Shown here piece after piece: positions 1-64,000 of a stretch of 64,000 bases of DNA. Under the pieces are notes generated by a model. It was given only the letters and a program-made list of their open reading frames with translations, did no database searches and was not told where the DNA came from. The stretch lies in assembly GCF_016649425.1 (NCBI RefSeq), contig NZ_JADRCR010000001.1, forward strand, positions 248,001-312,000. The letters are read 5' to 3'. Numbering within the stretch: position 1 is the stretch's first letter; every line of letters begins with the position of its first letter. This DNA is from Limnobaculum allomyrinae (GTDB lineage: Bacteria; Pseudomonadota; Gammaproteobacteria; Enterobacterales; Enterobacteriaceae). Both the position numbers and the translations under genes were made by a program.

Positions 1-2
1 TA

Positions 3-467
3 AAAGAAGCCGCAATCGCATCCGGATTAGATTCTGACCTTGCCAGACAGCTGGATGAAAACTGGAAAAATCTTCAACCATGGTCTGAAGCAGCGTCAGT
101 GCTTAGTCTGTTAAAGCAGGATTACCAGTTAGGCGTAGTCACCAATTGCTCCGAGCGCTTAGGGTATATGGCAGCAGAACAAGTAGGGGTTCCTTTTGAT
201 ATTGTTGTCACCTCCGATCGGGCAGGGTTTTATAAGCCCGACCCAAGGCCTTATCAGTTGGCTCTGGATCTGGCGGGTGTCACGGCAAAAGAGGCCATTT
301 TTGTGGCTGGTTCAGCTTATGACCTGATTGGAACGGCAAAAGTGGGTATTCCTACATTCTGGCATAATAGAATTGGCCTGAAAGCACCAGAACAGGCGCC
401 TTTGCCAATTGAAGAGATGCCAACATTAAACGATCTGCCTGCGGCGATAGAAAAGTATATTAGTTAA
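3..467 (+). CDS. HAD-family hydrolase, C-terminal part (5' end outside window)
   Basis: The frame is open from base 3, so the start lies upstream of the window. Visible motifs fit a haloacid-dehalogenase-type phosphatase: a VVTNCS stretch (HAD motif II, Thr/Asn/Ser), SDRAGFYKPDPRPY (motif III, Lys then PDP) and AGSAYDLIGTAKVGIPTFWHN (motif IV region, followed by the usual 'aging substrate' loop). Motif IV normally ends in acidic residues; here one Asp is seen, so the exact catalytic set is uncertain. The nucleophile motif DxD would lie upstream. The protein is probably a cytosolic 2-haloacid-dehalogenase-like or small-molecule phosphatase. A terminator hairpin follows about 25 bases downstream. 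Confidence 0.8.
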   Translation, partial: KEAAIASGLDSDLARQLDENWKNLQPWSEAASVLSLLKQDYQLGVVTNCSERLGYMAAEQVGVPFDIVVTSDRAGFYKPDPRPYQLALDLAGVTAKEAIFVAGSAYDLIGTAKVGIPTFWHNRIGLKAPEQAPLPIEEMPTLNDLPAAIEKYIS

Positions 468-491
468 ATTAACCGGTTAGCTACTATAAGC

Positions 492-522
492 AAAAGCCAC
501 TGATTATTATTTAGTGGCTTTT
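492..522 (+). terminator. Intrinsic terminator of the HAD gene
   Basis: Ten-base perfect stem AAAAGCCACT / AGTGGCTTTT with an 11-base loop. The T-rich 3' arm serves as the U-tract. Confidence 0.75.
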
Positions 523-533
523 CTATATATGAG

Positions 534-546
534 GTGACAATGTCAC
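534..546. promoter_or_regulatory. GTGACA-A-TGTCAC palindrome
   Basis: Perfect 6-base inverted repeat with one central base, upstream of the DUF1801 gene. The same half-sites recur at 8187-8199. It looks like an operator for a dimeric regulator, but the regulator is not identified. Confidence 0.35.
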
Positions 547-654
547 AAAAAACCTCTGTTGAAGCCTAAATAACGATAATCCCCCAACATTCCGCAAAAA
601 TTCACCTACTACATATACTCAATGAATCCACCAAATATTTTATGAGGATCATTG

Positions 655-1026
655 ATGAATCCATCACAACAGATAGATAAATTGATTGCTGAGCTCTGCG
701 ACTGGCGAGGAGAAATGCTGACTGAGATCCGTCAGTGCATGCTTGAGGCCGATCAACAAATTGTTGAAGAGTGGAAATGGAAAGGTAGCCCGGTGTGGTC
801 TTGTAGTGGAATGATTGCGGTGGCAAATGCTCATAAAGAAAAGGTAAAAATCACCTTTTCCCACGGTGCCAGCCTTGAGGATCCTGATAAACTTTTTAAC
901 GCAGCGCTTGATGGTAAAGTGTGGCGCGCCATTGATTTTTTTGCAGGTGATAAAATCAATCAGCCTGCGTTGAAGGCACTTATCCTGGCGGCGATAGATT
1001 ACAACCAGAAAAATAAAAGAGGATAA
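655..1026 (+). CDS. DUF1801 (YdhG-like) domain protein
   Basis: About 123 residues, the full length of a single DUF1801 domain. It carries the features expected of that fold: an N-terminal helix ending in a basic/acidic stretch, EEWKWKGSPVWSCSGMIAVANAHKEKVKITFSHGA in the middle (shown here only to mark residues of the core strands), and a C-terminal helix around ALKALILAAIDYN. The ATG at 655 is preferred over the TTG at 652 because GAGGA at 644-648 is six bases away. The molecular function of the family is unknown; members are small cytosolic proteins. The family call rests on recognition of the pattern. Confidence 0.7.
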   Translation: MNPSQQIDKLIAELCDWRGEMLTEIRQCMLEADQQIVEEWKWKGSPVWSCSGMIAVANAHKEKVKITFSHGASLEDPDKLFNAALDGKVWRAIDFFAGDKINQPALKALILAAIDYNQKNKRG

Positions 1027-1336
1027 ACTTCTTAAACAATATCGGGGTCAGATTGAAGGTGGTATTCGTTTGCGCCATTTTGAGCATTTTGAGCATTTTG
1101 ATGAGCAGAGTGAAAGACGTTACTTTGTTTTAAAAGGAAAAGTTTACTCTTCCGATAACCTTATACCAACTCTGGCTACTGAGATTGCCAAAGGGATTGG
1201 AAGTCCTTTTTTCACTATAGATATGGCAAACAATGATGCCGGAGAACTTAGATTGATAGAAATCGGTGATAGGCAAGTTTCAGATATAAAAGAATGGCCT
1301 GCGCAGCGTTTGGTGCAAATACTGAATTTACTATAA
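998..1336 (+). pseudogene. C-terminal remnant of an ATP-grasp domain protein
   Basis: The frame is open from 998 but has no convincing start or ribosome site; the first possible start is a TTG at 1070. The residues match only the end of the ATP-grasp domain family often labelled DUF4343: an RYFVLKGKVYSSD strand pair, then a DMANND turn and LIEIGDRQVSD, which corresponds to the metal-binding 'EigDgqvs' end of the fold. The N-terminal two thirds of such a protein is absent, and its place is taken by the DUF1801 gene, whose end overlaps this frame. A short tandem run FEHFEHFD (near 1078-1100) suggests local slippage. I read it as a gene fragment, not a working ligase. Confidence 0.5.
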
Positions 1337-1385
1337 AATTCGACTATTATTCAGCAATCGACAGGCTAATAAATTGAGTAACAAA

Positions 1386-1808
1386 ATGAATTTCCCTAAA
1401 GTAATCGCCTTAAGTTTTTTGTTTGCCTCCACCGCTTATGCGGCCAATGAAAACAAAGGTTTCTCTCTGGCATCTCTGACCAGTCTGTTAAGCGGAGGAG
1501 CTCAGGCAGTCACCGCTAAAACCATGAGTAATACTGCGGGCGTGATGGAGTACTGTGTAAAGAGAAAGATCACTGAAGCGACCGATCCTGAAAATATCAA
1601 AAATAAACTGAAAGAGAAGCTGGGCCTGAACGACAGCAAAGCCAGCCAGCAAAAAGATTATCAGGATGGCTTACATGGTTTGCTCAAACTTAAGAATGAT
1701 AAGGTGCTTGACCTCAATGCCCTTGGCAGTTCTGCATTAGGGGAAAAGGTTAAATCTAAAGCTTGTGATGTAGCGCTAAGTCAGGGCGTTAATTTTATCA
1801 CTAAATAA
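1386..1808 (+). CDS. yjjA: YjjA-like exported protein (DUF2501 type)
   Basis: A 140-residue protein with a signal peptide (MNFPK then a hydrophobic run ending STAYAA). The mature part has LTSLLSGGAQAVTAKTMSNTAGVMEYC and a second Cys near the end (SKACDVAL), the two-cysteine pattern of the YjjA/DUF2501 family, so a disulfide in the periplasm is likely. The function is not known. ATG at 1386 gives a compact signal peptide; an in-frame TTG at 1374 would add four residues and cannot be excluded. It stands alone, with a hairpin just after it. Confidence 0.7.
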   Translation: MNFPKVIALSFLFASTAYAANENKGFSLASLTSLLSGGAQAVTAKTMSNTAGVMEYCVKRKITEATDPENIKNKLKEKLGLNDSKASQQKDYQDGLHGLLKLKNDKVLDLNALGSSALGEKVKSKACDVALSQGVNFITK

Positions 1809-1822
1809 GCTAATTTCCGTAC

Positions 1823-1849
1823 AACGGTATGTTTAACCAACATACCGTT
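1823..1849. terminator. Hairpin after the yjjA-like gene
   Basis: Perfect 11-base stem AACGGTATGTT / AACATACCGTT with a 5-base loop. No clear T-tract follows, so it may be a weak terminator or an RNA-stabilising hairpin. Confidence 0.5.
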
Positions 1850-2017
1850 CATCATTCCACGCTGATATTCGCTCTTCCTTTCATTACCCTACAAGACATT
1901 AAGCAAAAGTATTCAATTCTGATAAAATTTGCACGATTAATGAGTCTATTTGCACGATATTCTGCGTCCAATATTAATACAATGTTTGAACTTTAATGGT
2001 TAAACAAAGGTATTTTT

Positions 2018-2566
2018 ATGAATAAGTACACTGGTATTGCGGCGCTAATGCTTGTTTCTTTATCTGTTCAGGCCGGGGAGTTTCATCTGACAAGTAATGA
2101 AATAAAATCGGATGTGCAGTTATCTGACTCGCTGGTTTTTCAGGGATTTGGTTGTGATGGTGGGAATAAATCACCATCTCTTGTTTGGTCTGGCGCACCA
2201 GAGGGAACAAAAAGTTTTGCGGTTACTGTTTTTGATCCAGATGCGCCCACAGGTAGTGGTTGGTGGCACTGGACGGTGGTAAATATTCCCGCAACGGTTA
2301 ATTCTCTGATGGCCGATGCCGGAAATCAGCAAAACGCTAAGCTTCCGGGTGGTGCAGTTCAGGGCAGAAATGATTTTGGCTATGCAGGGTTTGGTGGTGC
2401 ATGTCCTCCAAAAGGCGATCGGCCACATCATTACCATTTCAAAGTTTGGGCACTGAAAACTGAGAGTCTTCCTATCGATAACGATTCAAGCGGTGCTTTA
2501 GTTGGTTTTATGCTTAATGCCAACAAGCTGGCAACCGCTGAGATAGTGCCCGTTTATGGTCGCTAA
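2018..2566 (+). CDS. YbhB/YbcL family PEBP-like protein, exported
   Basis: 182 residues with a signal peptide (MNKYTGIAALMLVSLSVQAG). The mature part has the phosphatidylethanolamine-binding-protein core: NKSPSLVWSGAPEGTKSFAV, then FDPDAPTGSGWWHWTVVNIP (the DPD and HW ligand-pocket residues) and YxGPxPP-like YAGFGGACPPKGDRPHHYHFKVWAL (Pro-Pro and His pocket). It is closest to the periplasmic YbcL branch. The ligand is unknown. A ribosome site AAAGGT precedes the ATG. It is followed 20 bases later by an AraC-type regulator on the same strand, probably one transcript. Confidence 0.87.
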   Translation: MNKYTGIAALMLVSLSVQAGEFHLTSNEIKSDVQLSDSLVFQGFGCDGGNKSPSLVWSGAPEGTKSFAVTVFDPDAPTGSGWWHWTVVNIPATVNSLMADAGNQQNAKLPGGAVQGRNDFGYAGFGGACPPKGDRPHHYHFKVWALKTESLPIDNDSSGALVGFMLNANKLATAEIVPVYGR

Positions 2567-2586
2567 CGGGAGGTAGAAAATAAAAT

Positions 2587-3393
2587 ATGCAGGCAGATGA
2601 AAATAAAGTGATGAGTTTAAATATGCAGACCATAAGCTCCCGCCATGCCCATGAATTGCATCGGGTAAAATTTCTGATGCCTGCACTCTGCCGGGTCAGA
2701 AGGGGAAAAAAGATCATTCAGTGGGGGGAGCATACAGAAACGGCAGATAACACCCAACTGATTCTTCTTCCCGCAGGTTATCAGTTAAATGTGGCTAATT
2801 ACCCGGAGGATGGCAGCTATCTGGCAGAGATTCTGTATATACCACCCGCTTTAGTCGAGCAATTCAGGAAACAATATCCATCTTCATTAGGCGAGAGTAA
2901 AAAGCCAGGGTTTTGTATCAAATTCAATGCGGAATTGATTTATTGCTGGGATCAAATCACCGATGCTTTTAAGCATAAACTCTCTGATTCGTTAATGGAG
3001 CATATTACACAAGGCATTCTGCTGGTTCTGAAAAATAGTAACGCTGCCAATATCTTGCTATATCAGCAAAATGACTCTTTAGTAAATAAGTGCCAGACCT
3101 TACTGTTGCTGGATCCGGGGACTAACTGGACAGCAAGTCAGGTAGCCAGCCAGATGCATATGGCCATATCGACATTTCATCGCCATCTTGCCGCCGGGGG
3201 AACCAGCTTTCAGGAAATTCTTGATGATGTCAGATTAGGAAATGCATTAAATGCCATCCAAACTACTCAGATTCCCATCAGTGAAATAGCCAGAGAAAAC
3301 GGCTACCGTTGCCCATCTCGTTTTACCTCTCGTTTCCAAAAGCGTTTTCAAATTACGCCAAGGGCACTGCGTCAGGCAATTAAGTCAGAATGA
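2587..3393 (+). CDS. AraC-family transcriptional regulator
   Basis: 268 residues. The C-terminal ~100 residues hold the two helix-turn-helix units of AraC proteins: WTASQVASQMHMAISTFHRHL (HTH1) and IPISEIARENGYRCPSRFTSRFQKRF (HTH2, with the usual A-x-x-x-G-Y/F...S/P-x-F-x-R-x-F-K pattern). The N-terminal half resembles a cupin sensor domain (LILLPAGYQLNVANYP). It follows the PEBP gene closely and may be co-transcribed with it; control of its own neighbour is plausible but inferred. GGGAGG lies about 12 bases before the ATG, a rather long gap. Confidence 0.88.
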   Translation: MQADENKVMSLNMQTISSRHAHELHRVKFLMPALCRVRRGKKIIQWGEHTETADNTQLILLPAGYQLNVANYPEDGSYLAEILYIPPALVEQFRKQYPSSLGESKKPGFCIKFNAELIYCWDQITDAFKHKLSDSLMEHITQGILLVLKNSNAANILLYQQNDSLVNKCQTLLLLDPGTNWTASQVASQMHMAISTFHRHLAAGGTSFQEILDDVRLGNALNAIQTTQIPISEIARENGYRCPSRFTSRFQKRFQITPRALRQAIKSE

Positions 3394-3458
3394 AGAGCGA
3401 AACAGGGAGGCTTTTGTGGCAAAAGGGCTGTCGATGGACAACCCAATATTTTTGTTAG

Positions 3459-4136
3459 TTAATTATTCGCATCGAACTCTGCACGGTTCCAAAGGCTAAA
3501 ATACAGAATATCGCTCCACTGGGAAGCCCCTAAAGGATAGTCAAAACGAGCGTCGTCACAGTCATCATCCAACCGCAATCCATAAAACGCATCGAACTGA
3601 GAATTGCTCTGTTGTTGGGTGGCTTTTTTCAAAATATCACCCGCTTCAATAACATTATCTGGCAGAGCATCAACAGCCGCACCGGCAAGTAAGCAGTTGT
3701 TAATTTCATCTTCAACACAGGCACGTAGCTTGGTTTCTTCGCTTTCAGTCATGGTATCCAGCTCAATGGTTTCCAGCAGAAGATAGCGGTCGCGATGTGC
3801 TTCAAGAAACTGAATTGCCTCTTTCATTTCAGCGATAAGCTGAGGTGCTTCATTGGTTACCAGCGTATTCAAAATGGAGAAAAATTTGTTTAATCGTGCA
3901 AAACCTGTTTCGAAATCACTGCTGATAGCATATAGCCTGGTTTTATTACCTTCGGGTTCGCCAGAAAAACCGTCCGAGATTAACGAAGCGCATAGCTGTG
4001 GGTTTCCTGACATCAGTAACCGATAGGAAAAAGGGATACCGTATGGCCATTCTGAAAGCCCGGAAATGGTTTCAGGACGATCGGCATAAGCGGTGGGTTG
4101 ATTGCTAAGGCTATAGAGATAAGAACGGTTTGCCAT
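3459..4136 (-). CDS. MANRSYLY-family protein of unknown function
   Basis: 225 residues starting MANRSYLYS. ATG at 4136 is chosen because AAGGAG (4142-4147) is five bases upstream; a GTG at 4142 overlaps that site. The protein is acidic, has no membrane segment or signal peptide, and is mostly predicted helix, with conserved-looking blocks WPYGIPFSYRLLMSG, ETGFARLNKFFSIL and LGASQWSDILYFSLWN. Proteins with the same N-terminus occur in other enterobacteria, but I know of no assigned function. It lies 38 bases downstream of pstB on the same strand and may be the last gene of that operon. Confidence 0.7.
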   Translation of the reverse strand: MANRSYLYSLSNQPTAYADRPETISGLSEWPYGIPFSYRLLMSGNPQLCASLISDGFSGEPEGNKTRLYAISSDFETGFARLNKFFSILNTLVTNEAPQLIAEMKEAIQFLEAHRDRYLLLETIELDTMTESEETKLRACVEDEINNCLLAGAAVDALPDNVIEAGDILKKATQQQSNSQFDAFYGLRLDDDCDDARFDYPLGASQWSDILYFSLWNRAEFDANN

Positions 4137-4174
4137 GGTCACTCCTTGTTAACGTATTTTAAAGACATTTTTGT

Positions 4175-4933
4175 TTAAACCTGAGGTTCAATCAGCGCAG
4201 TTAATTTCTTTTCCGTTATCTCATCCGGCTCATTCAAACTCTTTACCATATTGCCACTATCGAAGACAAACAGCCGGTTAGCTAAACGACAGGCTTGAGA
4301 CAGGCTGTGAGAAACCATAATAATGGTATAACGATCAGCTAACTGTTGCAGCAATTGTTCGATATGTTTTGAAGCCAATACATCAAGAGATGCTGTGGGC
4401 TCATCCAGCAGTAAGATTTTAGGCTCCAGAGCCAGAACGCGAGCCAGACATAGTCTTTGTTGCTGACCACCGGATAACCGGGTAGCAGGAGAATGAAGCC
4501 GATCTCGGATTTCAGACCATAAACCGACATCATTCAGACTTTTCTCCACCCGTTGTGAAATTGCTTCGCGGGAGAGGCTGGTTAGCTTTTCCAGCGGCAT
4601 AGCGATATTTCGCCATATACTAACGGGCAATACGTTGGGAGTTTGAAACAGCATTCCAACCCGCAGGCGAAGTGCCGTAACTGACCCCGAGAAAATATCA
4701 GACTGATTCTCTAAACCATTACCCAAGTCTAAACTGAGCTCACCGGTGGTCTGACAGCCGGAATGCTCTTCGTTTAATCGATTGAATGCACGAAGAAAGG
4801 TGGTTTTGCCTGAACCCGAACGCCCAACCAGTACGCTAATTTGATGGGATGGAATATCCAGACTGACGTCATTAACGATAGGTTTACCATCAAAAGTAAT
4901 GGTCAGATGACGAACCTGAGCAGCGTTATTCAT
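4175..4933 (-). CDS. pstB: PstB-like phosphate ABC transporter ATPase
   Basis: 252 residues. Walker A is GRSGSGKT at residues 37-44, the signature is LSGGQQQR, Walker B is ILLLDEPTASLD, and the switch His is in VSHSLSQ. The Q-loop sits in MLFQTPNVLPVSIWRNIAMP, typical of PstB proteins. It should power inorganic phosphate import at the inner membrane with the two permeases encoded just upstream (gap of two bases to pstA). No PhoU gene follows; instead a MANRSYLY-family gene does. Assignment to phosphate rests on PstA/PstC similarity, so a related oxyanion is possible. Confidence 0.85.
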   Translation of the reverse strand: MNNAAQVRHLTITFDGKPIVNDVSLDIPSHQISVLVGRSGSGKTTFLRAFNRLNEEHSGCQTTGELSLDLGNGLENQSDIFSGSVTALRLRVGMLFQTPNVLPVSIWRNIAMPLEKLTSLSREAISQRVEKSLNDVGLWSEIRDRLHSPATRLSGGQQQRLCLARVLALEPKILLLDEPTASLDVLASKHIEQLLQQLADRYTIIMVSHSLSQACRLANRLFVFDSGNMVKSLNEPDEITEKKLTALIEPQV

Positions 4934-4935
4934 GG

Positions 4936-5817
4936 TTATCCTTTTTTCCAGCGACGGTGATAAGTGCGCTCAATCGCATAAGCAGACAGTAGTAGCCCGC
5001 CAGCCAGCAGTAATAAGATCAGTGCGGCACCAAAACCGCGCTGAAGCTCTTCCTGAGTTTGGTACTGTGCAGCCGTGTAGTAAATAGTAAACGGCAGAGC
5101 CTGAAATTTATCAAAAATCCCATTGGCCAGACCGGCATTTGCCACCACGCCAGTGAGCAAAATAACTGCGGTATCTTCTGCCGCTCGCCCAAAGGCCAGC
5201 ATGATGCCGCCAAGAATTCCGCGGCTGGCAGCAGGGAGTAGAATATGGCGTAAACGCTGGCGGCGGCTAAATCCTAATGCGGCACAGGTGAGACGTAAAT
5301 CTTCAGGAATCGCGTTTAGCGCTTCCCGAGTGGTTAAGACAATAGACGGGAGAATAAGCAAAGCGAGACAAACGGCAGCCAGCAACATACCGGTATTGGC
5401 ATGGGGTAAAAAGGTATAGCGTAAAAACAGAATCAGAGTAAAGCCAAACAAGCCCATAACAATGGAAGGGATGCCCGCCAGAATATCAATGGCGCTACCT
5501 AACCATCTTTTCTGACGCTCATTGGCATATTCAGCCAGATAGATACCGCAGCCAATACCGGGGAACAACGCTATCGCAACCGTCAGGCAAACTAAATGCA
5601 GTGTACCTACACAGGCTGGCCATATTCCGTCCCATACCGGGCGCAGACCGAGAATAGCTTCTTTGGGGGAGACATCACCAAAAAATAACGACAAATTGAT
5701 GGTCGGTAATCCGCGTATTAACAGAAAACCCAACATACAACCCATGGCCAACAACAACAGCAATACGGCCAACCAGCCGATAATATTGAATGTTACGGTT
5801 AACCTATCGACTCTCAT
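4936..5817 (-). CDS. pstA: PstA-like phosphate ABC transporter permease
   Basis: 293 residues with six hydrophobic segments. The EAA-type coupling motif is REALNAIPEDLRLTCAALGFSRRQRLRHILLPA in the second half (quoted in parts: RLTCAALGFSR, RHILLPAASRGILGG), followed by GRAAEDTAVILLTG, a PstA hallmark. The ATG overlaps the end of pstC by four bases (ATGA), so the two are translationally coupled. The protein forms the membrane channel with PstC. Confidence 0.87.
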   Translation of the reverse strand: MRVDRLTVTFNIIGWLAVLLLLLAMGCMLGFLLIRGLPTINLSLFFGDVSPKEAILGLRPVWDGIWPACVGTLHLVCLTVAIALFPGIGCGIYLAEYANERQKRWLGSAIDILAGIPSIVMGLFGFTLILFLRYTFLPHANTGMLLAAVCLALLILPSIVLTTREALNAIPEDLRLTCAALGFSRRQRLRHILLPAASRGILGGIMLAFGRAAEDTAVILLTGVVANAGLANGIFDKFQALPFTIYYTAAQYQTQEELQRGFGAALILLLLAGGLLLSAYAIERTYHRRWKKG

Positions 5818-6695
5818 CGATCAGCCCTACGTTCCAGACGGCGCAGCGCCAGACTCACGCTACCATTAATCAGCAGAAGAATAGCGCCGGCAGCAAACAG
5901 GGAGTTATAGGCCATTCCGCCCACTTCGTTAGCGGTAACCAGAGCCATATGTGCTGTTAGTGTTCGTAAGCTGTCGACAGGTAACGAAGGTAGTTGAGGC
6001 CAGTTCCCGGACAGCATCAAAGCGATCAGAGTATCGCCCACACCACGACCAAAACCTAAGACCAACGCGGTTAATAAACAGCGCCGCCCTTGTGGCAAAA
6101 CAAAGTAAGCAAAAGACTGTAATCGATTAAAACCCAGGGCAGCAGTAGTCAGATGCAGTTGTTCCATGCGCGGGCGAAGTCCCGCTTCCATAACCAGTAC
6201 CATGGTTGGCAGTAGCAGTAAGCTGAGTACCAAAGCCGCAGAAAGCCAGTTCAGGCCGGAACCTCCGCCCATAGCCTCCCGAATTAGTGGTACCAGCAAA
6301 AAGATCGCCACAAATCCGTACACTACGGTAGGAACCGCAGTCATAAAACGAACCAATCCGGCAACAGGGCGAAACAGCAAACGGCGTGAAACCGAAGAAT
6401 AGGGTGCGGATGAATTCAATAACCAACTGCACAAACCCAATGCCAGAGGCCATGCAAGGGCAACAGCAGAAACAGATAACAGCACTGAACCGGCGATCAT
6501 CGGTAAGATACCAAACTGATTTTTAACCGGGTTCCAATGCCATGAGAACAGCTCGATATCATCAGAGCCGTAATTAGAAGTAAATACCGGCAGGGCAAAG
6601 GCGATCACCATAAAGAAAATCAAACCTATGCCGCTGACGGTAAGCGCCGTTGCCAGTTGCAGCAGAAAACCGGCGCTTTTATTGCTATTACTCAC
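5814..6695 (-). CDS. pstC: PstC-like phosphate ABC transporter permease
   Basis: From the GTG at 6695 it has 293 residues; the frame is open further, to 6815, but those codons look unlike a PstC N-terminus. ACAGG lies five bases before this GTG. The first membrane segment starts about ten residues in, and the EAA region reads EQLHLTTAALGFNRLQS ... ALVLGFGRGVGDTLIALMLSGN, typical of PstC. The gene is first in a pstC-pstA-pstB run. A binding-protein gene (pstS), normally just upstream, is absent; an AT-rich stretch occupies that place. A 20-codon ORF ends two bases before the GTG. Confidence 0.82.
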   Translation of the reverse strand: MSNSNKSAGFLLQLATALTVSGIGLIFFMVIAFALPVFTSNYGSDDIELFSWHWNPVKNQFGILPMIAGSVLLSVSAVALAWPLALGLCSWLLNSSAPYSSVSRRLLFRPVAGLVRFMTAVPTVVYGFVAIFLLVPLIREAMGGGSGLNWLSAALVLSLLLLPTMVLVMEAGLRPRMEQLHLTTAALGFNRLQSFAYFVLPQGRRCLLTALVLGFGRGVGDTLIALMLSGNWPQLPSLPVDSLRTLTAHMALVTANEVGGMAYNSLFAAGAILLLINGSVSLALRRLERRADR

Positions 6696-6697
6696 CT

Positions 6698-6760
6698 TTA
6701 CCTGTTGGTAAATATTGCTGTTTTGAAGTCTGTCGAAGCCGGACGTACCGTTTCGCCCAT
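6698..6760 (-). CDS. Possible 20-codon leader ORF upstream of pstC
   Basis: ATG at 6760 has ACAGGT six bases upstream, a better ribosome site than that of pstC itself. It encodes MGETVRPASTDFKTAIFTNR and stops with TAA two bases before the proposed pstC GTG; its last codons contain pstC's own ribosome site. It could be a coupling or leader peptide. Alternatively it is the true N-terminus of PstC separated by a frameshift, since pstC's frame is also open here. Confidence 0.35.
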   Translation of the reverse strand: MGETVRPASTDFKTAIFTNR

Positions 6761-6832
6761 AGTTTACCTGTCTCCGTTGTTGGAGTGAACATATCAAAAA
6801 CACGTAATTACACAATTTAAATTACAGTCCCT

Positions 6833-7470
6833 TTAATTATTAAGAGTAGACTCTATTTCATTAAAAAACTGTCTTATTATATCAATAAAAAATTCAATAG
6901 ATCCTTCATTAAAAACAAGAGTGTCATCCTGAATAATCAATGATCCTTTACTCAACTTGATTAATTGTGAAACTTTTGTTTTATTTTCCTTTTCAATAAT
7001 ACCATTATTATGTATACAAAAATTCCGTATTATTCCCATTGTATTTAATCTATTAATAGTTTCAGAATTTTTTAATTTTAGAATTTTTTCCAAAAATATA
7101 ATACATCTTTTCATGCCTCTTCCATTTAACTCATCTATCTTAAGGGGAAATTGAATAGCATCAATTTTACCTTTACAGAATTTAGATGTATTAAATTCTA
7201 ATATACTATATATGGTTAAAAAAACAGATCGTCTCATCATAGTCGGTAATGTAGATGTATACATTTCCTCTATCTCATCTAGATTTTTAGTAAAAAACAG
7301 AACACAGATGAAGTATTTAGTTCAAGATAGGCCTGTAAAATTAAGATATATTGAATAATCGTAGCTTGACTAAATTCTATGCAATAAGGGCTTAGAACAA
7401 TGAGGAGTGAAGGGATAATACATATAATACTTTTAGATATCTTATTTAACATAATATACATTATACGCAC
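6833..7470 (-). pseudogene. HEPN-like protein gene, apparently frameshifted
   Basis: Two reading frames on the minus strand join into one plausible protein. The upstream part (7279-7470) runs from a GTG at 7470 (ATG alternatives at 7461 and 7452) through a hydrophobic segment and ends FLLKI-stop. The downstream part (6833-7264) is open upstream of its ATG with the residues KNLDEIEEMYTSTLP. A one-base gain in the five-A run (T5 at 7284-7288 on the plus strand) would fuse them as FLLKNLDEIEEMY. The downstream part has an R-x4-H motif (RNFCIH, residues Arg80 and His85 counted from the ATG at 7264), the active-site signature of HEPN ribonucleases. The stretch is far more AT-rich than its neighbours. 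HEPN proteins often act in toxin or antiviral systems; no partner gene is seen here. Confidence 0.45.
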
Positions 7471-7556
7471 CGATAACGATTTAAGCAGTTTCTGGCACTT
7501 TGGTTGCTGTAATTCCTGTCGCTATCCATTTACAGTCACCATATCAAACCTTCAAT

Positions 7557-8168
7557 TTATCGATGTCTGGCCAACCAAATTGTATGATGACCACATTCAG
7601 GATCTTCAACAATATGGTCAACAACATCAAACCCATTCAGATTTAATAACTGTCTGTATTCCTCTTCAGACAGACTCGAATGATAAAGTTGCTTTCCGCA
7701 GAATCTGCCAATCGCTTCACCATGCTCCGGTCCACTGGTAAACATCAACACACTGCCAGATTTTGCATGCGCACTAAATACCGAGAACATTTTTCGTTGG
7801 TCTTCATGGTTAAGATGAAAAAAACTATCCCAGGCGATCAGTCCGTCAAATTTTTGATTTAACGATAACGTTCGCATATCTGCAACTCGCCACTGACTAT
7901 CCGGAAATCTTCTCTGACAGATCTCTATCATTGATGATGCGTTATCGATTCCTGTTAATGCTATCTGTTGTTCAATCAGGTATTGAGCTATCGGTTCTCC
8001 GGAACCACAGCCGATATCTAATACTGTGGCGTTACTTGGATCCGGTAAGATGGATATCAATTTATCCAGCCATGCCTTTTCATTCAGTGACTTTCCTCGT
8101 AGTGCGTCCCAGTCTTTTGCATGGGTTTGGTAAAGCTCAATAATCTTGTTGGCCGCAGGATGTGTCAT
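7557..8168 (-). CDS. Class I SAM-dependent methyltransferase
   Basis: 203 residues. Motif I is VLDIGCGSGEPIAQYL, followed by an acidic end of strand 2 (GIDNASSM) and a motif II/III-like region VADMRTLSLNQKFDGLIAWDSFFHLNHEDQ, all standard for the Rossmann-fold methyltransferases. The substrate cannot be deduced; the closest style is the UbiE/Tam-like small-molecule group. The gene stands alone. The palindrome GTGACAGTGTCAC lies 19 bases upstream of its start codon and could be its operator. Confidence 0.88.
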   Translation of the reverse strand: MTHPAANKIIELYQTHAKDWDALRGKSLNEKAWLDKLISILPDPSNATVLDIGCGSGEPIAQYLIEQQIALTGIDNASSMIEICQRRFPDSQWRVADMRTLSLNQKFDGLIAWDSFFHLNHEDQRKMFSVFSAHAKSGSVLMFTSGPEHGEAIGRFCGKQLYHSSLSEEEYRQLLNLNGFDVVDHIVEDPECGHHTIWLARHR

Positions 8169-8186
8169 ATCATTACCACTATTTTA

Positions 8187-8199
8187 GTGACAGTGTCAC
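8187..8199. promoter_or_regulatory. GTGACA-G-TGTCAC palindrome upstream of the methyltransferase
   Basis: Perfect inverted repeat with one central base, the same half-sites as at 534-546. Its position just before the methyltransferase start fits a repressor operator. The regulator is unknown. Confidence 0.4.
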
Positions 8200-8397
8200 A
8201 GTAAGCTATTTAGCAAATCATTACTTTGAGTGTCTCATTGCCCGTTCCGATGATCTTGTGCCAATAGTAAGTTTCAATAATATCCGCTGTTAATGCAAAT
8301 AAACTTAATAAAATTAGATTCATAGCAATTTATAATCAACGATACTGGCTGTTCGGGCTATGATGATATTTTACGGTCGATATAAGGAATAGTTAAC

Positions 8398-8952
8398 ATG
8401 ATTAAATATCAACGCGCCATTCCAGCTAACTATCCGGAAATATTAAAAGTAGCTGAGCCCTTTTATCCTGATGTTGAACATAGCGATCGTTCCCGGGGTT
8501 TTCTGGATAAGCGTTTCACAACAGCCATGTTGTCATCAATTAATCAACGCTTAGGATTATTGATTGCAGAGGGTGAGAAACAACATGTTTTGGGATTTTT
8601 AGGCCTGTCGCCCTTTTCTGACGGTTCACCTTCTCCGGTTGTTGATTCAATGTTGAAAACATTAATTCATACTCTTTCTCCAGAGCTTTTGGATAAACCT
8701 TTTGTATTTGGCCCTGTTTGCATATCAAAACAAGCTGCTGGCTTGGGCGTGTTTAAGGGGTTGTATCAATATATGTGGCAATATTTATCCCCGTCTCAAT
8801 ACCAAACGGGTTTTGCTTTTATTAATCAAGATAATCTGCATTCTCTGAATGCACATACTAAAGGGTTATCAGCAGATATTGTTGGTGAATTTAACCATCA
8901 GTTATCAGCCTATTTTATCATTCGATACCAGCGCCCTTTAGACCTTTCATAA
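8398..8952 (+). CDS. GNAT-like N-acetyltransferase, function unknown
   Basis: 184 residues starting at an ATG with AAGGAA upstream. The layout resembles a GNAT fold: an acceptor-side N-terminus, a central strand FVFGPVCISKQAAGLGVFKGLY (the Q-x-x-G-x-G/A acetyl-CoA loop reads KQAAGLGVF) and a late FINQDNLHSLNAHTKGL, matching the Asn-x-x-S/A-x-x-x-h-x-x-x-G turn of the family. I see no signal peptide or membrane segment. The acceptor is unknown and the family call is moderate. Confidence 0.6.
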   Translation: MIKYQRAIPANYPEILKVAEPFYPDVEHSDRSRGFLDKRFTTAMLSSINQRLGLLIAEGEKQHVLGFLGLSPFSDGSPSPVVDSMLKTLIHTLSPELLDKPFVFGPVCISKQAAGLGVFKGLYQYMWQYLSPSQYQTGFAFINQDNLHSLNAHTKGLSADIVGEFNHQLSAYFIIRYQRPLDLS

Positions 8953-9151
8953 CAACTATCACTCCTAATGGTGACGGCTATCATAAATAAATAGCTTACT
9001 AATCATATGGATAATTTTTTATATACAATTAAACAGCATAAACAATACTATTTTGCTATAAGTAGTAATATTGCTTAACTGTTACAATACTTCCACGCAA
9101 TATTTATTGCTTACTATTTGAACAGAATGATAATTTTGACTGAGGTCGGGA

Positions 9152-10543
9152 ATGAACATACCGTTAATTATAAATGTGCTGGTTTTTATAGCGTTGCTAT
9201 TTCTTCTGGCGCAAACGCGTCATACCAATTGGAGTCTGGCGAAAAAAGTGCTGATCGGCCTGATTGTCGGCGTTATTTTTGGTTTAGGATTACAACTGGT
9301 TTATGGTGCGAATAGTCCTATTCTTAAAGAATCCATCTCATGGTTTAATATTGTTGGTAATGGCTACGTTCAGCTGTTACAGATGATTGTTATGCCATTA
9401 GTTTTTGTCTCAATTTTGAGTGCGGTAGCCAAACTACATAATGCATCTTCATTAGGAAAAATTAGTTTCCTGACTATTGGTATTCTGCTTTTTACCACCA
9501 TGATCGCCGCATTTATCGGTATTATGATTACCCTGCTGTTTGGCTTGTCGGCAGAAGGTCTGGTTCAGGGAGCTCAGGAAACTGCGCGTCTGGGAGCGAT
9601 TGAATCCAACTATATGGGTAAAGTTGCCGATCTGACAACACCTCAACTGATTCTGTCTTTCATTCCTAAAAACCCGTTTGCCGATCTGACGGGTGCCAGC
9701 CCGACCTCGATAATTAGTGTAGTTATCTTCGCTGCTTTCCTGGGCGTTGCTTCATTGCAACTGTTAAAGGATGACGAAGTTAAAGGTCAACGTGTTCTGA
9801 CTGCAATTGATACCCTGCAATCATGGGTAATGAAGCTGGTTCGTTTAGTGATTAAACTGACTCCTTACGGTGTTCTGGCGTTAATGACCAAAGTGGTGGC
9901 CGGTTCTAATATTCAGGATTTGATCAAACTGGGCAGTTTTATCGTAGCTTCCTACATCGCTCTGGGGCTGATGTTTGTGGTACACGGTATTCTACTGACC
10001 TTTAGCGGTATTAATCCGATTAAATTCTTCAAGAAAGTATTACCAGTATTAACGTTTGCGTTTACCAGTCGTTCCAGTGCTGCCAGTATTCCGATGAACG
10101 TCGAAGCACAAACTCGCCGTTTAGGTGTACCAGAAACTATTGCCAGCTTCTCTGCCTCATTTGGTGCCACTATTGGTCAGAATGGTTGTGCGGGTATTTA
10201 CCCGGCGATGTTAGCCGTTATGGTCGCGCCAACCGTTGGTATTAATCCATTCGATCCAATGTGGATCGCCACCCTGGTTGCTATTGTGACCGTTAGTTCA
10301 GCTGGCGTTGCCGGTGTCGGTGGTGGTGCAACCTTCGCTGCCCTGATTGTGCTGCCAACTATGGGGCTGCCTGTTACATTGGTCGCCCTGCTGATTTCGG
10401 TCGAGCCGTTGATTGATATGGGTCGTACCGCACTGAACGTAAACGGTGCAATGACTGCCGGTACTATCACCAGTCAAATTTTGAAAGAAACGGATAAAAG
10501 CGTTTTTGAATCAGAAGAAGATGGCGAATTAGCTCACCGTTAA
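9152..10543 (+). CDS. tcyP: L-cystine:sodium/proton symporter TcyP (YdjN)
   Basis: 463 residues, the length of E. coli YdjN/TcyP. It has the dicarboxylate/amino-acid:cation symporter (DAACS) fold: eight or so membrane helices and two hairpins, with the serine-rich re-entrant loop [17 protein letters not shown] and the later [12 protein letters not shown] and [20 protein letters not shown] segments. It imports cystine across the inner membrane, and in E. coli is part of the CysB sulfur-starvation regulon; I could not locate a CysB site by eye. Start ATG has GAGG upstream. A strong terminator follows. Confidence 0.93.
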
Positions 10544-10564
10544 TCTCAAGCTTATCAACGTAAA

Positions 10565-10590
10565 ATAATGCAGCCTGCGGGCTGCATTAT
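10565..10590 (+). terminator. tcyP terminator
   Basis: Stem ATAATGCAGC / GCTGCATTAT, extended by one C-G pair, followed by TATTT. Confidence 0.75.
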
Positions 10591-10703
10591 TATTTCCAGC
10601 ACCCTTCATTACCCACCTATTACAGCCATATCCTTTTCACTGATTTGACCTGATGGTAAGGTACAGGTATTGCAGAAATATTATGATTTTATAGGAATAA
10701 GGG

Positions 10704-11075
10704 ATGCGTTGTTTTAATCATCAGGATGTTGAGGCTATTGGTACTTGTAAAGCCTGCCACAAAGGGTTATGCCCTGATTGTGCAAACGATCTGGGCCATG
10801 GTTTAGCTTGCGCAGGTAAACATGAAGAAGTTGTTGAAACTTACAATACGATTGTTCAAAGAAATGCCAAAGTCTATTCAGCGGCTCCTAAAAATATATT
10901 GATTGCCCCTATTTTTTATCTTTTTATGGGATTGGTATTTGCCTACTTTGGCTATAAAGACGGCAGTATGACGAATCTTCCATTTATCATGGGCGCTGGA
11001 TTCATTGTTTTTGGCATCGTTATTTTTGTACGCAACTACTCGCTGTTTAAGTCGAATTCGAAAAACTCTGAATAA
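10704..11075 (+). CDS. B-box-type zinc-finger protein with two membrane helices
   Basis: 123 residues. The first 40 carry Cys and His in a B-box-like order: CFNHQDVEAIGTCKACHKGLCPDCANDLGHGLACAGKH, a compact zinc site (Cys3, His6, Cys15, Cys18, Cys23, Cys26). Two hydrophobic helices follow (IAPIFYLFMGLVFAYFGY and FIMGAGFIVFGIVIFV). The protein is likely an inner-membrane protein with a cytosolic zinc ribbon; its role is unknown. ATG has AGGAATAAGGG upstream. It is a single-gene unit with a terminator after it. Confidence 0.75.
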   Translation: MRCFNHQDVEAIGTCKACHKGLCPDCANDLGHGLACAGKHEEVVETYNTIVQRNAKVYSAAPKNILIAPIFYLFMGLVFAYFGYKDGSMTNLPFIMGAGFIVFGIVIFVRNYSLFKSNSKNSE

Positions 11076-11104
11076 CGCTACGATTGACTCTCCTTTCTGA
11101 ACAG

Positions 11105-11137
11105 TAATAACCCGCCTGGCTTACTAGCGGGTTATTA
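11105..11137 (+). terminator. Terminator after the B-box gene
   Basis: Perfect stem TAATAACCCGC / GCGGGTTATTA, followed by TTG. Confidence 0.75.
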
Positions 11138-11264
11138 TTGCTAATGTCTTACAAAACCTGAAGAAGCTAGAAATTTAAAAAGATAATTTCTGCTAGAATG
11201 ATTAAGTTATTGTCATCTATCTATCGAATAACCCATGTGTTATGCACAACCAGAGGAACGCTCG

Positions 11265-11606
11265 ATGAAAAAATCTCTACTATTACTAACAGCCACTCTG
11301 CTGTTGACTCCATTAGCTACGTTTGCTGCCACTTGTGATGAAATTAAAGCTGAAATAGCCCAGAAAATTATAAACAATGGTGTACCTGAATCCGGATTTC
11401 AGCTAAGTGTGGTTCCTGTTGAGCAGGCAGAGCAAACGGGTGAAACTGTGGTTGGTAATTGCGAACAGGGCAAACAGAAGATCGTATACTCCAAACATCA
11501 TGTCGCTGAAGCTACGCCAGTTGCATCCGATAATAGTATTTCAGAAAAAGCGCCTGTTGTAGAAGATACTGAACATCCGGATCTTCAGCCACAAACCCAA
11601 CCGTAA
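11265..11606 (+). CDS. DUF1161-like periplasmic protein (YnfD type)
   Basis: 113 residues from the ATG at 11265, which has AGAGGA seven bases upstream; the longer frame from 11235 would put odd residues before a clean signal peptide (MKKSLLLLTATLLLTPLATFAA). The mature N-terminus TCDEIKAEIAQKIINNGV and the later GNCEQGKQKIVYSK carry the two Cys of the family, probably a disulfide. The C-terminal third is a Pro/Glu/Asp-rich tail. Function unknown; a terminator follows. Confidence 0.75.
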   Translation: MKKSLLLLTATLLLTPLATFAATCDEIKAEIAQKIINNGVPESGFQLSVVPVEQAEQTGETVVGNCEQGKQKIVYSKHHVAEATPVASDNSISEKAPVVEDTEHPDLQPQTQP

Positions 11607-11616
11607 CCTAATGATT

Positions 11617-11640
11617 AATGCCCTCTATATTGAGGGCATT
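11617..11640 (+). terminator. Terminator after the DUF1161-like gene
   Basis: Stem AATGCCCTC / GAGGGCATT with a 6-base loop, followed by TTATTT. Confidence 0.75.
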
Positions 11641-11916
11641 TTATTTAAAATATTGTTCTGTTCAATATATCTTAATTCTAATTTATATTGTCAATATATT
11701 ATTTGATAAAATATTGAAAAATACATTGCAACTAATGTCTTTTAACTTCTCACTTACTCATTTTCAATAATATAAAATACATTATTATCAATGCATTGAT
11801 TATTTTTTTATAAAGTGTGTTTGACATAAATTATGTTTAAATTATATTACCCGCGCACCTTAAATTGATTTAAGGCATGTTCATTTAAATAATTTATTTA
11901 TAAGGATTTAGCCCGA
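11641..11916. other. AT-rich intergenic region upstream of the lipoprotein gene
   Basis: About 275 bases, strongly AT-rich, with no convincing ORF. TTGACATAAATTATGTTTAAATTATATT around 11820-11847 contains a good -35 (TTGACA at 11820) and TAAATT/AAATTA candidates about 17 bases later, so the lipoprotein promoter is probably here. Confidence 0.4.
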
Positions 11917-12441
11917 ATGTTTAAAAAGTTTATATTTACTACTTTAATTTCTGCGGTTTTTTTATTATCTGGTTGTTCTGAAGAATCAAAAGTAAAGGGA
12001 AATATATTAGATGGGAAAGCTGCCATCACATTCCCTGAAAACTTTTCCCTGATGTCAGATAGCCAGCTCCAGAAAAAATATCCAGCGGATAGTCGTCCTG
12101 GTGAAGCTTATCAGGCTGAGAATGGTAAAGTTACTTTTGCATTTAATTTGACTGAAAATAAAATTTCGGAAGATCAATTATCTCTGGCCAGTGAAGCGAT
12201 GAAAGCTCAACTTGAAGAGTTTTCACCAGAATTAACTGAAGTGAAGATCAATGGTCATAAAGCAGTAATGATTGAAATGACAACTCCGGATCCAGATAGC
12301 GATGATCTTGAAATAAAGAATGTTATGTTGATTTCCAGCCTGAATGGAAAACTATTAATCAGTACATTTAATACGACATCTGATTTAGAAGAAAAATATC
12401 TTACTGTTGGTAAAAAAGCTTTAGAAACAATTTCTTATTAG
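11917..12441 (+). CDS. Outer- or inner-membrane lipoprotein, DcrB/PsbP-like
   Basis: 174 residues with a lipobox LLSGC, acylated Cys at residue 20; Ser-Glu at +2/+3 favours outer-membrane sorting. After a short linker the body (AAITFPENFSLMSDSQL ... AVMIEMTTPDPD ... KLLISTFNTTSDLEEKY) has the order of strands seen in DcrB-like proteins, which share the PsbP-type fold: a FPenF-type opening, an amphipathic 'goveri' segment and a closing helix. I infer the fold only; function unknown. AAGGAT lies about ten bases before the ATG. A strong terminator follows. Confidence 0.7.
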   Translation: MFKKFIFTTLISAVFLLSGCSEESKVKGNILDGKAAITFPENFSLMSDSQLQKKYPADSRPGEAYQAENGKVTFAFNLTENKISEDQLSLASEAMKAQLEEFSPELTEVKINGHKAVMIEMTTPDPDSDDLEIKNVMLISSLNGKLLISTFNTTSDLEEKYLTVGKKALETISY

Positions 12442-12478
12442 AATTTACTTATAATTCCCCTCGTAATGTAGCAACCAA

Positions 12479-12509
12479 AAAACCCGGAAATACCTTGTTT
12501 CCGGGTTTT
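12479..12509 (+). terminator. Terminator of the lipoprotein gene
   Basis: Perfect 12-base stem AAAACCCGGAAA / TTTCCGGGTTTT with a 7-base loop; the T-run of the 3' arm ends it. Confidence 0.85.
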
Positions 12510-12897
12510 ATATATCAGAATCTATTGATACTCAAAAATTTCTTCTTATTATTGCCTTAATGATTATTTGTTACGTTGTAACTTTTATGTTGTAAAAAAA
12601 GTTAAATTTCTTCTAACGCAGTGATAACAAGGGCTGTAGCGAAGAATACTATTAATTTCATATGAATTAATTCATCCGATAATTTGGCATTGGCTCAAAC
12701 ATGATGTTATACCTTTAAAGGTACGATGAGTTGAGGAAATGCTGTCTCTCATCTATAAATTAATATTTTTTGCTGAACACTTCCGAAATATTCAATGTTT
12801 TCTCTATTTTCGTTTAGCTAATACCCATTAGTGACGATTTTTTGTTGCCTGAAGAATTGCTCACTCGTAGTTCACTCTATCCTGGGGGATAATATAT
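12510..12897. promoter_or_regulatory. Long leader of the osmoprotectant operon with two perfect palindromes
   Basis: No ORF is supported in this stretch. It holds ATGAATTAATTCAT (12662-12675) and TACCTTTAAAGGTA (12710-12723), both perfect 14-base palindromes, 35 bases apart. GGGGGAT near 12885 is the ribosome site of the first gene. The stretch likely carries the operon promoter and its regulatory sites. Confidence 0.4.
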
Positions 12898-13614
12898 ATG
12901 CATAAATCCGCGTTACTAAGACGCATCATGATAGGAGGCCTGCTGTTTATTGCGGTGCTTTCCCTACTGATTTACGGCATTGGTATGGATACGCTGAAAC
13001 TTCACGCGGAAGATCTGACCTATCTCGGTAAGCAACATATGTTTCTTGTCGGATGTTCAATGTTTCTGGCGCTGATTGTTGGCTTACCCAGTGGTGTACT
13101 GCTTAGTCGCCCTTTTGCTCATCGTTGGGCAGAATCGGCTATGCAGATATTTAATGTTGGTAACACATTGCCGCCATTAGCGGTACTGGCGTTAGCCATG
13201 GTTGTTGTGGGTATCGGTGATAAACCCGCTATCTTTGCCCTTTTCCTTGCTTCATTGTTACCGATTGTTCGCAATACCTATTCAGGACTTCGTTCGATTC
13301 CACCTTCATTAATTGAAGCAGCCAACAGTATCGGCATGACACCCATGCAGCGCTTAATGAAAGTGGAATTACCCAATGCTTTACCTGTGATTATGTCCGG
13401 GGTTCGCGTTTCTGCCGCCATCAATGTGGGGACGGTTCCATTAACCTTCCTGATTGGCGCCAGCAGTTTTGGCGAGCTGATTTTTCCCGGAATTTATCTG
13501 AATAACTTCCCGTTGCTAATTCTTGGTGCTGCTGCAACCGCCATTATCGCTTTAGCTTTGGATACCCTTCTTGCTGGCCTCAGCTATGTGCTAAGCCCGC
13601 AACTGGTGAAATAA
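12898..13614 (+). CDS. osmY: Osmoprotectant ABC transporter permease (OsmY/YehW type)
   Basis: 238 residues with about six membrane helices. The EAA coupling loop reads [31 protein letters not shown], given here in parts: [14 protein letters not shown] then [29 protein letters not shown] and [24 protein letters not shown] are typical of the glycine-betaine/OsmU permeases. First gene of a permease-binding protein-permease-ATPase operon, the gene set of Salmonella osmVWXY and E. coli yehWXYZ. The symbol follows the Salmonella naming and is tentative between the two permeases. Confidence 0.85.
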
Positions 13615-13651
13615 GTCAGATACATACATACCACAACAGATTTGGATAATT

Positions 13652-14581
13652 ATGATTAAATTAAAACAACGATACCTACAATGGAGACGAACGGCGAAGT
13701 TTAGTGTACTCAGTGCACTGCTATTAACCAGCGTCACCGTTCACGCCGCCCCTTTGGTGCTGGCAAGTAAAAACTTTACTGAACAGCACATTCTTTCTGC
13801 CATTACTGTTCAATACCTGGCAACTAAAGGTATTAACGTTATCCCTAAAACAGACCTCGCTTCTACGATTATTCGTAATGCTATGCTGAATAAGCAGGTG
13901 GATATTGCCTGGGAATATACGGGTACTTCGCTAATCGTTTATAACCACATTCATGACGCCATGTCGGCAGAAGAAACCTACAATACGGTGAAAAAACTGG
14001 ATGCTAAACAGGGTATTGTCTGGCTGGAACCGGCAAAAATGAATAACACATATGCCTTTGCCATGCAGCGTACTCGTGCAGAAAAAGAGAATATCAGCAC
14101 CCTTTCACAACTGGTTGAACGCATTACGAAAATCCAGAAAACCGATGCTAAACATAACTGGATGGTAGCTTTTGATCCTGAATTTGTTAACCGTTCTGAT
14201 GGCCTGAAACCTATGCAGGATACCTATCAGTTAAATCTGGAACGACCACAAATTCGTCAGATGGACCCCGGTTTGGTATATAACGCCATTCGTGATGGTT
14301 TTGTTGATGCGGGCCTGATTTATACCACCGATGGGCGGGTAAATGGCTTTGATCTGAAAGTACTTGAAGATGATAAAGGGTTCTTTCCAAGTTACGCTGT
14401 CACGCCCACCGTACGTGCAGAAGTTCTGAATGCTACACCAGAACTGGCGGATGCCCTGAATACCCTGTCCCGACTGTTAGATAATGATGTCATCTCGGCC
14501 CTGAACGCCAAAGTGGATATTGAACACCAATCCGCTGAACGGGTTGCCACTCAATTCTTAAAAGACAACGGTTTGCTTTAA
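13652..14581 (+). CDS. osmX: Osmoprotectant ABC transporter substrate-binding protein
   Basis: 309 residues. A long basic n-region ([14 protein letters not shown]) precedes a hydrophobic core and a VHAA cleavage site. The mature protein opens with [14 protein letters not shown] and includes [13 protein letters not shown], both hallmarks of the OpuAC/OsmF family of glycine-betaine and choline binding proteins; aromatic residues such as in WEYTG form the cation cage in relatives. It is periplasmic and delivers the osmolyte to the OsmW/OsmY channel. Located 37 bases after osmY. Confidence 0.9.
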
Positions 14582-14591
14582 GGAGGCAATG

Positions 14592-15239
14592 ATGGAAACT
14601 CTTTCCTATATGTGGCAAGACGCTGGCTATATCGCGGGCTTAACCGCACAGCACATGCTTCTGGTGAGTATCGCCGTTGGACTGGCGATTATTATCGGTG
14701 TGCCACTGGGCATTCTGATTGTGCGTTATAAGTGGTTAGCAACACCCATACTGAGTCTGGCCACAGTGGCATTGACTATTCCTTCTATCGCTCTGTTTGG
14801 CCTGATGATCCCCGTTTTCTCAATTATTGGCCAGGGAATTGGCTTTGTTCCTGCGGTAACAGCAGTATTTTTATACTCTCTGCTACCCATTGTACGTAAT
14901 ACCCATATCGCGCTGAGTAATTTGCCTGGCGGGTTAAGAGAAGCGGGTCGTGGAATTGGTATGACATTCTGGCAGCGTTTGCGTTGGGTTGAAATCCCAA
15001 TGTCTTTGCCTGTGATTTTTGGTGGTGTACGCACCGCTGTGGTAATGAATATCGGTGTTATGGCTATTGCAGCCGTTATTGGTGCCGGTGGATTAGGCCT
15101 GCTGTTATTGCATGGCATCAGTCGAAGCGACCCGCGTTTATTAATCGCCGGCGCGGTTATGATCAGCCTGTTGGCGATCGCGATGGACTGGTTATTACAC
15201 CGTTTACAAATTGCCCTGACGCCTAAAGGAATTCGATAA
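14592..15239 (+). CDS. osmW: Osmoprotectant ABC transporter permease (OsmW type)
   Basis: 215 residues from the second of two tandem ATGs. AGGAGG at 14581-14586 is five bases from 14592 but only two from 14589, so 14592 is preferred. Six membrane helices; coupling loop GLREAGRGIGMTFWQRLRWVEIP. TAA overlaps the ATG of the ATPase gene by one base (TAATG), so translation is coupled. Second half of the heterodimeric channel. Confidence 0.87.
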   Translation: METLSYMWQDAGYIAGLTAQHMLLVSIAVGLAIIIGVPLGILIVRYKWLATPILSLATVALTIPSIALFGLMIPVFSIIGQGIGFVPAVTAVFLYSLLPIVRNTHIALSNLPGGLREAGRGIGMTFWQRLRWVEIPMSLPVIFGGVRTAVVMNIGVMAIAAVIGAGGLGLLLLHGISRSDPRLLIAGAVMISLLAIAMDWLLHRLQIALTPKGIR

Positions 15240-16378
15240 TGATTAAATTAGAAAATCTGACAAAACAGTTTAAACAAAAAAGTGGTAAGGCATTTAACGC
15301 CGTAGATAACATTAATTTGCATGTTCCTGCCGGTGAAATGTGCGTTCTGCTGGGGCCCTCCGGCTGTGGTAAAACCACGACGCTGAAAATGATCAACCGC
15401 CTGATTACGCCTAGCAGCGGCCGTATTTTAATTAATGGCGAAGACACTTCAGGGTTAGATACTGTTACCCTGCGTCGTAAAATTGGTTATGTAATCCAAC
15501 AAATCGGTCTGTTTCCTAATATGACCATTGAGGAAAATATTACTATTGTACCGCGTATGCTGGGTTGGGATAAAAAGGCCTGTAAAGAGCGCGCCAGTGA
15601 GCTAATGGATATGGTCGCACTTGATCCAAAACGTTTTCTTAAACGTTATCCAGAAGAGATGTCCGGTGGTCAACAGCAACGTATCGGTGTTATTCGTGCA
15701 CTGGCTGCGGATCCTCCGGTGTTACTGATGGATGAGCCTTTTGGTGCCGTTGACCCGATTAACCGTGAGTCTATTCAAAACGAGTTCCAGGAGATGCAAC
15801 GTAAGCTGAAAAAAACCGTTATTCTGGTCAGTCATGATATTGATGAAGCACTTAAACTGGGCGATCGTATTGCTATCTTCCGTCAGGGAAAAATTGTTCA
15901 GTTCGCTACACCAGATGAATTACTGGCTAAACCTTCTGATGAGTTTGTTGGGTCGTTCGTTGGTCAGGATCGTACCTTAAAACGCCTGCTGTTAGTTCAG
16001 GCCGGTGATGTTACTGATATGCAAGAAACCTTAACCGTTCGCCGCTCTACGCCATTAAGTGAAGCGTTTACCATTATGGATGACAATGATATGCGATCTA
16101 TTATTGTGGTAAATGATGATGAAAAACCATTAGGCTTTATCAAGCGTCGTGAAGCTCGCGGTGCCGAAGGTTTGTGTGGTGAATTAACTCACCCGATCAC
16201 CATTACTGCCAGAGCAGAAGATAACCTGCGAGTAGTATTGTCAAAACTTTATGAGCACAACCTGGTATGGATGCCAATTGTGGATGAAGAAGGACGGTAT
16301 AGCGGTGAGATCTCTCAGGATTATATTGCCAGTTATCTGAGTTCCGGGCGTACCAAGCGGAAGATTTCCGCGACTTAA
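15239..16378 (+). CDS. osmV: Osmoprotectant ABC transporter ATPase with CBS domains
   Basis: 379 residues. Walker A GPSGCGKT at residues 39-46, signature MSGGQQQR, Walker B VLLMDEPFGAVDP, switch VSHDIDEA. After the ABC domain (about 1-240) come two CBS repeats (TVRRSTPLSEAFTIMDDND ... RSIIVVND and a second one near ITARAEDNLRVVLSKLYEH), the layout of ProV/OpuCA-like ATPases, in which the CBS pair senses ionic strength. Last gene of the operon; terminator 30 bases later. Confidence 0.92.
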   Translation: MIKLENLTKQFKQKSGKAFNAVDNINLHVPAGEMCVLLGPSGCGKTTTLKMINRLITPSSGRILINGEDTSGLDTVTLRRKIGYVIQQIGLFPNMTIEENITIVPRMLGWDKKACKERASELMDMVALDPKRFLKRYPEEMSGGQQQRIGVIRALAADPPVLLMDEPFGAVDPINRESIQNEFQEMQRKLKKTVILVSHDIDEALKLGDRIAIFRQGKIVQFATPDELLAKPSDEFVGSFVGQDRTLKRLLLVQAGDVTDMQETLTVRRSTPLSEAFTIMDDNDMRSIIVVNDDEKPLGFIKRREARGAEGLCGELTHPITITARAEDNLRVVLSKLYEHNLVWMPIVDEEGRYSGEISQDYIASYLSSGRTKRKISAT

Positions 16379-16405
16379 GCGATATTGCCACTAATCTTTA
16401 ATCTT

Positions 16406-16428
16406 AAAAGCGCCGAACAGGCGCTTTT
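16406..16428. terminator. Bidirectional terminator between osmV and ydfG
   Basis: Stem AAAAGCGCC / GGCGCTTTT with a 5-base loop; A-rich and T-rich arms suit both strands. Confidence 0.8.
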
Positions 16429-16445
16429 ATATTTGGATTAAATGA

Positions 16446-17192
16446 CTAATCTTTCGTAACTTTCAACGGTGAGAAGCTTTGCGCCACTGGCATTAACTCA
16501 ATGCGGTTAACGTTTACATGGGCTGGTTGAGTGGCAATCCAGTATACGGTTTCGGCAATATCGGTCGCGGTTAGTGGTTGGACGTTTTCATACAGGCTGG
16601 CCGCTTTGGCATCATCCCCTTTAAAACGTACATTAGAGAATTCAGTGGTGCCGCATAACCCTGGTTCAACGTCCGTCACACGAATGGCAGTTCCCGCCAG
16701 ATCGGCTCTCAGATTAAGGCTAAATTGCTTCACAAAAGCTTTGGTTGCGCCATATACGTTTCCGCCCGGATATGGATATGTTCCGGCGATTGAGCCAATG
16801 TTAATCACGTGGCCACGATTCTGTTCAACCATTTGCGGTAGAATGGCATGAGTAACTGATGCCAGTGCCGTCACGTTAGTATTAATCATGGTGCTCCAGT
16901 CGCTGAAATCCGCTTTATTAGCAGGTTCCAGGCCTAATGCTAAACCCGCATTGTTCACCAACAGATCAATATTTTTAAACGCAGCCGGCAGTGTATTTAA
17001 TGTAGCCAGTAGTTTTTCACGATCGCAAACGTCTAATTCAACGGGAAGAAACTTATCGCCCAGTTCATTTTTGAGCTGCTGAAGACGCTCCGCACGGCGT
17101 GCTACACCAATTACATGGTGGCCCTGAGTAACAAATTTTCTGACAATCGCCTGACCAAATCCTGCAGATGCACCGGTAACAAAAACAACCAT
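16446..17192 (-). CDS. ydfG: NADP-dependent 3-hydroxy acid dehydrogenase YdfG (SDR)
   Basis: 248 residues, the length of E. coli YdfG. Coenzyme motif TGASAGFG at residues 6-13, then NNAG near 80-83, and the catalytic set Ser134, Tyr147, Lys151 (GSIAG and YGATK). R/R at 32-33 after the second strand fits NADP. In E. coli the enzyme oxidises L-allo-threonine and reduces malonic semialdehyde. The family's VGGTEF segment reads CGTTEF here, next to the substrate side. AGGGGAA precedes the ATG. Confidence 0.93.
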   Translation of the reverse strand: MVVFVTGASAGFGQAIVRKFVTQGHHVIGVARRAERLQQLKNELGDKFLPVELDVCDREKLLATLNTLPAAFKNIDLLVNNAGLALGLEPANKADFSDWSTMINTNVTALASVTHAILPQMVEQNRGHVINIGSIAGTYPYPGGNVYGATKAFVKQFSLNLRADLAGTAIRVTDVEPGLCGTTEFSNVRFKGDDAKAASLYENVQPLTATDIAETVYWIATQPAHVNVNRIELMPVAQSFSPLKVTKD

Positions 17193-17226
17193 TACATTTC
17201 CCCTTGCCTGTTTGTATATAAGAAAA

Positions 17227-17253
17227 CCTTTTGGCTACTGGTAAGCCAAAAGG
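17227..17253 (-). terminator. Terminator of bioD2 on the minus strand
   Basis: Perfect 10-base stem (CCTTTTGGCT / AGCCAAAAGG) followed on the minus strand by TTTTCTT. Confidence 0.75.
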
Positions 17254-17318
17254 AGAGGACTCAATTTCTGCCTCACATTTCCATCATCGTTGATTAATGA
17301 GATGACAGCAATGCAATA

Positions 17319-17990
17319 TCAGCTGTTTTTTATGCGGCTCAGATCGATAAAACTGGTTAAGTCTCGTTCTTCTGGTCGGGAGAGATACGGCAGTTCACCA
17401 ATCAATGGTGCAGGAATATTCTGTTTAAGCGCTTCGATGGTTTCTGCATAATAGGCTAAACCGGGATTGATTCGATTTGCTACCCATCCCGCAATCTTCA
17501 GTCCATCACGAGTAATGGCTTCAGCCGTCAAAATTGCATGATTAATGCAACCAAGCTGAATGCCCACCACTAAAATAACCGGAAGCTTTTCTTCAATCAC
17601 CCAGTCAGAAATAGGACGCATACCGTTCAACAGGAAACGCCAGCCGCCAGTACCTTCAACAATCACAGCATCAGACTGTGATTGAAGATGGCTCAATCCC
17701 CGGGAAAGACGCGCATAATCCATTGGACTGTCGCTATAAGTTAACGCCGCATGATCTTCAATGATTACCGGATTAACTTCATCATAAGAAACACTGATAG
17801 ATGAGGAGGATTGGAGAATCATGGCATCATGATTTCGCGCCCCCTCATCGGTCGTGTGGGAAGCAATTGCGATAGGTTTATACCCTACAGCACGCTTTCC
17901 TTGTTTAATAAACGATTGTAACAGAGCCCGTGAAATGACGGTTTTGCCCACTTCAGTACAAGTACCGGTTACAAAAAATCGATTCGGCAT
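17319..17990 (-). CDS. bioD: Dethiobiotin synthetase, BioD2/YnfK type
   Basis: 223 residues. Glycine-rich P-loop GTCTEVGKT at residues 8-16; E. coli BioD and YnfK have Asp where this has Cys10. Lys38 in YKP and the VEGTGGW and GCINHA motifs are present, as is ANRINPG near the nucleotide base. The enzyme closes the ureido ring of dethiobiotin from diaminopelargonate, CO2 and ATP in the cytosol. Position next to mlc matches the second copy (ynfK) of E. coli rather than the bioABFCD operon. Confidence 0.86.
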   Translation of the reverse strand: MPNRFFVTGTCTEVGKTVISRALLQSFIKQGKRAVGYKPIAIASHTTDEGARNHDAMILQSSSSISVSYDEVNPVIIEDHAALTYSDSPMDYARLSRGLSHLQSQSDAVIVEGTGGWRFLLNGMRPISDWVIEEKLPVILVVGIQLGCINHAILTAEAITRDGLKIAGWVANRINPGLAYYAETIEALKQNIPAPLIGELPYLSRPEERDLTSFIDLSRIKNS

Positions 17991-18250
17991 AAAAGTTATT
18001 GCTCCGAAACCTTCTAAATAAATGGTTGATTCGTATCAAATGCCGGGTCGCTAAAACGGAATAAGCAACAAATAGATAATAGAATTCATAAGCAGTGATA
18101 TTCATCTCAGGATCAAAAGTCTAGGCTAAGGCCTGATTGAATAGATTGCGTTAGCTCAAGATTTGCTAAAACAGCTGATATCTTTTTTAAAAAACAAAGC
18201 GTTATACTTATTTAGAGGTAAATAATGGAAGTTTAAGTTTTTAAAGCAGA

Positions 18251-19468
18251 TTATCCCTGAAGAAGCTTAACCAGTAGAGAGCCATTGTATAGCGCCATCT
18301 TCACCAAAGCCGCCCCAGGCATGGTTCCTACATTCACAAAGTGAGTTGGGGCAATACGGATATCCGCCCGGTACTGCGGTAAAGATTGTTGATGAATACT
18401 CTGCTCTATTGCCGGATAGAGCGTGCCAGAAGAGGCATTTAACGGCGAACCAATGATGATCTTTTCCGGGTTAAAGATATTAACCATCACTGCAGCGATA
18501 TGTCCGATGCTTTCCCCAACATAACAGATGATCTCTCTGGCTAACTTATCGCCTTTGTTAGCCGCATCGCATAAATTTTCAATGGTAACCGGTGAGAAAT
18601 TAAGCATAGAGTCGGGATGAGAAGGCAACAGCTGTCGAGTTCTCTCCAGAATATTACTCATGCTGGCGATAGTCTCCAGACAGCCATGATTTCCGCAATA
18701 GCAAGCTTTCCCCTTTGGATCTACCTGAGTGTGCCCTATCTCAATTCGGCGACTGGAGTCTGCATGAAGAATTCGTCCATCGGTAATAACAGAAGCGCCC
18801 ACCACATCATCAATAACGATCTGAATGACATTTTGACAGCCAAATGCCGCACCATACAATGCTTCACTGATGGCCCAGGCAGAGACATCCTGTTGTACAT
18901 ATACCGGTAAGCCGGTTCTTTTGCTGAGCATGGGGCCTAACGGGACATTTTCTTCATTGTAGAATGGCATTTTGTGTACCACACCCGCAGTCGCATCGAT
19001 GATGCCCGGCATAGTAATGGCAATAGCCGTCAGACGCTCCAGCAGTTTCTGATGGCGGGTAAAAAAAGATTCTATTTGATAGATAAAGCGTTCCAGCCAG
19101 GAGCTGTTTTCATCGATGGGAAAATCAATTTGCTCTTCAATAATTAACTGATTGCTTAGGTCTCTTAAAGCCAGCGTCAGATAACCATAATGAACACGGC
19201 CACTTAAATAGTGCCATGCCTGAGTATCCAGTTCGACACCGACTGCCGGGCGACCACGACTCCCCGCTTCACTGAATTCAGTCTCTTTAACCAAATGGGC
19301 ATCATACAATTCACGAACGATCTTAGTGATGCTGGCTGGCGCCAGATGGGAGAGTTTAGACAAATCAATACGTGATACAGGACCATACTGATCGATAAGT
19401 CGATATACCGCGCCAGTATTGGTCTGTTTGATGTGGTCAATGTGGCCCGGCTGCCCTTCTCTATTCAC
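18251..19468 (-). CDS. mlc: Mlc, ROK-family repressor of sugar PTS genes
   Basis: 405 residues (E. coli 406). N-terminal winged HTH at about 31-52 (SRIDLSKLSHLAPASITKIV), ROK body, and the structural zinc site His246, Cys256, Cys258, Cys263 in the CYCGNHGCLE motif. Mlc represses ptsG, manXYZ and its own gene, and is pulled off DNA by membrane-bound dephosphorylated EIICB-Glc. Start GTG has GAGG upstream. Order ynfK-mlc-ynfM is as in E. coli. Confidence 0.95.
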   Translation of the reverse strand: MNREGQPGHIDHIKQTNTGAVYRLIDQYGPVSRIDLSKLSHLAPASITKIVRELYDAHLVKETEFSEAGSRGRPAVGVELDTQAWHYLSGRVHYGYLTLALRDLSNQLIIEEQIDFPIDENSSWLERFIYQIESFFTRHQKLLERLTAIAITMPGIIDATAGVVHKMPFYNEENVPLGPMLSKRTGLPVYVQQDVSAWAISEALYGAAFGCQNVIQIVIDDVVGASVITDGRILHADSSRRIEIGHTQVDPKGKACYCGNHGCLETIASMSNILERTRQLLPSHPDSMLNFSPVTIENLCDAANKGDKLAREIICYVGESIGHIAAVMVNIFNPEKIIIGSPLNASSGTLYPAIEQSIHQQSLPQYRADIRIAPTHFVNVGTMPGAALVKMALYNGSLLVKLLQG

Positions 19469-19800
19469 GTTGTTGCCTCTGAATACAGCTGATTAAATCT
19501 TTTGGAATATATTACCCTGCTATCGGAATTTATATGTGTTGCAATATATAATAAAATCAATACGATTTAACCGACAACGTCAGGCAGATTAACAGGATTC
19601 GTTTTTATTTCTATCATTTAAGCCATTGTTTACTGCTAACTGGTTCTTATTTATTCAACCTGCGATGATGACAGCAATAAAATTGGCATTTTCCGGCTAA
19701 TATCATAAATGGATTTCGATTATCGTTTACCCGACAATATTTGTCACCAACGTATAGTTTTAATTTCCTGATTATTGCCAGTTATGGCTGAGGAATCATC
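19469..19800. other. Divergent intergenic region mlc | ynfM
   Basis: 332 bases with no supported ORF. It must hold the promoters of both genes. I see no clear hairpin or strong palindrome. Confidence 0.5.
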
Positions 19801-21135
19801 GTGGCACAGCATAAGCCCGAGCCGACAAATCTGGCAGAGACTTCTGCCGATGAGGCAGCCCCTGAACCTGATTTAAACACCTTGCCGGTTTCTAATCCCG
19901 TCACTAAAGTAAAAATGTCGCGTTCCCGTTCTCCTTTTATCGTCAGGGGAACCGCTGATTTTATGAAGGTCACTGCGGCGATGTTTTCTGCCGGTCTGGC
20001 AACCTTTGCCCTGCTTTATTGTGTTCAGCCGATTTTACCCATACTTTCCCATGATTTTGGCATTTCGCCGGCCAGTAGCAGTTTATCATTATCGGTTTCC
20101 ACCGCTATGTTGGCGGTAGGTTTACTGTTTACCGGGCCTATATCTGATGCTGTGGGACGTAAGCCGGTGATGGTAGTTGCCCTGATGCTGGCTGCCACGC
20201 TAACAATTGCCAGTTCATTAACCACCAGTTGGCACGGTATTTTAATCATGCGAGCGTTGGTTGGCCTGGCATTAAGCGGAGTGGCTGCGGTTGCGATGAC
20301 CTACCTTAGCGAAGAGATTGACCCAATGTTTGTCGCTTTCGCTATGGGGCTATATATCAGCGGTAACTCTATTGGTGGTATGAGTGGGCGGCTTATCAGC
20401 GGCGTGATGACAGACCTGTTCTCATGGCGAATTACGCTGGGTAGCATTGGCTGTATTGCCCTGATTGCGGCTATTGTCTTTTGGCGTATATTGCCTCCTT
20501 CTGGTCACTTTCGCCCCTCATCTCTGCGCCCCCGAACCTTGTTAATAAACTTTCGTTTACACTGGCATGACCGTGGCCTGCCTCTGCTGTTTGCTGAGGG
20601 CTTTTTATTAATGGGGGCGTTTGTTACGCTATTTAACTACATCGGCTATCGTCTGATGGAACCTCCTTACTATATCAGTCAGGCATTTATTGGCTTACTC
20701 TCTCTGGTTTACCTGACGGGTACCCTTAGTTCTCCTAAAGCCGGTTCTTTGAGCGTAAAATATGGTCGTGGCCCGGTATTTCTCTGCTCTGTCGCACTGA
20801 TGTTATTAGGGCTATGTATTAGTCTGTTTTCATCAATCTGGCTTATCTTTATTGGTATGCTGATCTTTACTCCCGGTTTTTTTGCCGCACACTCCATCGC
20901 CAGCAGTTGGATTGGCCACCGGGCTAAACGAGCCAAAGGTCAGGCATCAGCACTGTATTTGTTTTTCTACTATGTCGGTTCCAGCATCGCCGGAACCTTA
21001 GGTGGTTTTTTCTGGCATAACTATGGCTGGACTGGATTAGTTATATTTCTCGCCGGAATGTTACTTTGTGCCCTGTTTATCGGGCGTTATCTTGCTCGTT
21101 TGCCGGAAGCATCAGCAAAACCGAAAAGCCACTAA
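19801..21135 (+). CDS. ynfM: MFS transporter YnfM
   Basis: 444 residues with 12 predicted membrane helices after a ~50-residue polar N-terminus rich in Pro, Glu and Ser. The MFS motif A between helices 2 and 3 reads GPISDAVGRKPVMV. YnfM is an arabinose-like exporter family member; its substrate is not established (Bcr/CflA-related efflux has been suggested for the family). Start GTG has GAGGAA upstream. Location next to mlc as in E. coli. Confidence 0.87.
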   Translation: MAQHKPEPTNLAETSADEAAPEPDLNTLPVSNPVTKVKMSRSRSPFIVRGTADFMKVTAAMFSAGLATFALLYCVQPILPILSHDFGISPASSSLSLSVSTAMLAVGLLFTGPISDAVGRKPVMVVALMLAATLTIASSLTTSWHGILIMRALVGLALSGVAAVAMTYLSEEIDPMFVAFAMGLYISGNSIGGMSGRLISGVMTDLFSWRITLGSIGCIALIAAIVFWRILPPSGHFRPSSLRPRTLLINFRLHWHDRGLPLLFAEGFLLMGAFVTLFNYIGYRLMEPPYYISQAFIGLLSLVYLTGTLSSPKAGSLSVKYGRGPVFLCSVALMLLGLCISLFSSIWLIFIGMLIFTPGFFAAHSIASSWIGHRAKRAKGQASALYLFFYYVGSSIAGTLGGFFWHNYGWTGLVIFLAGMLLCALFIGRYLARLPEASAKPKSH

Positions 21136-21145
21136 AGAGGTTAAG

Positions 21146-21283
21146 GTGAAAGAAAAGAAAGACCTGATATCACGCATTATTGAGGCAGTGATGAATAATA
21201 TTCGGGAACATATGATGATTTATATCGTTATTTGGATCATTGTTCTGTTGCTGGATATCTATTATGTCTGGTTTTATGAGTAA
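21146..21283 (+). CDS. 45-residue single-helix membrane protein
   Basis: GTG at 21146 has AGAGG (21136-21140) five bases upstream and is 10 bases after the ynfM stop. The protein is VKEKKDLISRIIEAVMNN, then a charged turn and one hydrophobic helix (MMIYIVIWIIVLLLDIYYVWF). It looks like a small inner-membrane protein co-transcribed with ynfM; such microproteins often modulate a transporter, which is inference. A strong terminator follows at once. Confidence 0.6.
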   Translation: MKEKKDLISRIIEAVMNNIREHMMIYIVIWIIVLLLDIYYVWFYE

Positions 21284-21300
21284 TTGATTTTATTTACATA

Positions 21301-21328
21301 AATAAAGGAGCCCGCAGGCTCCTTTATT
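21301..21328. terminator. Bidirectional terminator, small ORF | glycerate kinase
   Basis: Perfect 12-base stem AATAAAGGAGCC / GGCTCCTTTATT with loop CGCA; suits both converging units. Confidence 0.88.
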
Positions 21329-21341
21329 ACGTGTATCCCTG

Positions 21342-22490
21342 TTAATTTTTGGGGGATATTTGAGCCATTTTCCAGATACTGGCTATATTCCTTGCTGTAA
21401 TTTTCAGATTATCTTCTGCTTGCTGCAAAGCGTCCGGCAATGAACCCACCCGGGTAAGCACAGAGAACACCGCATCCAGACCATGATCATGTACCACCTG
21501 ATGATCCGGAGTTAATCCTCCGGCCAGTGCAATAACCGGTTTATTAAAGCGTTTAGCTGAACGCGCCACACCAATTGGCGTTTTACCATGAATACTCTGG
21601 CTATCAATACGTCCTTCGCCGGTAATGACCAGATCCGCGCCTTCTAACAGATGCTCCAGATCTAATGCTTTGATAACAATATCTATACCCGGTTTAAGTT
21701 CTGCATTTAATAACCCCAATAACGCCGCGCCCATTCCACCTGCGGCACCGGCCCCCGCTGCATTTAATACTGAATTTCCCGTCACTTTCTCAATCAATAA
21801 ACCATAAGAGAATAGTGCCGCATCCAGCGTTTTAACCATTTCTGGTGTAGCCCCTTTTTGCGGGCCAAATATTGCCGATGCGCCGGATGGCCCACACAGT
21901 GGATTATTAACATCACAAGCCACGGTAATGGTTACGTCAGCTAAACGAGGGTCTAATCCACTTACATCAATGTCAGCCAGATTACTCAGGGCTCCGCCAC
22001 CAACATTGAGTGAATTGCCCTGAGCATCTTTAAATTGTACGCCAAGAGCCTGCATCATACCCGCGCCACCATCGTTAGTCGCGCTGCCACCTATCCCGAG
22101 GATAATATGTTTAACACCTAACGCCAACGCCGCCAGAACTAACTCTCCGGTACCCTGACTGGTGGTCAATAAGGGATTGCGTAATTCAGGTGGAACATGA
22201 TGAAGCCCGGATGCAGCCGCCATTTCGATTACCGCGGTTTTACCATCGCCCATCAATCCCCAATAGCCATCAACCGGTTGACCCAATGGGCCGGTGACCG
22301 ATTGTCTAAAATACTGCCCACCGGTCGCTTCAACCATAGAAACAACCGTTCCTTCACCGCCGTCTGCCATGGGGACTTTAATATATTCAGCATCAGGATA
22401 AATTTCATGAAATCCCTGCTGAATTGCAGTAGCGACCTGCATAGCAGACAAGCTTTCCTTAAAAGAGTCGGGTGCGATTACAATTTTCAT
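21342..22490 (-). CDS. garK: Glycerate 2-kinase (GarK/GlxK family)
   Basis: 382 residues from the ATG at 22490, which gives the family start MKIVIAPDSFKESL; the upstream in-frame ATG at 22523 would add 11 residues that look like read-through of the permease tail. Motifs: PMADGGEGTV, GIGGSATNDGGAGM and VITGEGRID, all typical of the type 2 glycerate kinases. It phosphorylates D-glycerate to 2-phosphoglycerate with ATP. The symbol garK or glxK cannot be told apart here. The gene lies 7 bases after the GntP-type permease and near cdaR, which controls glycerate/glucarate genes in E. coli. Confidence 0.9.
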   Translation of the reverse strand: MKIVIAPDSFKESLSAMQVATAIQQGFHEIYPDAEYIKVPMADGGEGTVVSMVEATGGQYFRQSVTGPLGQPVDGYWGLMGDGKTAVIEMAAASGLHHVPPELRNPLLTTSQGTGELVLAALALGVKHIILGIGGSATNDGGAGMMQALGVQFKDAQGNSLNVGGGALSNLADIDVSGLDPRLADVTITVACDVNNPLCGPSGASAIFGPQKGATPEMVKTLDAALFSYGLLIEKVTGNSVLNAAGAGAAGGMGAALLGLLNAELKPGIDIVIKALDLEHLLEGADLVITGEGRIDSQSIHGKTPIGVARSAKRFNKPVIALAGGLTPDHQVVHDHGLDAVFSVLTRVGSLPDALQQAEDNLKITARNIASIWKMAQISPKN

Positions 22491-22497
22491 ATTAGCT

Positions 22498-23763
22498 CTA
22501 TCCTGCCAGTCCAAACACACCAAACATCAATGTAGAAACAATAGCGATAGTTAATCCAATCACCGTTTCGTAAGGTAATAACTTAAGGCGTTCTCTGATT
22601 TGCATATTTACGCTTCCGCCAGTGGCATGGAAAAAACTACCGTGCGGTAAGTGATCAAGTACCGTGGCACCGGCATGGATCATGGCTGCACCGGCTAATG
22701 CACTCACACCCAGTTCCAATAAAGTATGGCTGAATACACCGGAAGCCACAGCGGTACCCGCGGTAGTTGATGCGGTTGCCATTGACATGATGGCACCTGA
22801 GATTGGCGCTAACAGATAAGGGGGTAAACCGGAAGCGGTAAGCCCATCAATAAGCACTTCTTTTAAACCTGAATTACCAATGATGCCAGCCAGCGTTCCT
22901 GTTCCTAACAGCATGATGGCGACAGGAGCCATACGGTTTAAACCGGCTATCATAAACGTATTACTTTGTTTAATTCGCCCCATCATTAACGCACCCACTA
23001 ATCCACCAACCGGTAGAGCAATTAATGGATCAATGGAGATACCGGCAAGAGGACGCAGTGATAACAAAGCAATAGCAACTAAAGGAGCACTGATAGCCGC
23101 TAAAAAGCCCGGTTGACTTCCAGCCTGATGAGAGATCACCTCATGAGATTCAACTTTGCTGCCTTTATTAACCAGACGCTTCGCCAGAAAGTAAGCTACG
23201 ATAAGACCAAAAATTCCTGGCACAATACCCGCCATCATGACCGAGGTTAGCGGCACGTTAAATGCATCGGCAGCAGCAATAGAATTGGGATTGGGTGACA
23301 TCACATTACCCGCTTTACCACCACCAATCATAGCCAGCAGAATAGCCATTTTTGACAGGTCAGCTCGTTGGGCAATGGAAAGTGCAATTGGCGCAACGGT
23401 AATCACCGCTACATCAATAAATACGCCAACGGCGGTTAATAACATGGTCGCGATGGCCAACGCTAATAGTGCCCGGGTTTCCCCAACTTTACGCACGACG
23501 GTTTCCGCAATGGTGTTTGCCGCGCCTGATTCAATTAATACCCCAGCCAGCACGCCAGCGGCCAGAATCCGTAATACGGCGTTAGTTATACCTTGTGCAC
23601 CGGTCACCATTAACGTAACTGTTTGAACCAAATCGGCGCCGCCAATTAAACCACCAACCAAAGCACCAATCATCATGCTATAAGCCGGTGAGACTTTTCT
23701 TAATATCAGAACGATGGCAACCACTAAAGCCGCTATCGCCCCTATTGCAGAGACGGTTGTCAT
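22498..23763 (-). CDS. GntP-family sugar acid permease
   Basis: 421 residues with 11-12 hydrophobic helices. Family blocks are visible: GVFIDVAVITVAPIALSIA, IGGGKAGNVMSPNPNSIAAA and ASTTAGTAVASGVF. GntP relatives import gluconate, D-serine or other C3-C6 acids by proton symport. With glycerate kinase downstream and cdaR upstream, glycerate is the most likely substrate (inference). GGAG lies 8 bases before the ATG. Confidence 0.88.
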   Translation of the reverse strand: MTTVSAIGAIAALVVAIVLILRKVSPAYSMMIGALVGGLIGGADLVQTVTLMVTGAQGITNAVLRILAAGVLAGVLIESGAANTIAETVVRKVGETRALLALAIATMLLTAVGVFIDVAVITVAPIALSIAQRADLSKMAILLAMIGGGKAGNVMSPNPNSIAAADAFNVPLTSVMMAGIVPGIFGLIVAYFLAKRLVNKGSKVESHEVISHQAGSQPGFLAAISAPLVAIALLSLRPLAGISIDPLIALPVGGLVGALMMGRIKQSNTFMIAGLNRMAPVAIMLLGTGTLAGIIGNSGLKEVLIDGLTASGLPPYLLAPISGAIMSMATASTTAGTAVASGVFSHTLLELGVSALAGAAMIHAGATVLDHLPHGSFFHATGGSVNMQIRERLKLLPYETVIGLTIAIVSTLMFGVFGLAG

Positions 23764-23831
23764 TATTATTCTCCATAAGTAAGGTACTGGGATAATAGAT
23801 ACTGTCTGTGAAACCGAATTTAATCTTGAGA

Positions 23832-23853
23832 CATCCAGCTAAATAGCTGGATG
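23832..23853. other. Hairpin between cdaR and the permease gene
   Basis: Stem CATCCAGCT / AGCTGGATG with a 4-base loop, in the 122-base gap between the two genes. It has no T-tract; it could attenuate cdaR read-through into the permease operon. Confidence 0.35.
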
Positions 23854-23885
23854 ATTTGATTGAAGAAGTTGTAGAAATATACAAA

Positions 23886-25022
23886 CTAGCTTTGCAATTT
23901 CATGCCAATGTAAAGCCAGGCGGCTTGTTGCATATCATTGATCTTCAATGCAGTTATCTCTTCGATTCGCTGTAATCGATAGCGCAACGTATTGATATGG
24001 ATATACAGACTTGCTGCGGTTTGAGAAGGATCACAATTCTGTTCGAAATACTGCTTCAGCGTGGTTTGTAAAATGCCTTTGCTATCCTGAGCCACTAGCT
24101 TTAACCATACTCTTGATAGTTCCTGCGCCTGCCAGCTATCGGCTAAACCGCCTAATAGTGCGGGTAATGCGTGATCCGAATAGAACACATATTTATTTTT
24201 GAGTTTCAAACGCTGAGCCATCGCCTGTGTAGCTTTAGCCGTTTGATAAGAACGCCTGATGCCACCTTCTCCGGCAAAATAGCCTCCGACTGTCATACGG
24301 AAGAATCCTGCTGACTCAATCTGCCCTCTGAAGCGTTGTAGCTCGGCCATCTCTTGTTGAGGATCCCACTCTCCTTGCCTGAGATTAATGGGTTTCAATA
24401 CCACCAGTTCATTGAAGTCGGTAAAAGTAACCAAATGGTCACGCGCGCTGTATTCGAAAAAATCAATCAGGTTACGTAATACCTCGCTGTCTGGTTGATG
24501 TAATTCCACGATCACGACTACTCTGGGCTGCAATAGATTGACCCCAAGATAAGAGACCATTGAATTTAACGATGCTGAATAAACATCTTGTAAAATAAGC
24601 TGGTTAACCAGCTCTTCCCGATAGCGTTTATCCCACTGCTTTTGTTCCAGTAATGCCATCTGTTCAATAATTAACTCAGCGGCCATTTTAACAAGTTCCG
24701 CGTAAGCTCTGACTTCCGAAGGCTCTCCGGATATCCCCAGAACACCAATCAATTGATCCTGAAAACTGATGGGCAAATTTATGCCTGGTTTAACCCCTTT
24801 CAACTGACTGGCAGTGGCATTATCAATTTCCACAATACGATTTTCAGTCAACGCTAATATGGCCCCCTCATGGCGCTGATGAATTCGGGTTGGCTCACCG
24901 GATGCAATGATTACCCCATGCTCATCCATAACATTAACGGAGTAGTGAATAATACTCATAGTGCGCTGCACAATCTGGCGCGCGGTAGAATCTTTAAGGT
25001 AATTGGATCGAATAATGTGCAT
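23886..25022 (-). CDS. cdaR: CdaR-type regulator of sugar diacid/glycerate use
   Basis: 378 residues (E. coli 385). N-terminal diacid-sensing domain (AQIVQRTM-like start RQIVQRTMSIIHYSVNVMDE, residues 14-33; then GINLPISFQDQLIGVLGISGEP), a GGDEF-like middle, and a C-terminal PucR-type HTH ending in AASLYIHINTLRYRLQRIEEIT. In E. coli it activates garPLRK, gudPXD and gar genes when glucarate, galactarate or glycerate is present. Beside it lie a GntP-type permease and glycerate kinase, fitting a small glycerate regulon. Confidence 0.9.
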   Translation of the reverse strand: MHIIRSNYLKDSTARQIVQRTMSIIHYSVNVMDEHGVIIASGEPTRIHQRHEGAILALTENRIVEIDNATASQLKGVKPGINLPISFQDQLIGVLGISGEPSEVRAYAELVKMAAELIIEQMALLEQKQWDKRYREELVNQLILQDVYSASLNSMVSYLGVNLLQPRVVVIVELHQPDSEVLRNLIDFFEYSARDHLVTFTDFNELVVLKPINLRQGEWDPQQEMAELQRFRGQIESAGFFRMTVGGYFAGEGGIRRSYQTAKATQAMAQRLKLKNKYVFYSDHALPALLGGLADSWQAQELSRVWLKLVAQDSKGILQTTLKQYFEQNCDPSQTAASLYIHINTLRYRLQRIEEITALKINDMQQAAWLYIGMKLQS

Positions 25023-25300
25023 TTAAGTCTCTCAGAACTAATTCTGGTAAAACAAACTGTTATGACACTGACTGGGATGTCTCTGTTTATTAACGAATAA
25101 GAACATTAATGTCTTGGTTTAAAAAACAAAAATAGCATTGAAATGGCACGGTATATTGTTGTTTTACACAAAAATAATGATTATAAATTCAACAATTAGT
25201 TGCTAATCCCTTGTAGTTCATTGAAAAAGTATCATTTTGTTTTCGAGGAAGGCTCTGGAGGGATGCGGCTCACGAATTAGCTAATTATTTCTGGCACTAA
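25023..25300. other. Intergenic region between cdaR and fumC terminator
   Basis: About 280 bases upstream of cdaR. No supported ORF. Probably holds the cdaR promoter. Confidence 0.4.
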
Positions 25301-25336
25301 AAAATCCGTAATCACTTAAATATGATTACGGATTTT
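25301..25336 (-). terminator. fumC terminator
   Basis: Perfect 14-base stem AAAATCCGTAATCA / TGATTACGGATTTT with 8-base loop; on the minus strand the A-run at 25299-25304 reads as the U-tract. Confidence 0.85.
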
Positions 25337-25365
25337 AAAATCATTGTTTCGTTAGTAAAGCAACC

Positions 25366-26763
25366 TTATTTCTTCATGCTGCCAACCATATCTTCTGGTT
25401 TGACCCACTCATCAAATTGCACCTCGGTCAGATAACCTAACTTCAGTGCCGATGCTTTCAAAGTGAGATCTTCTTTATGGGCCTTTTTCGCGATTTCAGC
25501 GGCTTTGTCATAGCCAATATGAGTATTAAGTGCCGTTACCAGCATCAATGATTCATTCAGTAATTGAGATATTCGTTTTCTGTTTGGTTCAATACCAATG
25601 GCACAATGCTGATTGAAACTGTTCATGCCATCCGCCAGTAAACGAACTGACTGCAGAAAGTTATCAATAATCATTGGGCGATAAACGTTTAACTCGAAAT
25701 TACCGGATGCTCCACCAATATTAATCGCCACATCATTACCCATTACCTGAGCACATAGCATGGTAAGCGCTTCACACTGGGTTGGATTAACTTTGCCCGG
25801 CATAATTGAGCTACCTGGTTCATTTTCCGGAATAGCAATTTCACCAATACCACAACGGGGGCCAGAAGCCAGCCAGCGTACATCGTTAGCAATTTTCATC
25901 AGTGAGGCGGCCAACCCTTTTAATGCACCATGAGAATGAACAAGCGCATCACAGGTTGCCAATGCTTCAAATTTATTTGGAGAAGTAACAAACGGCTGTC
26001 CGGTTAATGAGGCCAGCTCTTTCGCAACCCGAACGGCATATTCCGGGTGGGTATTCAGTCCGGTACCAACGGCGGTTCCACCTAAAGCCAGTTCACTGAG
26101 ATGCGGTATCGAATTTTCAATGTGCTTGATGTTATATGACAGCATTGCTGCCCAACCTGAAATCTCCTGTCCTAGCGTTAGCGGTGTTGCATCCTGCAAA
26201 TGGGTGCGGCCAATTTTGACGATATCGTGAAATGCTTCGGATTTATCGGCTAAAACTTTATGTAATGCTTTCAGCTCCGGTAATAAATGGCTACGTACCG
26301 CAATCACCGCCGCAACGTGCATTCCGGTTGGAAATACATCGTTAGAGCTCTGACTTTTATTTACATCATCATTAGGGTGAACTAAACGATCGTTTCCCCG
26401 CTTACCGCCTAAAATTTCACTGGCGCGATTGGCGAGCACTTCGTTCATATTCATATTGGTTTGAGTACCGGAACCGGTTTGCCAAATAGAAAGAGGAAAC
26501 TCATTGCTATGTTTATCAGCCAGCACTTCATCGGCTGCACTGATAATGGCCTGACCTTTCTTCTCATCCAATAATCCTAATTGCATATTAACCGTAGCAG
26601 CCGCGCGCTTCACCTGGGCCAAAGCATGAATTAACGCCTTAGGCATTTTCTCCTGAGAGATACGGAAATGCTCCAGTGAACGCTGAGTTTGTGCGCCCCA
26701 AAGGCTGTTTTCAGGTACTTCAATCGGGCCCATTGAATCTTTTTCTGTACGCATAGCAACCAT
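25366..26763 (-). CDS. fumC: Class II fumarate hydratase FumC
   Basis: 465 residues from the ATG at 26763, chosen because AGGAGA is six bases upstream and the family start MxxxRxEKDSMG follows. Signature [15 protein letters not shown] carries the flexible catalytic loop; [20 protein letters not shown] and [16 protein letters not shown] are the other conserved blocks. It interconverts fumarate and L-malate without a cluster, in the cytosol. No fumA is adjacent, unlike E. coli. In E. coli fumC is SoxS- and ArcA-controlled; not tested here. Confidence 0.97.
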
Positions 26764-27028
26764 GAGTTTCTCCTGATTTCTGGTCAATAAAGATGTTAAT
26801 AAACGGTAACAATCATCTCATAATGCTATCAAGGAATATGTGACATTCCACTGTTTAATGAAGATGAGAATCATTAATATTATTTAACTATATGTAAAAT
26901 CTTTTTAACTATTGTTGCTTATAGACTGTCTTTCAGCAGACAATCAGCACTTACTTTAGTTAGTCATGAGTATAGTTACGCGCTGATATTGTAAGTCGTT
27001 AACGACAAAGGAACAGGATGAACGAACG

Positions 27029-28570
27029 ATGAAAAAATCGATAGTTGCAGTTGGTGTATTAGTCGTACTGGGTGGTGCCTGGGTTGGTGGCGCATGGTAT
27101 ACCGGAAAAATGATCCAGGATCAGGTAAATAGATCCATTGTTGATGCCCAAGCCTACATTGATAAAAATGCTCCTGAATATCAGGCAAAACTTTCTGTTG
27201 CTGATTATCAACGTGGTATTTTCTCTTCCACCATTAATTATCAGTTTGAAATGATCGATCAAACCAGCGATCAAGGCCCGCAGAAAGATAGCGTAACCAT
27301 CCATCAGCAAGTCAGCCATGGCCCTTTCCCACTGGCAAAATTTAGTTTAATTCCTAAACTGGCTTACTCAAAAACCGAGCTGGTGAAGCAAGACTCGCTG
27401 AATGAGCTATTTGAAATGGCCGGTGGTAAGTCCCCTCTCTCCGTTGATATTTTGACCTCTTATAGCGGCAGTTCTGATCTGAAGTTAGTGCTGGAACCGT
27501 TAACCGGAAAAAATGCTGATGCATTCAAATTCAGTGGATTAACTGTTGATGGTGTGGCTAAGGTTATTAAAGGCGAAGAAGCAGTTACCCTGACCAGTTC
27601 TCCGTTTGAATTAACCGATGAAGGTCGTACGGTGTCATACGACAGCGCTAAGATTGATGTGACCCAAAATAAAGCCCAGGAGTATCAGGCAACGGCCAGC
27701 GTTGGTAAATTTATTATTGCAGAGACAGATGTAGACCAGTTAGTGATGGATGGTCTGACAATAAAAAGCAACGGTAAAATTGGTAAATTCGATCTTGGCG
27801 TAGGCGTCAGCGATATTGAACTGAAAAACGTTACTTATACCGTTAAGCAACAGCCAAAATTGGTTATCAATAATCTCCTGATTTCCAGCAATGCACAGGA
27901 AACCGATAAGTTTATTAATCAGGTGGTTGATACCACTATCGGTCAAATGAGCATCGAGGGGAAGAACATTGGTTCTGGCAGTCTGAAACTCAAGCTGGAT
28001 CAGTTTGATGGCAAAGCACTGCAATACCTGAATCAAAACTCAAACCAACTAACTTACCTGTTCCTTGGTATACCTGCTGAAGAGTCAGCCGAACAGGCCG
28101 GTAACATGATGATGAATAACCTGATGGCTTTCCTTGACGCTAATCCGGTAATCAGCATCGCGCCTTTTATCTGGAAAAATGATAAAGGTGAAAGTCAGGT
28201 TGATATGTCTTTGACCATGATGAAACCCGATCCGCAAAATATGGCGATGGAAGATATGTCTCAGTTGCTGATAAGTTCAATTAAATCATTTAGCAGCAGC
28301 AGTAAACTTTCTATCCCTATGCTGAATGAGCAAGTCAAAATTAGTCATGAGATATCTGATGGCCTTTCTGCTGAAGAAGCTCAAGCTCAGGCAACAGAAT
28401 CTGTTCAACAAATGGTTAGCCTTGGACTGGCACAAAAGATGATCAGCAAATTAGATGACAACACCATTACCAGCAGCTTTAACTATGCTGATGGTGTGAT
28501 TGATCTGAATGGACAGAAAATGCCGGCTGAACAGTTCATCAATTTATTTATGATGTCTGGCATGGAATAG
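27029..28570 (+). CDS. ydgA: YdgA-family membrane-anchored protein (DUF945)
   Basis: 513 residues (E. coli 502). One N-terminal hydrophobic helix (SIVAVGVLVVLGGAWVGGAWYTG) acts as a signal anchor, and the rest is a large beta-rich periplasmic body with repeated short strands. The family has AsmA-like features and is tied to the inner membrane; its biochemical role is not known. In the E. coli map it lies next to manA/fumA, consistent with fumC nearby here. An 11-base hairpin follows (28601-28639). Confidence 0.9.
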   Translation: MKKSIVAVGVLVVLGGAWVGGAWYTGKMIQDQVNRSIVDAQAYIDKNAPEYQAKLSVADYQRGIFSSTINYQFEMIDQTSDQGPQKDSVTIHQQVSHGPFPLAKFSLIPKLAYSKTELVKQDSLNELFEMAGGKSPLSVDILTSYSGSSDLKLVLEPLTGKNADAFKFSGLTVDGVAKVIKGEEAVTLTSSPFELTDEGRTVSYDSAKIDVTQNKAQEYQATASVGKFIIAETDVDQLVMDGLTIKSNGKIGKFDLGVGVSDIELKNVTYTVKQQPKLVINNLLISSNAQETDKFINQVVDTTIGQMSIEGKNIGSGSLKLKLDQFDGKALQYLNQNSNQLTYLFLGIPAEESAEQAGNMMMNNLMAFLDANPVISIAPFIWKNDKGESQVDMSLTMMKPDPQNMAMEDMSQLLISSIKSFSSSSKLSIPMLNEQVKISHEISDGLSAEEAQAQATESVQQMVSLGLAQKMISKLDDNTITSSFNYADGVIDLNGQKMPAEQFINLFMMSGME

Positions 28571-28600
28571 TTCATATAATAATCGAACAGCAATAAATAA

Positions 28601-28639
28601 ACGTTTCCGCTTGAAATAATTTGTTTCCAGCGGAAACGT
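28601..28639 (+). terminator. Hairpin after ydgA
   Basis: Stem ACGTTTCCGCT / AGCGGAAACGT with a 17-base loop; no T-tract, so termination may depend on other factors. Confidence 0.5.
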
Positions 28640-30887
<2,248 letters not shown>

Positions 30888-30899
30888 TTCATAAACAAC

Positions 30900-30924
30900 A
30901 ATCCCCACGATTAAAGTGGGGATT
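30900..30924. terminator. Bidirectional terminator aegA | ribE
   Basis: Stem AATCCCCAC / GTGGGGATT with 7-base loop; CTTTTTG follows on the plus strand. Confidence 0.8.
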
Positions 30925-30952
30925 GTCTGTCTTTTTGTCGACCAATGCGTGG

Positions 30953-31561
30953 TTAATTTCTACTGGCCAGAACACGTTCAACTGTATCAACAACAGCCTG
31001 AGTTTGTGGATCGATTTCAATATTAACCGTGTCACCCAAACGCTTAGTTCCCAATGTGGTACGCTCCAGAGTTTCCGGTATCAGATACACACAGAAACGA
31101 CTTTTGACGACTTCGCCAATCGTCAGGCTGATCCCATCAATACCAATGAACCCTTTATTTAACACATACTTCATCAGATCTTCCGGCATCTTAAACCAGA
31201 TTTGACGATTATTTTCTGAAATCAAAATCTTCATGATTTCCGCCTGGCACATGACATGGCCAGACATTAAATGACCGCCAATTTCATCACCAAATTTGGC
31301 TGCCCGCTCCAGATTAACTTTTGAACCGACAGAAAGTGCCCCCAAATTGGTTACTCGTAATGTCTCTTTCATTAAATCGAAACTGACGATATCACCATTC
31401 ACTTCCGTTACCGTTAAACAGCAGCCGTTATGTGAAACGGAAGCGCCGGTCTCCAGGTCTGGCAACAGCTCGGCAGGAAACTTCATTTTATGGACGCGAA
31501 AATTAGCTTTTTCTTCGATTTCAACAACAGGAGCAGTACCCTGAACAATTCCGGTAAACAT
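30953..31561 (-). CDS. ribE: Riboflavin synthase alpha chain
   Basis: 202 residues in two lumazine-binding repeats. Start MFTGIVQG, then [23 protein letters not shown] in the first repeat and [11 protein letters not shown] in the second. The enzyme dismutates two 6,7-dimethyl-8-ribityllumazine molecules to riboflavin. Divergent from mdtK, as in E. coli (ribC|mdtK). No RFN riboswitch is visible upstream. Confidence 0.96.
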
Positions 31562-31818
31562 TCAATAGGCCTCAATAATCAGTAGTGACATTTTAATGAT
31601 GTACAAAATCAACTAATCGGAAGTTTGACGCAATTTGATATAAAAACCAAATCCAGTTTCCGCTTTTATTCTGCTTTCTGAATTTTAATCATGTGTGTTT
31701 CATTTGATTACTGACGCTTAACAGGTAGAATCATGCCCCTCACATTTCGTTTATCACTGTGGTATTCATATTTCAGTGACATTTTTTGTTTTAATCTCAA
31801 TAAATTAAAGGTAAGTAC

Positions 31819-33192
31819 GTGCAGAAGTATATCCGTGAAGCGCGTAATCTGCTGGTTTTAGCCATTCCAGTTATTGCAGCCCAATTCTCTCAAACCGCCA
31901 TGGGTGTGGTTGATACCATCATGGCCGGAGATGTTAGTGCCACCGATATGGCCGCAGTAGCCGTTGGTACATCCATCTGGTTACCCGCTATTCTATTTGG
32001 ACAAGGGTTGTTAATGGCTCTGACTCCGGTAGTGGCACAACTGAACGGTGCCGGACGCAGAAAAGAGATCGCCCATCAGGTAACGCAATCGGTGTGGATG
32101 GCTCTGTTCATTTCCCTATTTTTAATCGTGGTGTTGTATAACAGCCATTATATTATCGAACACATGCAGAATATCGATGAGAAACTGGCCGATATCACCG
32201 TTCGTTACCTGCGGGCGATTATGTGGGGAGCGCCAGGTTATTTGCTGTTTCAGGTTTATCGCAGCCAGTGTGATGGATTATCAAAAACCAAACCCAGTAT
32301 GGTGATTGGTTTTATTGGTTTGCTGGTCAATATACCAGTCAATTATGTGATGATTCATGGCAAGTTGGGTTTTCCTGCTATGGGTGGCGTAGGCTGTGGT
32401 ATTGCTACCGCATCGGTATATTGGGTGATGTTTATTGGCCTCAAACTCTATGTACGTTCTGCCCGTTCTCAGAAAGATATTGTTCAATACAGTACTTTTG
32501 AAAAACCCTGTATGCCTACCCTCAAGCGTTTGTTCAACCTCGGTTTACCGGTCGCTCTGGCACTCTTTTTTGAGGTTACTCTGTTTGCGGTCGTTGCATT
32601 ACTGGTTTCACCGTTGGGTGTTGTTTCTGTCGCCGGACACCAGATAGCCCTTAACTTTAGTAGTCTGGTTTTCGTCATCCCTCTGGCGCTGGGTGTAGCA
32701 ACCTCAATTCGTGTTGGCTTTAAACTGGGACAGAAGAAAGTTGATGAGGCTAAAGTGGCCTCTTATACCGGATTAGTCATGGGGTTAAGTCTGGCCTCTG
32801 TCACAGCGTTGTTTACTGTGGTTTTCCGTCATCAGATAGCGCTGCTATACAACGATACCCCTGCGGTAGTCATGATGGCGACACATTTGATGTTACTGGC
32901 AGCGGTATATCAGTGTTCTGACTCTATTCAGGTTATTGGCAGCGGTATTCTGCGTGGTTATAAAGATACTCGTTCCATCTTCTACATTACGTTTACTGCC
33001 TATTGGATCATTGGATTACCGGTTGGTTATTGTCTTGGCCTGACTGATTTGTTGGTTCCGGCAATGGGGCCTGCTGGTTTCTGGATTGGGTTTATCGTTG
33101 GTTTAAGTGCTTCTGCTGTATTGATGATGTTACGTATGCGTTGGTTACAAAAACAACCTGTAGAGTTAATTCTATCCCGGGCTCAGCGTTAA
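31819..33192 (+). CDS. mdtK: MATE multidrug efflux pump MdtK (NorM)
   Basis: 457 residues, 12 membrane helices. MATE hallmarks: [18 protein letters not shown] at the start, [14 protein letters not shown] in helix 2 and the pseudo-twofold repeat [30 protein letters not shown] later. It exports cationic drugs such as fluoroquinolones in exchange for Na+ or H+. Start GTG at 31819 follows AAAGGTAAG. Followed by the two valine tRNA genes as in E. coli. Confidence 0.95.
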
Positions 33193-33200
33193 CCGCTTCT

Positions 33201-33234
33201 CAGGCAGCCTGCTGGACAAAAAAGAGGCTGCCTG
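33201..33234 (+). terminator. Hairpin after mdtK
   Basis: Perfect 10-base stem CAGGCAGCCT / AGGCTGCCTG with a 14-base A-rich loop; no T-tract. Confidence 0.5.
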
Positions 33235-33359
33235 AACAGTAAGTCACCAGTTAGCGATGTTGACAGAAGAAAATCACTTTTTCTCCTTGCCAGTGAGTCA
33301 CTTCATCGTTAATATTCGTGCGCATCGTTAATGTATTAGCCTTTAACGATACTGAATAT

Positions 33360-33436
33360 GCGTCCGTAGCTCAGTTGGTTAGAGCACCACCTTGACATGG
33401 TGGGGGTCGGTGGTTCGAGTCCACTCGGACGCACCA
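33360..33436 (+). tRNA. valV: tRNA-Val(GAC), copy 1
   Basis: 77 bases folding as a full cloverleaf with encoded CCA. Acceptor GCGTCCG / CGGACGC, anticodon loop TTGACAT (GAC at 33394-33396), T-loop TTCGAGT. It reads GUC and GUU codons. Start of a two-gene valV-valW operon as in E. coli. Confidence 0.97.
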
Positions 33437-33469
33437 GATATCGCTTTTTGCAGTATCTGGAATTCCAAA

Positions 33470-33546
33470 GCGCCCTTAGCTCAGTTGGTTAGAGCGCCAC
33501 CTTGACATGGTGGAGGTCGGTGATTCGAGTTCACTAGGGCGCACCA
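33470..33546 (+). tRNA. valW: tRNA-Val(GAC), copy 2
   Basis: 77 bases, encoded CCA, acceptor GCGCCCT / AGGGCGC, anticodon GAC at 33504-33506. It differs from the first copy in the acceptor stem and the T-stem (GATTCGAGTTC). A 33-base spacer holding a short hairpin separates the two; a T-run (CCATTTTTTTC) right after it is a likely terminator. Confidence 0.97.
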
Positions 33547-33879
33547 TTTTTTTCATCCCCTCTCATCCCCCTGTTTCCGGCACTTTTGTAGGTTCTCACT
33601 AAATTTAGCTGCTTATTACATTATTATTTCGACATTTATCCATTTTCTTCTGGTGCATTTCCCCTTTATAATAGGCAAAATAGTGAGTTGAAAGGTTTCA
33701 GCAGATGAGCAAACCGCAGTTTCTTCGGTATAAAGGATGATTTCTATCCACAGACTGGCGATATTGGCTATGTTTCGCAATACTGAAAGTAACCTGATTG
33801 CGCGTGTATTCTTTTCTGAAGCCTCAATAGCAGGCTCTCGTTTTCTTTCCACACAAAAATATCGGTAAAAATTATCATC
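33547..33879. other. pykF leader region
   Basis: 333 bases with no gene I trust. Contains the Cra-like site at 33689-33700 and an AT-rich promoter area. Confidence 0.45.
33689..33700. promoter_or_regulatory. Cra (FruR)-like operator upstream of pykF
   Basis: TGAAAGGTTTCA is a near-perfect inverted repeat (TGAAA / TTTCA) close to the Cra consensus TGAAACGTTTCA. E. coli pykF is Cra-repressed, so the site fits. Confidence 0.65.
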
Positions 33880-35292
33880 ATGAAAAAGACTAAAATTGTA
33901 TGTACCATCGGTCCAAAAACTGAATCAGAAGAAGTTTTGGGTAAGCTGCTAAATGCAGGTATGAATGTAATGCGTTTGAACTTTTCTCATGGTGACTATA
34001 ATGAGCACGGACAACGTATTTCTAATCTGCGAGCAGTATTGGCCAGAACGGGTCAAAAAGCAGCTATTCTGCTGGATACCAAAGGACCGGAAATTCGTAC
34101 CATGAAACTGGAAGGCGGCAATGATGCCTCTCTGGTTGCAGGTCAAACCTTCACGTTTACCACTGACCAAAGCGTTGTTGGTAATAGTGAGCGTGTTGCT
34201 GTGACCTACAGTGGCTTTGCGGAAGACCTGAAAGTGGGTAATACCGTACTGGTTGACGATGGCTTGATTGGTATGGAAGTTATCGAAGTCCGCGCTAAAG
34301 AAGTTGTGTGTAAAGTACTGAACAGCGGCGACCTGGGAGAAAACAAAGGTATCAACCTGCCAAACGTATCCATTCAATTACCTGCTCTGTCAGAAAAAGA
34401 TAAAAAAGACCTGGTATTTGGCTGTGAGCAAAACGTTGATTTTGTTGCTGCCTCTTTTATCCGTAAACGTTCAGACGTATTAGACATTCGTGAGCATTTG
34501 AAAGCACACGGCGGTGAGCACATTCAAATCATCTCCAAAATTGAAAACCAGGAAGGCCTGAATAACTTCGACGAAATCCTCGAAGCGTCAGACGGCATCA
34601 TGGTTGCTCGTGGTGATCTTGGTGTTGAGATCCCGGTTGAAGAAGTTATCTTTGCTCAGAAAATGATGATCGAGAAGTGTAATCAGGCTCGTAAAGTGGT
34701 TATCACCGCAACGCAAATGCTGGACTCCATGATCAAAAACCCTCGCCCTACCCGTGCTGAAGCCGGTGACGTTGCAAACGCCATTCTGGACGGTACTGAT
34801 GCCGTTATGCTGTCAGGTGAGAGTGCTAAGGGTAAATATCCACTGGAATCCGTTACCATCATGGCCACTATTTGCGATCGTACCGATCGTGTGATGCCAT
34901 GCCGCGTAGACAAGCTGACCTCTTCCGGTAAATTACGTATTACCGAAGCCGTGTGTCGTGGCGCAGTAGAAACTTCAGAGAAGCTGGATGCAGTACTGAT
35001 TGTTGTGGCTACTCAAGGCGGTAAATCAGCGAAAGCTATCCGTAAATACTTCCCTACCGCTCCGATTCTGGCATTAACTACCAACGAAACTACCGCTCGT
35101 CAGTTAGTTCTGACCAAAGGTGTTACCGCTCAAGTGGTTAAAGAGATCGCATCTACCGATGATTTCTACCGTATTGGTAAAGAAATGGCGTTAACCAGCG
35201 GCCTGGCTCAAAAGAATGATGTTATCGTAATGGTATCTGGTGCACTGGTTGCCAGCGGCACAACAAATACTGCTTCCGTACATATTCTTTAA
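33880..35292 (+). CDS. pykF: Pyruvate kinase I (fructose-1,6-bisphosphate-activated)
   Basis: 470 residues, as in E. coli. Arg32 in [16 protein letters not shown], the active-site ISKIEN lysine segment, the B-site GVEIPVEEV and ESAKGKYP loop are all present; the C-terminal effector domain ends TNTASVHIL. It makes pyruvate and ATP from phosphoenolpyruvate, the last step of glycolysis. The Cra-like operator lies 180 bases upstream. A strong terminator follows, then lpp as in E. coli. Confidence 0.98.
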
Positions 35293-35310
35293 CAACTCTT
35301 GTAACATTAA

Positions 35311-35335
35311 AACGCCATCTGATTCAGGTGGCGTT
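35311..35335 (+). terminator. pykF terminator
   Basis: Near-perfect stem AACGCCATCTG / CAGGTGGCGTT with loop ATT, followed by nine T. Confidence 0.92.
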
Positions 35336-35588
35336 TTTTTTTATCTGTTTTGGAGTTAAATCTGCTGTCAGGATTATTGACTAATTGTGCTATATCTTTT
35401 TATCCAAAAATAGATAATGGTGTATAAAAATACAGGGTTATTTCCCCCACTTATCTTTAGATAAATTTTTTATCACCACACGTTCACTTTTTTTAGTAGC
35501 GTAAAATCCTTTTTTTCGCAAATAAAAATTTGTTTTGACTATTCTTTAACCAAACAAGCAAAATAGTTTGCGAGAAGTTAAAAAATTA
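35336..35588. other. AT-rich region upstream of lpp
   Basis: After the pykF terminator about 250 bases of very AT-rich DNA with no ORF. Such AT-rich upstream DNA is typical of lpp, whose promoter is one of the strongest in enterobacteria. Confidence 0.5.
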
Positions 35589-35617
35589 TTCTCATTCCGA
35601 AAAAGTTTGTGTAATAC
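35589..35617 (+). promoter_or_regulatory. lpp promoter
   Basis: -35 TTCTCA (35589-35594), 17-base spacer, -10 TAATAC (35612-35617). The start would fall about 40 bases before the ATG, close to the 38-base leader of E. coli lpp. Confidence 0.55.
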
Positions 35618-35663
35618 TTATCGGGCTACATGCAAAAAGTTAACTCAAATTGAGGGTGTAAAT

Positions 35664-35876
35664 ATGAACCGTACTAAAGTGGTACTGGGTGCTGTAATTT
35701 TAGGTGCTACTCTGTTAGCTGGTTGTGCGAAAAGCACTGACACTTCAACTAACAGCAAGCTGACTCAACTGATCAGCGATGTTGCTGCTTTACGTTCTGA
35801 TGTACAAGTTGCTAAAGATGAAGCAGCTCGTGCTAACCAACGTTTAGACAACATGACTCGTTCTTACAAGAAATAA
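35664..35876 (+). CDS. lpp: Braun lipoprotein Lpp, short form
   Basis: 70 residues from the ATG at 35664 (ribosome site GAGGGTG at 35652); a longer frame from 35568 has no such site. Signal with lipobox LLAGC, mature protein 50 residues, C-terminal Lys that attaches to peptidoglycan. E. coli mature Lpp has 58. Aligning by eye, the C-terminal DVQ...[16 protein letters not shown] part is intact, but 14 residues (two heptads) of the trimeric coiled coil are missing, partly made up by a 10-residue Ser/Thr linker after the acylated Cys. The gene tethers outer membrane to peptidoglycan. Followed by a strong terminator. Confidence 0.95.
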
Positions 35877-35892
35877 TATTTCTCGTAAGGGG

Positions 35893-35918
35893 AAATGGCG
35901 CACTTAAGTGCGCCATTT
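35893..35918 (+). terminator. lpp terminator
   Basis: Perfect 12-base stem AAATGGCGCACT / AGTGCGCCATTT with loop TA, followed by T5. Confidence 0.92.
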
Positions 35919-36226
35919 TTTTTATCCGTATTCGCCAGTTACTGCTTCTCGCTTTTTTGTTTCATCATCTGCACTACCCTAAACCTTCTGCTTCGGTTCG
36001 GTCACTCTTTAATGGCAATAATAGCGCCTCCTCTCCTCTTTAAGCTTATTAAAAGAAAATTAAGGTCTATGTAAGCCATAATAGATAAAACGCCTCAAAT
36101 TAACGCTCAGGCGATTATTCGTCGAAATAGAATATCAAGGATGAGATGATTTAACCGGAAGGAAAATAATTAAGTTACATCAGGAAAATATATCTAAGGG
36201 AAAACATTATGACGGGAAATATTATT
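35919..36226. other. Region between lpp and ldtE terminators
   Basis: About 310 bases, no ORF supported. CGCCTCAAATTAACGCTCAGGCG near 36091-36114 can form a small stem. A small RNA is possible but not shown. Confidence 0.3.
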
Positions 36227-36256
36227 AAAGCAGCGGGAAACCTTTCCCACTGCTTT
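36227..36256 (-). terminator. ldtE terminator
   Basis: Stem AAAGCAG-C-GGGAAA / TTTCCC-A-CTGCTTT, one mismatch, two-base loop; minus-strand arm ends in CTTTAATAAT. Confidence 0.75.
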
Positions 36257-36279
36257 ATTTGTCACTACCGTTAACGATA

Positions 36280-37203
36280 TTAACGATTCACCAGCAACGG
36301 TAATCCGGAACGACGCTCAATTTCAGCGTTCACACGGGAAGAGTCAGTTGATGGATTATTAATAAATGTTGCGATACTAGGATGGATCTCAATTGGCTTA
36401 GTCTGTGGATCGTCATTTTCAGACTTAGACAATGGCTGATGAATCTCAACATAACGAGAACCATCGGGCTCTACCGTTGCTTTAATCGGCTCATTAACCA
36501 CTTGAACCCGAGTTCCTACCGGAACGGTATTAAATAGCTCTTCGATATCATTAGGACGTAAGCGAATACAACCAGAGCTAACACGCATACCGATACCAAA
36601 ATCCGCATTCGTACCGTGAATCAGGTAGGTGCCGCCAGCAGCTGCCAGACGTAAAGCAAATAAACCCATTGGGTTTTCCGGGCCTGCCGGAATGACTGCC
36701 GGTAAAATGATACCTTCTGCCGCATAATTCTTACGAATGTTCGCGGTTGGCGTCCAGGTTGGGTTGGCTTTTCTTTCGATAATCGTCGTTGTCATTACCG
36801 GGGTATCACGACCTAACTGACCAATACCAATTGGATAAACGATAACGGTATTTTTTCCTTTAGGATAATAGTAAAGGCGAAGTTCCGACAAATTAATAAC
36901 GATGCCATCACGTGGTGTATCCGGCAGGATCATTTGTAGCGGAAGAATTAATTCTGAACCCGCTTTTGGCAACAGTGGATCGACGTCCGGATTTGCTTCC
37001 AGCATAGCAATCAGGCCGATTTGATAATCTGAGGCGATTCGTTCCAGTGAGCGTCCGTCATTCGGAACAATCAATACCCTATTCTCACCAATTAAACGGC
37101 TATTAGACGGTGGTAGCGGATATTCCATAGCCTGAGCTACAGAAAAATGACCAACGAATAACATAGCCAGTACAGCCTTACAAACTGCAAAAACACGGTT
37201 CAT
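36280..37203 (-). CDS. ldtE: L,D-transpeptidase LdtE (YnhG)
   Basis: 307 residues. Signal peptide cleaved near AQA25, LysM-like segment about 42-89 (RVLIVPNDGRSLERIASDY...), then the YkuD catalytic domain with His196 and Cys212 in HGTN...SSGCIRL. Next to lpp as ynhG is in E. coli. YnhG-type enzymes make 3-3 cross-links between peptidoglycan stem peptides; close relatives ErfK/YbiS/YcfS attach Lpp. I cannot tell by eye which activity this one has, and the position suggests YnhG. Confidence 0.85.
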   Translation of the reverse strand: MNRVFAVCKAVLAMLFVGHFSVAQAMEYPLPPSNSRLIGENRVLIVPNDGRSLERIASDYQIGLIAMLEANPDVDPLLPKAGSELILPLQMILPDTPRDGIVINLSELRLYYYPKGKNTVIVYPIGIGQLGRDTPVMTTTIIERKANPTWTPTANIRKNYAAEGIILPAVIPAGPENPMGLFALRLAAAGGTYLIHGTNADFGIGMRVSSGCIRLRPNDIEELFNTVPVGTRVQVVNEPIKATVEPDGSRYVEIHQPLSKSENDDPQTKPIEIHPSIATFINNPSTDSSRVNAEIERRSGLPLLVNR

Positions 37204-37562
37204 TCTTAATTCCTAAACTTCAGCTTTATATCAGTTAATTTGTCTGGTTTACCGCAGACGAGGGTAACCATCAGTTTACATCTATCATCAACTATTATGA
37301 ATCAAAACAGATCATTCATACAGAGATGCTACCTGTTGTCCGGCGAAAAATAATCAATTTTTTTGCCAATCAGAACAATAGAAGCCAGCAAAAATCGCAT
37401 CACTCCATTTGAATAAGCTGATTTTAAAAGAAAAATTAGCTCAGGAAGAAATAACACCAACAATTCATGGTAAGACTAAATTATTTTGAGATATCCAAAA
37501 CTATTTTGTTGGACTAAGATAACTTAATTGTTAATTTAAAGTAACATTCACTGGAGGCAGTT
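37204..37562. other. Divergent promoter region ldtE | tpx
   Basis: 359 bases, no ORF supported. GGAGGC at 37552 is the tpx ribosome site. No strong operator is recognisable. Confidence 0.4.
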
Positions 37563-38066
37563 ATGACTCAAACCGTACAAATGAAAGGCAATCCGGTATC
37601 CGTTGCCGGGCAATTACCCAAAGCAGGTGACAGTGCAAAAGCATTTACACTGGTAGCAAAAGATCTCTCTGATGTCACATTAAGTACCTATGCCGGTAAA
37701 CGCAAAGTACTTAACATATTTCCAAGTGTAGATACTTCTGTTTGTGCTACATCCGTCAGAACGTTTAACCAACGCGTGGGTGATGTCGACAATACGGTTG
37801 TGTTATGTATCTCTGCCGACCTCCCTTTTGCTCAAGCTCGTTTCTGTGGCGCAGAAGGTCTGGATCATGTGGTTACCCTGTCTACATTCCGTAATCCTGA
37901 GTTTAAGCAAAATTATGGTGTGGATATTCAGGATGGCCCGTTAAAAGGCTTAACGGCTCGTGCAGTAGTTGTTCTGGATGCTAACGATAACGTCATTTAC
38001 AGCGAACTGGTTAAAGAGATCTCTACTGAACCAGACTATGATGCTGCATTAGCCGTACTGAAGTAA
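37563..38066 (+). CDS. tpx: Thiol peroxidase Tpx
   Basis: 167 residues (E. coli 168). Peroxidatic Cys61 in [15 protein letters not shown], resolving Cys95 in FAQARFC, and the family's C-terminal dimer segment. It is a periplasm-associated or cytosolic atypical two-Cys peroxiredoxin that reduces organic peroxides using thioredoxin. GGAGGC is 6 bases before the ATG. Convergent with tyrR, sharing a terminator hairpin. Confidence 0.97.
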
Positions 38067-38096
38067 TCGCATTACTATCTAATACATTGCATGAAA

Positions 38097-38117
38097 AAGG
38101 GAGCCGGTGGCTCCCTT
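38097..38117. terminator. Bidirectional terminator tpx | tyrR
   Basis: Perfect stem AAGGGAGCC / GGCTCCCTT with loop GGT. Confidence 0.8.
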
Positions 38118-38137
38118 CTGTTTTACTGAGTTTTGCT

Positions 38138-39718
38138 TTACTCATTATCAATAGCTTCTGTATTTTCAGCAGTACGGGATGGCTGGCTTAGGCCATATTC
38201 TCTGAGTTTATTAGCTATCGCCGTATGGGATACCCCTAAACGTTTCGCCAGCTTACGGGTACTTGGGTAGCTGCTATACAACTGAGTTAATACTGAACAT
38301 TCAAAACGTTTACAGATCTCATCCAGGCTGCCATCCATAACGTTATTATTCAGCATCATTTCCGCTGACACTTCAGGCAATACAATATCTTTAACCTGTA
38401 GCTCATTGCCTTCCAACTGAGTAAAACTCCGATAAAGAATGTTTTTCAGTTGTCTGACGTTACCCGGCCAGCCGTATTGAGTTAATAATGGTGTTAAATC
38501 CGGAGCCAATTTAGGACGATGAACGCCGAGCTGATCGGCGAACAGCGTAATAAATTGCTCGGCCAACGGCATGATGTCGGAAACACGTTCCCGTAACGGA
38601 GGGATCGTTAACGTTAGTACGTTCAGGCGATAGTAGAGATCCTCTCTGAATAAGCCTTGGCTGACCAAATTAAACAGACTTTTCTGCGTTGCGCAAATCA
38701 CACGTACATCCACATATACTTCCTGATCTTCACCCACCCGCCGGAAAGTGCCATCATTCAGGAAACGTAATAATTTTGCCTGCATGGTTGGTGACATTTC
38801 ACTGATATTATCCAGCAGAACTGAACCACCATTCGCCTGTTCAAAAAATCCTTTCTTGCTTTCAACCTGCGCGCTTCCCGCATGGCCAAACAGCTCACTT
38901 TCCACCACATCATCAGGTAAAGAGGCGCAGTTAATTGCCAAAAACGGCTTATCCCGGCGAGCGCTGCGAACGTGGCAAGCCTGAGCTAAAACATCTTTAC
39001 CGGTTCCGGTATCGCCAATAATTAGCAAAGGAACATCCAGCATTGCCAATTTATTGGCCTGCTCTATCAGCAGTTTCATTTTGCTGCTGATGGCAACGAT
39101 ATGACCAAATGCATTGTTATCCGCTACGTTCTTATTCTGTAGTTGACGCCCTATTCTGGCAGCGGACTTGAGAACAATAACTGCACCGGTCACATTTTTT
39201 GGTTGTTGATCGTCATCACTCTGATAGATAGGTGTGATATCCATCAGGTAATCCTGACCGCGAATAATAGCTCGTTCCGAATGGGGAACGATATTTTCCC
39301 CTTCCAAATGACGCAGGAAGTTATAGCCACTTAACAGGCTGGATGCGGTCTGAGTAAGAATTCTCTCCTCTGAAAGGCCAAACAGCATCAGTGCCGCATG
39401 GTTCGCCAGGTCGATCCGCCCTTTCAAATCGATAGAGATCACCGGTTCAGGTAGAGATTCCAGTAGCGCTCTCAATGCGTGTAAGCGCTGTTCTGAAGGC
39501 ATGTAGGAGACGGTGCGAACATCGGTTACGCCAGTAATCCGTCGAATGTTCACCATTAATGCACTGAATACATCAAAATCAATAGAGGAAAAATTAAGGT
39601 AGATCTTGCCACTGACATCAATTTCGATGCCCCGTAGATCAAGATTGCGGGCAACCAGCAAATCAAGTAGTTCACGGGTTAATCCCAGACGATCTTCGCA
39701 GAGGACTTCAAGACGCAT
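38138..39718 (-). CDS. tyrR: TyrR, aromatic amino acid regulator
   Basis: 526 residues (E. coli 513). ACT domain about 1-70 (ligand binding), PAS about 78-190, AAA+ core about 205-430 with Walker A GDTGTGKD at 235-242, and C-terminal HTH RKLAKRLGVSHTAIANKLREYGL. TyrR controls aroF, tyrP, mtr and others with Tyr, Phe or Trp. Two features are notable. The GAFTGA loop is absent, normal for TyrR. The Walker B reads LLDNISEM: Asp303 is followed by Asn304, where the E. coli protein has Glu (codon at 38807-38809). The change is unusual for an AAA+ ATPase. Confidence 0.96.
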   Translation of the reverse strand: MRLEVLCEDRLGLTRELLDLLVARNLDLRGIEIDVSGKIYLNFSSIDFDVFSALMVNIRRITGVTDVRTVSYMPSEQRLHALRALLESLPEPVISIDLKGRIDLANHAALMLFGLSEERILTQTASSLLSGYNFLRHLEGENIVPHSERAIIRGQDYLMDITPIYQSDDDQQPKNVTGAVIVLKSAARIGRQLQNKNVADNNAFGHIVAISSKMKLLIEQANKLAMLDVPLLIIGDTGTGKDVLAQACHVRSARRDKPFLAINCASLPDDVVESELFGHAGSAQVESKKGFFEQANGGSVLLDNISEMSPTMQAKLLRFLNDGTFRRVGEDQEVYVDVRVICATQKSLFNLVSQGLFREDLYYRLNVLTLTIPPLRERVSDIMPLAEQFITLFADQLGVHRPKLAPDLTPLLTQYGWPGNVRQLKNILYRSFTQLEGNELQVKDIVLPEVSAEMMLNNNVMDGSLDEICKRFECSVLTQLYSSYPSTRKLAKRLGVSHTAIANKLREYGLSQPSRTAENTEAIDNE

Positions 39719-40019
39719 TGTGAATAGCCTTGTTTAACGAGCACGCGGTAACGATTGTTGTCCCTATCATACCCGTAGAGCCGGTTCAGATGAAGAGGAG
39801 TGTCACAAAAAGTTGACAGGTTTAACAGAAACTCATTGGATACACTCAACCATGGTCATCAATAACGCCGTTTTACGATTTAGTCAGGCTTTTCAAGGCA
39901 TAGTATAAAGAATAATCGGCTAAAATAATCATTTGCCTGTTTCATTTAACAATAAACAATGATTAAGTAACATTTCCTTAAACATATCCCCTCTAAAAAT
40001 AGAAAAAAGAGAATAGCGA
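39719..40019. other. Divergent intergenic region tyrR | metY
   Basis: 301 bases with no supported ORF. I looked for MetJ boxes (AGACGTCT) and TyrR boxes (TGTAAA-N6-TTTACA) and found no convincing copy. Confidence 0.4.
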
Positions 40020-41291
40020 ATGAAAGACGCAACACTAGCCCTGCATCATGGATTTCAAAGCGATCCAACGACCAAATCTGTTGCTGTACCCATCTATCAA
40101 ACGGTTGCTTATGAGTTTGACAATGCTCAGCACGGTGCCGATCTGTTCAATCTGGCGGTACCTGGCAACATCTATACCCGAATAATGAATCCAACCAATG
40201 ATATTTTAGAAAAGCGCATGGCGGCCCTTGAAGGCGGTATCGCAGGACTCGTGGTTTCTGCCGGTAGTGCGGCTATCAGTTATGCTATCCAGACTCTGGC
40301 TCAGGCAGGAGACAATATTGTCAGTACACCACAGCTGTATGGGGGTACTTATACTCTGTTTGCCCATATGCTGCCCGGTTTTGGTATCAATGTGAAATTT
40401 GCCCGTGATGACTCCCCACAGGCAATCGCTGAGCTTATCGATGACAATACCAAAGCAGTATATTGCGAAAGCATTGGCAACCCAGCAGGAAACATTGTCG
40501 ACATTGAAGGACTGGCAAAGGTTGCTCACGACCGTGGCGTTCCGTTGATCGTGGATAACACCGTAGCCTCTCCGGTACTGTGTAAACCAATACAGTTTGG
40601 TGCTGATATTGTTGTTCACTCAATTACCAAATATGTTGGTGGTCATGGTAATTCATTGGGTGGTGCCATTATCGATTCCGGCAACTTCCCGTGGGAAAAG
40701 TATCAACAGCGATTCCCGATGTTCACTACGCCGGAAGCGGCCTATCACGGTGTCGTCTACACCGAAAGTTTTGGTGCTGCGGCCTTTATTGCCCGCGCCA
40801 GAACCGTTCCTTTACGTAACTGTGGTGCCGCCCTTTCGCCCATGAATGCGTTCTTACTATTGCAGGGGCTTGAAACCTTATCACTGCGTATGGAACGTCA
40901 TGTAGAAAACGCCAGAAAAGTTGCCGACTACTTAAAACAGCATCATAAGGTTGCCTGGGTCAGTTACGCCGGTCTGCCAGACCATCCTCATTATCCATTA
41001 GCACAAAAGTATATGAATGGCACCCCTTCCGCTATTCTCTCTTTCGGCCTGAAAGACGGCTATTCTGCCGGCGTAAAATTCTATGATGCGCTGCAAATCT
41101 TTAAACGTTTAGTGAATATTGGTGATGCCAAATCTTTGGCCTGTCATCCTGCATCAACGACTCATCGACAAATGTCTGAAGAAGAGCAAGCCAAAGCCGG
41201 TGTTAAGCCAGAGATGATCCGTTTATCTATTGGTATTGAAGCCATTGAGGATATTCTGGCCGATCTGGAACAAGCACTGAACGCCGGATAG
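40020..41291 (+). CDS. metY: O-acetylhomoserine sulfhydrylase (MetY)
   Basis: 423 residues of the Cys/Met-metabolism PLP family. PLP lysine Lys204 in SITKYVGG, phosphate site SAGSAAISYAIQTLA, and the family pattern YTRIMNPTND. The length and AMHHG-style start (LALHHGFQSDPTTKSVAVPIYQTV) fit O-acetylhomoserine aminocarboxypropyltransferase. It would make homocysteine from O-acetylhomoserine and sulfide, bypassing cystathionine. E. coli has no MetY, so this is a lineage difference. Single-gene unit with a terminator. Confidence 0.87.
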   Translation: MKDATLALHHGFQSDPTTKSVAVPIYQTVAYEFDNAQHGADLFNLAVPGNIYTRIMNPTNDILEKRMAALEGGIAGLVVSAGSAAISYAIQTLAQAGDNIVSTPQLYGGTYTLFAHMLPGFGINVKFARDDSPQAIAELIDDNTKAVYCESIGNPAGNIVDIEGLAKVAHDRGVPLIVDNTVASPVLCKPIQFGADIVVHSITKYVGGHGNSLGGAIIDSGNFPWEKYQQRFPMFTTPEAAYHGVVYTESFGAAAFIARARTVPLRNCGAALSPMNAFLLLQGLETLSLRMERHVENARKVADYLKQHHKVAWVSYAGLPDHPHYPLAQKYMNGTPSAILSFGLKDGYSAGVKFYDALQIFKRLVNIGDAKSLACHPASTTHRQMSEEEQAKAGVKPEMIRLSIGIEAIEDILADLEQALNAG

Positions 41292-41313
41292 TCGTTAATC
41301 GCATCATAAGAAA

Positions 41314-41347
41314 AAAGGCGGCGCCATAAATAATGGGTGCCGCCTTT
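41314..41347. terminator. Bidirectional terminator metY | ycjF
   Basis: Stem AAAGGCGGCGCC / GGTGCCGCCTTT (one G-T pair) with a 10-base loop, T-run on both strands. Confidence 0.82.
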
Positions 41348-41370
41348 CTTATTTGGAAAATCCGCCTTGA

Positions 41371-42429
41371 TTATTTACGACTTCCGCCTTTCGGCAGTTT
41401 ACTTTTTATCTGAGCAATCAGTTGGGTACGGAAATCCCCTAACCGTGGCTTATCATCGTCCATCCAAGGTAATGGACGGCATAACTCCATGGCTTTTATG
41501 CCAAGACGAGCAGTCAATAAACCGGCACCAATTCCCTGCGCAGCACGGGTAGATAATCTGGCGGTAATGTCCTGAGAAATCCAGTCCATTCCTACCTCGC
41601 GAATTAATTCGGTAGCCCCGGCAAAGGCGATATTGAGCATAACCAGTTTAAACAGTCGGATACGACTAAAATAACCTAGCTGGATACCATAAATACTGGC
41701 GATGCGATTAATCAGTCTAATATTACGCCAGGCAATAAATGCCATATCAACAATGGCCAGCGGACTGACAGCAATCATCAAGGCCGATTCCGCAGCAGAA
41801 CTACTGATTTCACGACGAGCCTGTTGATCCAGCACTGGCTGAACTAATTTGGCATACAGCGAAACCACTTCCCGATCGTTTTGTGTTTCATGCAAAGAGG
41901 CCTGCCAGCGTTGTAATGCCGGATGGCTTTTATCAATCCCCGCCTGAACAGCCAGCTTTTCACAAAACTCACGTCCTTTGCCCAAGGCGTGACTGTGTAA
42001 CAGTTCTCTGGCGATATCCCGTTCTTCCGCTCGTTCGCGCAGGCGATATAAACGACGCCATTCGGTTATCACTGAGCCAACACCGGCTACAACAATAATT
42101 GCGCCGGCACTATAAGCCCCCAGCGTAATCCATTCGTGATTCTGAATTGCATCAGAAATACGATAAATCCCCTGAGCCACTACGCTAATGCCAAACACTC
42201 CCAGCCCAAAAGTGACCATTTTACGCCACAGGCTAGTTTTTGGCTTAAGGGCATTCATAATAATGCCTTCAGCTTCGCCTTCTTCCTGCTCCTCTTCCAG
42301 TTCAGGTGCGGTAGGAAAGAAGTTTTCTGCCTCTTGCTGGTTAAACTGCAAGTTGCTGCGTAAAACAGGCTCTTTTTCATCCAACAGTGGCTCATCAAAG
42401 GTGATGCGCCCTTTTATTGGCTGGTTCAT
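41371..42429 (-). CDS. ycjF: YcjF, TIGR01620-family inner membrane protein
   Basis: 352 residues (E. coli 353). The first ~70 residues are polar and Glu-rich, then two hydrophobic helices ([19 protein letters not shown] and [21 protein letters not shown]), followed by a helical region; the late segment [24 protein letters not shown] is well conserved in the family. Function unknown; linked to the Psp response by its operon. The ATG overlaps the ycjX stop by four bases (ATGA). Confidence 0.94.
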
Positions 42430-43823
42430 TTAAGCTTATCTCCTAACAAAAACTCCATAACGGCATCTAAACGAATATGAGGTAGTGGCGTGTCTACACT
42501 CATTGGCTTAGGCCTGAATTGATCAAAGTGAAAATCTTGCTGTTGCCAGAAAGACGGTTCCGGTAAACGAGCCGGTACCTCACCGGGATAGACGGTTAAT
42601 GGTTGACCATCCTCCAGGCGGTAACCTTTCAGAGCCGGCAGGCGATTTCCCTGATGTTCAATCATACCGCTATCTGTTGCCTGTATTGATGCCAGGCCTA
42701 CACAATCCATACTGATGCCTTCAAATGCCGCATTCTGCCATGCTTCTTGTACCAGCTGTTGTAGCAGAGAGACCAAATTAGCGTGCTGATCCGGTGTAAT
42801 GTGGTCAGCTTTGCTGGCCGCAAACATCAACTTATCAATACAGGGAGAAAACAGACGCCGGAACAAAGAGCGTTGACCATAGTGGAAACTCTGCATTAAC
42901 TGCGTCAAAGCCAGTCGCATATCGTTAAATGCCTGTGGGCCGTTATTTAACGGTTGCAGGCAATCCACCAGCACAATCTGGCGATCAAACTTCATGAAGT
43001 GATCGCGATAGAAACCTTTTACTACATGCTGACAATAGTAATCATAGCGAGCTTTCAGCATTCCCCAATTGGTTCGCTTATCAGCCTGCGCCAGTCGGGA
43101 TTCATTTTGTGGATTAATCTCTGGCCATGGGAAAAACTGTAATGCCGGAGCACCGGCTAAATCGCCGGGTAACACAAATCTACCCGGTTGAATAAAATGC
43201 AGCCCTTCCTGCTTACAACGCAGCAAATAGTCACAATAGGCTTGAGCTATATCCGCCAATAAATTCTCATCAACCGGCCCTAACGGATCGCATTTAGCGC
43301 AAAGTTCAAGCCAGGGTTTTGCCCATTCGGCACGCTCTCCCTGCCGAATGCTGTTCATTTGATGAGACCATTCCAGATAATTTTGTTCCAGCATGGGTAA
43401 ATCTAATAGCCACTCACCCGGATAATCGACAATTTCCAGATAGAGTGTGGAATGGCTGGTAAAGTGGCGTATCAAAGAATCATTGGAACGAAAACGCAGC
43501 GCTAACTGAATTTCACTAACGCCACGAGTTGGCGTTGGCCAACTCGCCGGTGAGCCATACAGCGATGCCAGTCCTTCATCGTAGGTAAAACGCGGAATCC
43601 CAAAATCTTTCTGTGGAATTCGTTTTACTCCCAGCAATCGCTCTTCTCGTACAGCGGAAAACAGAGGCAAACGGGCGCCATTATTCACATTCAAAAGTTG
43701 GTTAACAAACGCGGTAATAAATGCCGTTTTTCCGCTACGGCTAAGCCCAGTGACCGCCAGTCTTAAGTGACGATCCAACCCGCGGTTAACCAACGAATTT
43801 ATTTCATTTTGCAGTCGTTTCAT
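42426..43823 (-). CDS. ycjX: YcjX, P-loop NTPase (DUF463)
   Basis: 465 residues from the ATG at 43823, which gives the family start [15 protein letters not shown]; an upstream start would only read through pspD. P-loop GLSRSGKT at 26-33, and long conserved blocks [20 protein letters not shown] and [18 protein letters not shown]. It is a GTP-binding-like ATPase expressed with the Psp genes and proposed to act in membrane stress. The first 20 bases overlap the end of pspD, so the two are coupled. No GTP-specificity motif (NKxD) is obvious. Confidence 0.95.
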
Positions 43824-44034
43824 CCGAACCCTTTTTAAAGCGCCAGGCAATGGAACCAAACACTTTTCTTAACAGTGGCTCACCAAACATGACCAGTAAC
43901 AGTCGAACCGGTCGCCATAATTTGCTTTTTAACAGGAATGATAGCACTAACGCCGGAGCATAAGAGCGGCCAAAGAACAATATTATCGTGATTAGCGGTT
44001 GAATAAGAGCCTGCAGTTTAGCTGACTTTTGCAT
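43804..44034 (-). CDS. pspD: PspD, phage shock protein D
   Basis: 76 residues (E. coli 73). A hydrophobic helix (IQPLITIILFFGRSYAPALVLSFLL) with a basic C-terminal tail. PspD is an inner-membrane-associated Psp protein of unclear role. AGGAAC is six bases before the ATG. It is separated from pspC by about 130 bases. Confidence 0.9.
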   Translation of the reverse strand: MQKSAKLQALIQPLITIILFFGRSYAPALVLSFLLKSKLWRPVRLLLVMFGEPLLRKVFGSIAWRFKKGSDETTAK

Positions 44035-44161
44035 GATTGTTCCTGAATCTCTTGGGTTATGCTATCTCATCGGAAGATGATGACATGTCGATGCGAGCTT
44101 CCCTGAACAGAGGGTTGCCCGCATTGTATGAAGATAATGACCGTAACTTATAATGCCGTTA

Positions 44162-44506
44162 TTACAGGCGACGAAATCGACTTTCCACCTGAAAAGTCTC
44201 AGAGGTCAAATAACGTTCCAGATCGCGCAGACGCTGTTCGCTGGCTGCCAGTTCTTGTTCAACTTGCTTCATTCGCTGGCGGGCAGGAATTCGGCTATGC
44301 AAGTTTGCTTCTTCGACCGGTGCACTTTCCAAAAAGAACACCATGGTGAAATAGACCACGACAGTGACAAAGAAGAAACCAAACACTAATGCTAACAGGG
44401 CTAAAATTCTAACCACCAGTACCGGAATGCCCAGATAACGCGCAATTCCCGCACATACGCCGCTAATCATGCCTTCATCAGGAATACGATACAGTTTATT
44501 GTTCAT
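44162..44506 (-). CDS. pspC: PspC, membrane stress sensor
   Basis: 114 residues (E. coli 119). N-terminal PspC domain with the conserved ISGVCAGIARYLGIPVLVVRI start, then a hydrophobic helix (ILALLALVFGFFFVTVVVYFTMVFF) and a C-terminal coiled region (RMKQVEQELAASEQRLRDLE). With PspB it detects envelope damage and recruits PspA, releasing PspF. The ATG overlaps the pspB stop by one base (TAATG). Confidence 0.95.
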   Translation of the reverse strand: MNNKLYRIPDEGMISGVCAGIARYLGIPVLVVRILALLALVFGFFFVTVVVYFTMVFFLESAPVEEANLHSRIPARQRMKQVEQELAASEQRLRDLERYLTSETFQVESRFRRL

Positions 44507-44739
44507 TAACGTTGTCTCCAGTTTGGATGTTCTTCATCCAAAATAGCTTCCAGAGTCTGAATGCGGTCACGCATTCTTTGCGCTTCATCAGTAAGTTTTG
44601 CTAACCGTTGCATATCTTGCTGATTTAATTGCCCACCATCGCTCTGCTTTCCACGGTAGTGCAACCAGAGCCAGATAGGGACAACAAACAAGATAAATAT
44701 TGTCAGCGGTATGGCAAGTAAACCCAGTAGCCAACTCAT
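44506..44739 (-). CDS. pspB: PspB, membrane stress sensor
   Basis: 77 residues (E. coli 74). One N-terminal membrane helix (LLGLLAIPLTIFILFVVPIWLWLHY), then a coiled-coil tail (DMQRLAKLTDEAQRMRDRIQTLEAILDEEHPNWR) ending in the family's HPNWR. It partners PspC at the inner membrane. Confidence 0.96.
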   Translation of the reverse strand: MSWLLGLLAIPLTIFILFVVPIWLWLHYRGKQSDGGQLNQQDMQRLAKLTDEAQRMRDRIQTLEAILDEEHPNWRQR

Positions 44740-44771
44740 TGATATTCCTTCTTATCTAGAATTCTTAGATT

Positions 44772-44802
44772 GTCGCTTATCCATACCTTCTGAATAAGCG
44801 AC
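44772..44802 (-). other. Hairpin between pspA and pspB
   Basis: Perfect 9-base stem GTCGCTTAT / ATAAGCGAC with a 13-base loop in the 81-base gap. No T-tract follows, so it probably attenuates read-through or protects the pspA mRNA, helping PspA exceed PspB/C. Confidence 0.55.
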
Positions 44803-44820
44803 CTCATCAGCCTGTTATGA

Positions 44821-45492
44821 TTAGGCGTCTTTGTTCATATTCATTTTAGCTTTCAGGGCCGCTAATTCATTATCAATTTGCTCGTTAACTTTCAGCTCGG
44901 TGAACTCCTGACTCAGGCTCTTCGACTTACCGAAACCAACGCTTTGCCCTTCCGCTTCCATGTGATCAATGCGACGCTCAAACTGTTCAAAACGCGCCAT
45001 TGCTGCGTCAATTTTACCACTGTCCAGTTGACGACGAACATCACGTGAAGAACTGGCTGCCTGATGGCGTAAGGTTAATGCCTGCTGGCGAGCACGAGTT
45101 TCACTCAGTTTCGCTTCCAACTCACCAATTTCGTTACGCATACGATCAAGAGTTTCATTGACGATAGTCAGTTCGGACTGTAACACTGCGACCAAATCCG
45201 CAACTTTCTGCTTTTCAATCAGTGCAGCACGAGCCAGGTCTTCTTTATCTTTACGTAATGCCAGTTCAGCTTTCTCTTGCCATTCAGCTTGTTGAGCCTC
45301 CCCTTGTTCAATACGGCGAGATAATTGTTTTTTCTCTGCCAGTGCACGAGCTGATGTTGAGCGAATCTCTACCAGTGTGTCTTCCATTTCCTGAATCATC
45401 AGGCGAACCATTTTTTGTGGATCTTCAGCCTTCTCTAATAAGCTGCTGATGTTAGCGTTTACGATATCAGCGAAACGAGAAAAAATACCCAT
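44821..45492 (-). CDS. pspA: PspA, ESCRT-III-like membrane-protecting effector
   Basis: 223 residues (E. coli 222) from the ATG at 45492 (GAGGAT upstream), giving [28 protein letters not shown], the known family start. It is almost entirely helical coiled coil. The N-terminal amphipathic helix binds stressed membranes; free PspA also binds and inhibits PspF. It is transcribed divergently from pspF with a sigma-54 promoter. Confidence 0.97.
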
Positions 45493-45569
45493 GGTTATAT
45501 CCTCTTCTACATAGTGGTTAATCAATTAACTGGCATGTACTGCCATTCATGTTAGTTACCATAGATATA

Positions 45570-45584
45570 TCAAGAAGCGTGCCA
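45570..45584 (-). promoter_or_regulatory. Sigma-54 promoter of the pspA operon
   Basis: On the minus strand TGGCACG-CTTC-TTGA: a perfect -24 element with the usual 4-5 base spacer and a -12 element of TTGA rather than TTGC. About 78 bases upstream of the pspA ATG. AT-rich DNA between it and pspF (around 45590-45690) would hold the IHF and PspF sites. Confidence 0.65.
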
Positions 45585-45692
45585 ACTTTTAAAATTTTTT
45601 AATCCTATGATTTTAAAGTAATTTAATTTTTGTTGCTATTTACATGCAAAAAATGGTTTGATGAAAAAAACCAACTATTGGCGAAATTAACC

Positions 45693-46700
45693 ATGACTGA
45701 CGTTATAGATAATATTATTGGTGAAGCAAACAGTTTTATTGAGGTGCTTGAACAAGCATCTCAAGTGGCTCCGTTAACCAAACCGGTGTTAATTATTGGT
45801 GAGCGCGGTACAGGTAAAGAGTTGATAGCTCATCGTCTGCATTATTTATCCAAACGCTGGCAAGGCCCTTTTATATCACTTAACTGTGCCGCATTGAGCG
45901 ATACGCTTCTGGACTCAGAACTGTTTGGTCATGAAGCGGGGGCATTTACCGGCGCACAACGTAGACATTTGGGGCGTTTTGAACGTGCTGATGGCGGTAC
46001 GCTGTTTTTAGACGAACTGGCAAATGCCCCAATGCTGGTTCAGGAAAAACTATTGCGGGTAATTGAGTACGGCCAGTTAGAACGGGTTGGCGGCACCCAA
46101 CCTCTGCAGGTTGATGTTCGCCTGGTTTGTGCCACCAATGAAGATTTACCTGCGATGGCAAAAGCCGGTAAGTTTCGTGCCGACCTGCTTGATCGCCTGG
46201 CATTTGATGTCATTAACCTGCCTCCGTTACGGGAACGTCGTCAGGACATTATGTTACTGGCCGATAACTTTGCGATCCAAATGTGCCGAGAGCTGGAATA
46301 CCCTTTCTTTCCCGGCTTTACTCCCCAGGCGGTTGAAACTTTAATGAACTACAGCTGGCCAGGAAATATTCGTGAATTAAAGAATGTGGTAGAACGTTCG
46401 GTTTATCGCCATGGGGAAAATGAAATGCCTTTAGATAACATTATTATCGACCCCTTTATACGCCTCTCCACGAATATTGACTCAGAGAAATTGTCGGTCA
46501 CAAGCAATGACAGACTTGACTCTGAACTACCCGCATTACCTCTCGACCTAAAACAGTGGTTATCCCAACAGGAACAATCAATGATAACCAAAGCACTGGA
46601 ACAGTCCCAATATAACCAACGGCAGGCAGCCAGGTTATTAGGTCTTAGCTATCACCAGCTAAGAGGAATGCTACGCAAGAATGAGCAAGACAAACAGTGA
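45693..46700 (+). CDS. pspF: PspF, sigma-54 enhancer-binding activator
   Basis: 335 residues from the ATG at 45693; the frame is open upstream but the family's GEANSFIEVLE follows only eight residues after this start. Walker A GERGTGKE at 36-43, the sigma-54 contact loop GAFTGA at 83-88, Walker B LFLDE at 104-108, and a C-terminal Fis-type HTH (NQRQAARLLGLSYHQLRGML). It has no receiver domain, as in E. coli. It drives the pspA operon when PspA is titrated away. Confidence 0.96.
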   Translation: MTDVIDNIIGEANSFIEVLEQASQVAPLTKPVLIIGERGTGKELIAHRLHYLSKRWQGPFISLNCAALSDTLLDSELFGHEAGAFTGAQRRHLGRFERADGGTLFLDELANAPMLVQEKLLRVIEYGQLERVGGTQPLQVDVRLVCATNEDLPAMAKAGKFRADLLDRLAFDVINLPPLRERRQDIMLLADNFAIQMCRELEYPFFPGFTPQAVETLMNYSWPGNIRELKNVVERSVYRHGENEMPLDNIIIDPFIRLSTNIDSEKLSVTSNDRLDSELPALPLDLKQWLSQQEQSMITKALEQSQYNQRQAARLLGLSYHQLRGMLRKNEQDKQ

Positions 46701-46754
46701 CAATGCTCAGTTTTCAGACAGTTTTCGCATAATTGCTATACGGTTATAACGAAA

Positions 46755-46770
46755 CATTGCTTAAGCAATG
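46755..46770. promoter_or_regulatory. CATTGCTTAAGCAATG palindrome before the sapA promoter
   Basis: Perfect 16-base palindrome ending eight bases upstream of the sapA -35 element. A CTAAGCATTG near-copy follows at once. It could be an operator or the weak end of pspF. Confidence 0.45.
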
Positions 46771-46777
46771 CTAAGCA

Positions 46778-46806
46778 TTGGGATGACGGCTATACTCCTG
46801 TATAAT
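46778..46806 (+). promoter_or_regulatory. sapA operon promoter
   Basis: -35 TTGGGA (46778-46783), 17-base spacer, -10 TATAAT (46801-46806) with TG just before it. Confidence 0.65.
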
Positions 46807-46843
46807 CGATAACTTGAACTATATATCAAAGAATCCTTTATAT

Positions 46844-48544
46844 ATGCGCGGTTTAAAAATTGGGGCGTTGCTCTGTGCCGGTTTTCTTCTTCCAGCATGG
46901 GCAGCACCAACCGGGAAACTGGAAACGCCACCCTTGATTACCACTCCGGGATCGACAACGGCGGTGGTACCATCAAAGCCTGCTCAGCCCGATATTCGTC
47001 AGAGCGGTTTTGTTTATTGCGTCAGCGGTGTTGTTGATAGCTTCAACCCACAAATAGCTAATGGCGGCGTGATGATTGATACCATTGCCGCTCAGTTATA
47101 CGACCGCTTGTTAGATGTTGACCCTTATACCTATCGATTGATTCCCGAACTGGCCGAACGTTGGGAAAGTCTGAACAATGGTGCAACTTACCGTTTCCAC
47201 CTGCGCAAAGGAGTAACATTCCAAACCACTGAGTGGTTCGCCCCAACCCGCACCATGAATGCTGATGATGTAGTATTCAGTTTCAGCAGAATCTTTAATG
47301 CTGAAGCGCCTTATCATATGGTAAATGGTGGGCATTATCCTTATTTCGACAGCATGCAGTTTTCTGACTCGGTAAAAAGTATTCGTAAAGTTAATGACTA
47401 TACCGTCGATATTGAACTGCATAATGCGGATGCCTCTTTCCTTTGGCATCTGGCTACCCACTATGCCCCTGTTCTTTCGGCTGAATATGCAAATAATCTG
47501 ACTCGCGCAGGAATGCAGGAACGTATCGATCGCCAACCAGTAGGCACGGGGCCTTTTCTGTTAAATGAGTATCATCCCGGGCAATTTGTTCGCTTGTACC
47601 GTAATAAAGATTACTGGCGTGGCTCACCTAAAATGCAGCAGGTGGTCATTGATTTAGGCGCTGGAGGCACCGGTCGGTTATCGAAACTACTTACCGGTGA
47701 ATGTGATGTTTTAGCTTACCCGGCTGCCAGTCAGCTTTCTATCTTGCGTGATGATCCTCGTTTGCGTATTTCGCTACGTACCGGTATGAATGTGGCCTAT
47801 CTGGCGTTTAATACCGGCAAGGCGCCGTTCAACGATCGTCGGGTACGTCATGCGATTGCACTCGCCATCAATAACCCGCGTCTGATGCAATCAATTTATT
47901 ATGGCACCGCTGAGACAGCCTCATCGATTCTTCCCCGGACATCATGGGCTTATGACAATGAATCAGAAATTACAGAATACAATATCGAGAAGTCTAAACA
48001 GTTATTAAAAGAAGCGGGGGTGAATAACCTTCGGTTACACCTTTGGGTACCGACTGCCTCTCAGGCTTATAATCCCAGCCCGCTGAAAACGGCAGAATTG
48101 CTTCAGGCAGATCTGGCCAAAGTAAATATTAAGGTCACGATTGTTCCCGTTGAGGGGCGTTTTCAGGAGCTTCGCCTTAGCGATGATGCTCACGATCTAA
48201 CGTTAACTGGTTGGGCCACCGACAGCAACGATCCTGATAGTTTTTTCCGGCCGCTACTGAGTTGTGCCGGTATTGAGTCACAAACTAACTACGCCCGTTG
48301 GTGTAATCAAGAGTTCGATCAGTTGTTATCTAAAGGGGTAACTTCTCAGGATCTTTCCATGCGAATTGAGACTTATACTAAAGCTCAAAAGATTCTGGCG
48401 GAAGAGCTGCCCGTTCTGCCACTGGCCTCTTCATTAAGAATTCAGGCTTATCGATACGATATTAAAGGACTGGTCTTGAGTCCTCTGGGCAACGTTTCAT
48501 TTGCCGGCGTGTATCGGGAAAAATCAGAGACGAATAATAAATGA
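46844..48544 (+). CDS. sapA: SapA, periplasmic peptide-binding protein
   Basis: 566 residues from the ATG at 46844 (in-frame TTG at 46814 is less likely). Signal peptide ends near LPAWAA; a 30-residue Pro/Thr-rich stretch then precedes the SBP_bac_5 body, longer than in E. coli SapA. The family segments [22 protein letters not shown]-like [15 protein letters not shown] and [21 protein letters not shown] are clear. SapA is the binding component of a transporter that protects against antimicrobial peptides. The last ATGA overlaps sapB. Confidence 0.95.
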
Positions 48545-49506
48545 TTATTTATATTCTCAGGCGGCTACTGCTGGCATTGATAACGTTACTGATTCTAACC
48601 TTTGTTAGCTTCAGTATTTCCTACTATACACCTAATGCACCGCTGGCTGGTGCGCGTCTGTTTGATGCTTACGTTTTTTATATGGAGAGCCTGCTTCAGG
48701 GAGAATTTGGTACTTCGGTCATTAATGGACAAATTATCGGCGAACAGTTAAAAATTGTGTTTCCTGCCACTCTTGAACTGTGCATTTTTGCCTTTGTGAT
48801 TGCTTTAGGCTTAGGGATTCCACTCGGTATTTTGGCAGCCATGTCAAAAGAGAAATGGCCTGACTATATTATTACCTCCTTTTCTCTGTTTGGCTTCTCT
48901 ATTCCTATCTTTTGGCTTGCATTGCTACTGATGCTGTTTTTCTCGTTAACCCTTGGCTGGTTACCGGTTTCCGGTCGTTATGATTTGTTATATCAAATCA
49001 AACCCATTACCGGCGTCGCATTAATTGATGCCTGGTTCTCTGATTCACATTATCGTGAAGAAATTATTGTCAGCGTATTGAAACACCTGATTTTACCCGT
49101 ACTCACTCTGGCCGTGGCACCAACAACGGAAGTTATTCGCCTGACGCGTCAAAGCGTCATTCAAATTATTGGACAGAATTACATTAAAGCCGCGGCAACT
49201 CGCGGTCTGTCCCGGTTTACCATTATTCGTCGTCATGTGCTGCACAATGCCCTACCGATGATCATTCCTAAACTGAGTTTACAGTTTTCCACTATGTTAG
49301 CTCTGGCAATGATCACTGAGTCAGTGTTTAACTGGCCGGGTTTAGGCCGTTGGTTAATTCTGGCAATTCGTCAACAGGATTTTGCGGTGATCTCCGCAGG
49401 TATTATCGTAATGGGAAGTCTGTCCATCGCAGTTAACCTGATTGCCGATATCTTTAGCGCAATGACTAACCCTTTTAAAAATAAGGAGTGGTATGCTTTC
49501 CGATAA
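48541..49506 (+). CDS. sapB: SapB permease
   Basis: 321 residues, DppB-type permease with six helices. The coupling loop is [30 protein letters not shown], shown in parts: [16 protein letters not shown] then HNALP. ATG overlaps the sapA stop by four bases. With SapC it forms the peptide channel. Confidence 0.96.
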
Positions 49507-50383
49507 CGTATACCGCGAAAAGAAAATGCCGGGAGCCATGAGCTATATCTGGCAGCGGATCCATAAAGACATTCTGGCTATGATTGGTCTTTATGGTTTT
49601 GTTATGTTGATTGTTTTGTGTCTGTTTGGTGAGTTAATCGCACCCTACCAGCTCGATCAGCAGTTTCTCGGTTACCAGCTTCTGCCACCGTCCTGGTCTC
49701 GTCATGGTGATGTATCCTTCTTTCTGGGAACTGATGATTTAGGTCGGGATCTGTTAAGCCGTCTGCTTAATGGTGCAGCACCAACGTTTGGTTCAGCGCT
49801 GCTGGTTACCTTAGCCGCTGCTTTTTGCGGCACCCTGCTTGGTTTATTCGCTGGTGTCAGTCATGGATTACGTTCTGCTGCATTAAACCATATGCTGGAC
49901 ACGTTACTGGCCATTCCATCTTTACTACTGGCGATCATTGTTGTTGCCTTCCTGGGGCCACGCCTGGAACATGCCATGTTCGCCATCTGGCTGGCGTTAT
50001 TACCTCGTATGGTTCATACCATATACAGAACCGTTCACGATGAGCTGGAAAAGGAGTATGTTATCGCAGCACGTCTGGACGGTGCATCCACCGCCTATAT
50101 TCTGTGGAATGGTTTGCTGCCAAATATTGCTCCGGTACTGGTGACAGAATTTACTCGTTCACTTTCTATGGCAATTATGGATATTGCTGCGTTAGGCTTT
50201 CTGAATCTTGGTGCTCAAATGCCATCACCTGAATGGGGAGCCATGCTGGGAGATTCTCTGGAGTTATTGTATGTAGCGCCCTGGAGTGTGATGTTACCGG
50301 GTGCTGCTATTATGATTAGCGTATTGCTGGTCAACCTTCTCGGCGATGGGTTATACCGGGCTATCTCTACGGGTGATGAATAA
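49493..50383 (+). CDS. sapC: SapC permease
   Basis: 296 residues, DppC-type. It has the N-terminal cytosolic cap, then helices and the coupling loop [30 protein letters not shown] (in parts: [22 protein letters not shown]). [20 protein letters not shown] is the periplasm-facing family block. The start overlaps sapB by 14 bases. Stop overlaps sapD (TAATG). Confidence 0.96.
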
Positions 50384-51378
50384 TGCCTTTACTCGATATT
50401 CGTAATCTCACCATTGAATTTATGACTGCCGATGGTCCGGTAAAAGCCGTTGATCGCGTCAGCCTCACCCTAACCGAAGGAGAAATTCGGGGACTTGTGG
50501 GTGAGTCCGGTTCAGGAAAAAGTCTGATAGCTAAGGCTATTTGCGGCATCAGTAAGGATAACTGGCGTATTACTGCTGACCGTTTCCGTTTAGATGATAT
50601 CGACTTATTAAAGCTTACCCCTCGTCAGCGCAGAAAACTGGTGGGACATAATATTTCAATGATCTTTCAGGAACCGCAATCCTGTCTGGATCCCTCAGAA
50701 AGAGTCGGCCGCCAGCTAATTCAGGCTATTCCCGGATGGACTTATAAAGGCCACTGGTGGCAGCGCTTTAACTGGCGTAAACATCGGGCCATTGAGCTAC
50801 TACATCGGGTAGGTATTAAAGACCACAAAGATATCATGCGCAGTTATCCTTACGAGATCACGGAAGGTGAATGTCAGAAAGTCATGATTGCCATTGCGTT
50901 GGCTAATCAACCAAGATTGCTGATTGCCGATGAACCCACTAACGCAATGGAACCGACAACTCAGGCACAAATCTTCCGCTTGCTGGCCAGAATGAATCAA
51001 AATAACAACACCACTATTCTGTTGATTAGTCATGACCTGCAAATGATGAGTAAATGGGCAACGCGAATTAATGTAATGTACTGTGGTCAAACGGTAGAAA
51101 GCGCATTATGTGATGAGTTACTGACTGCACCTCACCACCCCTATACACAGGCGTTAATTCGTGCAATGCCTGATTTTGGTCGTGCTTTACCCCATAAAAG
51201 CCGTTTAAATACCTTATCGGGTGTTATTCCCTCTCTTGAGCATTTGCCCATTGGTTGTCGTCTGGGGCCTCGTTGTCCTTATGCGCAGAAAAAATGCATA
51301 GAAACACCACGATTAAGAGATGTGAAAGGCCATAAGTTTGCCTGCCATTTTCCTCTTAACTATGAGGAGCCATCCTGA
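50383..51378 (+). CDS. sapD: SapD ATPase
   Basis: 331 residues. Walker A GESGSGKS at 40-47, Walker [14 protein letters not shown], switch ISHDLQMM, and a C-terminal Oligopeptide transporter tail with [14 protein letters not shown] (Cys residues). The signature reads ITEGECQK instead of LSGGQ; this substitution is a known property of SapD. In E. coli SapD also supports Trk potassium uptake. Confidence 0.96.
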
Positions 51379-52190
51379 TGGGTACCTTACTTGAAGTCCG
51401 TAATTTATCCAAAACCTTCCATTTTCGGACAGGCTTGTTTCGCCCTCATGAACTGGAAGCGGTAAAACCCGTCAGCTTTATTCTGCGTGAAAAGCAAACT
51501 ATGGCGATTATTGGCGAGAACGGTTCAGGCAAGTCAACTTTGGCAAAAATGATTTCCGGCATGATTAAACCAACGTCGGGAGAAATGATGATCGGAGATC
51601 ATAAACTGGAGTTTGGTGATTATGGTTACCGCAGTCAGCATATTCGCATGATCTTTCAAGACCCAAATACCTCATTTAATCCACGACAACGTATTGGCCA
51701 GTTGTTGGATATTCCCCTGAAGCTGAATACCAATCTGGAAGCCTCCGCACGGGAAAAACAGATTAATCTGACCTTGCGTCAGGTGGGTTTGCTCCCAGAC
51801 CATGCTTACTATTACCCACAAATGCTGGCATCTGGTCAGAAACAACGGGTTGCATTGGCCAGGGCATTAATATTACAACCTAAAATTATCATTGCCGATG
51901 AAGCATTAGCGTCACTGGATATGTCCATGCGTTCACAACTAGTGAATTTAATGATGGAATTACAGGAAAAGCACGGTATATCCTATATCTATGTAAGCCA
52001 ACATCTCGGCATGATTAAACATGTCAGCGACCAACTACTGGTCATGCAAAATGGTGAAGTGGTTGAACGCGGTAATACAGCAGAAGTTATCGCTTCACCG
52101 CTGCATGATATCACCCGCCGAATGATTAACAGCCACTTTACCGAAGCGTTAACCGCCGATCACTGGCGTAAAGATGTTTCAGATATTTAA
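51378..52190 (+). CDS. sapF: SapF ATPase
   Basis: 270 residues. Walker A GENGSGKS at 46-53, signature LASGQKQR (Ala-Ser-Gly in place of LSGG), Walker B IIIADEALASLDMS, switch VSQHLGMI. It lacks the Oligo_HPY tail of SapD. Its start overlaps sapD (TGATG). Last gene of sapABCDF; a compound terminator follows. Confidence 0.96.
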   Translation: MGTLLEVRNLSKTFHFRTGLFRPHELEAVKPVSFILREKQTMAIIGENGSGKSTLAKMISGMIKPTSGEMMIGDHKLEFGDYGYRSQHIRMIFQDPNTSFNPRQRIGQLLDIPLKLNTNLEASAREKQINLTLRQVGLLPDHAYYYPQMLASGQKQRVALARALILQPKIIIADEALASLDMSMRSQLVNLMMELQEKHGISYIYVSQHLGMIKHVSDQLLVMQNGEVVERGNTAEVIASPLHDITRRMINSHFTEALTADHWRKDVSDI

Positions 52191-52254
52191 CGGCAGGTAG
52201 CAGAATATGGAACCCCAAAATAGCCAATAACGCTACCTGTTTCATATCACTGAT

Positions 52255-52310
52255 CGGAGCAGTATGACAAACATGCGCTATCCATCGTAGTGCATGATAG
52301 AATTGCTCCG
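52255..52310 (+). terminator. Compound terminator of the sap operon
   Basis: Outer stem CGGAGCA / TGCTCCG, inner stem CATGCGCTA / TAGTGCATG (one G-T pair), then T7 (52311-52317). It is longer than a usual terminator and could end a small RNA derived from the sap 3' region. Confidence 0.7.
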
Positions 52311-52377
52311 TTTTTTTAACAATGACTGTTCCGGGTATACTCCGGCGGCCATCAAATTGACTACAAGGATCATAGCT

Positions 52378-53169
52378 ATGGGTTTTTTAACCGGTAAGCG
52401 CATTCTGGTTACTGGCGTTGCCAGCAATCGTTCAATCGCCTTTGGTATTGCACAAGCAATGAAACGTGAAGGTGCAGAACTGGCGCTGACTTATCAGAAT
52501 GAAAGACTGAAATCTCGCGTAGAAGAGTTTGCTAACGAATTGGGCTGCAAGATCGTATTACCATGCGATGTTGCTGAAGATTCAAGCATTACTGAGCTGT
52601 TTGCTCAACTGGCTAAAGTATGGCCTAAATTCGACGGTTTCGTTCACTCTATCGGTTTTGCTCCTGGCGACCAGTTAGATGGTGACTATGTAAACGCGGT
52701 AACTCGTGAAGGCTTCAACATTGCTCACGATATCAGCTCTTATAGTTTCGTAGCACTGGCCAAAGCTTGCCGCAGCATGTTAAATCCGGGCTCTGCATTA
52801 CTGACCCTTTCTTATTTAGGGGCTGAACGCGCTATTCCAAACTATAACGTAATGGGATTAGCTAAAGCTTCTCTGGAAGCTAACGTTCGCTATATGGCTA
52901 ACGCAATGGGGCCTGAAGGAGTTCGTGTTAACGCAATCTCCGCTGGCCCAATTCGCACATTAGCCGCTTCCGGCATCAAAGACTTCAAAAAGATGCTGGC
53001 TCACTGTGAAGCTGTTACTCCAATTCGTCGTACTGTGACCATTGAAGATGTAGGTAACTCAGCAGCATTCCTGTGCTCTGACCTGTCTGCAGGCGTGAGT
53101 GGTGAAGTTCTGCACGTTGATGGTGGTTTCAGCATCGCTGCAATGAATGAGCTTGAGCTAAAAGCCTAA
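52378..53169 (+). CDS. fabI: Enoyl-ACP reductase FabI
   Basis: 263 residues from the ATG at 52378 (AAGGATC upstream), with start [10 protein letters not shown] as in E. coli. NAD site [13 protein letters not shown], Gly93 region [11 protein letters not shown], and the catalytic Tyr146, Tyr156, Lys163 ([22 protein letters not shown]), numbered as in E. coli. It does the last reduction of fatty acid elongation and is the triclosan target; Gly93 is unchanged here. A TATACT hexamer at 52336 is a likely -10. Synteny sap-fabI-rnb is kept. Confidence 0.98.
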
Positions 53170-53179
53170 TCCTCACATA

Positions 53180-53213
53180 ATTTCGGCTTACTGCTGATGC
53201 GGTAAGCCGAAAT
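53180..53213. terminator. Terminator between fabI and ppnP
   Basis: Perfect 12-base stem ATTTCGGCTTAC / GTAAGCCGAAAT with a 10-base loop; both strands run into T/A-rich sequence. Confidence 0.75.
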
Positions 53214-53250
53214 ATTCTTAACTACATTCTTAACTACAAATCAGAAATTA

Positions 53251-53535
53251 TTATAAATAGCGGCACAGATAGGCCGTACTCTCACATACCTGAACGTTAA
53301 ACTCACTTTTCCCCGGTACATGGAATGACTCCCCTGCGGAAAACACCGTCCATTCCGTCGCACCCGGCAGCAGCACTTTAAGAGAACCAGTAATCACTGT
53401 CATCTCTTCAGGTTGTGCTGTACCAAAGTTATATTCACCTGCCGCCATCACCCCTACGCTGGAACGACCAATGCTCCCATTTTCAAAGCCAATCGATTTT
53501 ACTTTTCCGGCAAAATATTCATTTACATTGAGCAT
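53251..53535 (-). CDS. ppnP: Pyrimidine/purine nucleoside phosphorylase PpnP
   Basis: 94 residues (E. coli YaiE/PpnP 94), one cupin fold. Conserved are [37 protein letters not shown] and [14 protein letters not shown]. It phosphorylyses several nucleosides to sugar-1-phosphate and base, in the cytosol. In E. coli it lies elsewhere (yaiE), so its location here is a rearrangement. Confidence 0.94.
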
Positions 53536-53781
53536 AATTGGGTACCTGATGTGAGTTGTAAAACAGAATCTTTATATTAAGAAAATCAGTGAATTATTGT
53601 CACAAACAAAATGTCAGTTTGTGAAGCATAACCGATATTCACCTTTTTATTATCGGACTTCACTATCATGACATATCAATTAATTGCGGTAAACGACAGG
53701 ATAAGCTTGCTCCCGACACGCCTTTTGTGTAAAACAAGCCATCATAAAAATGGTTAACTCATTGAATAGCGCTCCTCATAT

Positions 53782-55725
53782 ATGTTTCAAAATAACCCGC
53801 TGCTCGCTCAGCTTAAACAGCAACTTCATGCTAATACTCCACGGGTTGAAGGCATTGTTAAGGCCACCGAAAAAGGTTTTGGCTTTCTTGAAGTAGATAA
53901 TCAGAAAAGCTACTTTATTCCACCGCCTCAAATGAAGAAAGTTATGCATGGTGACCGTGTTTCCGCCACCATTCATACGGAGAAAGACCGTGAGTTAGCA
54001 GAACCGGAAACGCTAATAGAACCCTTTCTGACACGTTTTATTGGTCGTATTCAGCAAAAGAATGACCGGTTAATGGTGATCCCCGACCATCCAATGATTA
54101 AAGATGTCATTCCATGTAAACCAGTAAAAGGACTGACTCACACTTTAATTCAGGGGGACTGGGTCGTTGCGGAGATAACCAACCATCCATTGAAAGATAA
54201 TCGTGGATTTCAGGCGCAAATCAATGAGTACATTACCCATGGAGACGACCATTTAGCACCATGGTGGGTGACATTGTCACGTCATCAGTTAGAGCGAGCT
54301 GCGCCAGAATGGACGTCAGAAACTATTCAGGATGATGGAATTGTTCGCCGTGATTTAACCGAGTTAAACTTTGTCACTATTGATAGCGAATCTACCGAAG
54401 ATATGGATGATGCGCTATACGTTGAACAACTGGATAACCAGTTGCTTCGACTATCCATCGCTATTGCCGATCCAAGCGCTTACGTGAAGCCCGGAAGTGA
54501 GCTGGATAAGACAGCATTAAAACGAGCGTTTACCAATTATCTGCCGGGTTTCAATATCCCGATGCTTCCAAGAGAACTATCGGATAATCTTTGCTCCCTA
54601 TTGCCTAACCAACGTCGTCCGGCACTGGTTTGTCAGGTAACCCTCTCTCCAGATGGTTCAATCAGTGATGATATTGCGTTTTTCTGTGCCTGGATAACAT
54701 CTAAGGCGAAACTGGATTATGAAAAACTCTCGGACTGGATTGAAGGTATTGACGGCTGGAAACCAGAACAGCCGGAAATAGCGCAGCAAATAGAGTTACT
54801 ACATCAGGTTGCACTACGCCGTATCTCTTGGCGAACAGAGCATGCATTGGTATTTAAAGATCGGCCTGATTATCGCTTTATTCTCGGCGAAAATGGTCAG
54901 GTATTGGATATTATTACTGAATACCGCCGTATTGCTAATCGTATTGTAGAAGAGTCAATGATTGTGGCTAATATATGTGCCGCTATTGTGCTGAAAACAC
55001 GATTAGGTTATGGGATCTTTAACGTCCATGCAGGTTTCGACCCTACTCTGGTCGATCAGGCTATCAATATTTTGGAGCTCAATGGGGCTGAGTTTGATAA
55101 AGAAAAGATCCTGACACTTGATGGATTTTGCGAACTACGCCGCTTCCTGGATAAACAACCAACATCCTATTTAGATAGCCGTATTCGCAAATACCAAACC
55201 TATGCGGAGATCAGCACTACGCCAGCGCCACACTATGGTTTGGGACTGGAAGCTTACGCTACCTGGACTTCTCCAATTCGTAAATATGGCGATATTATTA
55301 ATCATCGCTTATTAAAAGCACTCATTCACGACAGTCCATCCACAGCACCGGATGAAAGTGTAATGCAACCGTTGACAGAACGCCGTCGGGCTAATCGTAT
55401 TGCAGAGCGAGATGTCAGTGATTGGTTATATGCGCGCTTTTTACAAGATAAAGCAGGAACGGACATTCGCTATCAGGCAGAGATTATGGATATCTCCCGC
55501 GGCGGCATGAGAATTAAGTTGCTTGAAAATGGTGCAGTGGCATTTATTCCGGCTCCATTTATTCACCCGGTACGTGATGAACTGGTGTGCAGCGCAGAGA
55601 ACGGTACCATACAGCTTAATGGCAATGTGATTTATCGTCAGGGTGATTCGCTGGAGGTCACTATTGCAGAGGTTCGAATGGAGACTCGTAGCATCATCGC
55701 TCGTCCCGCTCCATCACTCTCTTAA
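53782..55725 (+). CDS. rnb: Ribonuclease II
   Basis: 647 residues (E. coli 644). Order: cold-shock domains ([25 protein letters not shown]) about 24-170, the RNB catalytic domain about 190-530 with STEDMDDAL (Asp-Asp metal ligands), [18 protein letters not shown] and [13 protein letters not shown], and a C-terminal S1 domain. It degrades single-stranded RNA 3' to 5' with release of 5'-monophosphates. Monocistronic; strong terminator after it. Confidence 0.97.
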
Positions 55726-55750
55726 CGCCATCTCTTATTCTTATCTTTTG

Positions 55751-55777
55751 AATGCGCGCTGATTTTCAGCGCGCATT
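55751..55777 (+). terminator. rnb terminator
   Basis: Perfect 11-base stem AATGCGCGCTG / CAGCGCGCATT with loop ATTTT, followed by TATCTTTT. Confidence 0.88.
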
Positions 55778-55884
55778 TATCTTTTATTGCTGATTATCCT
55801 TTATCCGCTACATTAAAGAGGTTATAACGTTATCAACAGCTAATGTTTTACTCTTCCTTCATATAGTCAAACGGGAGCATCATT

Positions 55885-56145
55885 ATGACGATTACTTCGC
55901 TGAGCGTACGAATTCCCGCTGAGTTAAGGGCAAAATTAAAAGCCCAGGCAGAACACAATAAACACTCAATGAACGCTGAAATTATCAAACGACTGGAAGA
56001 GAGTTTTACCAGTCAGACCGAAACAGCGCCCTCTGTAAGCAAAAAAAAGAGTGCTGGTAGCGTAGAGCTCCCCGCTTCTGATGTGAATCGTATTCGTAAG
56101 GTACTGAAGAAAGCGGTAAAAGAGCTGAAGAAAAAAGCTGATTAA
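55885..56145 (+). CDS. Arc-type ribbon-helix-helix DNA-binding protein
   Basis: 86 residues. The N-terminal 45 are an Arc-like ribbon-helix-helix domain: a strand LSVRIPAELRAKLKAQAE followed by HNKHSMNAEIIKRLEESF. The rest is polar, ending in a Lys-rich helix KVLKKAVKELKKKAD, probably nonspecific DNA contact. Arc relatives are mostly phage repressors, but single chromosomal copies are common. Target unknown. GGGAGC precedes the ATG; a bidirectional terminator separates it from the cold-shock gene. Confidence 0.8.
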   Translation: MTITSLSVRIPAELRAKLKAQAEHNKHSMNAEIIKRLEESFTSQTETAPSVSKKKSAGSVELPASDVNRIRKVLKKAVKELKKKAD

Positions 56146-56182
56146 GTCATAAGAGCTCTGTTCTGACTATTTTCAGGCAATA

Positions 56183-56207
56183 AAAAACCCGCTCAATGCG
56201 GGTTTTT
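56183..56207. terminator. Bidirectional terminator Arc-type | csp
   Basis: Perfect stem AAAAACCCGC / GCGGGTTTTT with loop TCAAT. Confidence 0.9.
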
Positions 56208-56232
56208 GGCAATACGGTTATTGTGTAATAAA

Positions 56233-56442
56233 TTACAGAGCAACAACTTCAGCCGCAGACGGGCCACGTGGGCTGTCTTGAATAGAAAATTCAACATGCT
56301 GGCCTTCGGCCAGAGTTTTGAAACCATCATTAACGATAGCAGAGAAATGAACGAACACATCTTTGCTGCCATCAGTTGGAGTGATGAAACCAAAACCTTT
56401 ACTTTCGTTGAACCACTTAACGTGACCAGTTTTCTTAGACAT
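56233..56442 (-). CDS. cspE: Cold-shock protein, CspC/CspE type (copy 1)
   Basis: 69 residues from the ATG at 56442 (AGGAATT upstream); the longer frame to 56577 is read-through of the leader. RNA-binding motifs KGFGFIT (RNP1) and VFVHF (RNP2) are intact. Csp proteins melt RNA secondary structure and can act as antiterminators. cspE versus cspC cannot be told apart by sequence alone. Confidence 0.92.
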
Positions 56443-56895
56443 TACAAAATTCCTATTGATGTTTAACCTGCCAAAAGGCACGAAAGGTCGGTAGTTGTGG
56501 TTACTTATGTTAAGCACTGAAGAAGAGAACCTGGAAGAAGTTAAGGATAACGAACTTGCCGGGAATACTTGATTCAAAATGACTTATCTGAAGTAGCTCT
56601 ATTTTACTGACCAAAAACATTACCGCATATCCAATAAATTTAGGCAAGGTGTTTTCAGCAACTGAATAAAAAATTAGATCAAGAGCACATATTTTTGTTT
56701 TTTAATTGCCATCGAAACGGTTAAGCAAATACTTATCAATGTTCTTATCCTAATATTAATTAGGCATCAGGTATAATGAGACATTAATTTCATTAATCAA
56801 ACTAATCCCACTAATCTGTAATGCAGAAAAACTTATTAACTGTTAGAATGAAAGACCTATTTATACTATAAATTGATTTGCACAAGAAAAATAAC
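56443..56895. promoter_or_regulatory. Leader region between the cold-shock gene and ygjP
   Basis: 453 bases without a trusted ORF. The part next to the csp ATG is the likely long 5' leader of the cold-shock mRNA; the rest is AT-rich with the ygjP promoter. ATTAATTTCATTAATCAAACTAATCCCACTAATC near 56783-56816 is a repeated TAAT-rich stretch. Confidence 0.4.
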
Positions 56896-57414
56896 GTGAA
56901 TTCCCTTCCCTATCTCGCAGGCTACCCGGAACACCTCAAACTACAGGTAGCTCAACTGGTTAAACAAGAAAAATTAGGCGCTTTATTACTAAGCCGTTAC
57001 CCTGCGCCACATATCTACGTCACCGATAAAATGCTATATCAGTATGTGACTGAGATAAAAAACCAATACATGAAGAATGCTCAATTAGTTAACAAAGTTT
57101 GTTATGACAATAAAATTCACATTATCAAACATGCATTAGGCTTGCACACTTCAATATCCCGAATTCAGGGTAGTAAATTAAAGTCAAAAGCAGAAATAAG
57201 AATATCAAATTTATTCAAATCAGCGCCTGAAGCATTATTACGAATGATCGTGGTGCATGAATTAGCCCACTTAAAAGAGAAGCAGCACAATAAAGAATTC
57301 TATAATCTATGCTGTTATATGGAACCAAACTACCATCAATTGGAGTTAGATACCCGACTTTATCTTACTTACCTGGAGAAATGTGGTGCGCTTTATTCTG
57401 ATGCTAATTCGTAA
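56896..57414 (+). CDS. ygjP: YgjP-like M48-type metallopeptidase
   Basis: 172 residues from the GTG at 56896, whose VNSLPYLAGYPEHLK aligns by memory with the E. coli YgjP start; a TTG at 56878 would add six residues. The zinc site is VVHELAHLKE (HELAH) with a downstream His-Asn-Lys-Glu-Phe, plus a later acidic residue (EFY). The family is a small soluble metalloprotein; E. coli YgjP has been reported as a UTP pyrophosphatase, while the HExxH points to a peptidase fold. Activity here is unproven. Confidence 0.85.
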   Translation: MNSLPYLAGYPEHLKLQVAQLVKQEKLGALLLSRYPAPHIYVTDKMLYQYVTEIKNQYMKNAQLVNKVCYDNKIHIIKHALGLHTSISRIQGSKLKSKAEIRISNLFKSAPEALLRMIVVHELAHLKEKQHNKEFYNLCCYMEPNYHQLELDTRLYLTYLEKCGALYSDANS

Positions 57415-57419
57415 AAGAA

Positions 57420-57596
57420 TTATTCATCATCAAAAGAGGCAAAAGTTTGCTCGCCCTGATGTGTTTCTCTAATCTCTTTGGCTACCAGAGCAATAGCTTC
57501 TCCACTGCTCATTCCTTCGGCCATTAATTGCTGAATGCGTTCTACAGCGTCTTGCTGCTGATCGTGACGAAGTGCATGTGAACCGATCGTAGTCAT
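57420..57596 (-). CDS. yoaH: YoaH (UPF0181) small protein
   Basis: 58 residues, too short for the usual length cutoff. Encodes [18 protein letters not shown] followed by [26 protein letters not shown], which is the conserved YoaH core. In E. coli yoaH is divergent from pabB, which is followed by nudL and sdaA; here nudL starts only about 155 bases away on the other strand and pabB is missing. Function unknown. Confidence 0.85.
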
Positions 57597-57750
57597 ATAT
57601 TTCTATGTTCCCGGTAGGATAAAACAGCTTTTTTGCGCAATTGCACAAAATCATTTTACTAACGGCTATAATAGCACAGAATGAAACATCGCCGGGAATA
57701 TCTCCCGTTAATCTCGGCTATTTAACCAGAAATTTCAGTGATAATGGCTA

Positions 57751-58326
57751 ATGAGCGATATTCTTCAACATTTTATCCAACGTTTTCAGCTTCAATTACC
57801 GCCTCCGGCCTATGACACTCATCAGCTACGAAAAGCCGCGGTATTAATCCCAATAATTAATGGCAGGCCCCCTTCCTTGCTGTTAACTAAACGTTCTTCG
57901 GCTTTGCGTAAACATCCGGGTCAGGTCGCCTTTCCCGGTGGTGCAACCGATGATACAGATATATTGCCAGAGACTACTGCACTCAGAGAAGCCTATGAGG
58001 AGGTTGGTCTTAATCCGGGAAACGTTGAGATTATTGGTCAGCTCCCTGCAATGGACAGCGTAAGTGGTTTTCAGGTAACCCCGGTTGTGGGGGTATTACC
58101 TCCCGGATTAAGTTTCAGTAAAAATCATTATGAAGTAGAGAGGCTGTTTGAAGTCCCACTGGATTATGCTTTAAACAGTGATAACTATCATTTCATTGAT
58201 ATTGTTCGCCGCGGTAAACCTTTACGTGTCTACTTTCTTTATTATGCTGATAATTTGATCTGGGGACTTACCGCCGCTATTCTCCAACGCTTATCAATTC
58301 AAGTTAAAGGCTTTATATCTTATTAA
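57751..58326 (+). CDS. nudL: CoA pyrophosphatase NudL
   Basis: 191 residues (E. coli YeaB 192). Nudix box GGATDDTD...TALREAYEEVGL with the family's SALRKHPGQVAFPGG just before it, the CoA-pyrophosphatase signature. It cleaves CoA and its derivatives to 3',5'-ADP and 4'-phosphopantetheine. No good ribosome site is seen before the ATG, consistent with its original placement as a second gene after pabB. Confidence 0.9.
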   Translation: MSDILQHFIQRFQLQLPPPAYDTHQLRKAAVLIPIINGRPPSLLLTKRSSALRKHPGQVAFPGGATDDTDILPETTALREAYEEVGLNPGNVEIIGQLPAMDSVSGFQVTPVVGVLPPGLSFSKNHYEVERLFEVPLDYALNSDNYHFIDIVRRGKPLRVYFLYYADNLIWGLTAAILQRLSIQVKGFISY

Positions 58327-58600
58327 TTAACAAGTAATTAAAGTTTCTTGCAACTAATTTCCTTTTGAGTTTTAACTGATTAGAAAGCCAGCAATCACCG
58401 TCAAGAATATACCTTTCAATACACTATATTTATAGCCGAACACTATGCAAAAAGACTATAATTAGCTTATGAGCCAAGATGAAATCTTATTCAGATAATT
58501 TCAGGCAGGTCATTTGACTGATGAATATCCATAATATTTCTGGTGTTATTTAACACTTCGGCCAAATGATTAAACAAGTTTACCTACTGAGGAGTTTTGT

Positions 58601-59968
58601 GTGATTAGCGTTTTCGACATGTTCAAAATTGGTATTGGCCCATCCAGTTCACATACCGTTGGTCCGATGAAAGCGGGCAAAGAGTTTGTCGATGATCTCT
58701 GTCATAAAGGGCTAATCTCTTCTGTCAGTAAAGTCGTCGTGGATGTTTACGGCTCCCTTTCGCTGACAGGCAAAGGTCATCATACAGATATTGCAATTAT
58801 TATGGGTTTGGCGGGTAATTTACCCGCCACAGTAGATATTGATTCCATTCCTGGTTTTATTCGTAATGTAGAAACGACTGAGCGTCTCCCTCTGGCTAAT
58901 GGCCAACAGGAAGTTGATTTCCCTCGCCAGGGTGGCATGGTTTTCCACAGTGATAATCTACCATTACATGAAAATGGTATGACAATTACCGCTTTCGCCG
59001 ACAATAAAACGATTTATACCAAAACCTATTACTCTATTGGCGGTGGTTTTATTGTTGATGAAGAAAACTTTGGTAAAACATCTGAAAACGAAGTGACGGT
59101 ACCTTACCCGTTCAAATTTGCATCAGAACTGTTAGATTTATGCAAACATCATGGCCTGTCTATCTCTGGCCTGGTGATGCAGAACGAACTGGCTATGCAC
59201 AGCAAAAAAGAAATCGAAACTTACTTTGCGGCTGTATGGCAAACCATGCGTGATTGTATCGATCGCGGCATGAATACCGAAGGTGTTTTACCAGGCCCAT
59301 TGCAGGTACCACGCCGAGCAGCACCACTGCGTCGCATGCTGATCTCTTCTGATAAGTTGTCTAACGACCCAATGAATATTATCGATTGGGTTAATATGTT
59401 TGCCTTAGCTGTAAATGAAGAGAATGCTGCTGGTGGTCGTGTTGTTACAGCCCCAACCAATGGTGCCTGCGGTATTGTACCTGCGGTTCTGGCTTATTAT
59501 GACCATTTTATCCAGCCAGTAAGTCCAGAGGCTTATATTCGCTATTTTATGGCATCAGGCGCTATCGGCACCCTGTACAAAATGAATGCTTCCATTTCTG
59601 GCGCTGAAGTCGGCTGCCAGGGAGAAGTGGGAGTAGCCTGTTCAATGGCTGCTGCTGGATTGACTGAGTTACTGGGTGGTAGTCCTCAACAGGTTTGTGA
59701 CGCTGCTGAAATCGGCATGGAACACAATCTGGGATTAACTTGCGACCCTGTCGCAGGGCAAGTTCAGGTACCTTGTATTGAACGTAACGCTATTGCCTCG
59801 GTTAAGGCGATTAACTCAGCGCGTATGGCACTACGTCGTACCAGTGAACCTCGAGTATCACTGGATAAGGTGATTGAGACTATGTATGAAACCGGTAAGG
59901 ATATGAATTCCAAATACCGTGAAACATCACGTGGTGGATTGGCTATTAAAGTTGTTCACTGCGATTAA
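58601..59968 (+). CDS. sdaA: L-serine dehydratase SdaA
   Basis: 455 residues (E. coli 454), GTG start with TGAGGAG upstream. N-terminal domain starts ISVFDMFKIGIGPSSSHTVGPMKAG, and the C-terminal catalytic domain has APTNGACGIVPA plus Cys residues in SMAAAGL/CDAAEIGMEHNLGLTC and QVPCIERN that hold an oxygen-labile 4Fe-4S cluster. It converts L-serine to pyruvate and ammonia. Monocistronic, with a terminator after it. Confidence 0.96.
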   Translation: MISVFDMFKIGIGPSSSHTVGPMKAGKEFVDDLCHKGLISSVSKVVVDVYGSLSLTGKGHHTDIAIIMGLAGNLPATVDIDSIPGFIRNVETTERLPLANGQQEVDFPRQGGMVFHSDNLPLHENGMTITAFADNKTIYTKTYYSIGGGFIVDEENFGKTSENEVTVPYPFKFASELLDLCKHHGLSISGLVMQNELAMHSKKEIETYFAAVWQTMRDCIDRGMNTEGVLPGPLQVPRRAAPLRRMLISSDKLSNDPMNIIDWVNMFALAVNEENAAGGRVVTAPTNGACGIVPAVLAYYDHFIQPVSPEAYIRYFMASGAIGTLYKMNASISGAEVGCQGEVGVACSMAAAGLTELLGGSPQQVCDAAEIGMEHNLGLTCDPVAGQVQVPCIERNAIASVKAINSARMALRRTSEPRVSLDKVIETMYETGKDMNSKYRETSRGGLAIKVVHCD

Positions 59969-59979
59969 TATCATCCTGG

Positions 59980-60004
59980 CGCCCTCTTATTGGTTGAGAG
60001 GGCG
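59980..60004 (+). terminator. sdaA terminator
   Basis: Stem CGCCCTCT / AGAGGGCG with a 9-base loop, followed by TTTAT. Confidence 0.8.
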
Positions 60005-60186
60005 TTTATAATATTCTGCACTTCTCTAACTTATTACCTGCCGATCAACACAATTGCCTGTTTTCCCGATTAATTCTCTATCCGACATTGACACCACCAG
60101 ATAAATCATTAGGTTAATAGCTGTATTTCAGTTAATGGCTCAATTTTTGCCTGCTGAATTTGGTTTTTTATATGGAGAAGAAGTTA

Positions 60187-61434
60187 ATGCGGGAATATTT
60201 ACTGCTTATTTTAAGCAAATTGGGCGTTGAAGCCACACCAATGATTATCCTGGTGCTGACACTAACCATGATCATCTTACTTTCTGTGGTTATTCACCTG
60301 TTTCTTCACCATGTTATCCTCAAAAGCATGAGAAAAAGTGAGGCTAAAAACCATAAGTTTTGGCGTCAGTTACTTATCGAACATAACCTGTTTGATCGTT
60401 TATCTTTTGTATTGCAGGGTATTATTGTTCACGTGGTTTCATCCTTATGGCTAACGCGCGATCCGGAAGTTCTGGAGTTTATTCTTACCTGCGCGCAGTT
60501 ATGGATTCTGATTTATGGTCTGCTTTCTCTGTTTTCTATGCTGGATACGCTACTTAGCTTGTCTCAGAGAACTAAAATTGCCAGTCAGTTACCGTTAAAA
60601 GGTATTTTCCAGAGCATTAAACTCATTGCTGCTATTTTCATTGCTATTCTGATTATTTCAATTTTAATTGGTAAGTCCCCTGCTCTGTTACTCAGCGGTT
60701 TGGGGGCAATGACCGCAGTTCTGATGTTGGTATTTAAAGATCCTATTTTAGGGTTAGTTGCCGGCATTCAATTGTCGGCTAACAATATGCTAAAAATTGG
60801 CGACTGGCTGGAAATGCCAAAATATGGTGCTGATGGTGCGGTATTAGATATTGGCTTAACCACAGTGAAAGTTCGTAACTGGGATAATACGGTTACAACC
60901 ATACCTACTTATGCTCTGATTTCCGACTCGTTTAAAAACTGGCGTTCTATGTCAGAATCCGGCGGTCGTCGCATCAAACGTAGCATCAGAATTGATGCTA
61001 CCAGCGTCAGTTTTTTATCACCTGACCAACAGCAGTCGCTACAGCATAGCTACCTGCTTCAACCTTATATAGAGAGTAAAGCAAAAGAGATCGATCAATA
61101 TAATCATCAGCACCATATTGATCTAAGCCTGCCGATTAATGGTCGTCGGTTAACTAACCTTGGCACATTACGCGCTTATATACACGCTTACCTTAAAGCT
61201 CATCCGGGAATTCATCAGAATATGACCTTAATGGTCAGACAGTTAGAGGCAAGCTCCGAAGGCATTCCTTTGGAAATTTACGCCTTTACCAATACGGTTG
61301 CCTGGGTTGAGTATGAAGGTATTCAATCGGATATTTTCGACCATATCTTCTCTATCATTCCACAGTTCGGTTTGCGATTGCATCAAACACCGACCGGTAG
61401 TGATATGCGGGCAATGGTTAACAATCTGGCTTAA
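60187..61434 (+). CDS. ybdG: MscS-family mechanosensitive channel YbdG (MscM)
   Basis: 415 residues (about as E. coli YbdG). ATG at 60187 is preferred over the TTG at 60160 because GGAG sits about nine bases upstream. Four to five N-terminal hydrophobic helices, then the MscS-type pore helix [44 protein letters not shown], given here as [11 protein letters not shown] and [10 protein letters not shown], and a cytosolic beta/vestibule domain. It opens on hypoosmotic shock with low conductance. Confidence 0.9.
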
Positions 61435-61448
61435 AAATGAGATGTTCT

Positions 61449-61467
61449 ACGGGGCTTTAGGCCCCGT
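61449..61467. terminator. Bidirectional terminator ybdG | rlmA
   Basis: Stem ACGGGGC / GCCCCGT with a 5-base loop, followed by TTATTATTTTTTG on the plus strand. Confidence 0.78.
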
Positions 61468-61470
61468 TTA

Positions 61471-62292
61471 TTATTTTTTGCGGTATAAACGGATGTAAAA
61501 ATCCGTTTCACAATAAAAATCAGGATTATCAGAAAGTTCAGCGATCAATTGCTCTGAGGCTTTCCAGGCAAATGGCGTCATTTGTAGTAAATTAACCGCC
61601 TGCTCACCCGGTAAATTCAATTTATAGCTTAAACGCTGACTTTCTATCAGACAAAACCCTTCTATTTGTTCCTCGTTATCCTGATGAGGTTGAGGGGTTT
61701 GATAAATAAGCCCTTTAAGCTGTATCAAATGATTGGGGGCGGGAGTGACAGCAACGACTAAACCTTCTGACTTAATGACTCTGCTAAGCTCCTGAGCCTT
61801 ACAAGGAGCATAAATTCTCAATACCGCATTCATCGATTGATCGCTAAAGGGTAAAAGATGGCTGGATGCGACACAAAACTCAGCTGAAGTGTAACGCTTA
61901 GCTGCTGAACGTATTGCACCTTTAGCAATATCCAGCCCATACACCGTAATATCTCGGCGTTGCTTTAGTTTTTCAGCCAGAAATCCCGTGTAATAACCCT
62001 CACCACAGCCTATATCTAATAGCGCCTGAGGAGCCACATCATTAGATAATGAATTATCCAATAACGAGAAAATGGCATCTCTTAATGGTTGGTAATAGCC
62101 CGCATCCAGAAACTGGCGGCGGGCCTGCATCATCATTTGGTTATCACCAGGATTTTTAGATTTTTTATGCTGAACGGGCATCAGGTTCACATACCCTTCT
62201 TTTGCCCGATCGAACTGGTGGCGATGAGTGCACTGCCATACCTGATTGTCCAATTGCAACGGGTGGTGACAAAGTGGACATTGATATTGCAT
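61471..62292 (-). CDS. rlmA: 23S rRNA (guanine-745-N1) methyltransferase RlmA
   Basis: 273 residues (E. coli 269). N-terminal zinc finger Cys5, Cys8, Cys21, His25 (CPLC, CTHRH), then a Rossmann-type methyltransferase domain with LDIGCGEGYYT. It methylates G745 of 23S rRNA. In E. coli rlmA lies next to cspC-yobF, matching the cold-shock genes here. Confidence 0.93.
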   Translation of the reverse strand: MQYQCPLCHHPLQLDNQVWQCTHRHQFDRAKEGYVNLMPVQHKKSKNPGDNQMMMQARRQFLDAGYYQPLRDAIFSLLDNSLSNDVAPQALLDIGCGEGYYTGFLAEKLKQRRDITVYGLDIAKGAIRSAAKRYTSAEFCVASSHLLPFSDQSMNAVLRIYAPCKAQELSRVIKSEGLVVAVTPAPNHLIQLKGLIYQTPQPHQDNEEQIEGFCLIESQRLSYKLNLPGEQAVNLLQMTPFAWKASEQLIAELSDNPDFYCETDFYIRLYRKK

Positions 62293-62475
62293 AGCGAAAT
62301 CCTGACGAAAATATTGGATACCGGAAAAACCGATATATCAGTAAATAAAATTTTTATGAAGGAAGTATAACATTAAAGCAGCAAGGTTTGAGAGGCGTGC
62401 TAATTGTGATTTAACACGTTAATAATGCAGAAACTCTAATTAATCTCTTCCTCCATATCATTGTCAATTAACTGG

Positions 62476-62682
62476 TTAAAATGCGATAACATCCGTTGCT
62501 AACAGACCGCGGGAAGTTTTATAAGTAGAAAACTCTACGTTTTGCCCTTCAGTCAATGATTTAGTTGATGTCGCAATTGATTTACGATCTACGTACAGTT
62601 CGCTACTACCATCAAGTGGAGTAATTAAACCGATACCTTGGTTTTTATCAAACCATTTTACGAGTCCCATTCTTAGGGTCAT
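62476..62682 (-). CDS. Divergent cold-shock-domain protein
   Basis: 68 residues with the csp length and start, but the RNA-binding motifs are degraded. RNP1 reads NQGIGLIT where the canonical protein has KGFGFIT (Phe17 and Phe19 lost), and RNP2 reads ELYVDRKSI where it has VFVHFSAI (Phe/His lost). GAGG is about nine bases before the ATG, so it is translated in principle. It is probably not a standard RNA chaperone; role unknown. A tandem cspC-type gene lies just upstream. Confidence 0.75.
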   Translation of the reverse strand: MTLRMGLVKWFDKNQGIGLITPLDGSSELYVDRKSIATSTKSLTEGQNVEFSTYKTSRGLLATDVIAF

Positions 62683-62796
62683 ATTTTTTACCTCTTAATT
62701 TGTTCAGTTATTTTATTTCCTTCTACAGTAAGTTTTTACAACATCTGTACCTGGAATATCAGGTTCAAGTAATTTTCTGTTCCAAGACCACAAAAA

Positions 62797-62819
62797 AACC
62801 CGCATCAGCGATGCGGGTT
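62797..62819 (-). terminator. Terminator of the cspC-type gene
   Basis: Perfect 10-base stem with loop AGC; on the minus strand it is followed by seven T. Confidence 0.9.
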
Positions 62820-62881
62820 CCTTGTCACTGAAGCTAAGAAAGTCAGAGACTTATCTTATCTTCCTTAACGTTTGCTGCTAA

Positions 62882-63091
62882 TTACAGAGCAACAACGTTT
62901 GCAGCTGCTGGACCGCGTGGGCTGTCTTGAATGGTATATTCAACTTTCTGGCCTTCAGCCAGAGTTTTAAAACCTTCACTAGCGATAGCAGAGAAGTGAA
63001 CGAATACGTCTTTACCACCATCATCTTGCTCAATAAAACCAAAACCTTTGCTTTCATTGAACCATTTAACTTTGCCAGTTTTCTTGGACAT
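62882..63091 (-). CDS. cspC: Cold-shock protein, CspC/CspE type (copy 2)
   Basis: 69 residues with both motifs intact (KGFGFIE and VFVHFSAI), very close to the copy at 56233-56442. Its location next to rlmA is that of E. coli cspC. E. coli has the small gene yobF upstream; I found no convincing counterpart here. AGGTAAG lies about eight bases before the ATG. Confidence 0.93.
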
Positions 63092-63381
63092 CTTTACTTA
63101 CCTTTAAATTAGTTAACCTGCCATACATCATAGGGTATAGGCATTATGGCCAGATTTTCAGAGTCATTACTTATGGAGGCACTAAGAAGATGTTCGTCTA
63201 ATAAGCGAAATCAAAAGATAACGGCTTTAAGAAGGAACTGCTTTACTCTAATGTCGTACATAAATAGGTCTGTAGCACAGGCCGGTTCACATTTACTCAT
63301 AATGAACCACATAACGCAAGCGATTTCTCACTCTTTTGGGTAAAACAACGTAACTGGTTACTTTTCACCCTTATAAATTGA
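63092..63381. promoter_or_regulatory. cspC leader region
   Basis: 290 bases upstream of cspC, probably a long 5' leader as in other csp genes. A plus-strand frame at 63146-63343 lacks a ribosome site and is not believed. Confidence 0.45.
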
Positions 63382-64000
63382 TTAATAAAGAGATATCTCA
63401 CCTGCTGGCCGCGTCTTAAATCGACGATGTAGCCACATATACAACTCAGGTGCTTTCAATATTTCTTTCTCAACCACTTTATTCATAAATTTTGCTGCTT
63501 CTGTGGAGTTATCCATCGGGAAGCCGGTTGGTGGTTCTGTAACCATTACCGTATAACCACTACCATCAGTATGCCGTTTTGGCGTAAAGGGCAATATAAC
63601 CGGATTAGCCTGACGCATTAATATGCTGGTTCCAATGGTTGTTGCTGCTTGAGGAACGGCAAAGAATGGTGCAAAGACACTGTTACGTGGGCCGTAATCA
63701 TGATCGGGAGCATACCAAAGTATCTCTCCTTTGCGCAGTTCACGAATCATGCCTTTAATATCATGCCGGTCAATAAAATACTTATTTGAACGACTGCGAC
63801 CTTTACACTGAACCCAATCCATCAATTTGTTATTATGTGGCCGATAAACACCAACACCCGGATTATACATACCGTATATGCGCCCCCCTAACTCGAGGGT
63901 TAAAAAATGGACGCCGACCAGCAACACCCCTTTTCCATCGGCACGAATACGCGACATGATCTCAATATTATCAACTTTACACCATTTCTTGATTCGGTTA
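63382..64000 (-). CDS. Lipid A acyltransferase LpxL/LpxP, C-terminal part (5' end outside window)
   Basis: The frame is open through the right edge (residues NRIKKWCKVDNIEIM lead into MSRIRADGKG), so the start is beyond base 64000 and an internal ATG at 63957 is not the true start. Motifs: HFLTLE (the His/Glu catalytic pair, HX4E), WYAPDHDYGPRNSVF, and the C-terminal YMWLHRRFKTRP. It transfers lauroyl or palmitoleoyl to Kdo2-lipid IVA at the inner membrane. LpxL and LpxP cannot be distinguished here. Confidence 0.87.
   Translation of the reverse strand, partial: NRIKKWCKVDNIEIMSRIRADGKGVLLVGVHFLTLELGGRIYGMYNPGVGVYRPHNNKLMDWVQCKGRSRSNKYFIDRHDIKGMIRELRKGEILWYAPDHDYGPRNSVFAPFFAVPQAATTIGTSILMRQANPVILPFTPKRHTDGSGYTVMVTEPPTGFPMDNSTEAAKFMNKVVEKEILKAPELYMWLHRRFKTRPAGEISLY

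What the first reader, a model, noticed from the sequence alone, without database searches (positions are those of the whole stretch)
35664..35876. Lpp with a coiled coil two heptads shorter
Mature Lpp is 50 residues versus 58 in E. coli, with a 14-residue coiled-coil deletion and a longer Ser/Thr linker. Lpp length sets the gap between outer membrane and peptidoglycan, so the change could mean a thinner periplasm or a compensating linker.
Basis: partly seen in the sequence, partly recalled or inferred. Interest (0 to 1): 0.5.

Follow-up and report, generated by a model that had tools for sequence, protein, structure and literature searches.

The report
Shortened Braun lipoprotein in one family
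One bacterial family carries an unusually short version of the protein that ties the outer membrane to the cell wall, and some other envelope spacers in the same bacteria are shorter too, which offers a natural test of what sets the width of the bacterial envelope.

Summary
Confirmed. Window 35664-35876 (+) encodes a 70-aa Braun lipoprotein (Lpp), mature length 50 against 58 in E. coli, the only Lpp found in this genome. The short form is in all 10 Budviciaceae genomes examined (mature 49-50), so it is no assembly error. The net loss is 8 residues: four core layers (two heptads) of coiled coil are gone and the N-terminal tether is 10 residues instead of 4. The split '14 deleted, 6 added' is not unique. 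Lipobox, remaining heptads and C-terminal Lys are intact.

Beyond the finding: the envelope-distance sensor RcsF has a linker of 12-13 residues in the same 10 genomes, against 31-38 in 44 of 47 others read; the OmpA barrel-to-wall linker is 18-20 (9 of 9) against 21-29 (20 of 21). Pal is unchanged; LpoB and TolA are only at the short end. The likely sister lineage (Enterobacteriaceae bacterium B14) has short RcsF (18) and OmpA (20) linkers but full Lpp, so these probably shortened first. Another genome, G153, has short RcsF (17) with full Lpp, so coupling is suggestive, not strict. Best reading: a compacted outer-membrane-to-wall gap with matched linkers. Rival: a taut tether reaches as far as in E. 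coli. Width was not measured.

The parts
35664..35876 (+). lpp, Braun (murein) lipoprotein, 70 aa precursor
35664..35723 (+). signal peptide, 20 residues, followed by lipobox Cys21
   Evidence: sequence
35727..35756 (+). N-terminal tether [10 protein letters not shown] (mature residues 2-11); stands where the 58-residue form has 18 residues after Cys. AlphaFold gives low confidence (mean pLDDT 67 over residues 1-10) but draws helix from residue 4
35757..35867 (+). coiled coil, 11 hydrophobic a/d layers from L13 to Y48 of the mature protein
35871..35873 (+). C-terminal Lys codon, the expected peptidoglycan attachment residue
   Evidence: sequence; attachment is established knowledge for E. coli Lpp
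35893..35918 (+). inverted repeat followed by a T run after lpp, probable terminator; read by eye, not listed by the scan
   Evidence: sequence
33880..35292 (+). pykF, same neighbour as in E. coli
36280..37203 (-). L,D-transpeptidase (YkuD plus Ldt_C), closest of E. coli LdtA, B, C, E to LdtC (60%), with HGT...SSGCIR motif

Best explanation
The gene is the only Braun lipoprotein found in this bacterium (most likely a Limnobaculum) and works like E. coli Lpp: a triacylated N-terminus in the outer membrane, a trimeric coiled coil, and a C-terminal Lys joined to peptidoglycan by an L,D-transpeptidase. In the Budviciaceae ancestor the N-terminal two heptads of rod were lost and a short Ser/Thr tether was left. 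The resting gap between outer membrane and wall is therefore probably about 1-2 nm smaller. The change was tolerated because RcsF, which switches on the Rcs stress response when it reaches IgaA too easily, already had a shortened linker and became shorter still, and the OmpA linker was shorter as well. Shown: sequences, lengths, presence in all 10 family genomes examined, co-occurrence, and the short RcsF and OmpA linkers of the B14 lineage. Inferred: trimer and cross-link, the smaller gap, the permissive order, and that linker lengths were selected to match.
For: Short Lpp in 10 of 10 genomes assigned to Budviciaceae by name, genus or tree (five genera). In a 99-genome family sample, 72 have an Lpp match; only the four Budviciaceae rows have the shortened coil: 61 rows span 234 nt, three 237 nt, and the four other odd rows, read in full, have the ordinary N-terminal coil, two of them in broken genes. 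RcsF linker 12-13 in all 10, 31-38 in 44 of 47 others. OmpA linker 18-20 in 9 of 9, 21-29 in 20 of 21 others. Pal mature 146-153 against 143-156, so linkers did not all shrink. B14 is sister to the family (UFBoot 80 with three proteins; 95 with six) and has RcsF 18, OmpA 20, Lpp 58. Literature: RcsF+7 restores signalling in Lpp+14 cells (PMC5736177, passages); a thinner periplasm or a longer RcsF linker activates Rcs (PMC12528386, passages); shortening Lpp by 21 in Dickeya gives mucoid, non-motile cells (PMC12274547, section). Estimated relaxed reach 8.8 to 7.4 nm.
Against: G153 has an RcsF linker of 17 with Lpp 58 and its place in the trees is unresolved, and B14 itself has full Lpp, so short RcsF does not need short Lpp. 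G069 has a 17-residue OmpA linker with an Lpp match of ordinary length (234 nt) and no RcsF match. Each change is one event on one lineage, so no statistic of correlation is possible. Pal unchanged; LpoB (35-39 against 37-60) and TolA (281-328 against 303-435) overlap the others. Maximal reach of the tethered rod equals E. coli's. MAG G103 has an ordinary-type FlgH (76%), so at least one short-Lpp genome may build an ordinary L-P ring set, unless the bin is mixed. In E. coli, lengthened Lpp did not simply widen the periplasm (PMC8824477, abstract and sections).
Confidence: 0.5

Rival explanations
1. Compensation: the longer tether makes up for the shorter rod. The wall sits at the same distance as in E. 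coli when the tether is taut, and only stiffness changes (rod on a string). The RcsF and OmpA changes are unrelated.
For: Computed maximal reach 9.39 nm against 9.31 nm in E. coli; the residues at the next two core positions are D6 and T9, not hydrophobic; Pal unchanged; longer Lpp in E. coli is accommodated without simple widening (PMC8824477).
Against: A protein tether is rarely fully extended; estimated relaxed reach is 1.4 nm shorter. Genomes with a 9-residue tether stop 0.3 nm short even when stretched. AlphaFold draws helix from residue 4, although with low confidence. It leaves the shorter RcsF and OmpA linkers unexplained.
Confidence: 0.3
2. Transport: the Ser/Thr tether was selected for lipoprotein export. 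E. coli Lpp has no linker and its N-terminal part is unfolded while bound to LolCDE; a built-in linker would remove that need. RcsF shortened for reasons of its own, such as no longer threading through porins.
For: In the LolCDE complex the Lpp chain is extended and unresolved beyond Asn18 (PMC12846838, passages), about the stretch replaced here (first 19 residues become 11). The same passages name threading through outer-membrane proteins as a possible use of the RcsF linker. Short RcsF occurs with full Lpp in B14 and G153.
Against: The 58-residue Lpps read keep hydrophobic core residues in the first unit, so export does not require a tether; the same paper links linkers to efficient transport, yet RcsF here lost most of its linker. 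LolCDE sequences were not examined.
Confidence: 0.15
3. Neutral change or artefact: a chance deletion in a repetitive coiled coil that drifted to fixation without consequence, or an assembly or start-site error.
For: Lpp length differs in other gammaproteobacteria (mature 55 in a Plesiomonas record, 57 Anaerobiospirillum and relatives, 61-62 Aeromonas, 70 Thaumasiovibrio), so length is not absolutely fixed.
Against: Found in 10 genomes; conserved within the family (of 61 codons compared, 0 amino-acid changes in Pragia, 1 each in G099, Leminorella and B. aquatica, 3 in the MAG, 6 in B. diplopodorum); 61 of 72 rows of the family sample span exactly 234 nt and 140 of 150 printed rows of the larger one; engineered length changes have phenotypes.
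Confidence: 0.05

Closest known systems
E. coli Lpp (Braun or murein lipoprotein, PF04728; PDB 1eq7)
   Same: Signal peptide, lipobox, heptad a/d core from the KVDQL unit onward, RANQRLDN block, C-terminal Lys, pykF upstream and an L,D-transpeptidase downstream.
   Different: Four of 15 core layers missing; 10-residue Ser/Thr tether instead of 4; mature 50 instead of 58. The downstream enzyme is LdtC-like, in E. coli it is LdtE.
Engineered Lpp length variants (Lpp+7, +14, +21 in E. coli; Lpp shortened or lengthened by 21 in Dickeya)
   Same: In-register change of whole heptads of the coiled coil.
   Different: Natural, present throughout a family, combined with a longer tether, and accompanied by shorter RcsF and OmpA linkers.
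RcsF+7 / Lpp+14 matched pair (Asmar 2017, PMC5736177)
   Same: RcsF linker length and Lpp length change in the same direction.
   Different: There both are lengthened by design; here both are shorter, and RcsF probably shortened first.
Second Lpp-like lipoprotein of Leminorella G242 (L288)
   Same: Small lipoprotein with an Lpp-like coil (35% identity). A likeness to E. coli YqhH is recalled, not tested.
   Different: No C-terminal Lys (ends in PLL), so not expected to be cross-linked; no such match in the window's genome.

Membership tests
Braun lipoprotein (Lpp, PF04728) | Family profile match above the curated cut-off | tested here: met
   63.4 bits against 29.1
Braun lipoprotein (Lpp, PF04728) | Signal peptide with lipobox Cys; no Asp at +2 (outer-membrane sorting) | tested here: met
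   LLAGC-A, read from the sequence; the +2 rule is established knowledge
Braun lipoprotein (Lpp, PF04728) | Heptad coiled coil with hydrophobic a/d positions | tested here: met
   11 consecutive hydrophobic layers; predicted helix, block pLDDT 95-98 over residues 11-40
Braun lipoprotein (Lpp, PF04728) | C-terminal Lys for attachment to peptidoglycan | tested here: met
   Lys is the last residue in all 13 aligned sequences
Braun lipoprotein (Lpp, PF04728) | L,D-transpeptidase of the Lpp-attaching type present in the genome | tested here: met
   LdtC-like enzyme next door, 60% identity; activity not tested
Braun lipoprotein (Lpp, PF04728) | Mature length of 58 (typical of the group, not defining) | tested here: not met
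   50 residues
Braun lipoprotein (Lpp, PF04728) | Trimer, covalent link to the wall, bound and free forms | not testable with these tools
   needs sacculus digestion and mass spectrometry
RcsF sensor lipoprotein | Lipobox, linker and conserved C-terminal domain | tested here: met
   Budviciaceae matches of 50-56% identity starting at E. coli residue 40-49 and ending at 131-132, each with a lipobox
RcsF sensor lipoprotein | Long linker (32 residues in E. coli) able to reach IgaA | tested here: not met
   12-13 residues counted from Cys, 33 in E. coli by the same count; reach to IgaA not testable, IgaA was not examined

The most novel reading that the evidence does not exclude
Budviciaceae and their sister lineage underwent a stepwise compaction of the envelope: the sensor linker (RcsF) and the non-covalent wall anchor (OmpA) shortened first, which made it safe to shorten the covalent tether Lpp afterwards. 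The family would then live with a constitutively thinner outer-membrane-to-wall gap without triggering Rcs: an evolutionary mirror image of the Lpp+14 / RcsF+7 experiment.
Probability: 0.35. Interest if true: 0.75.

Novelty: new variant of a known kind. Interest (0 to 1): 0.58.

Why it matters
Lpp length is nearly constant (78-residue precursor in most species, PMC8824477), and ideas about how it sets envelope width rest on engineered strains. A whole family with a naturally shortened Lpp and shortened RcsF, plus a likely sister lineage with only RcsF and OmpA shortened, lets the ruler model be tested by comparison rather than by engineering alone, and makes the order of the steps a testable question.

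Tried and rejected
Unequal crossing-over between the two 14-residue repeat units: the units are only 19-29 of 42 nt identical in the eight 78-aa genes compared, and the retained unit matches unit 2 of B14 (30/42) better than unit 1 (18/42); at protein level the two fit equally (8/14 each), so this is disfavoured, not excluded.

Origin of the Ser/Thr tether by local frameshift of old coil DNA: alignments are no better than shuffled sequence (p 0.10-0.38, five comparisons).

Shrinkage of all lipoprotein linkers: rejected by Pal. A swap of the neighbouring L,D-transpeptidase in Budviciaceae: rejected, since all 8 outgroup neighbours examined are also closest to LdtC; 5 of the 13 outgroup regions showed no such neighbour. 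Plasmid search with the lpp region: 11 records at 60-80% identity, five of them listed, nothing short noted.

Rows dropped: OmpA G026 (broken frame); LpoB G101 (script chose a wrong upstream Cys); TolA G024 and G093 (no anchor); RcsF G026, G330 and the second B. aquatica copy (no lipobox found). G039 (degenerate) and G054 (broken reading frame) were kept in the 47 but are not sound genes. G101/G148, G102/G184 and G103/G138 are taken as one genome each from equal contig lengths; the count of 10 allows for this. RcsF linkers were read in 57 genomes (10 plus 47, E. coli K-12 included), not in all 264 with a match; those added through one search were chosen mostly because they scored low, which favours finding odd linkers. 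In one search, 150 rows were printed of the 295 genomes with a match (10 short, 140 of 234 nt); the rest were not seen, apart from those read in other calls. OmpA of G153, and IgaA anywhere, were not examined.

Full report
The observation. The window at 35664-35876 (+) encodes a 70-residue lipoprotein whose mature part, from the lipobox Cys, has 50 residues. It matches the Lpp family of Pfam well above its cut-off, and its closest solved structure by sequence is E. coli Lpp. It lies between pykF and an L,D-transpeptidase gene as in E. coli; the transpeptidase is closest to LdtC, which also holds for the same neighbour in the 8 outgroups compared, whereas E. coli has LdtE there. The genome (4.58 Mb, 30 contigs, rated complete) gave no other Lpp; the only further row is a 25% match at E=0.73.

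Anatomy. From the KLTQL unit to the C-terminal Lys the protein aligns without gap to the second 14-residue unit and the rest of E. coli Lpp. The first 19 residues of the 58-residue form are represented by 11 ([11 protein letters not shown]). E. coli and B14 have 15 hydrophobic a/d layers, the window 11; the positions that would continue the core are T9 and D6. The statement '14 out, 6 in' is one parse; a net 24-nt deletion plus substitutions fits as well, and the tether DNA cannot be traced. AlphaFold on 13 sequences draws a helix from residue 4 to 49 but with a mean pLDDT of only 67 over residues 1-10, so the state of the tether is open.

Distribution. In a 99-genome sample of the GTDB family, 72 have an Lpp match: 61 span 234 nt, four belong to Budviciaceae (three of 210 nt; the 198-nt row is B. 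diplopodorum, whose protein is 70 aa), three are 237 nt, and four are 132, 177, 225 and 231 nt. Those last four were read: all keep the ordinary N-terminal coil, and two are broken (G028, G095). In a 392-genome sample 295 have a match; of the 150 rows printed, 10 are short (four genomes of the window's genus, Pragia, two Budvicia, two Leminorella and one MAG) and 140 span 234 nt. Of 73 Lpp loci read in full, some of them from the same genome, 11 are 49-50 residues mature (all Budviciaceae), 51 are 58, and 11 are 55-70 (other gammaproteobacteria); a further 27 new ones gave two of 50 (Leminorella) and 25 of 58. NCBI places Budvicia, Leminorella, Pragia and Limnobaculum in Budviciaceae, so the window's genus is probably Limnobaculum, by elimination.

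Conservation. Against the window gene, 61 codons outside the tether show 0 amino-acid changes in Pragia, 1 each in G099, Leminorella and B. aquatica, 3 in the MAG and 6 in B. diplopodorum, where the C-terminus is rearranged but still ends in Lys. Synonymous changes are also few (1-7), so this argues for constraint without a formal test.

Other rulers. E. coli K-12 proteins were used to find RcsF, Pal, LpoB, FlgH and OmpA in 30 genomes, and RcsF in 30 more. RcsF: from the acylated Cys to the residue equivalent to Val49, all 10 distinct Budviciaceae genomes have 12-13 residues. Of 47 others (with E. coli), 44 have 31-38; the exceptions are G150 (18), G153 (17) and the degenerate gene of G039 (23). 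OmpA: barrel end to wall-binding domain is 18-20 residues in 9 of 9 Budviciaceae, 21-29 in 20 of 21 others, 17 in G069, and 20 in B14, counted from the printed sequence. Pal is unchanged (146-153 in 9, 143-156 in 21 others, mature). LpoB is 35-39 (8 usable of 9) against 37-60 in 21; by Cys-to-Trp count B14 has 49, the window's genome 41 and E. coli 60. TolA, from VMVDP to the end, is 281-328 in 8 Budviciaceae and 303-435 in 10 others, 369 in E. coli and 317 in B14. So the shortening is specific to some components.

Order of events. It has RcsF 18, OmpA 20 and Lpp 58. If this placing holds, RcsF and OmpA linkers shortened before Lpp. G153, with RcsF 17 and Lpp 58, is represented by only two of the proteins and is placed firmly in neither tree. 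RcsF length is thus not a strict follower of Lpp length, and the permissive order is a hypothesis.

Mechanism and literature. Papers were seen as outlines, passages or single sections. Asmar 2017 (PMC5736177, passages): lengthened Lpp breaks Rcs signalling and a 7-residue longer RcsF linker restores it fully in Lpp+14 and partly in Lpp+21; the linker is given as 32 residues. EMBO J 2025 (PMC12528386, passages): a periplasm thinner by about 3 nm goes with Rcs activation, and a longer RcsF linker switches Rcs on. Nicolai 2025 (PMC12274547, passages and one section): Lpp shortened by 21 in Dickeya gives very mucoid, non-motile, shorter cells with wild-type SDS resistance. Mandela 2022 (PMC8824477, outline with abstract and three sections): Lpp is 78 residues in most species, and longer Lpp is accommodated rather than simply widening the gap. 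Put together, a shorter Lpp with an ordinary RcsF should tend to switch Rcs on, and a short RcsF would prevent that. This is inference. A worm-like-chain estimate (0.36 nm per residue, persistence length 0.4 nm, 0.1485 nm rise per helical residue) gives rod plus relaxed tether 8.8 nm in E. coli and 7.4 nm here, and at full stretch 9.31 and 9.39 nm, so the tether could fully compensate under tension but not at rest.

Flagella. FlgH was not found at 1e-20 in the four genomes of the window's genus or in B. diplopodorum; Leminorella, B. aquatica and Pragia have only a divergent FlgH (34-37%), and the MAG has an ordinary one (76%). A published survey reports secondary (flag-2) loci in Budvicia, Pragia and Leminorella, the first two described as motile without flag-1 (PMC6993521, passages). 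Whether loss of ordinary flagella relates to short Lpp is open; the MAG argues against necessity.

Novelty. Four searches of the paper library aimed at this (Budviciaceae with Lpp; RcsF, linker and Lpp; the genera with lipoprotein or RcsF; RcsF, Lpp and natural variation) listed no paper whose title or abstract opening describes short Lpp or short RcsF in this family; most listed papers were not opened. The length histogram in PMC8824477 may contain these sequences, but figures and supplements were not seen. The protein is a new variant of a known kind. The surprise is the company it keeps.

Noticed in passing
window 62830-63286 (-) and 56179-56611 (-): Two cspA-type thermoregulator RNA elements (Rfam RF01766, 139 and 124 bits), about 6 kb apart.
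   Followed up: no
window 33360-33546 (+): Two tandem tRNA-Val genes with the same GAC anticodon just upstream of pykF.
   Followed up: no
L097 (Budvicia aquatica, G102): A second RcsF-like gene, 52% identical to E. coli RcsF, in which the lipobox Cys appears replaced by Phe and no metQ or trmO was found beside it; possibly a non-lipidated paralogue.
   Followed up: partly
L288:1495-1725 (Leminorella G242): A second small Lpp-like lipoprotein without C-terminal Lys; the other Budviciaceae genomes show one Lpp match each at E<=1e-4.
   Followed up: partly
L250 (G153): RcsF linker of 17 residues in a genome with ordinary Lpp that is not firmly placed near Budviciaceae: perhaps a separate shortening.
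   Followed up: partly
L035 and L292 (Budvicia diplopodorum): C-terminus SRGKYTK instead of TRSYKK, with the final Lys kept, and no L,D-transpeptidase like the window's within about 4 kb of lpp.
   Followed up: no
genomes G000, G003, G099, G100, G046: No FlgH at E<=1e-20, so probably no ordinary flagellum, in the window's genus and in B. diplopodorum.
   Followed up: partly
L413 (G028) and L416 (G095): lpp reading frame broken in the assembly: frame changes in G028 (genome rated 49% complete) and a stop before the C-terminus in G095 (1.2 Mb genome).
   Followed up: partly
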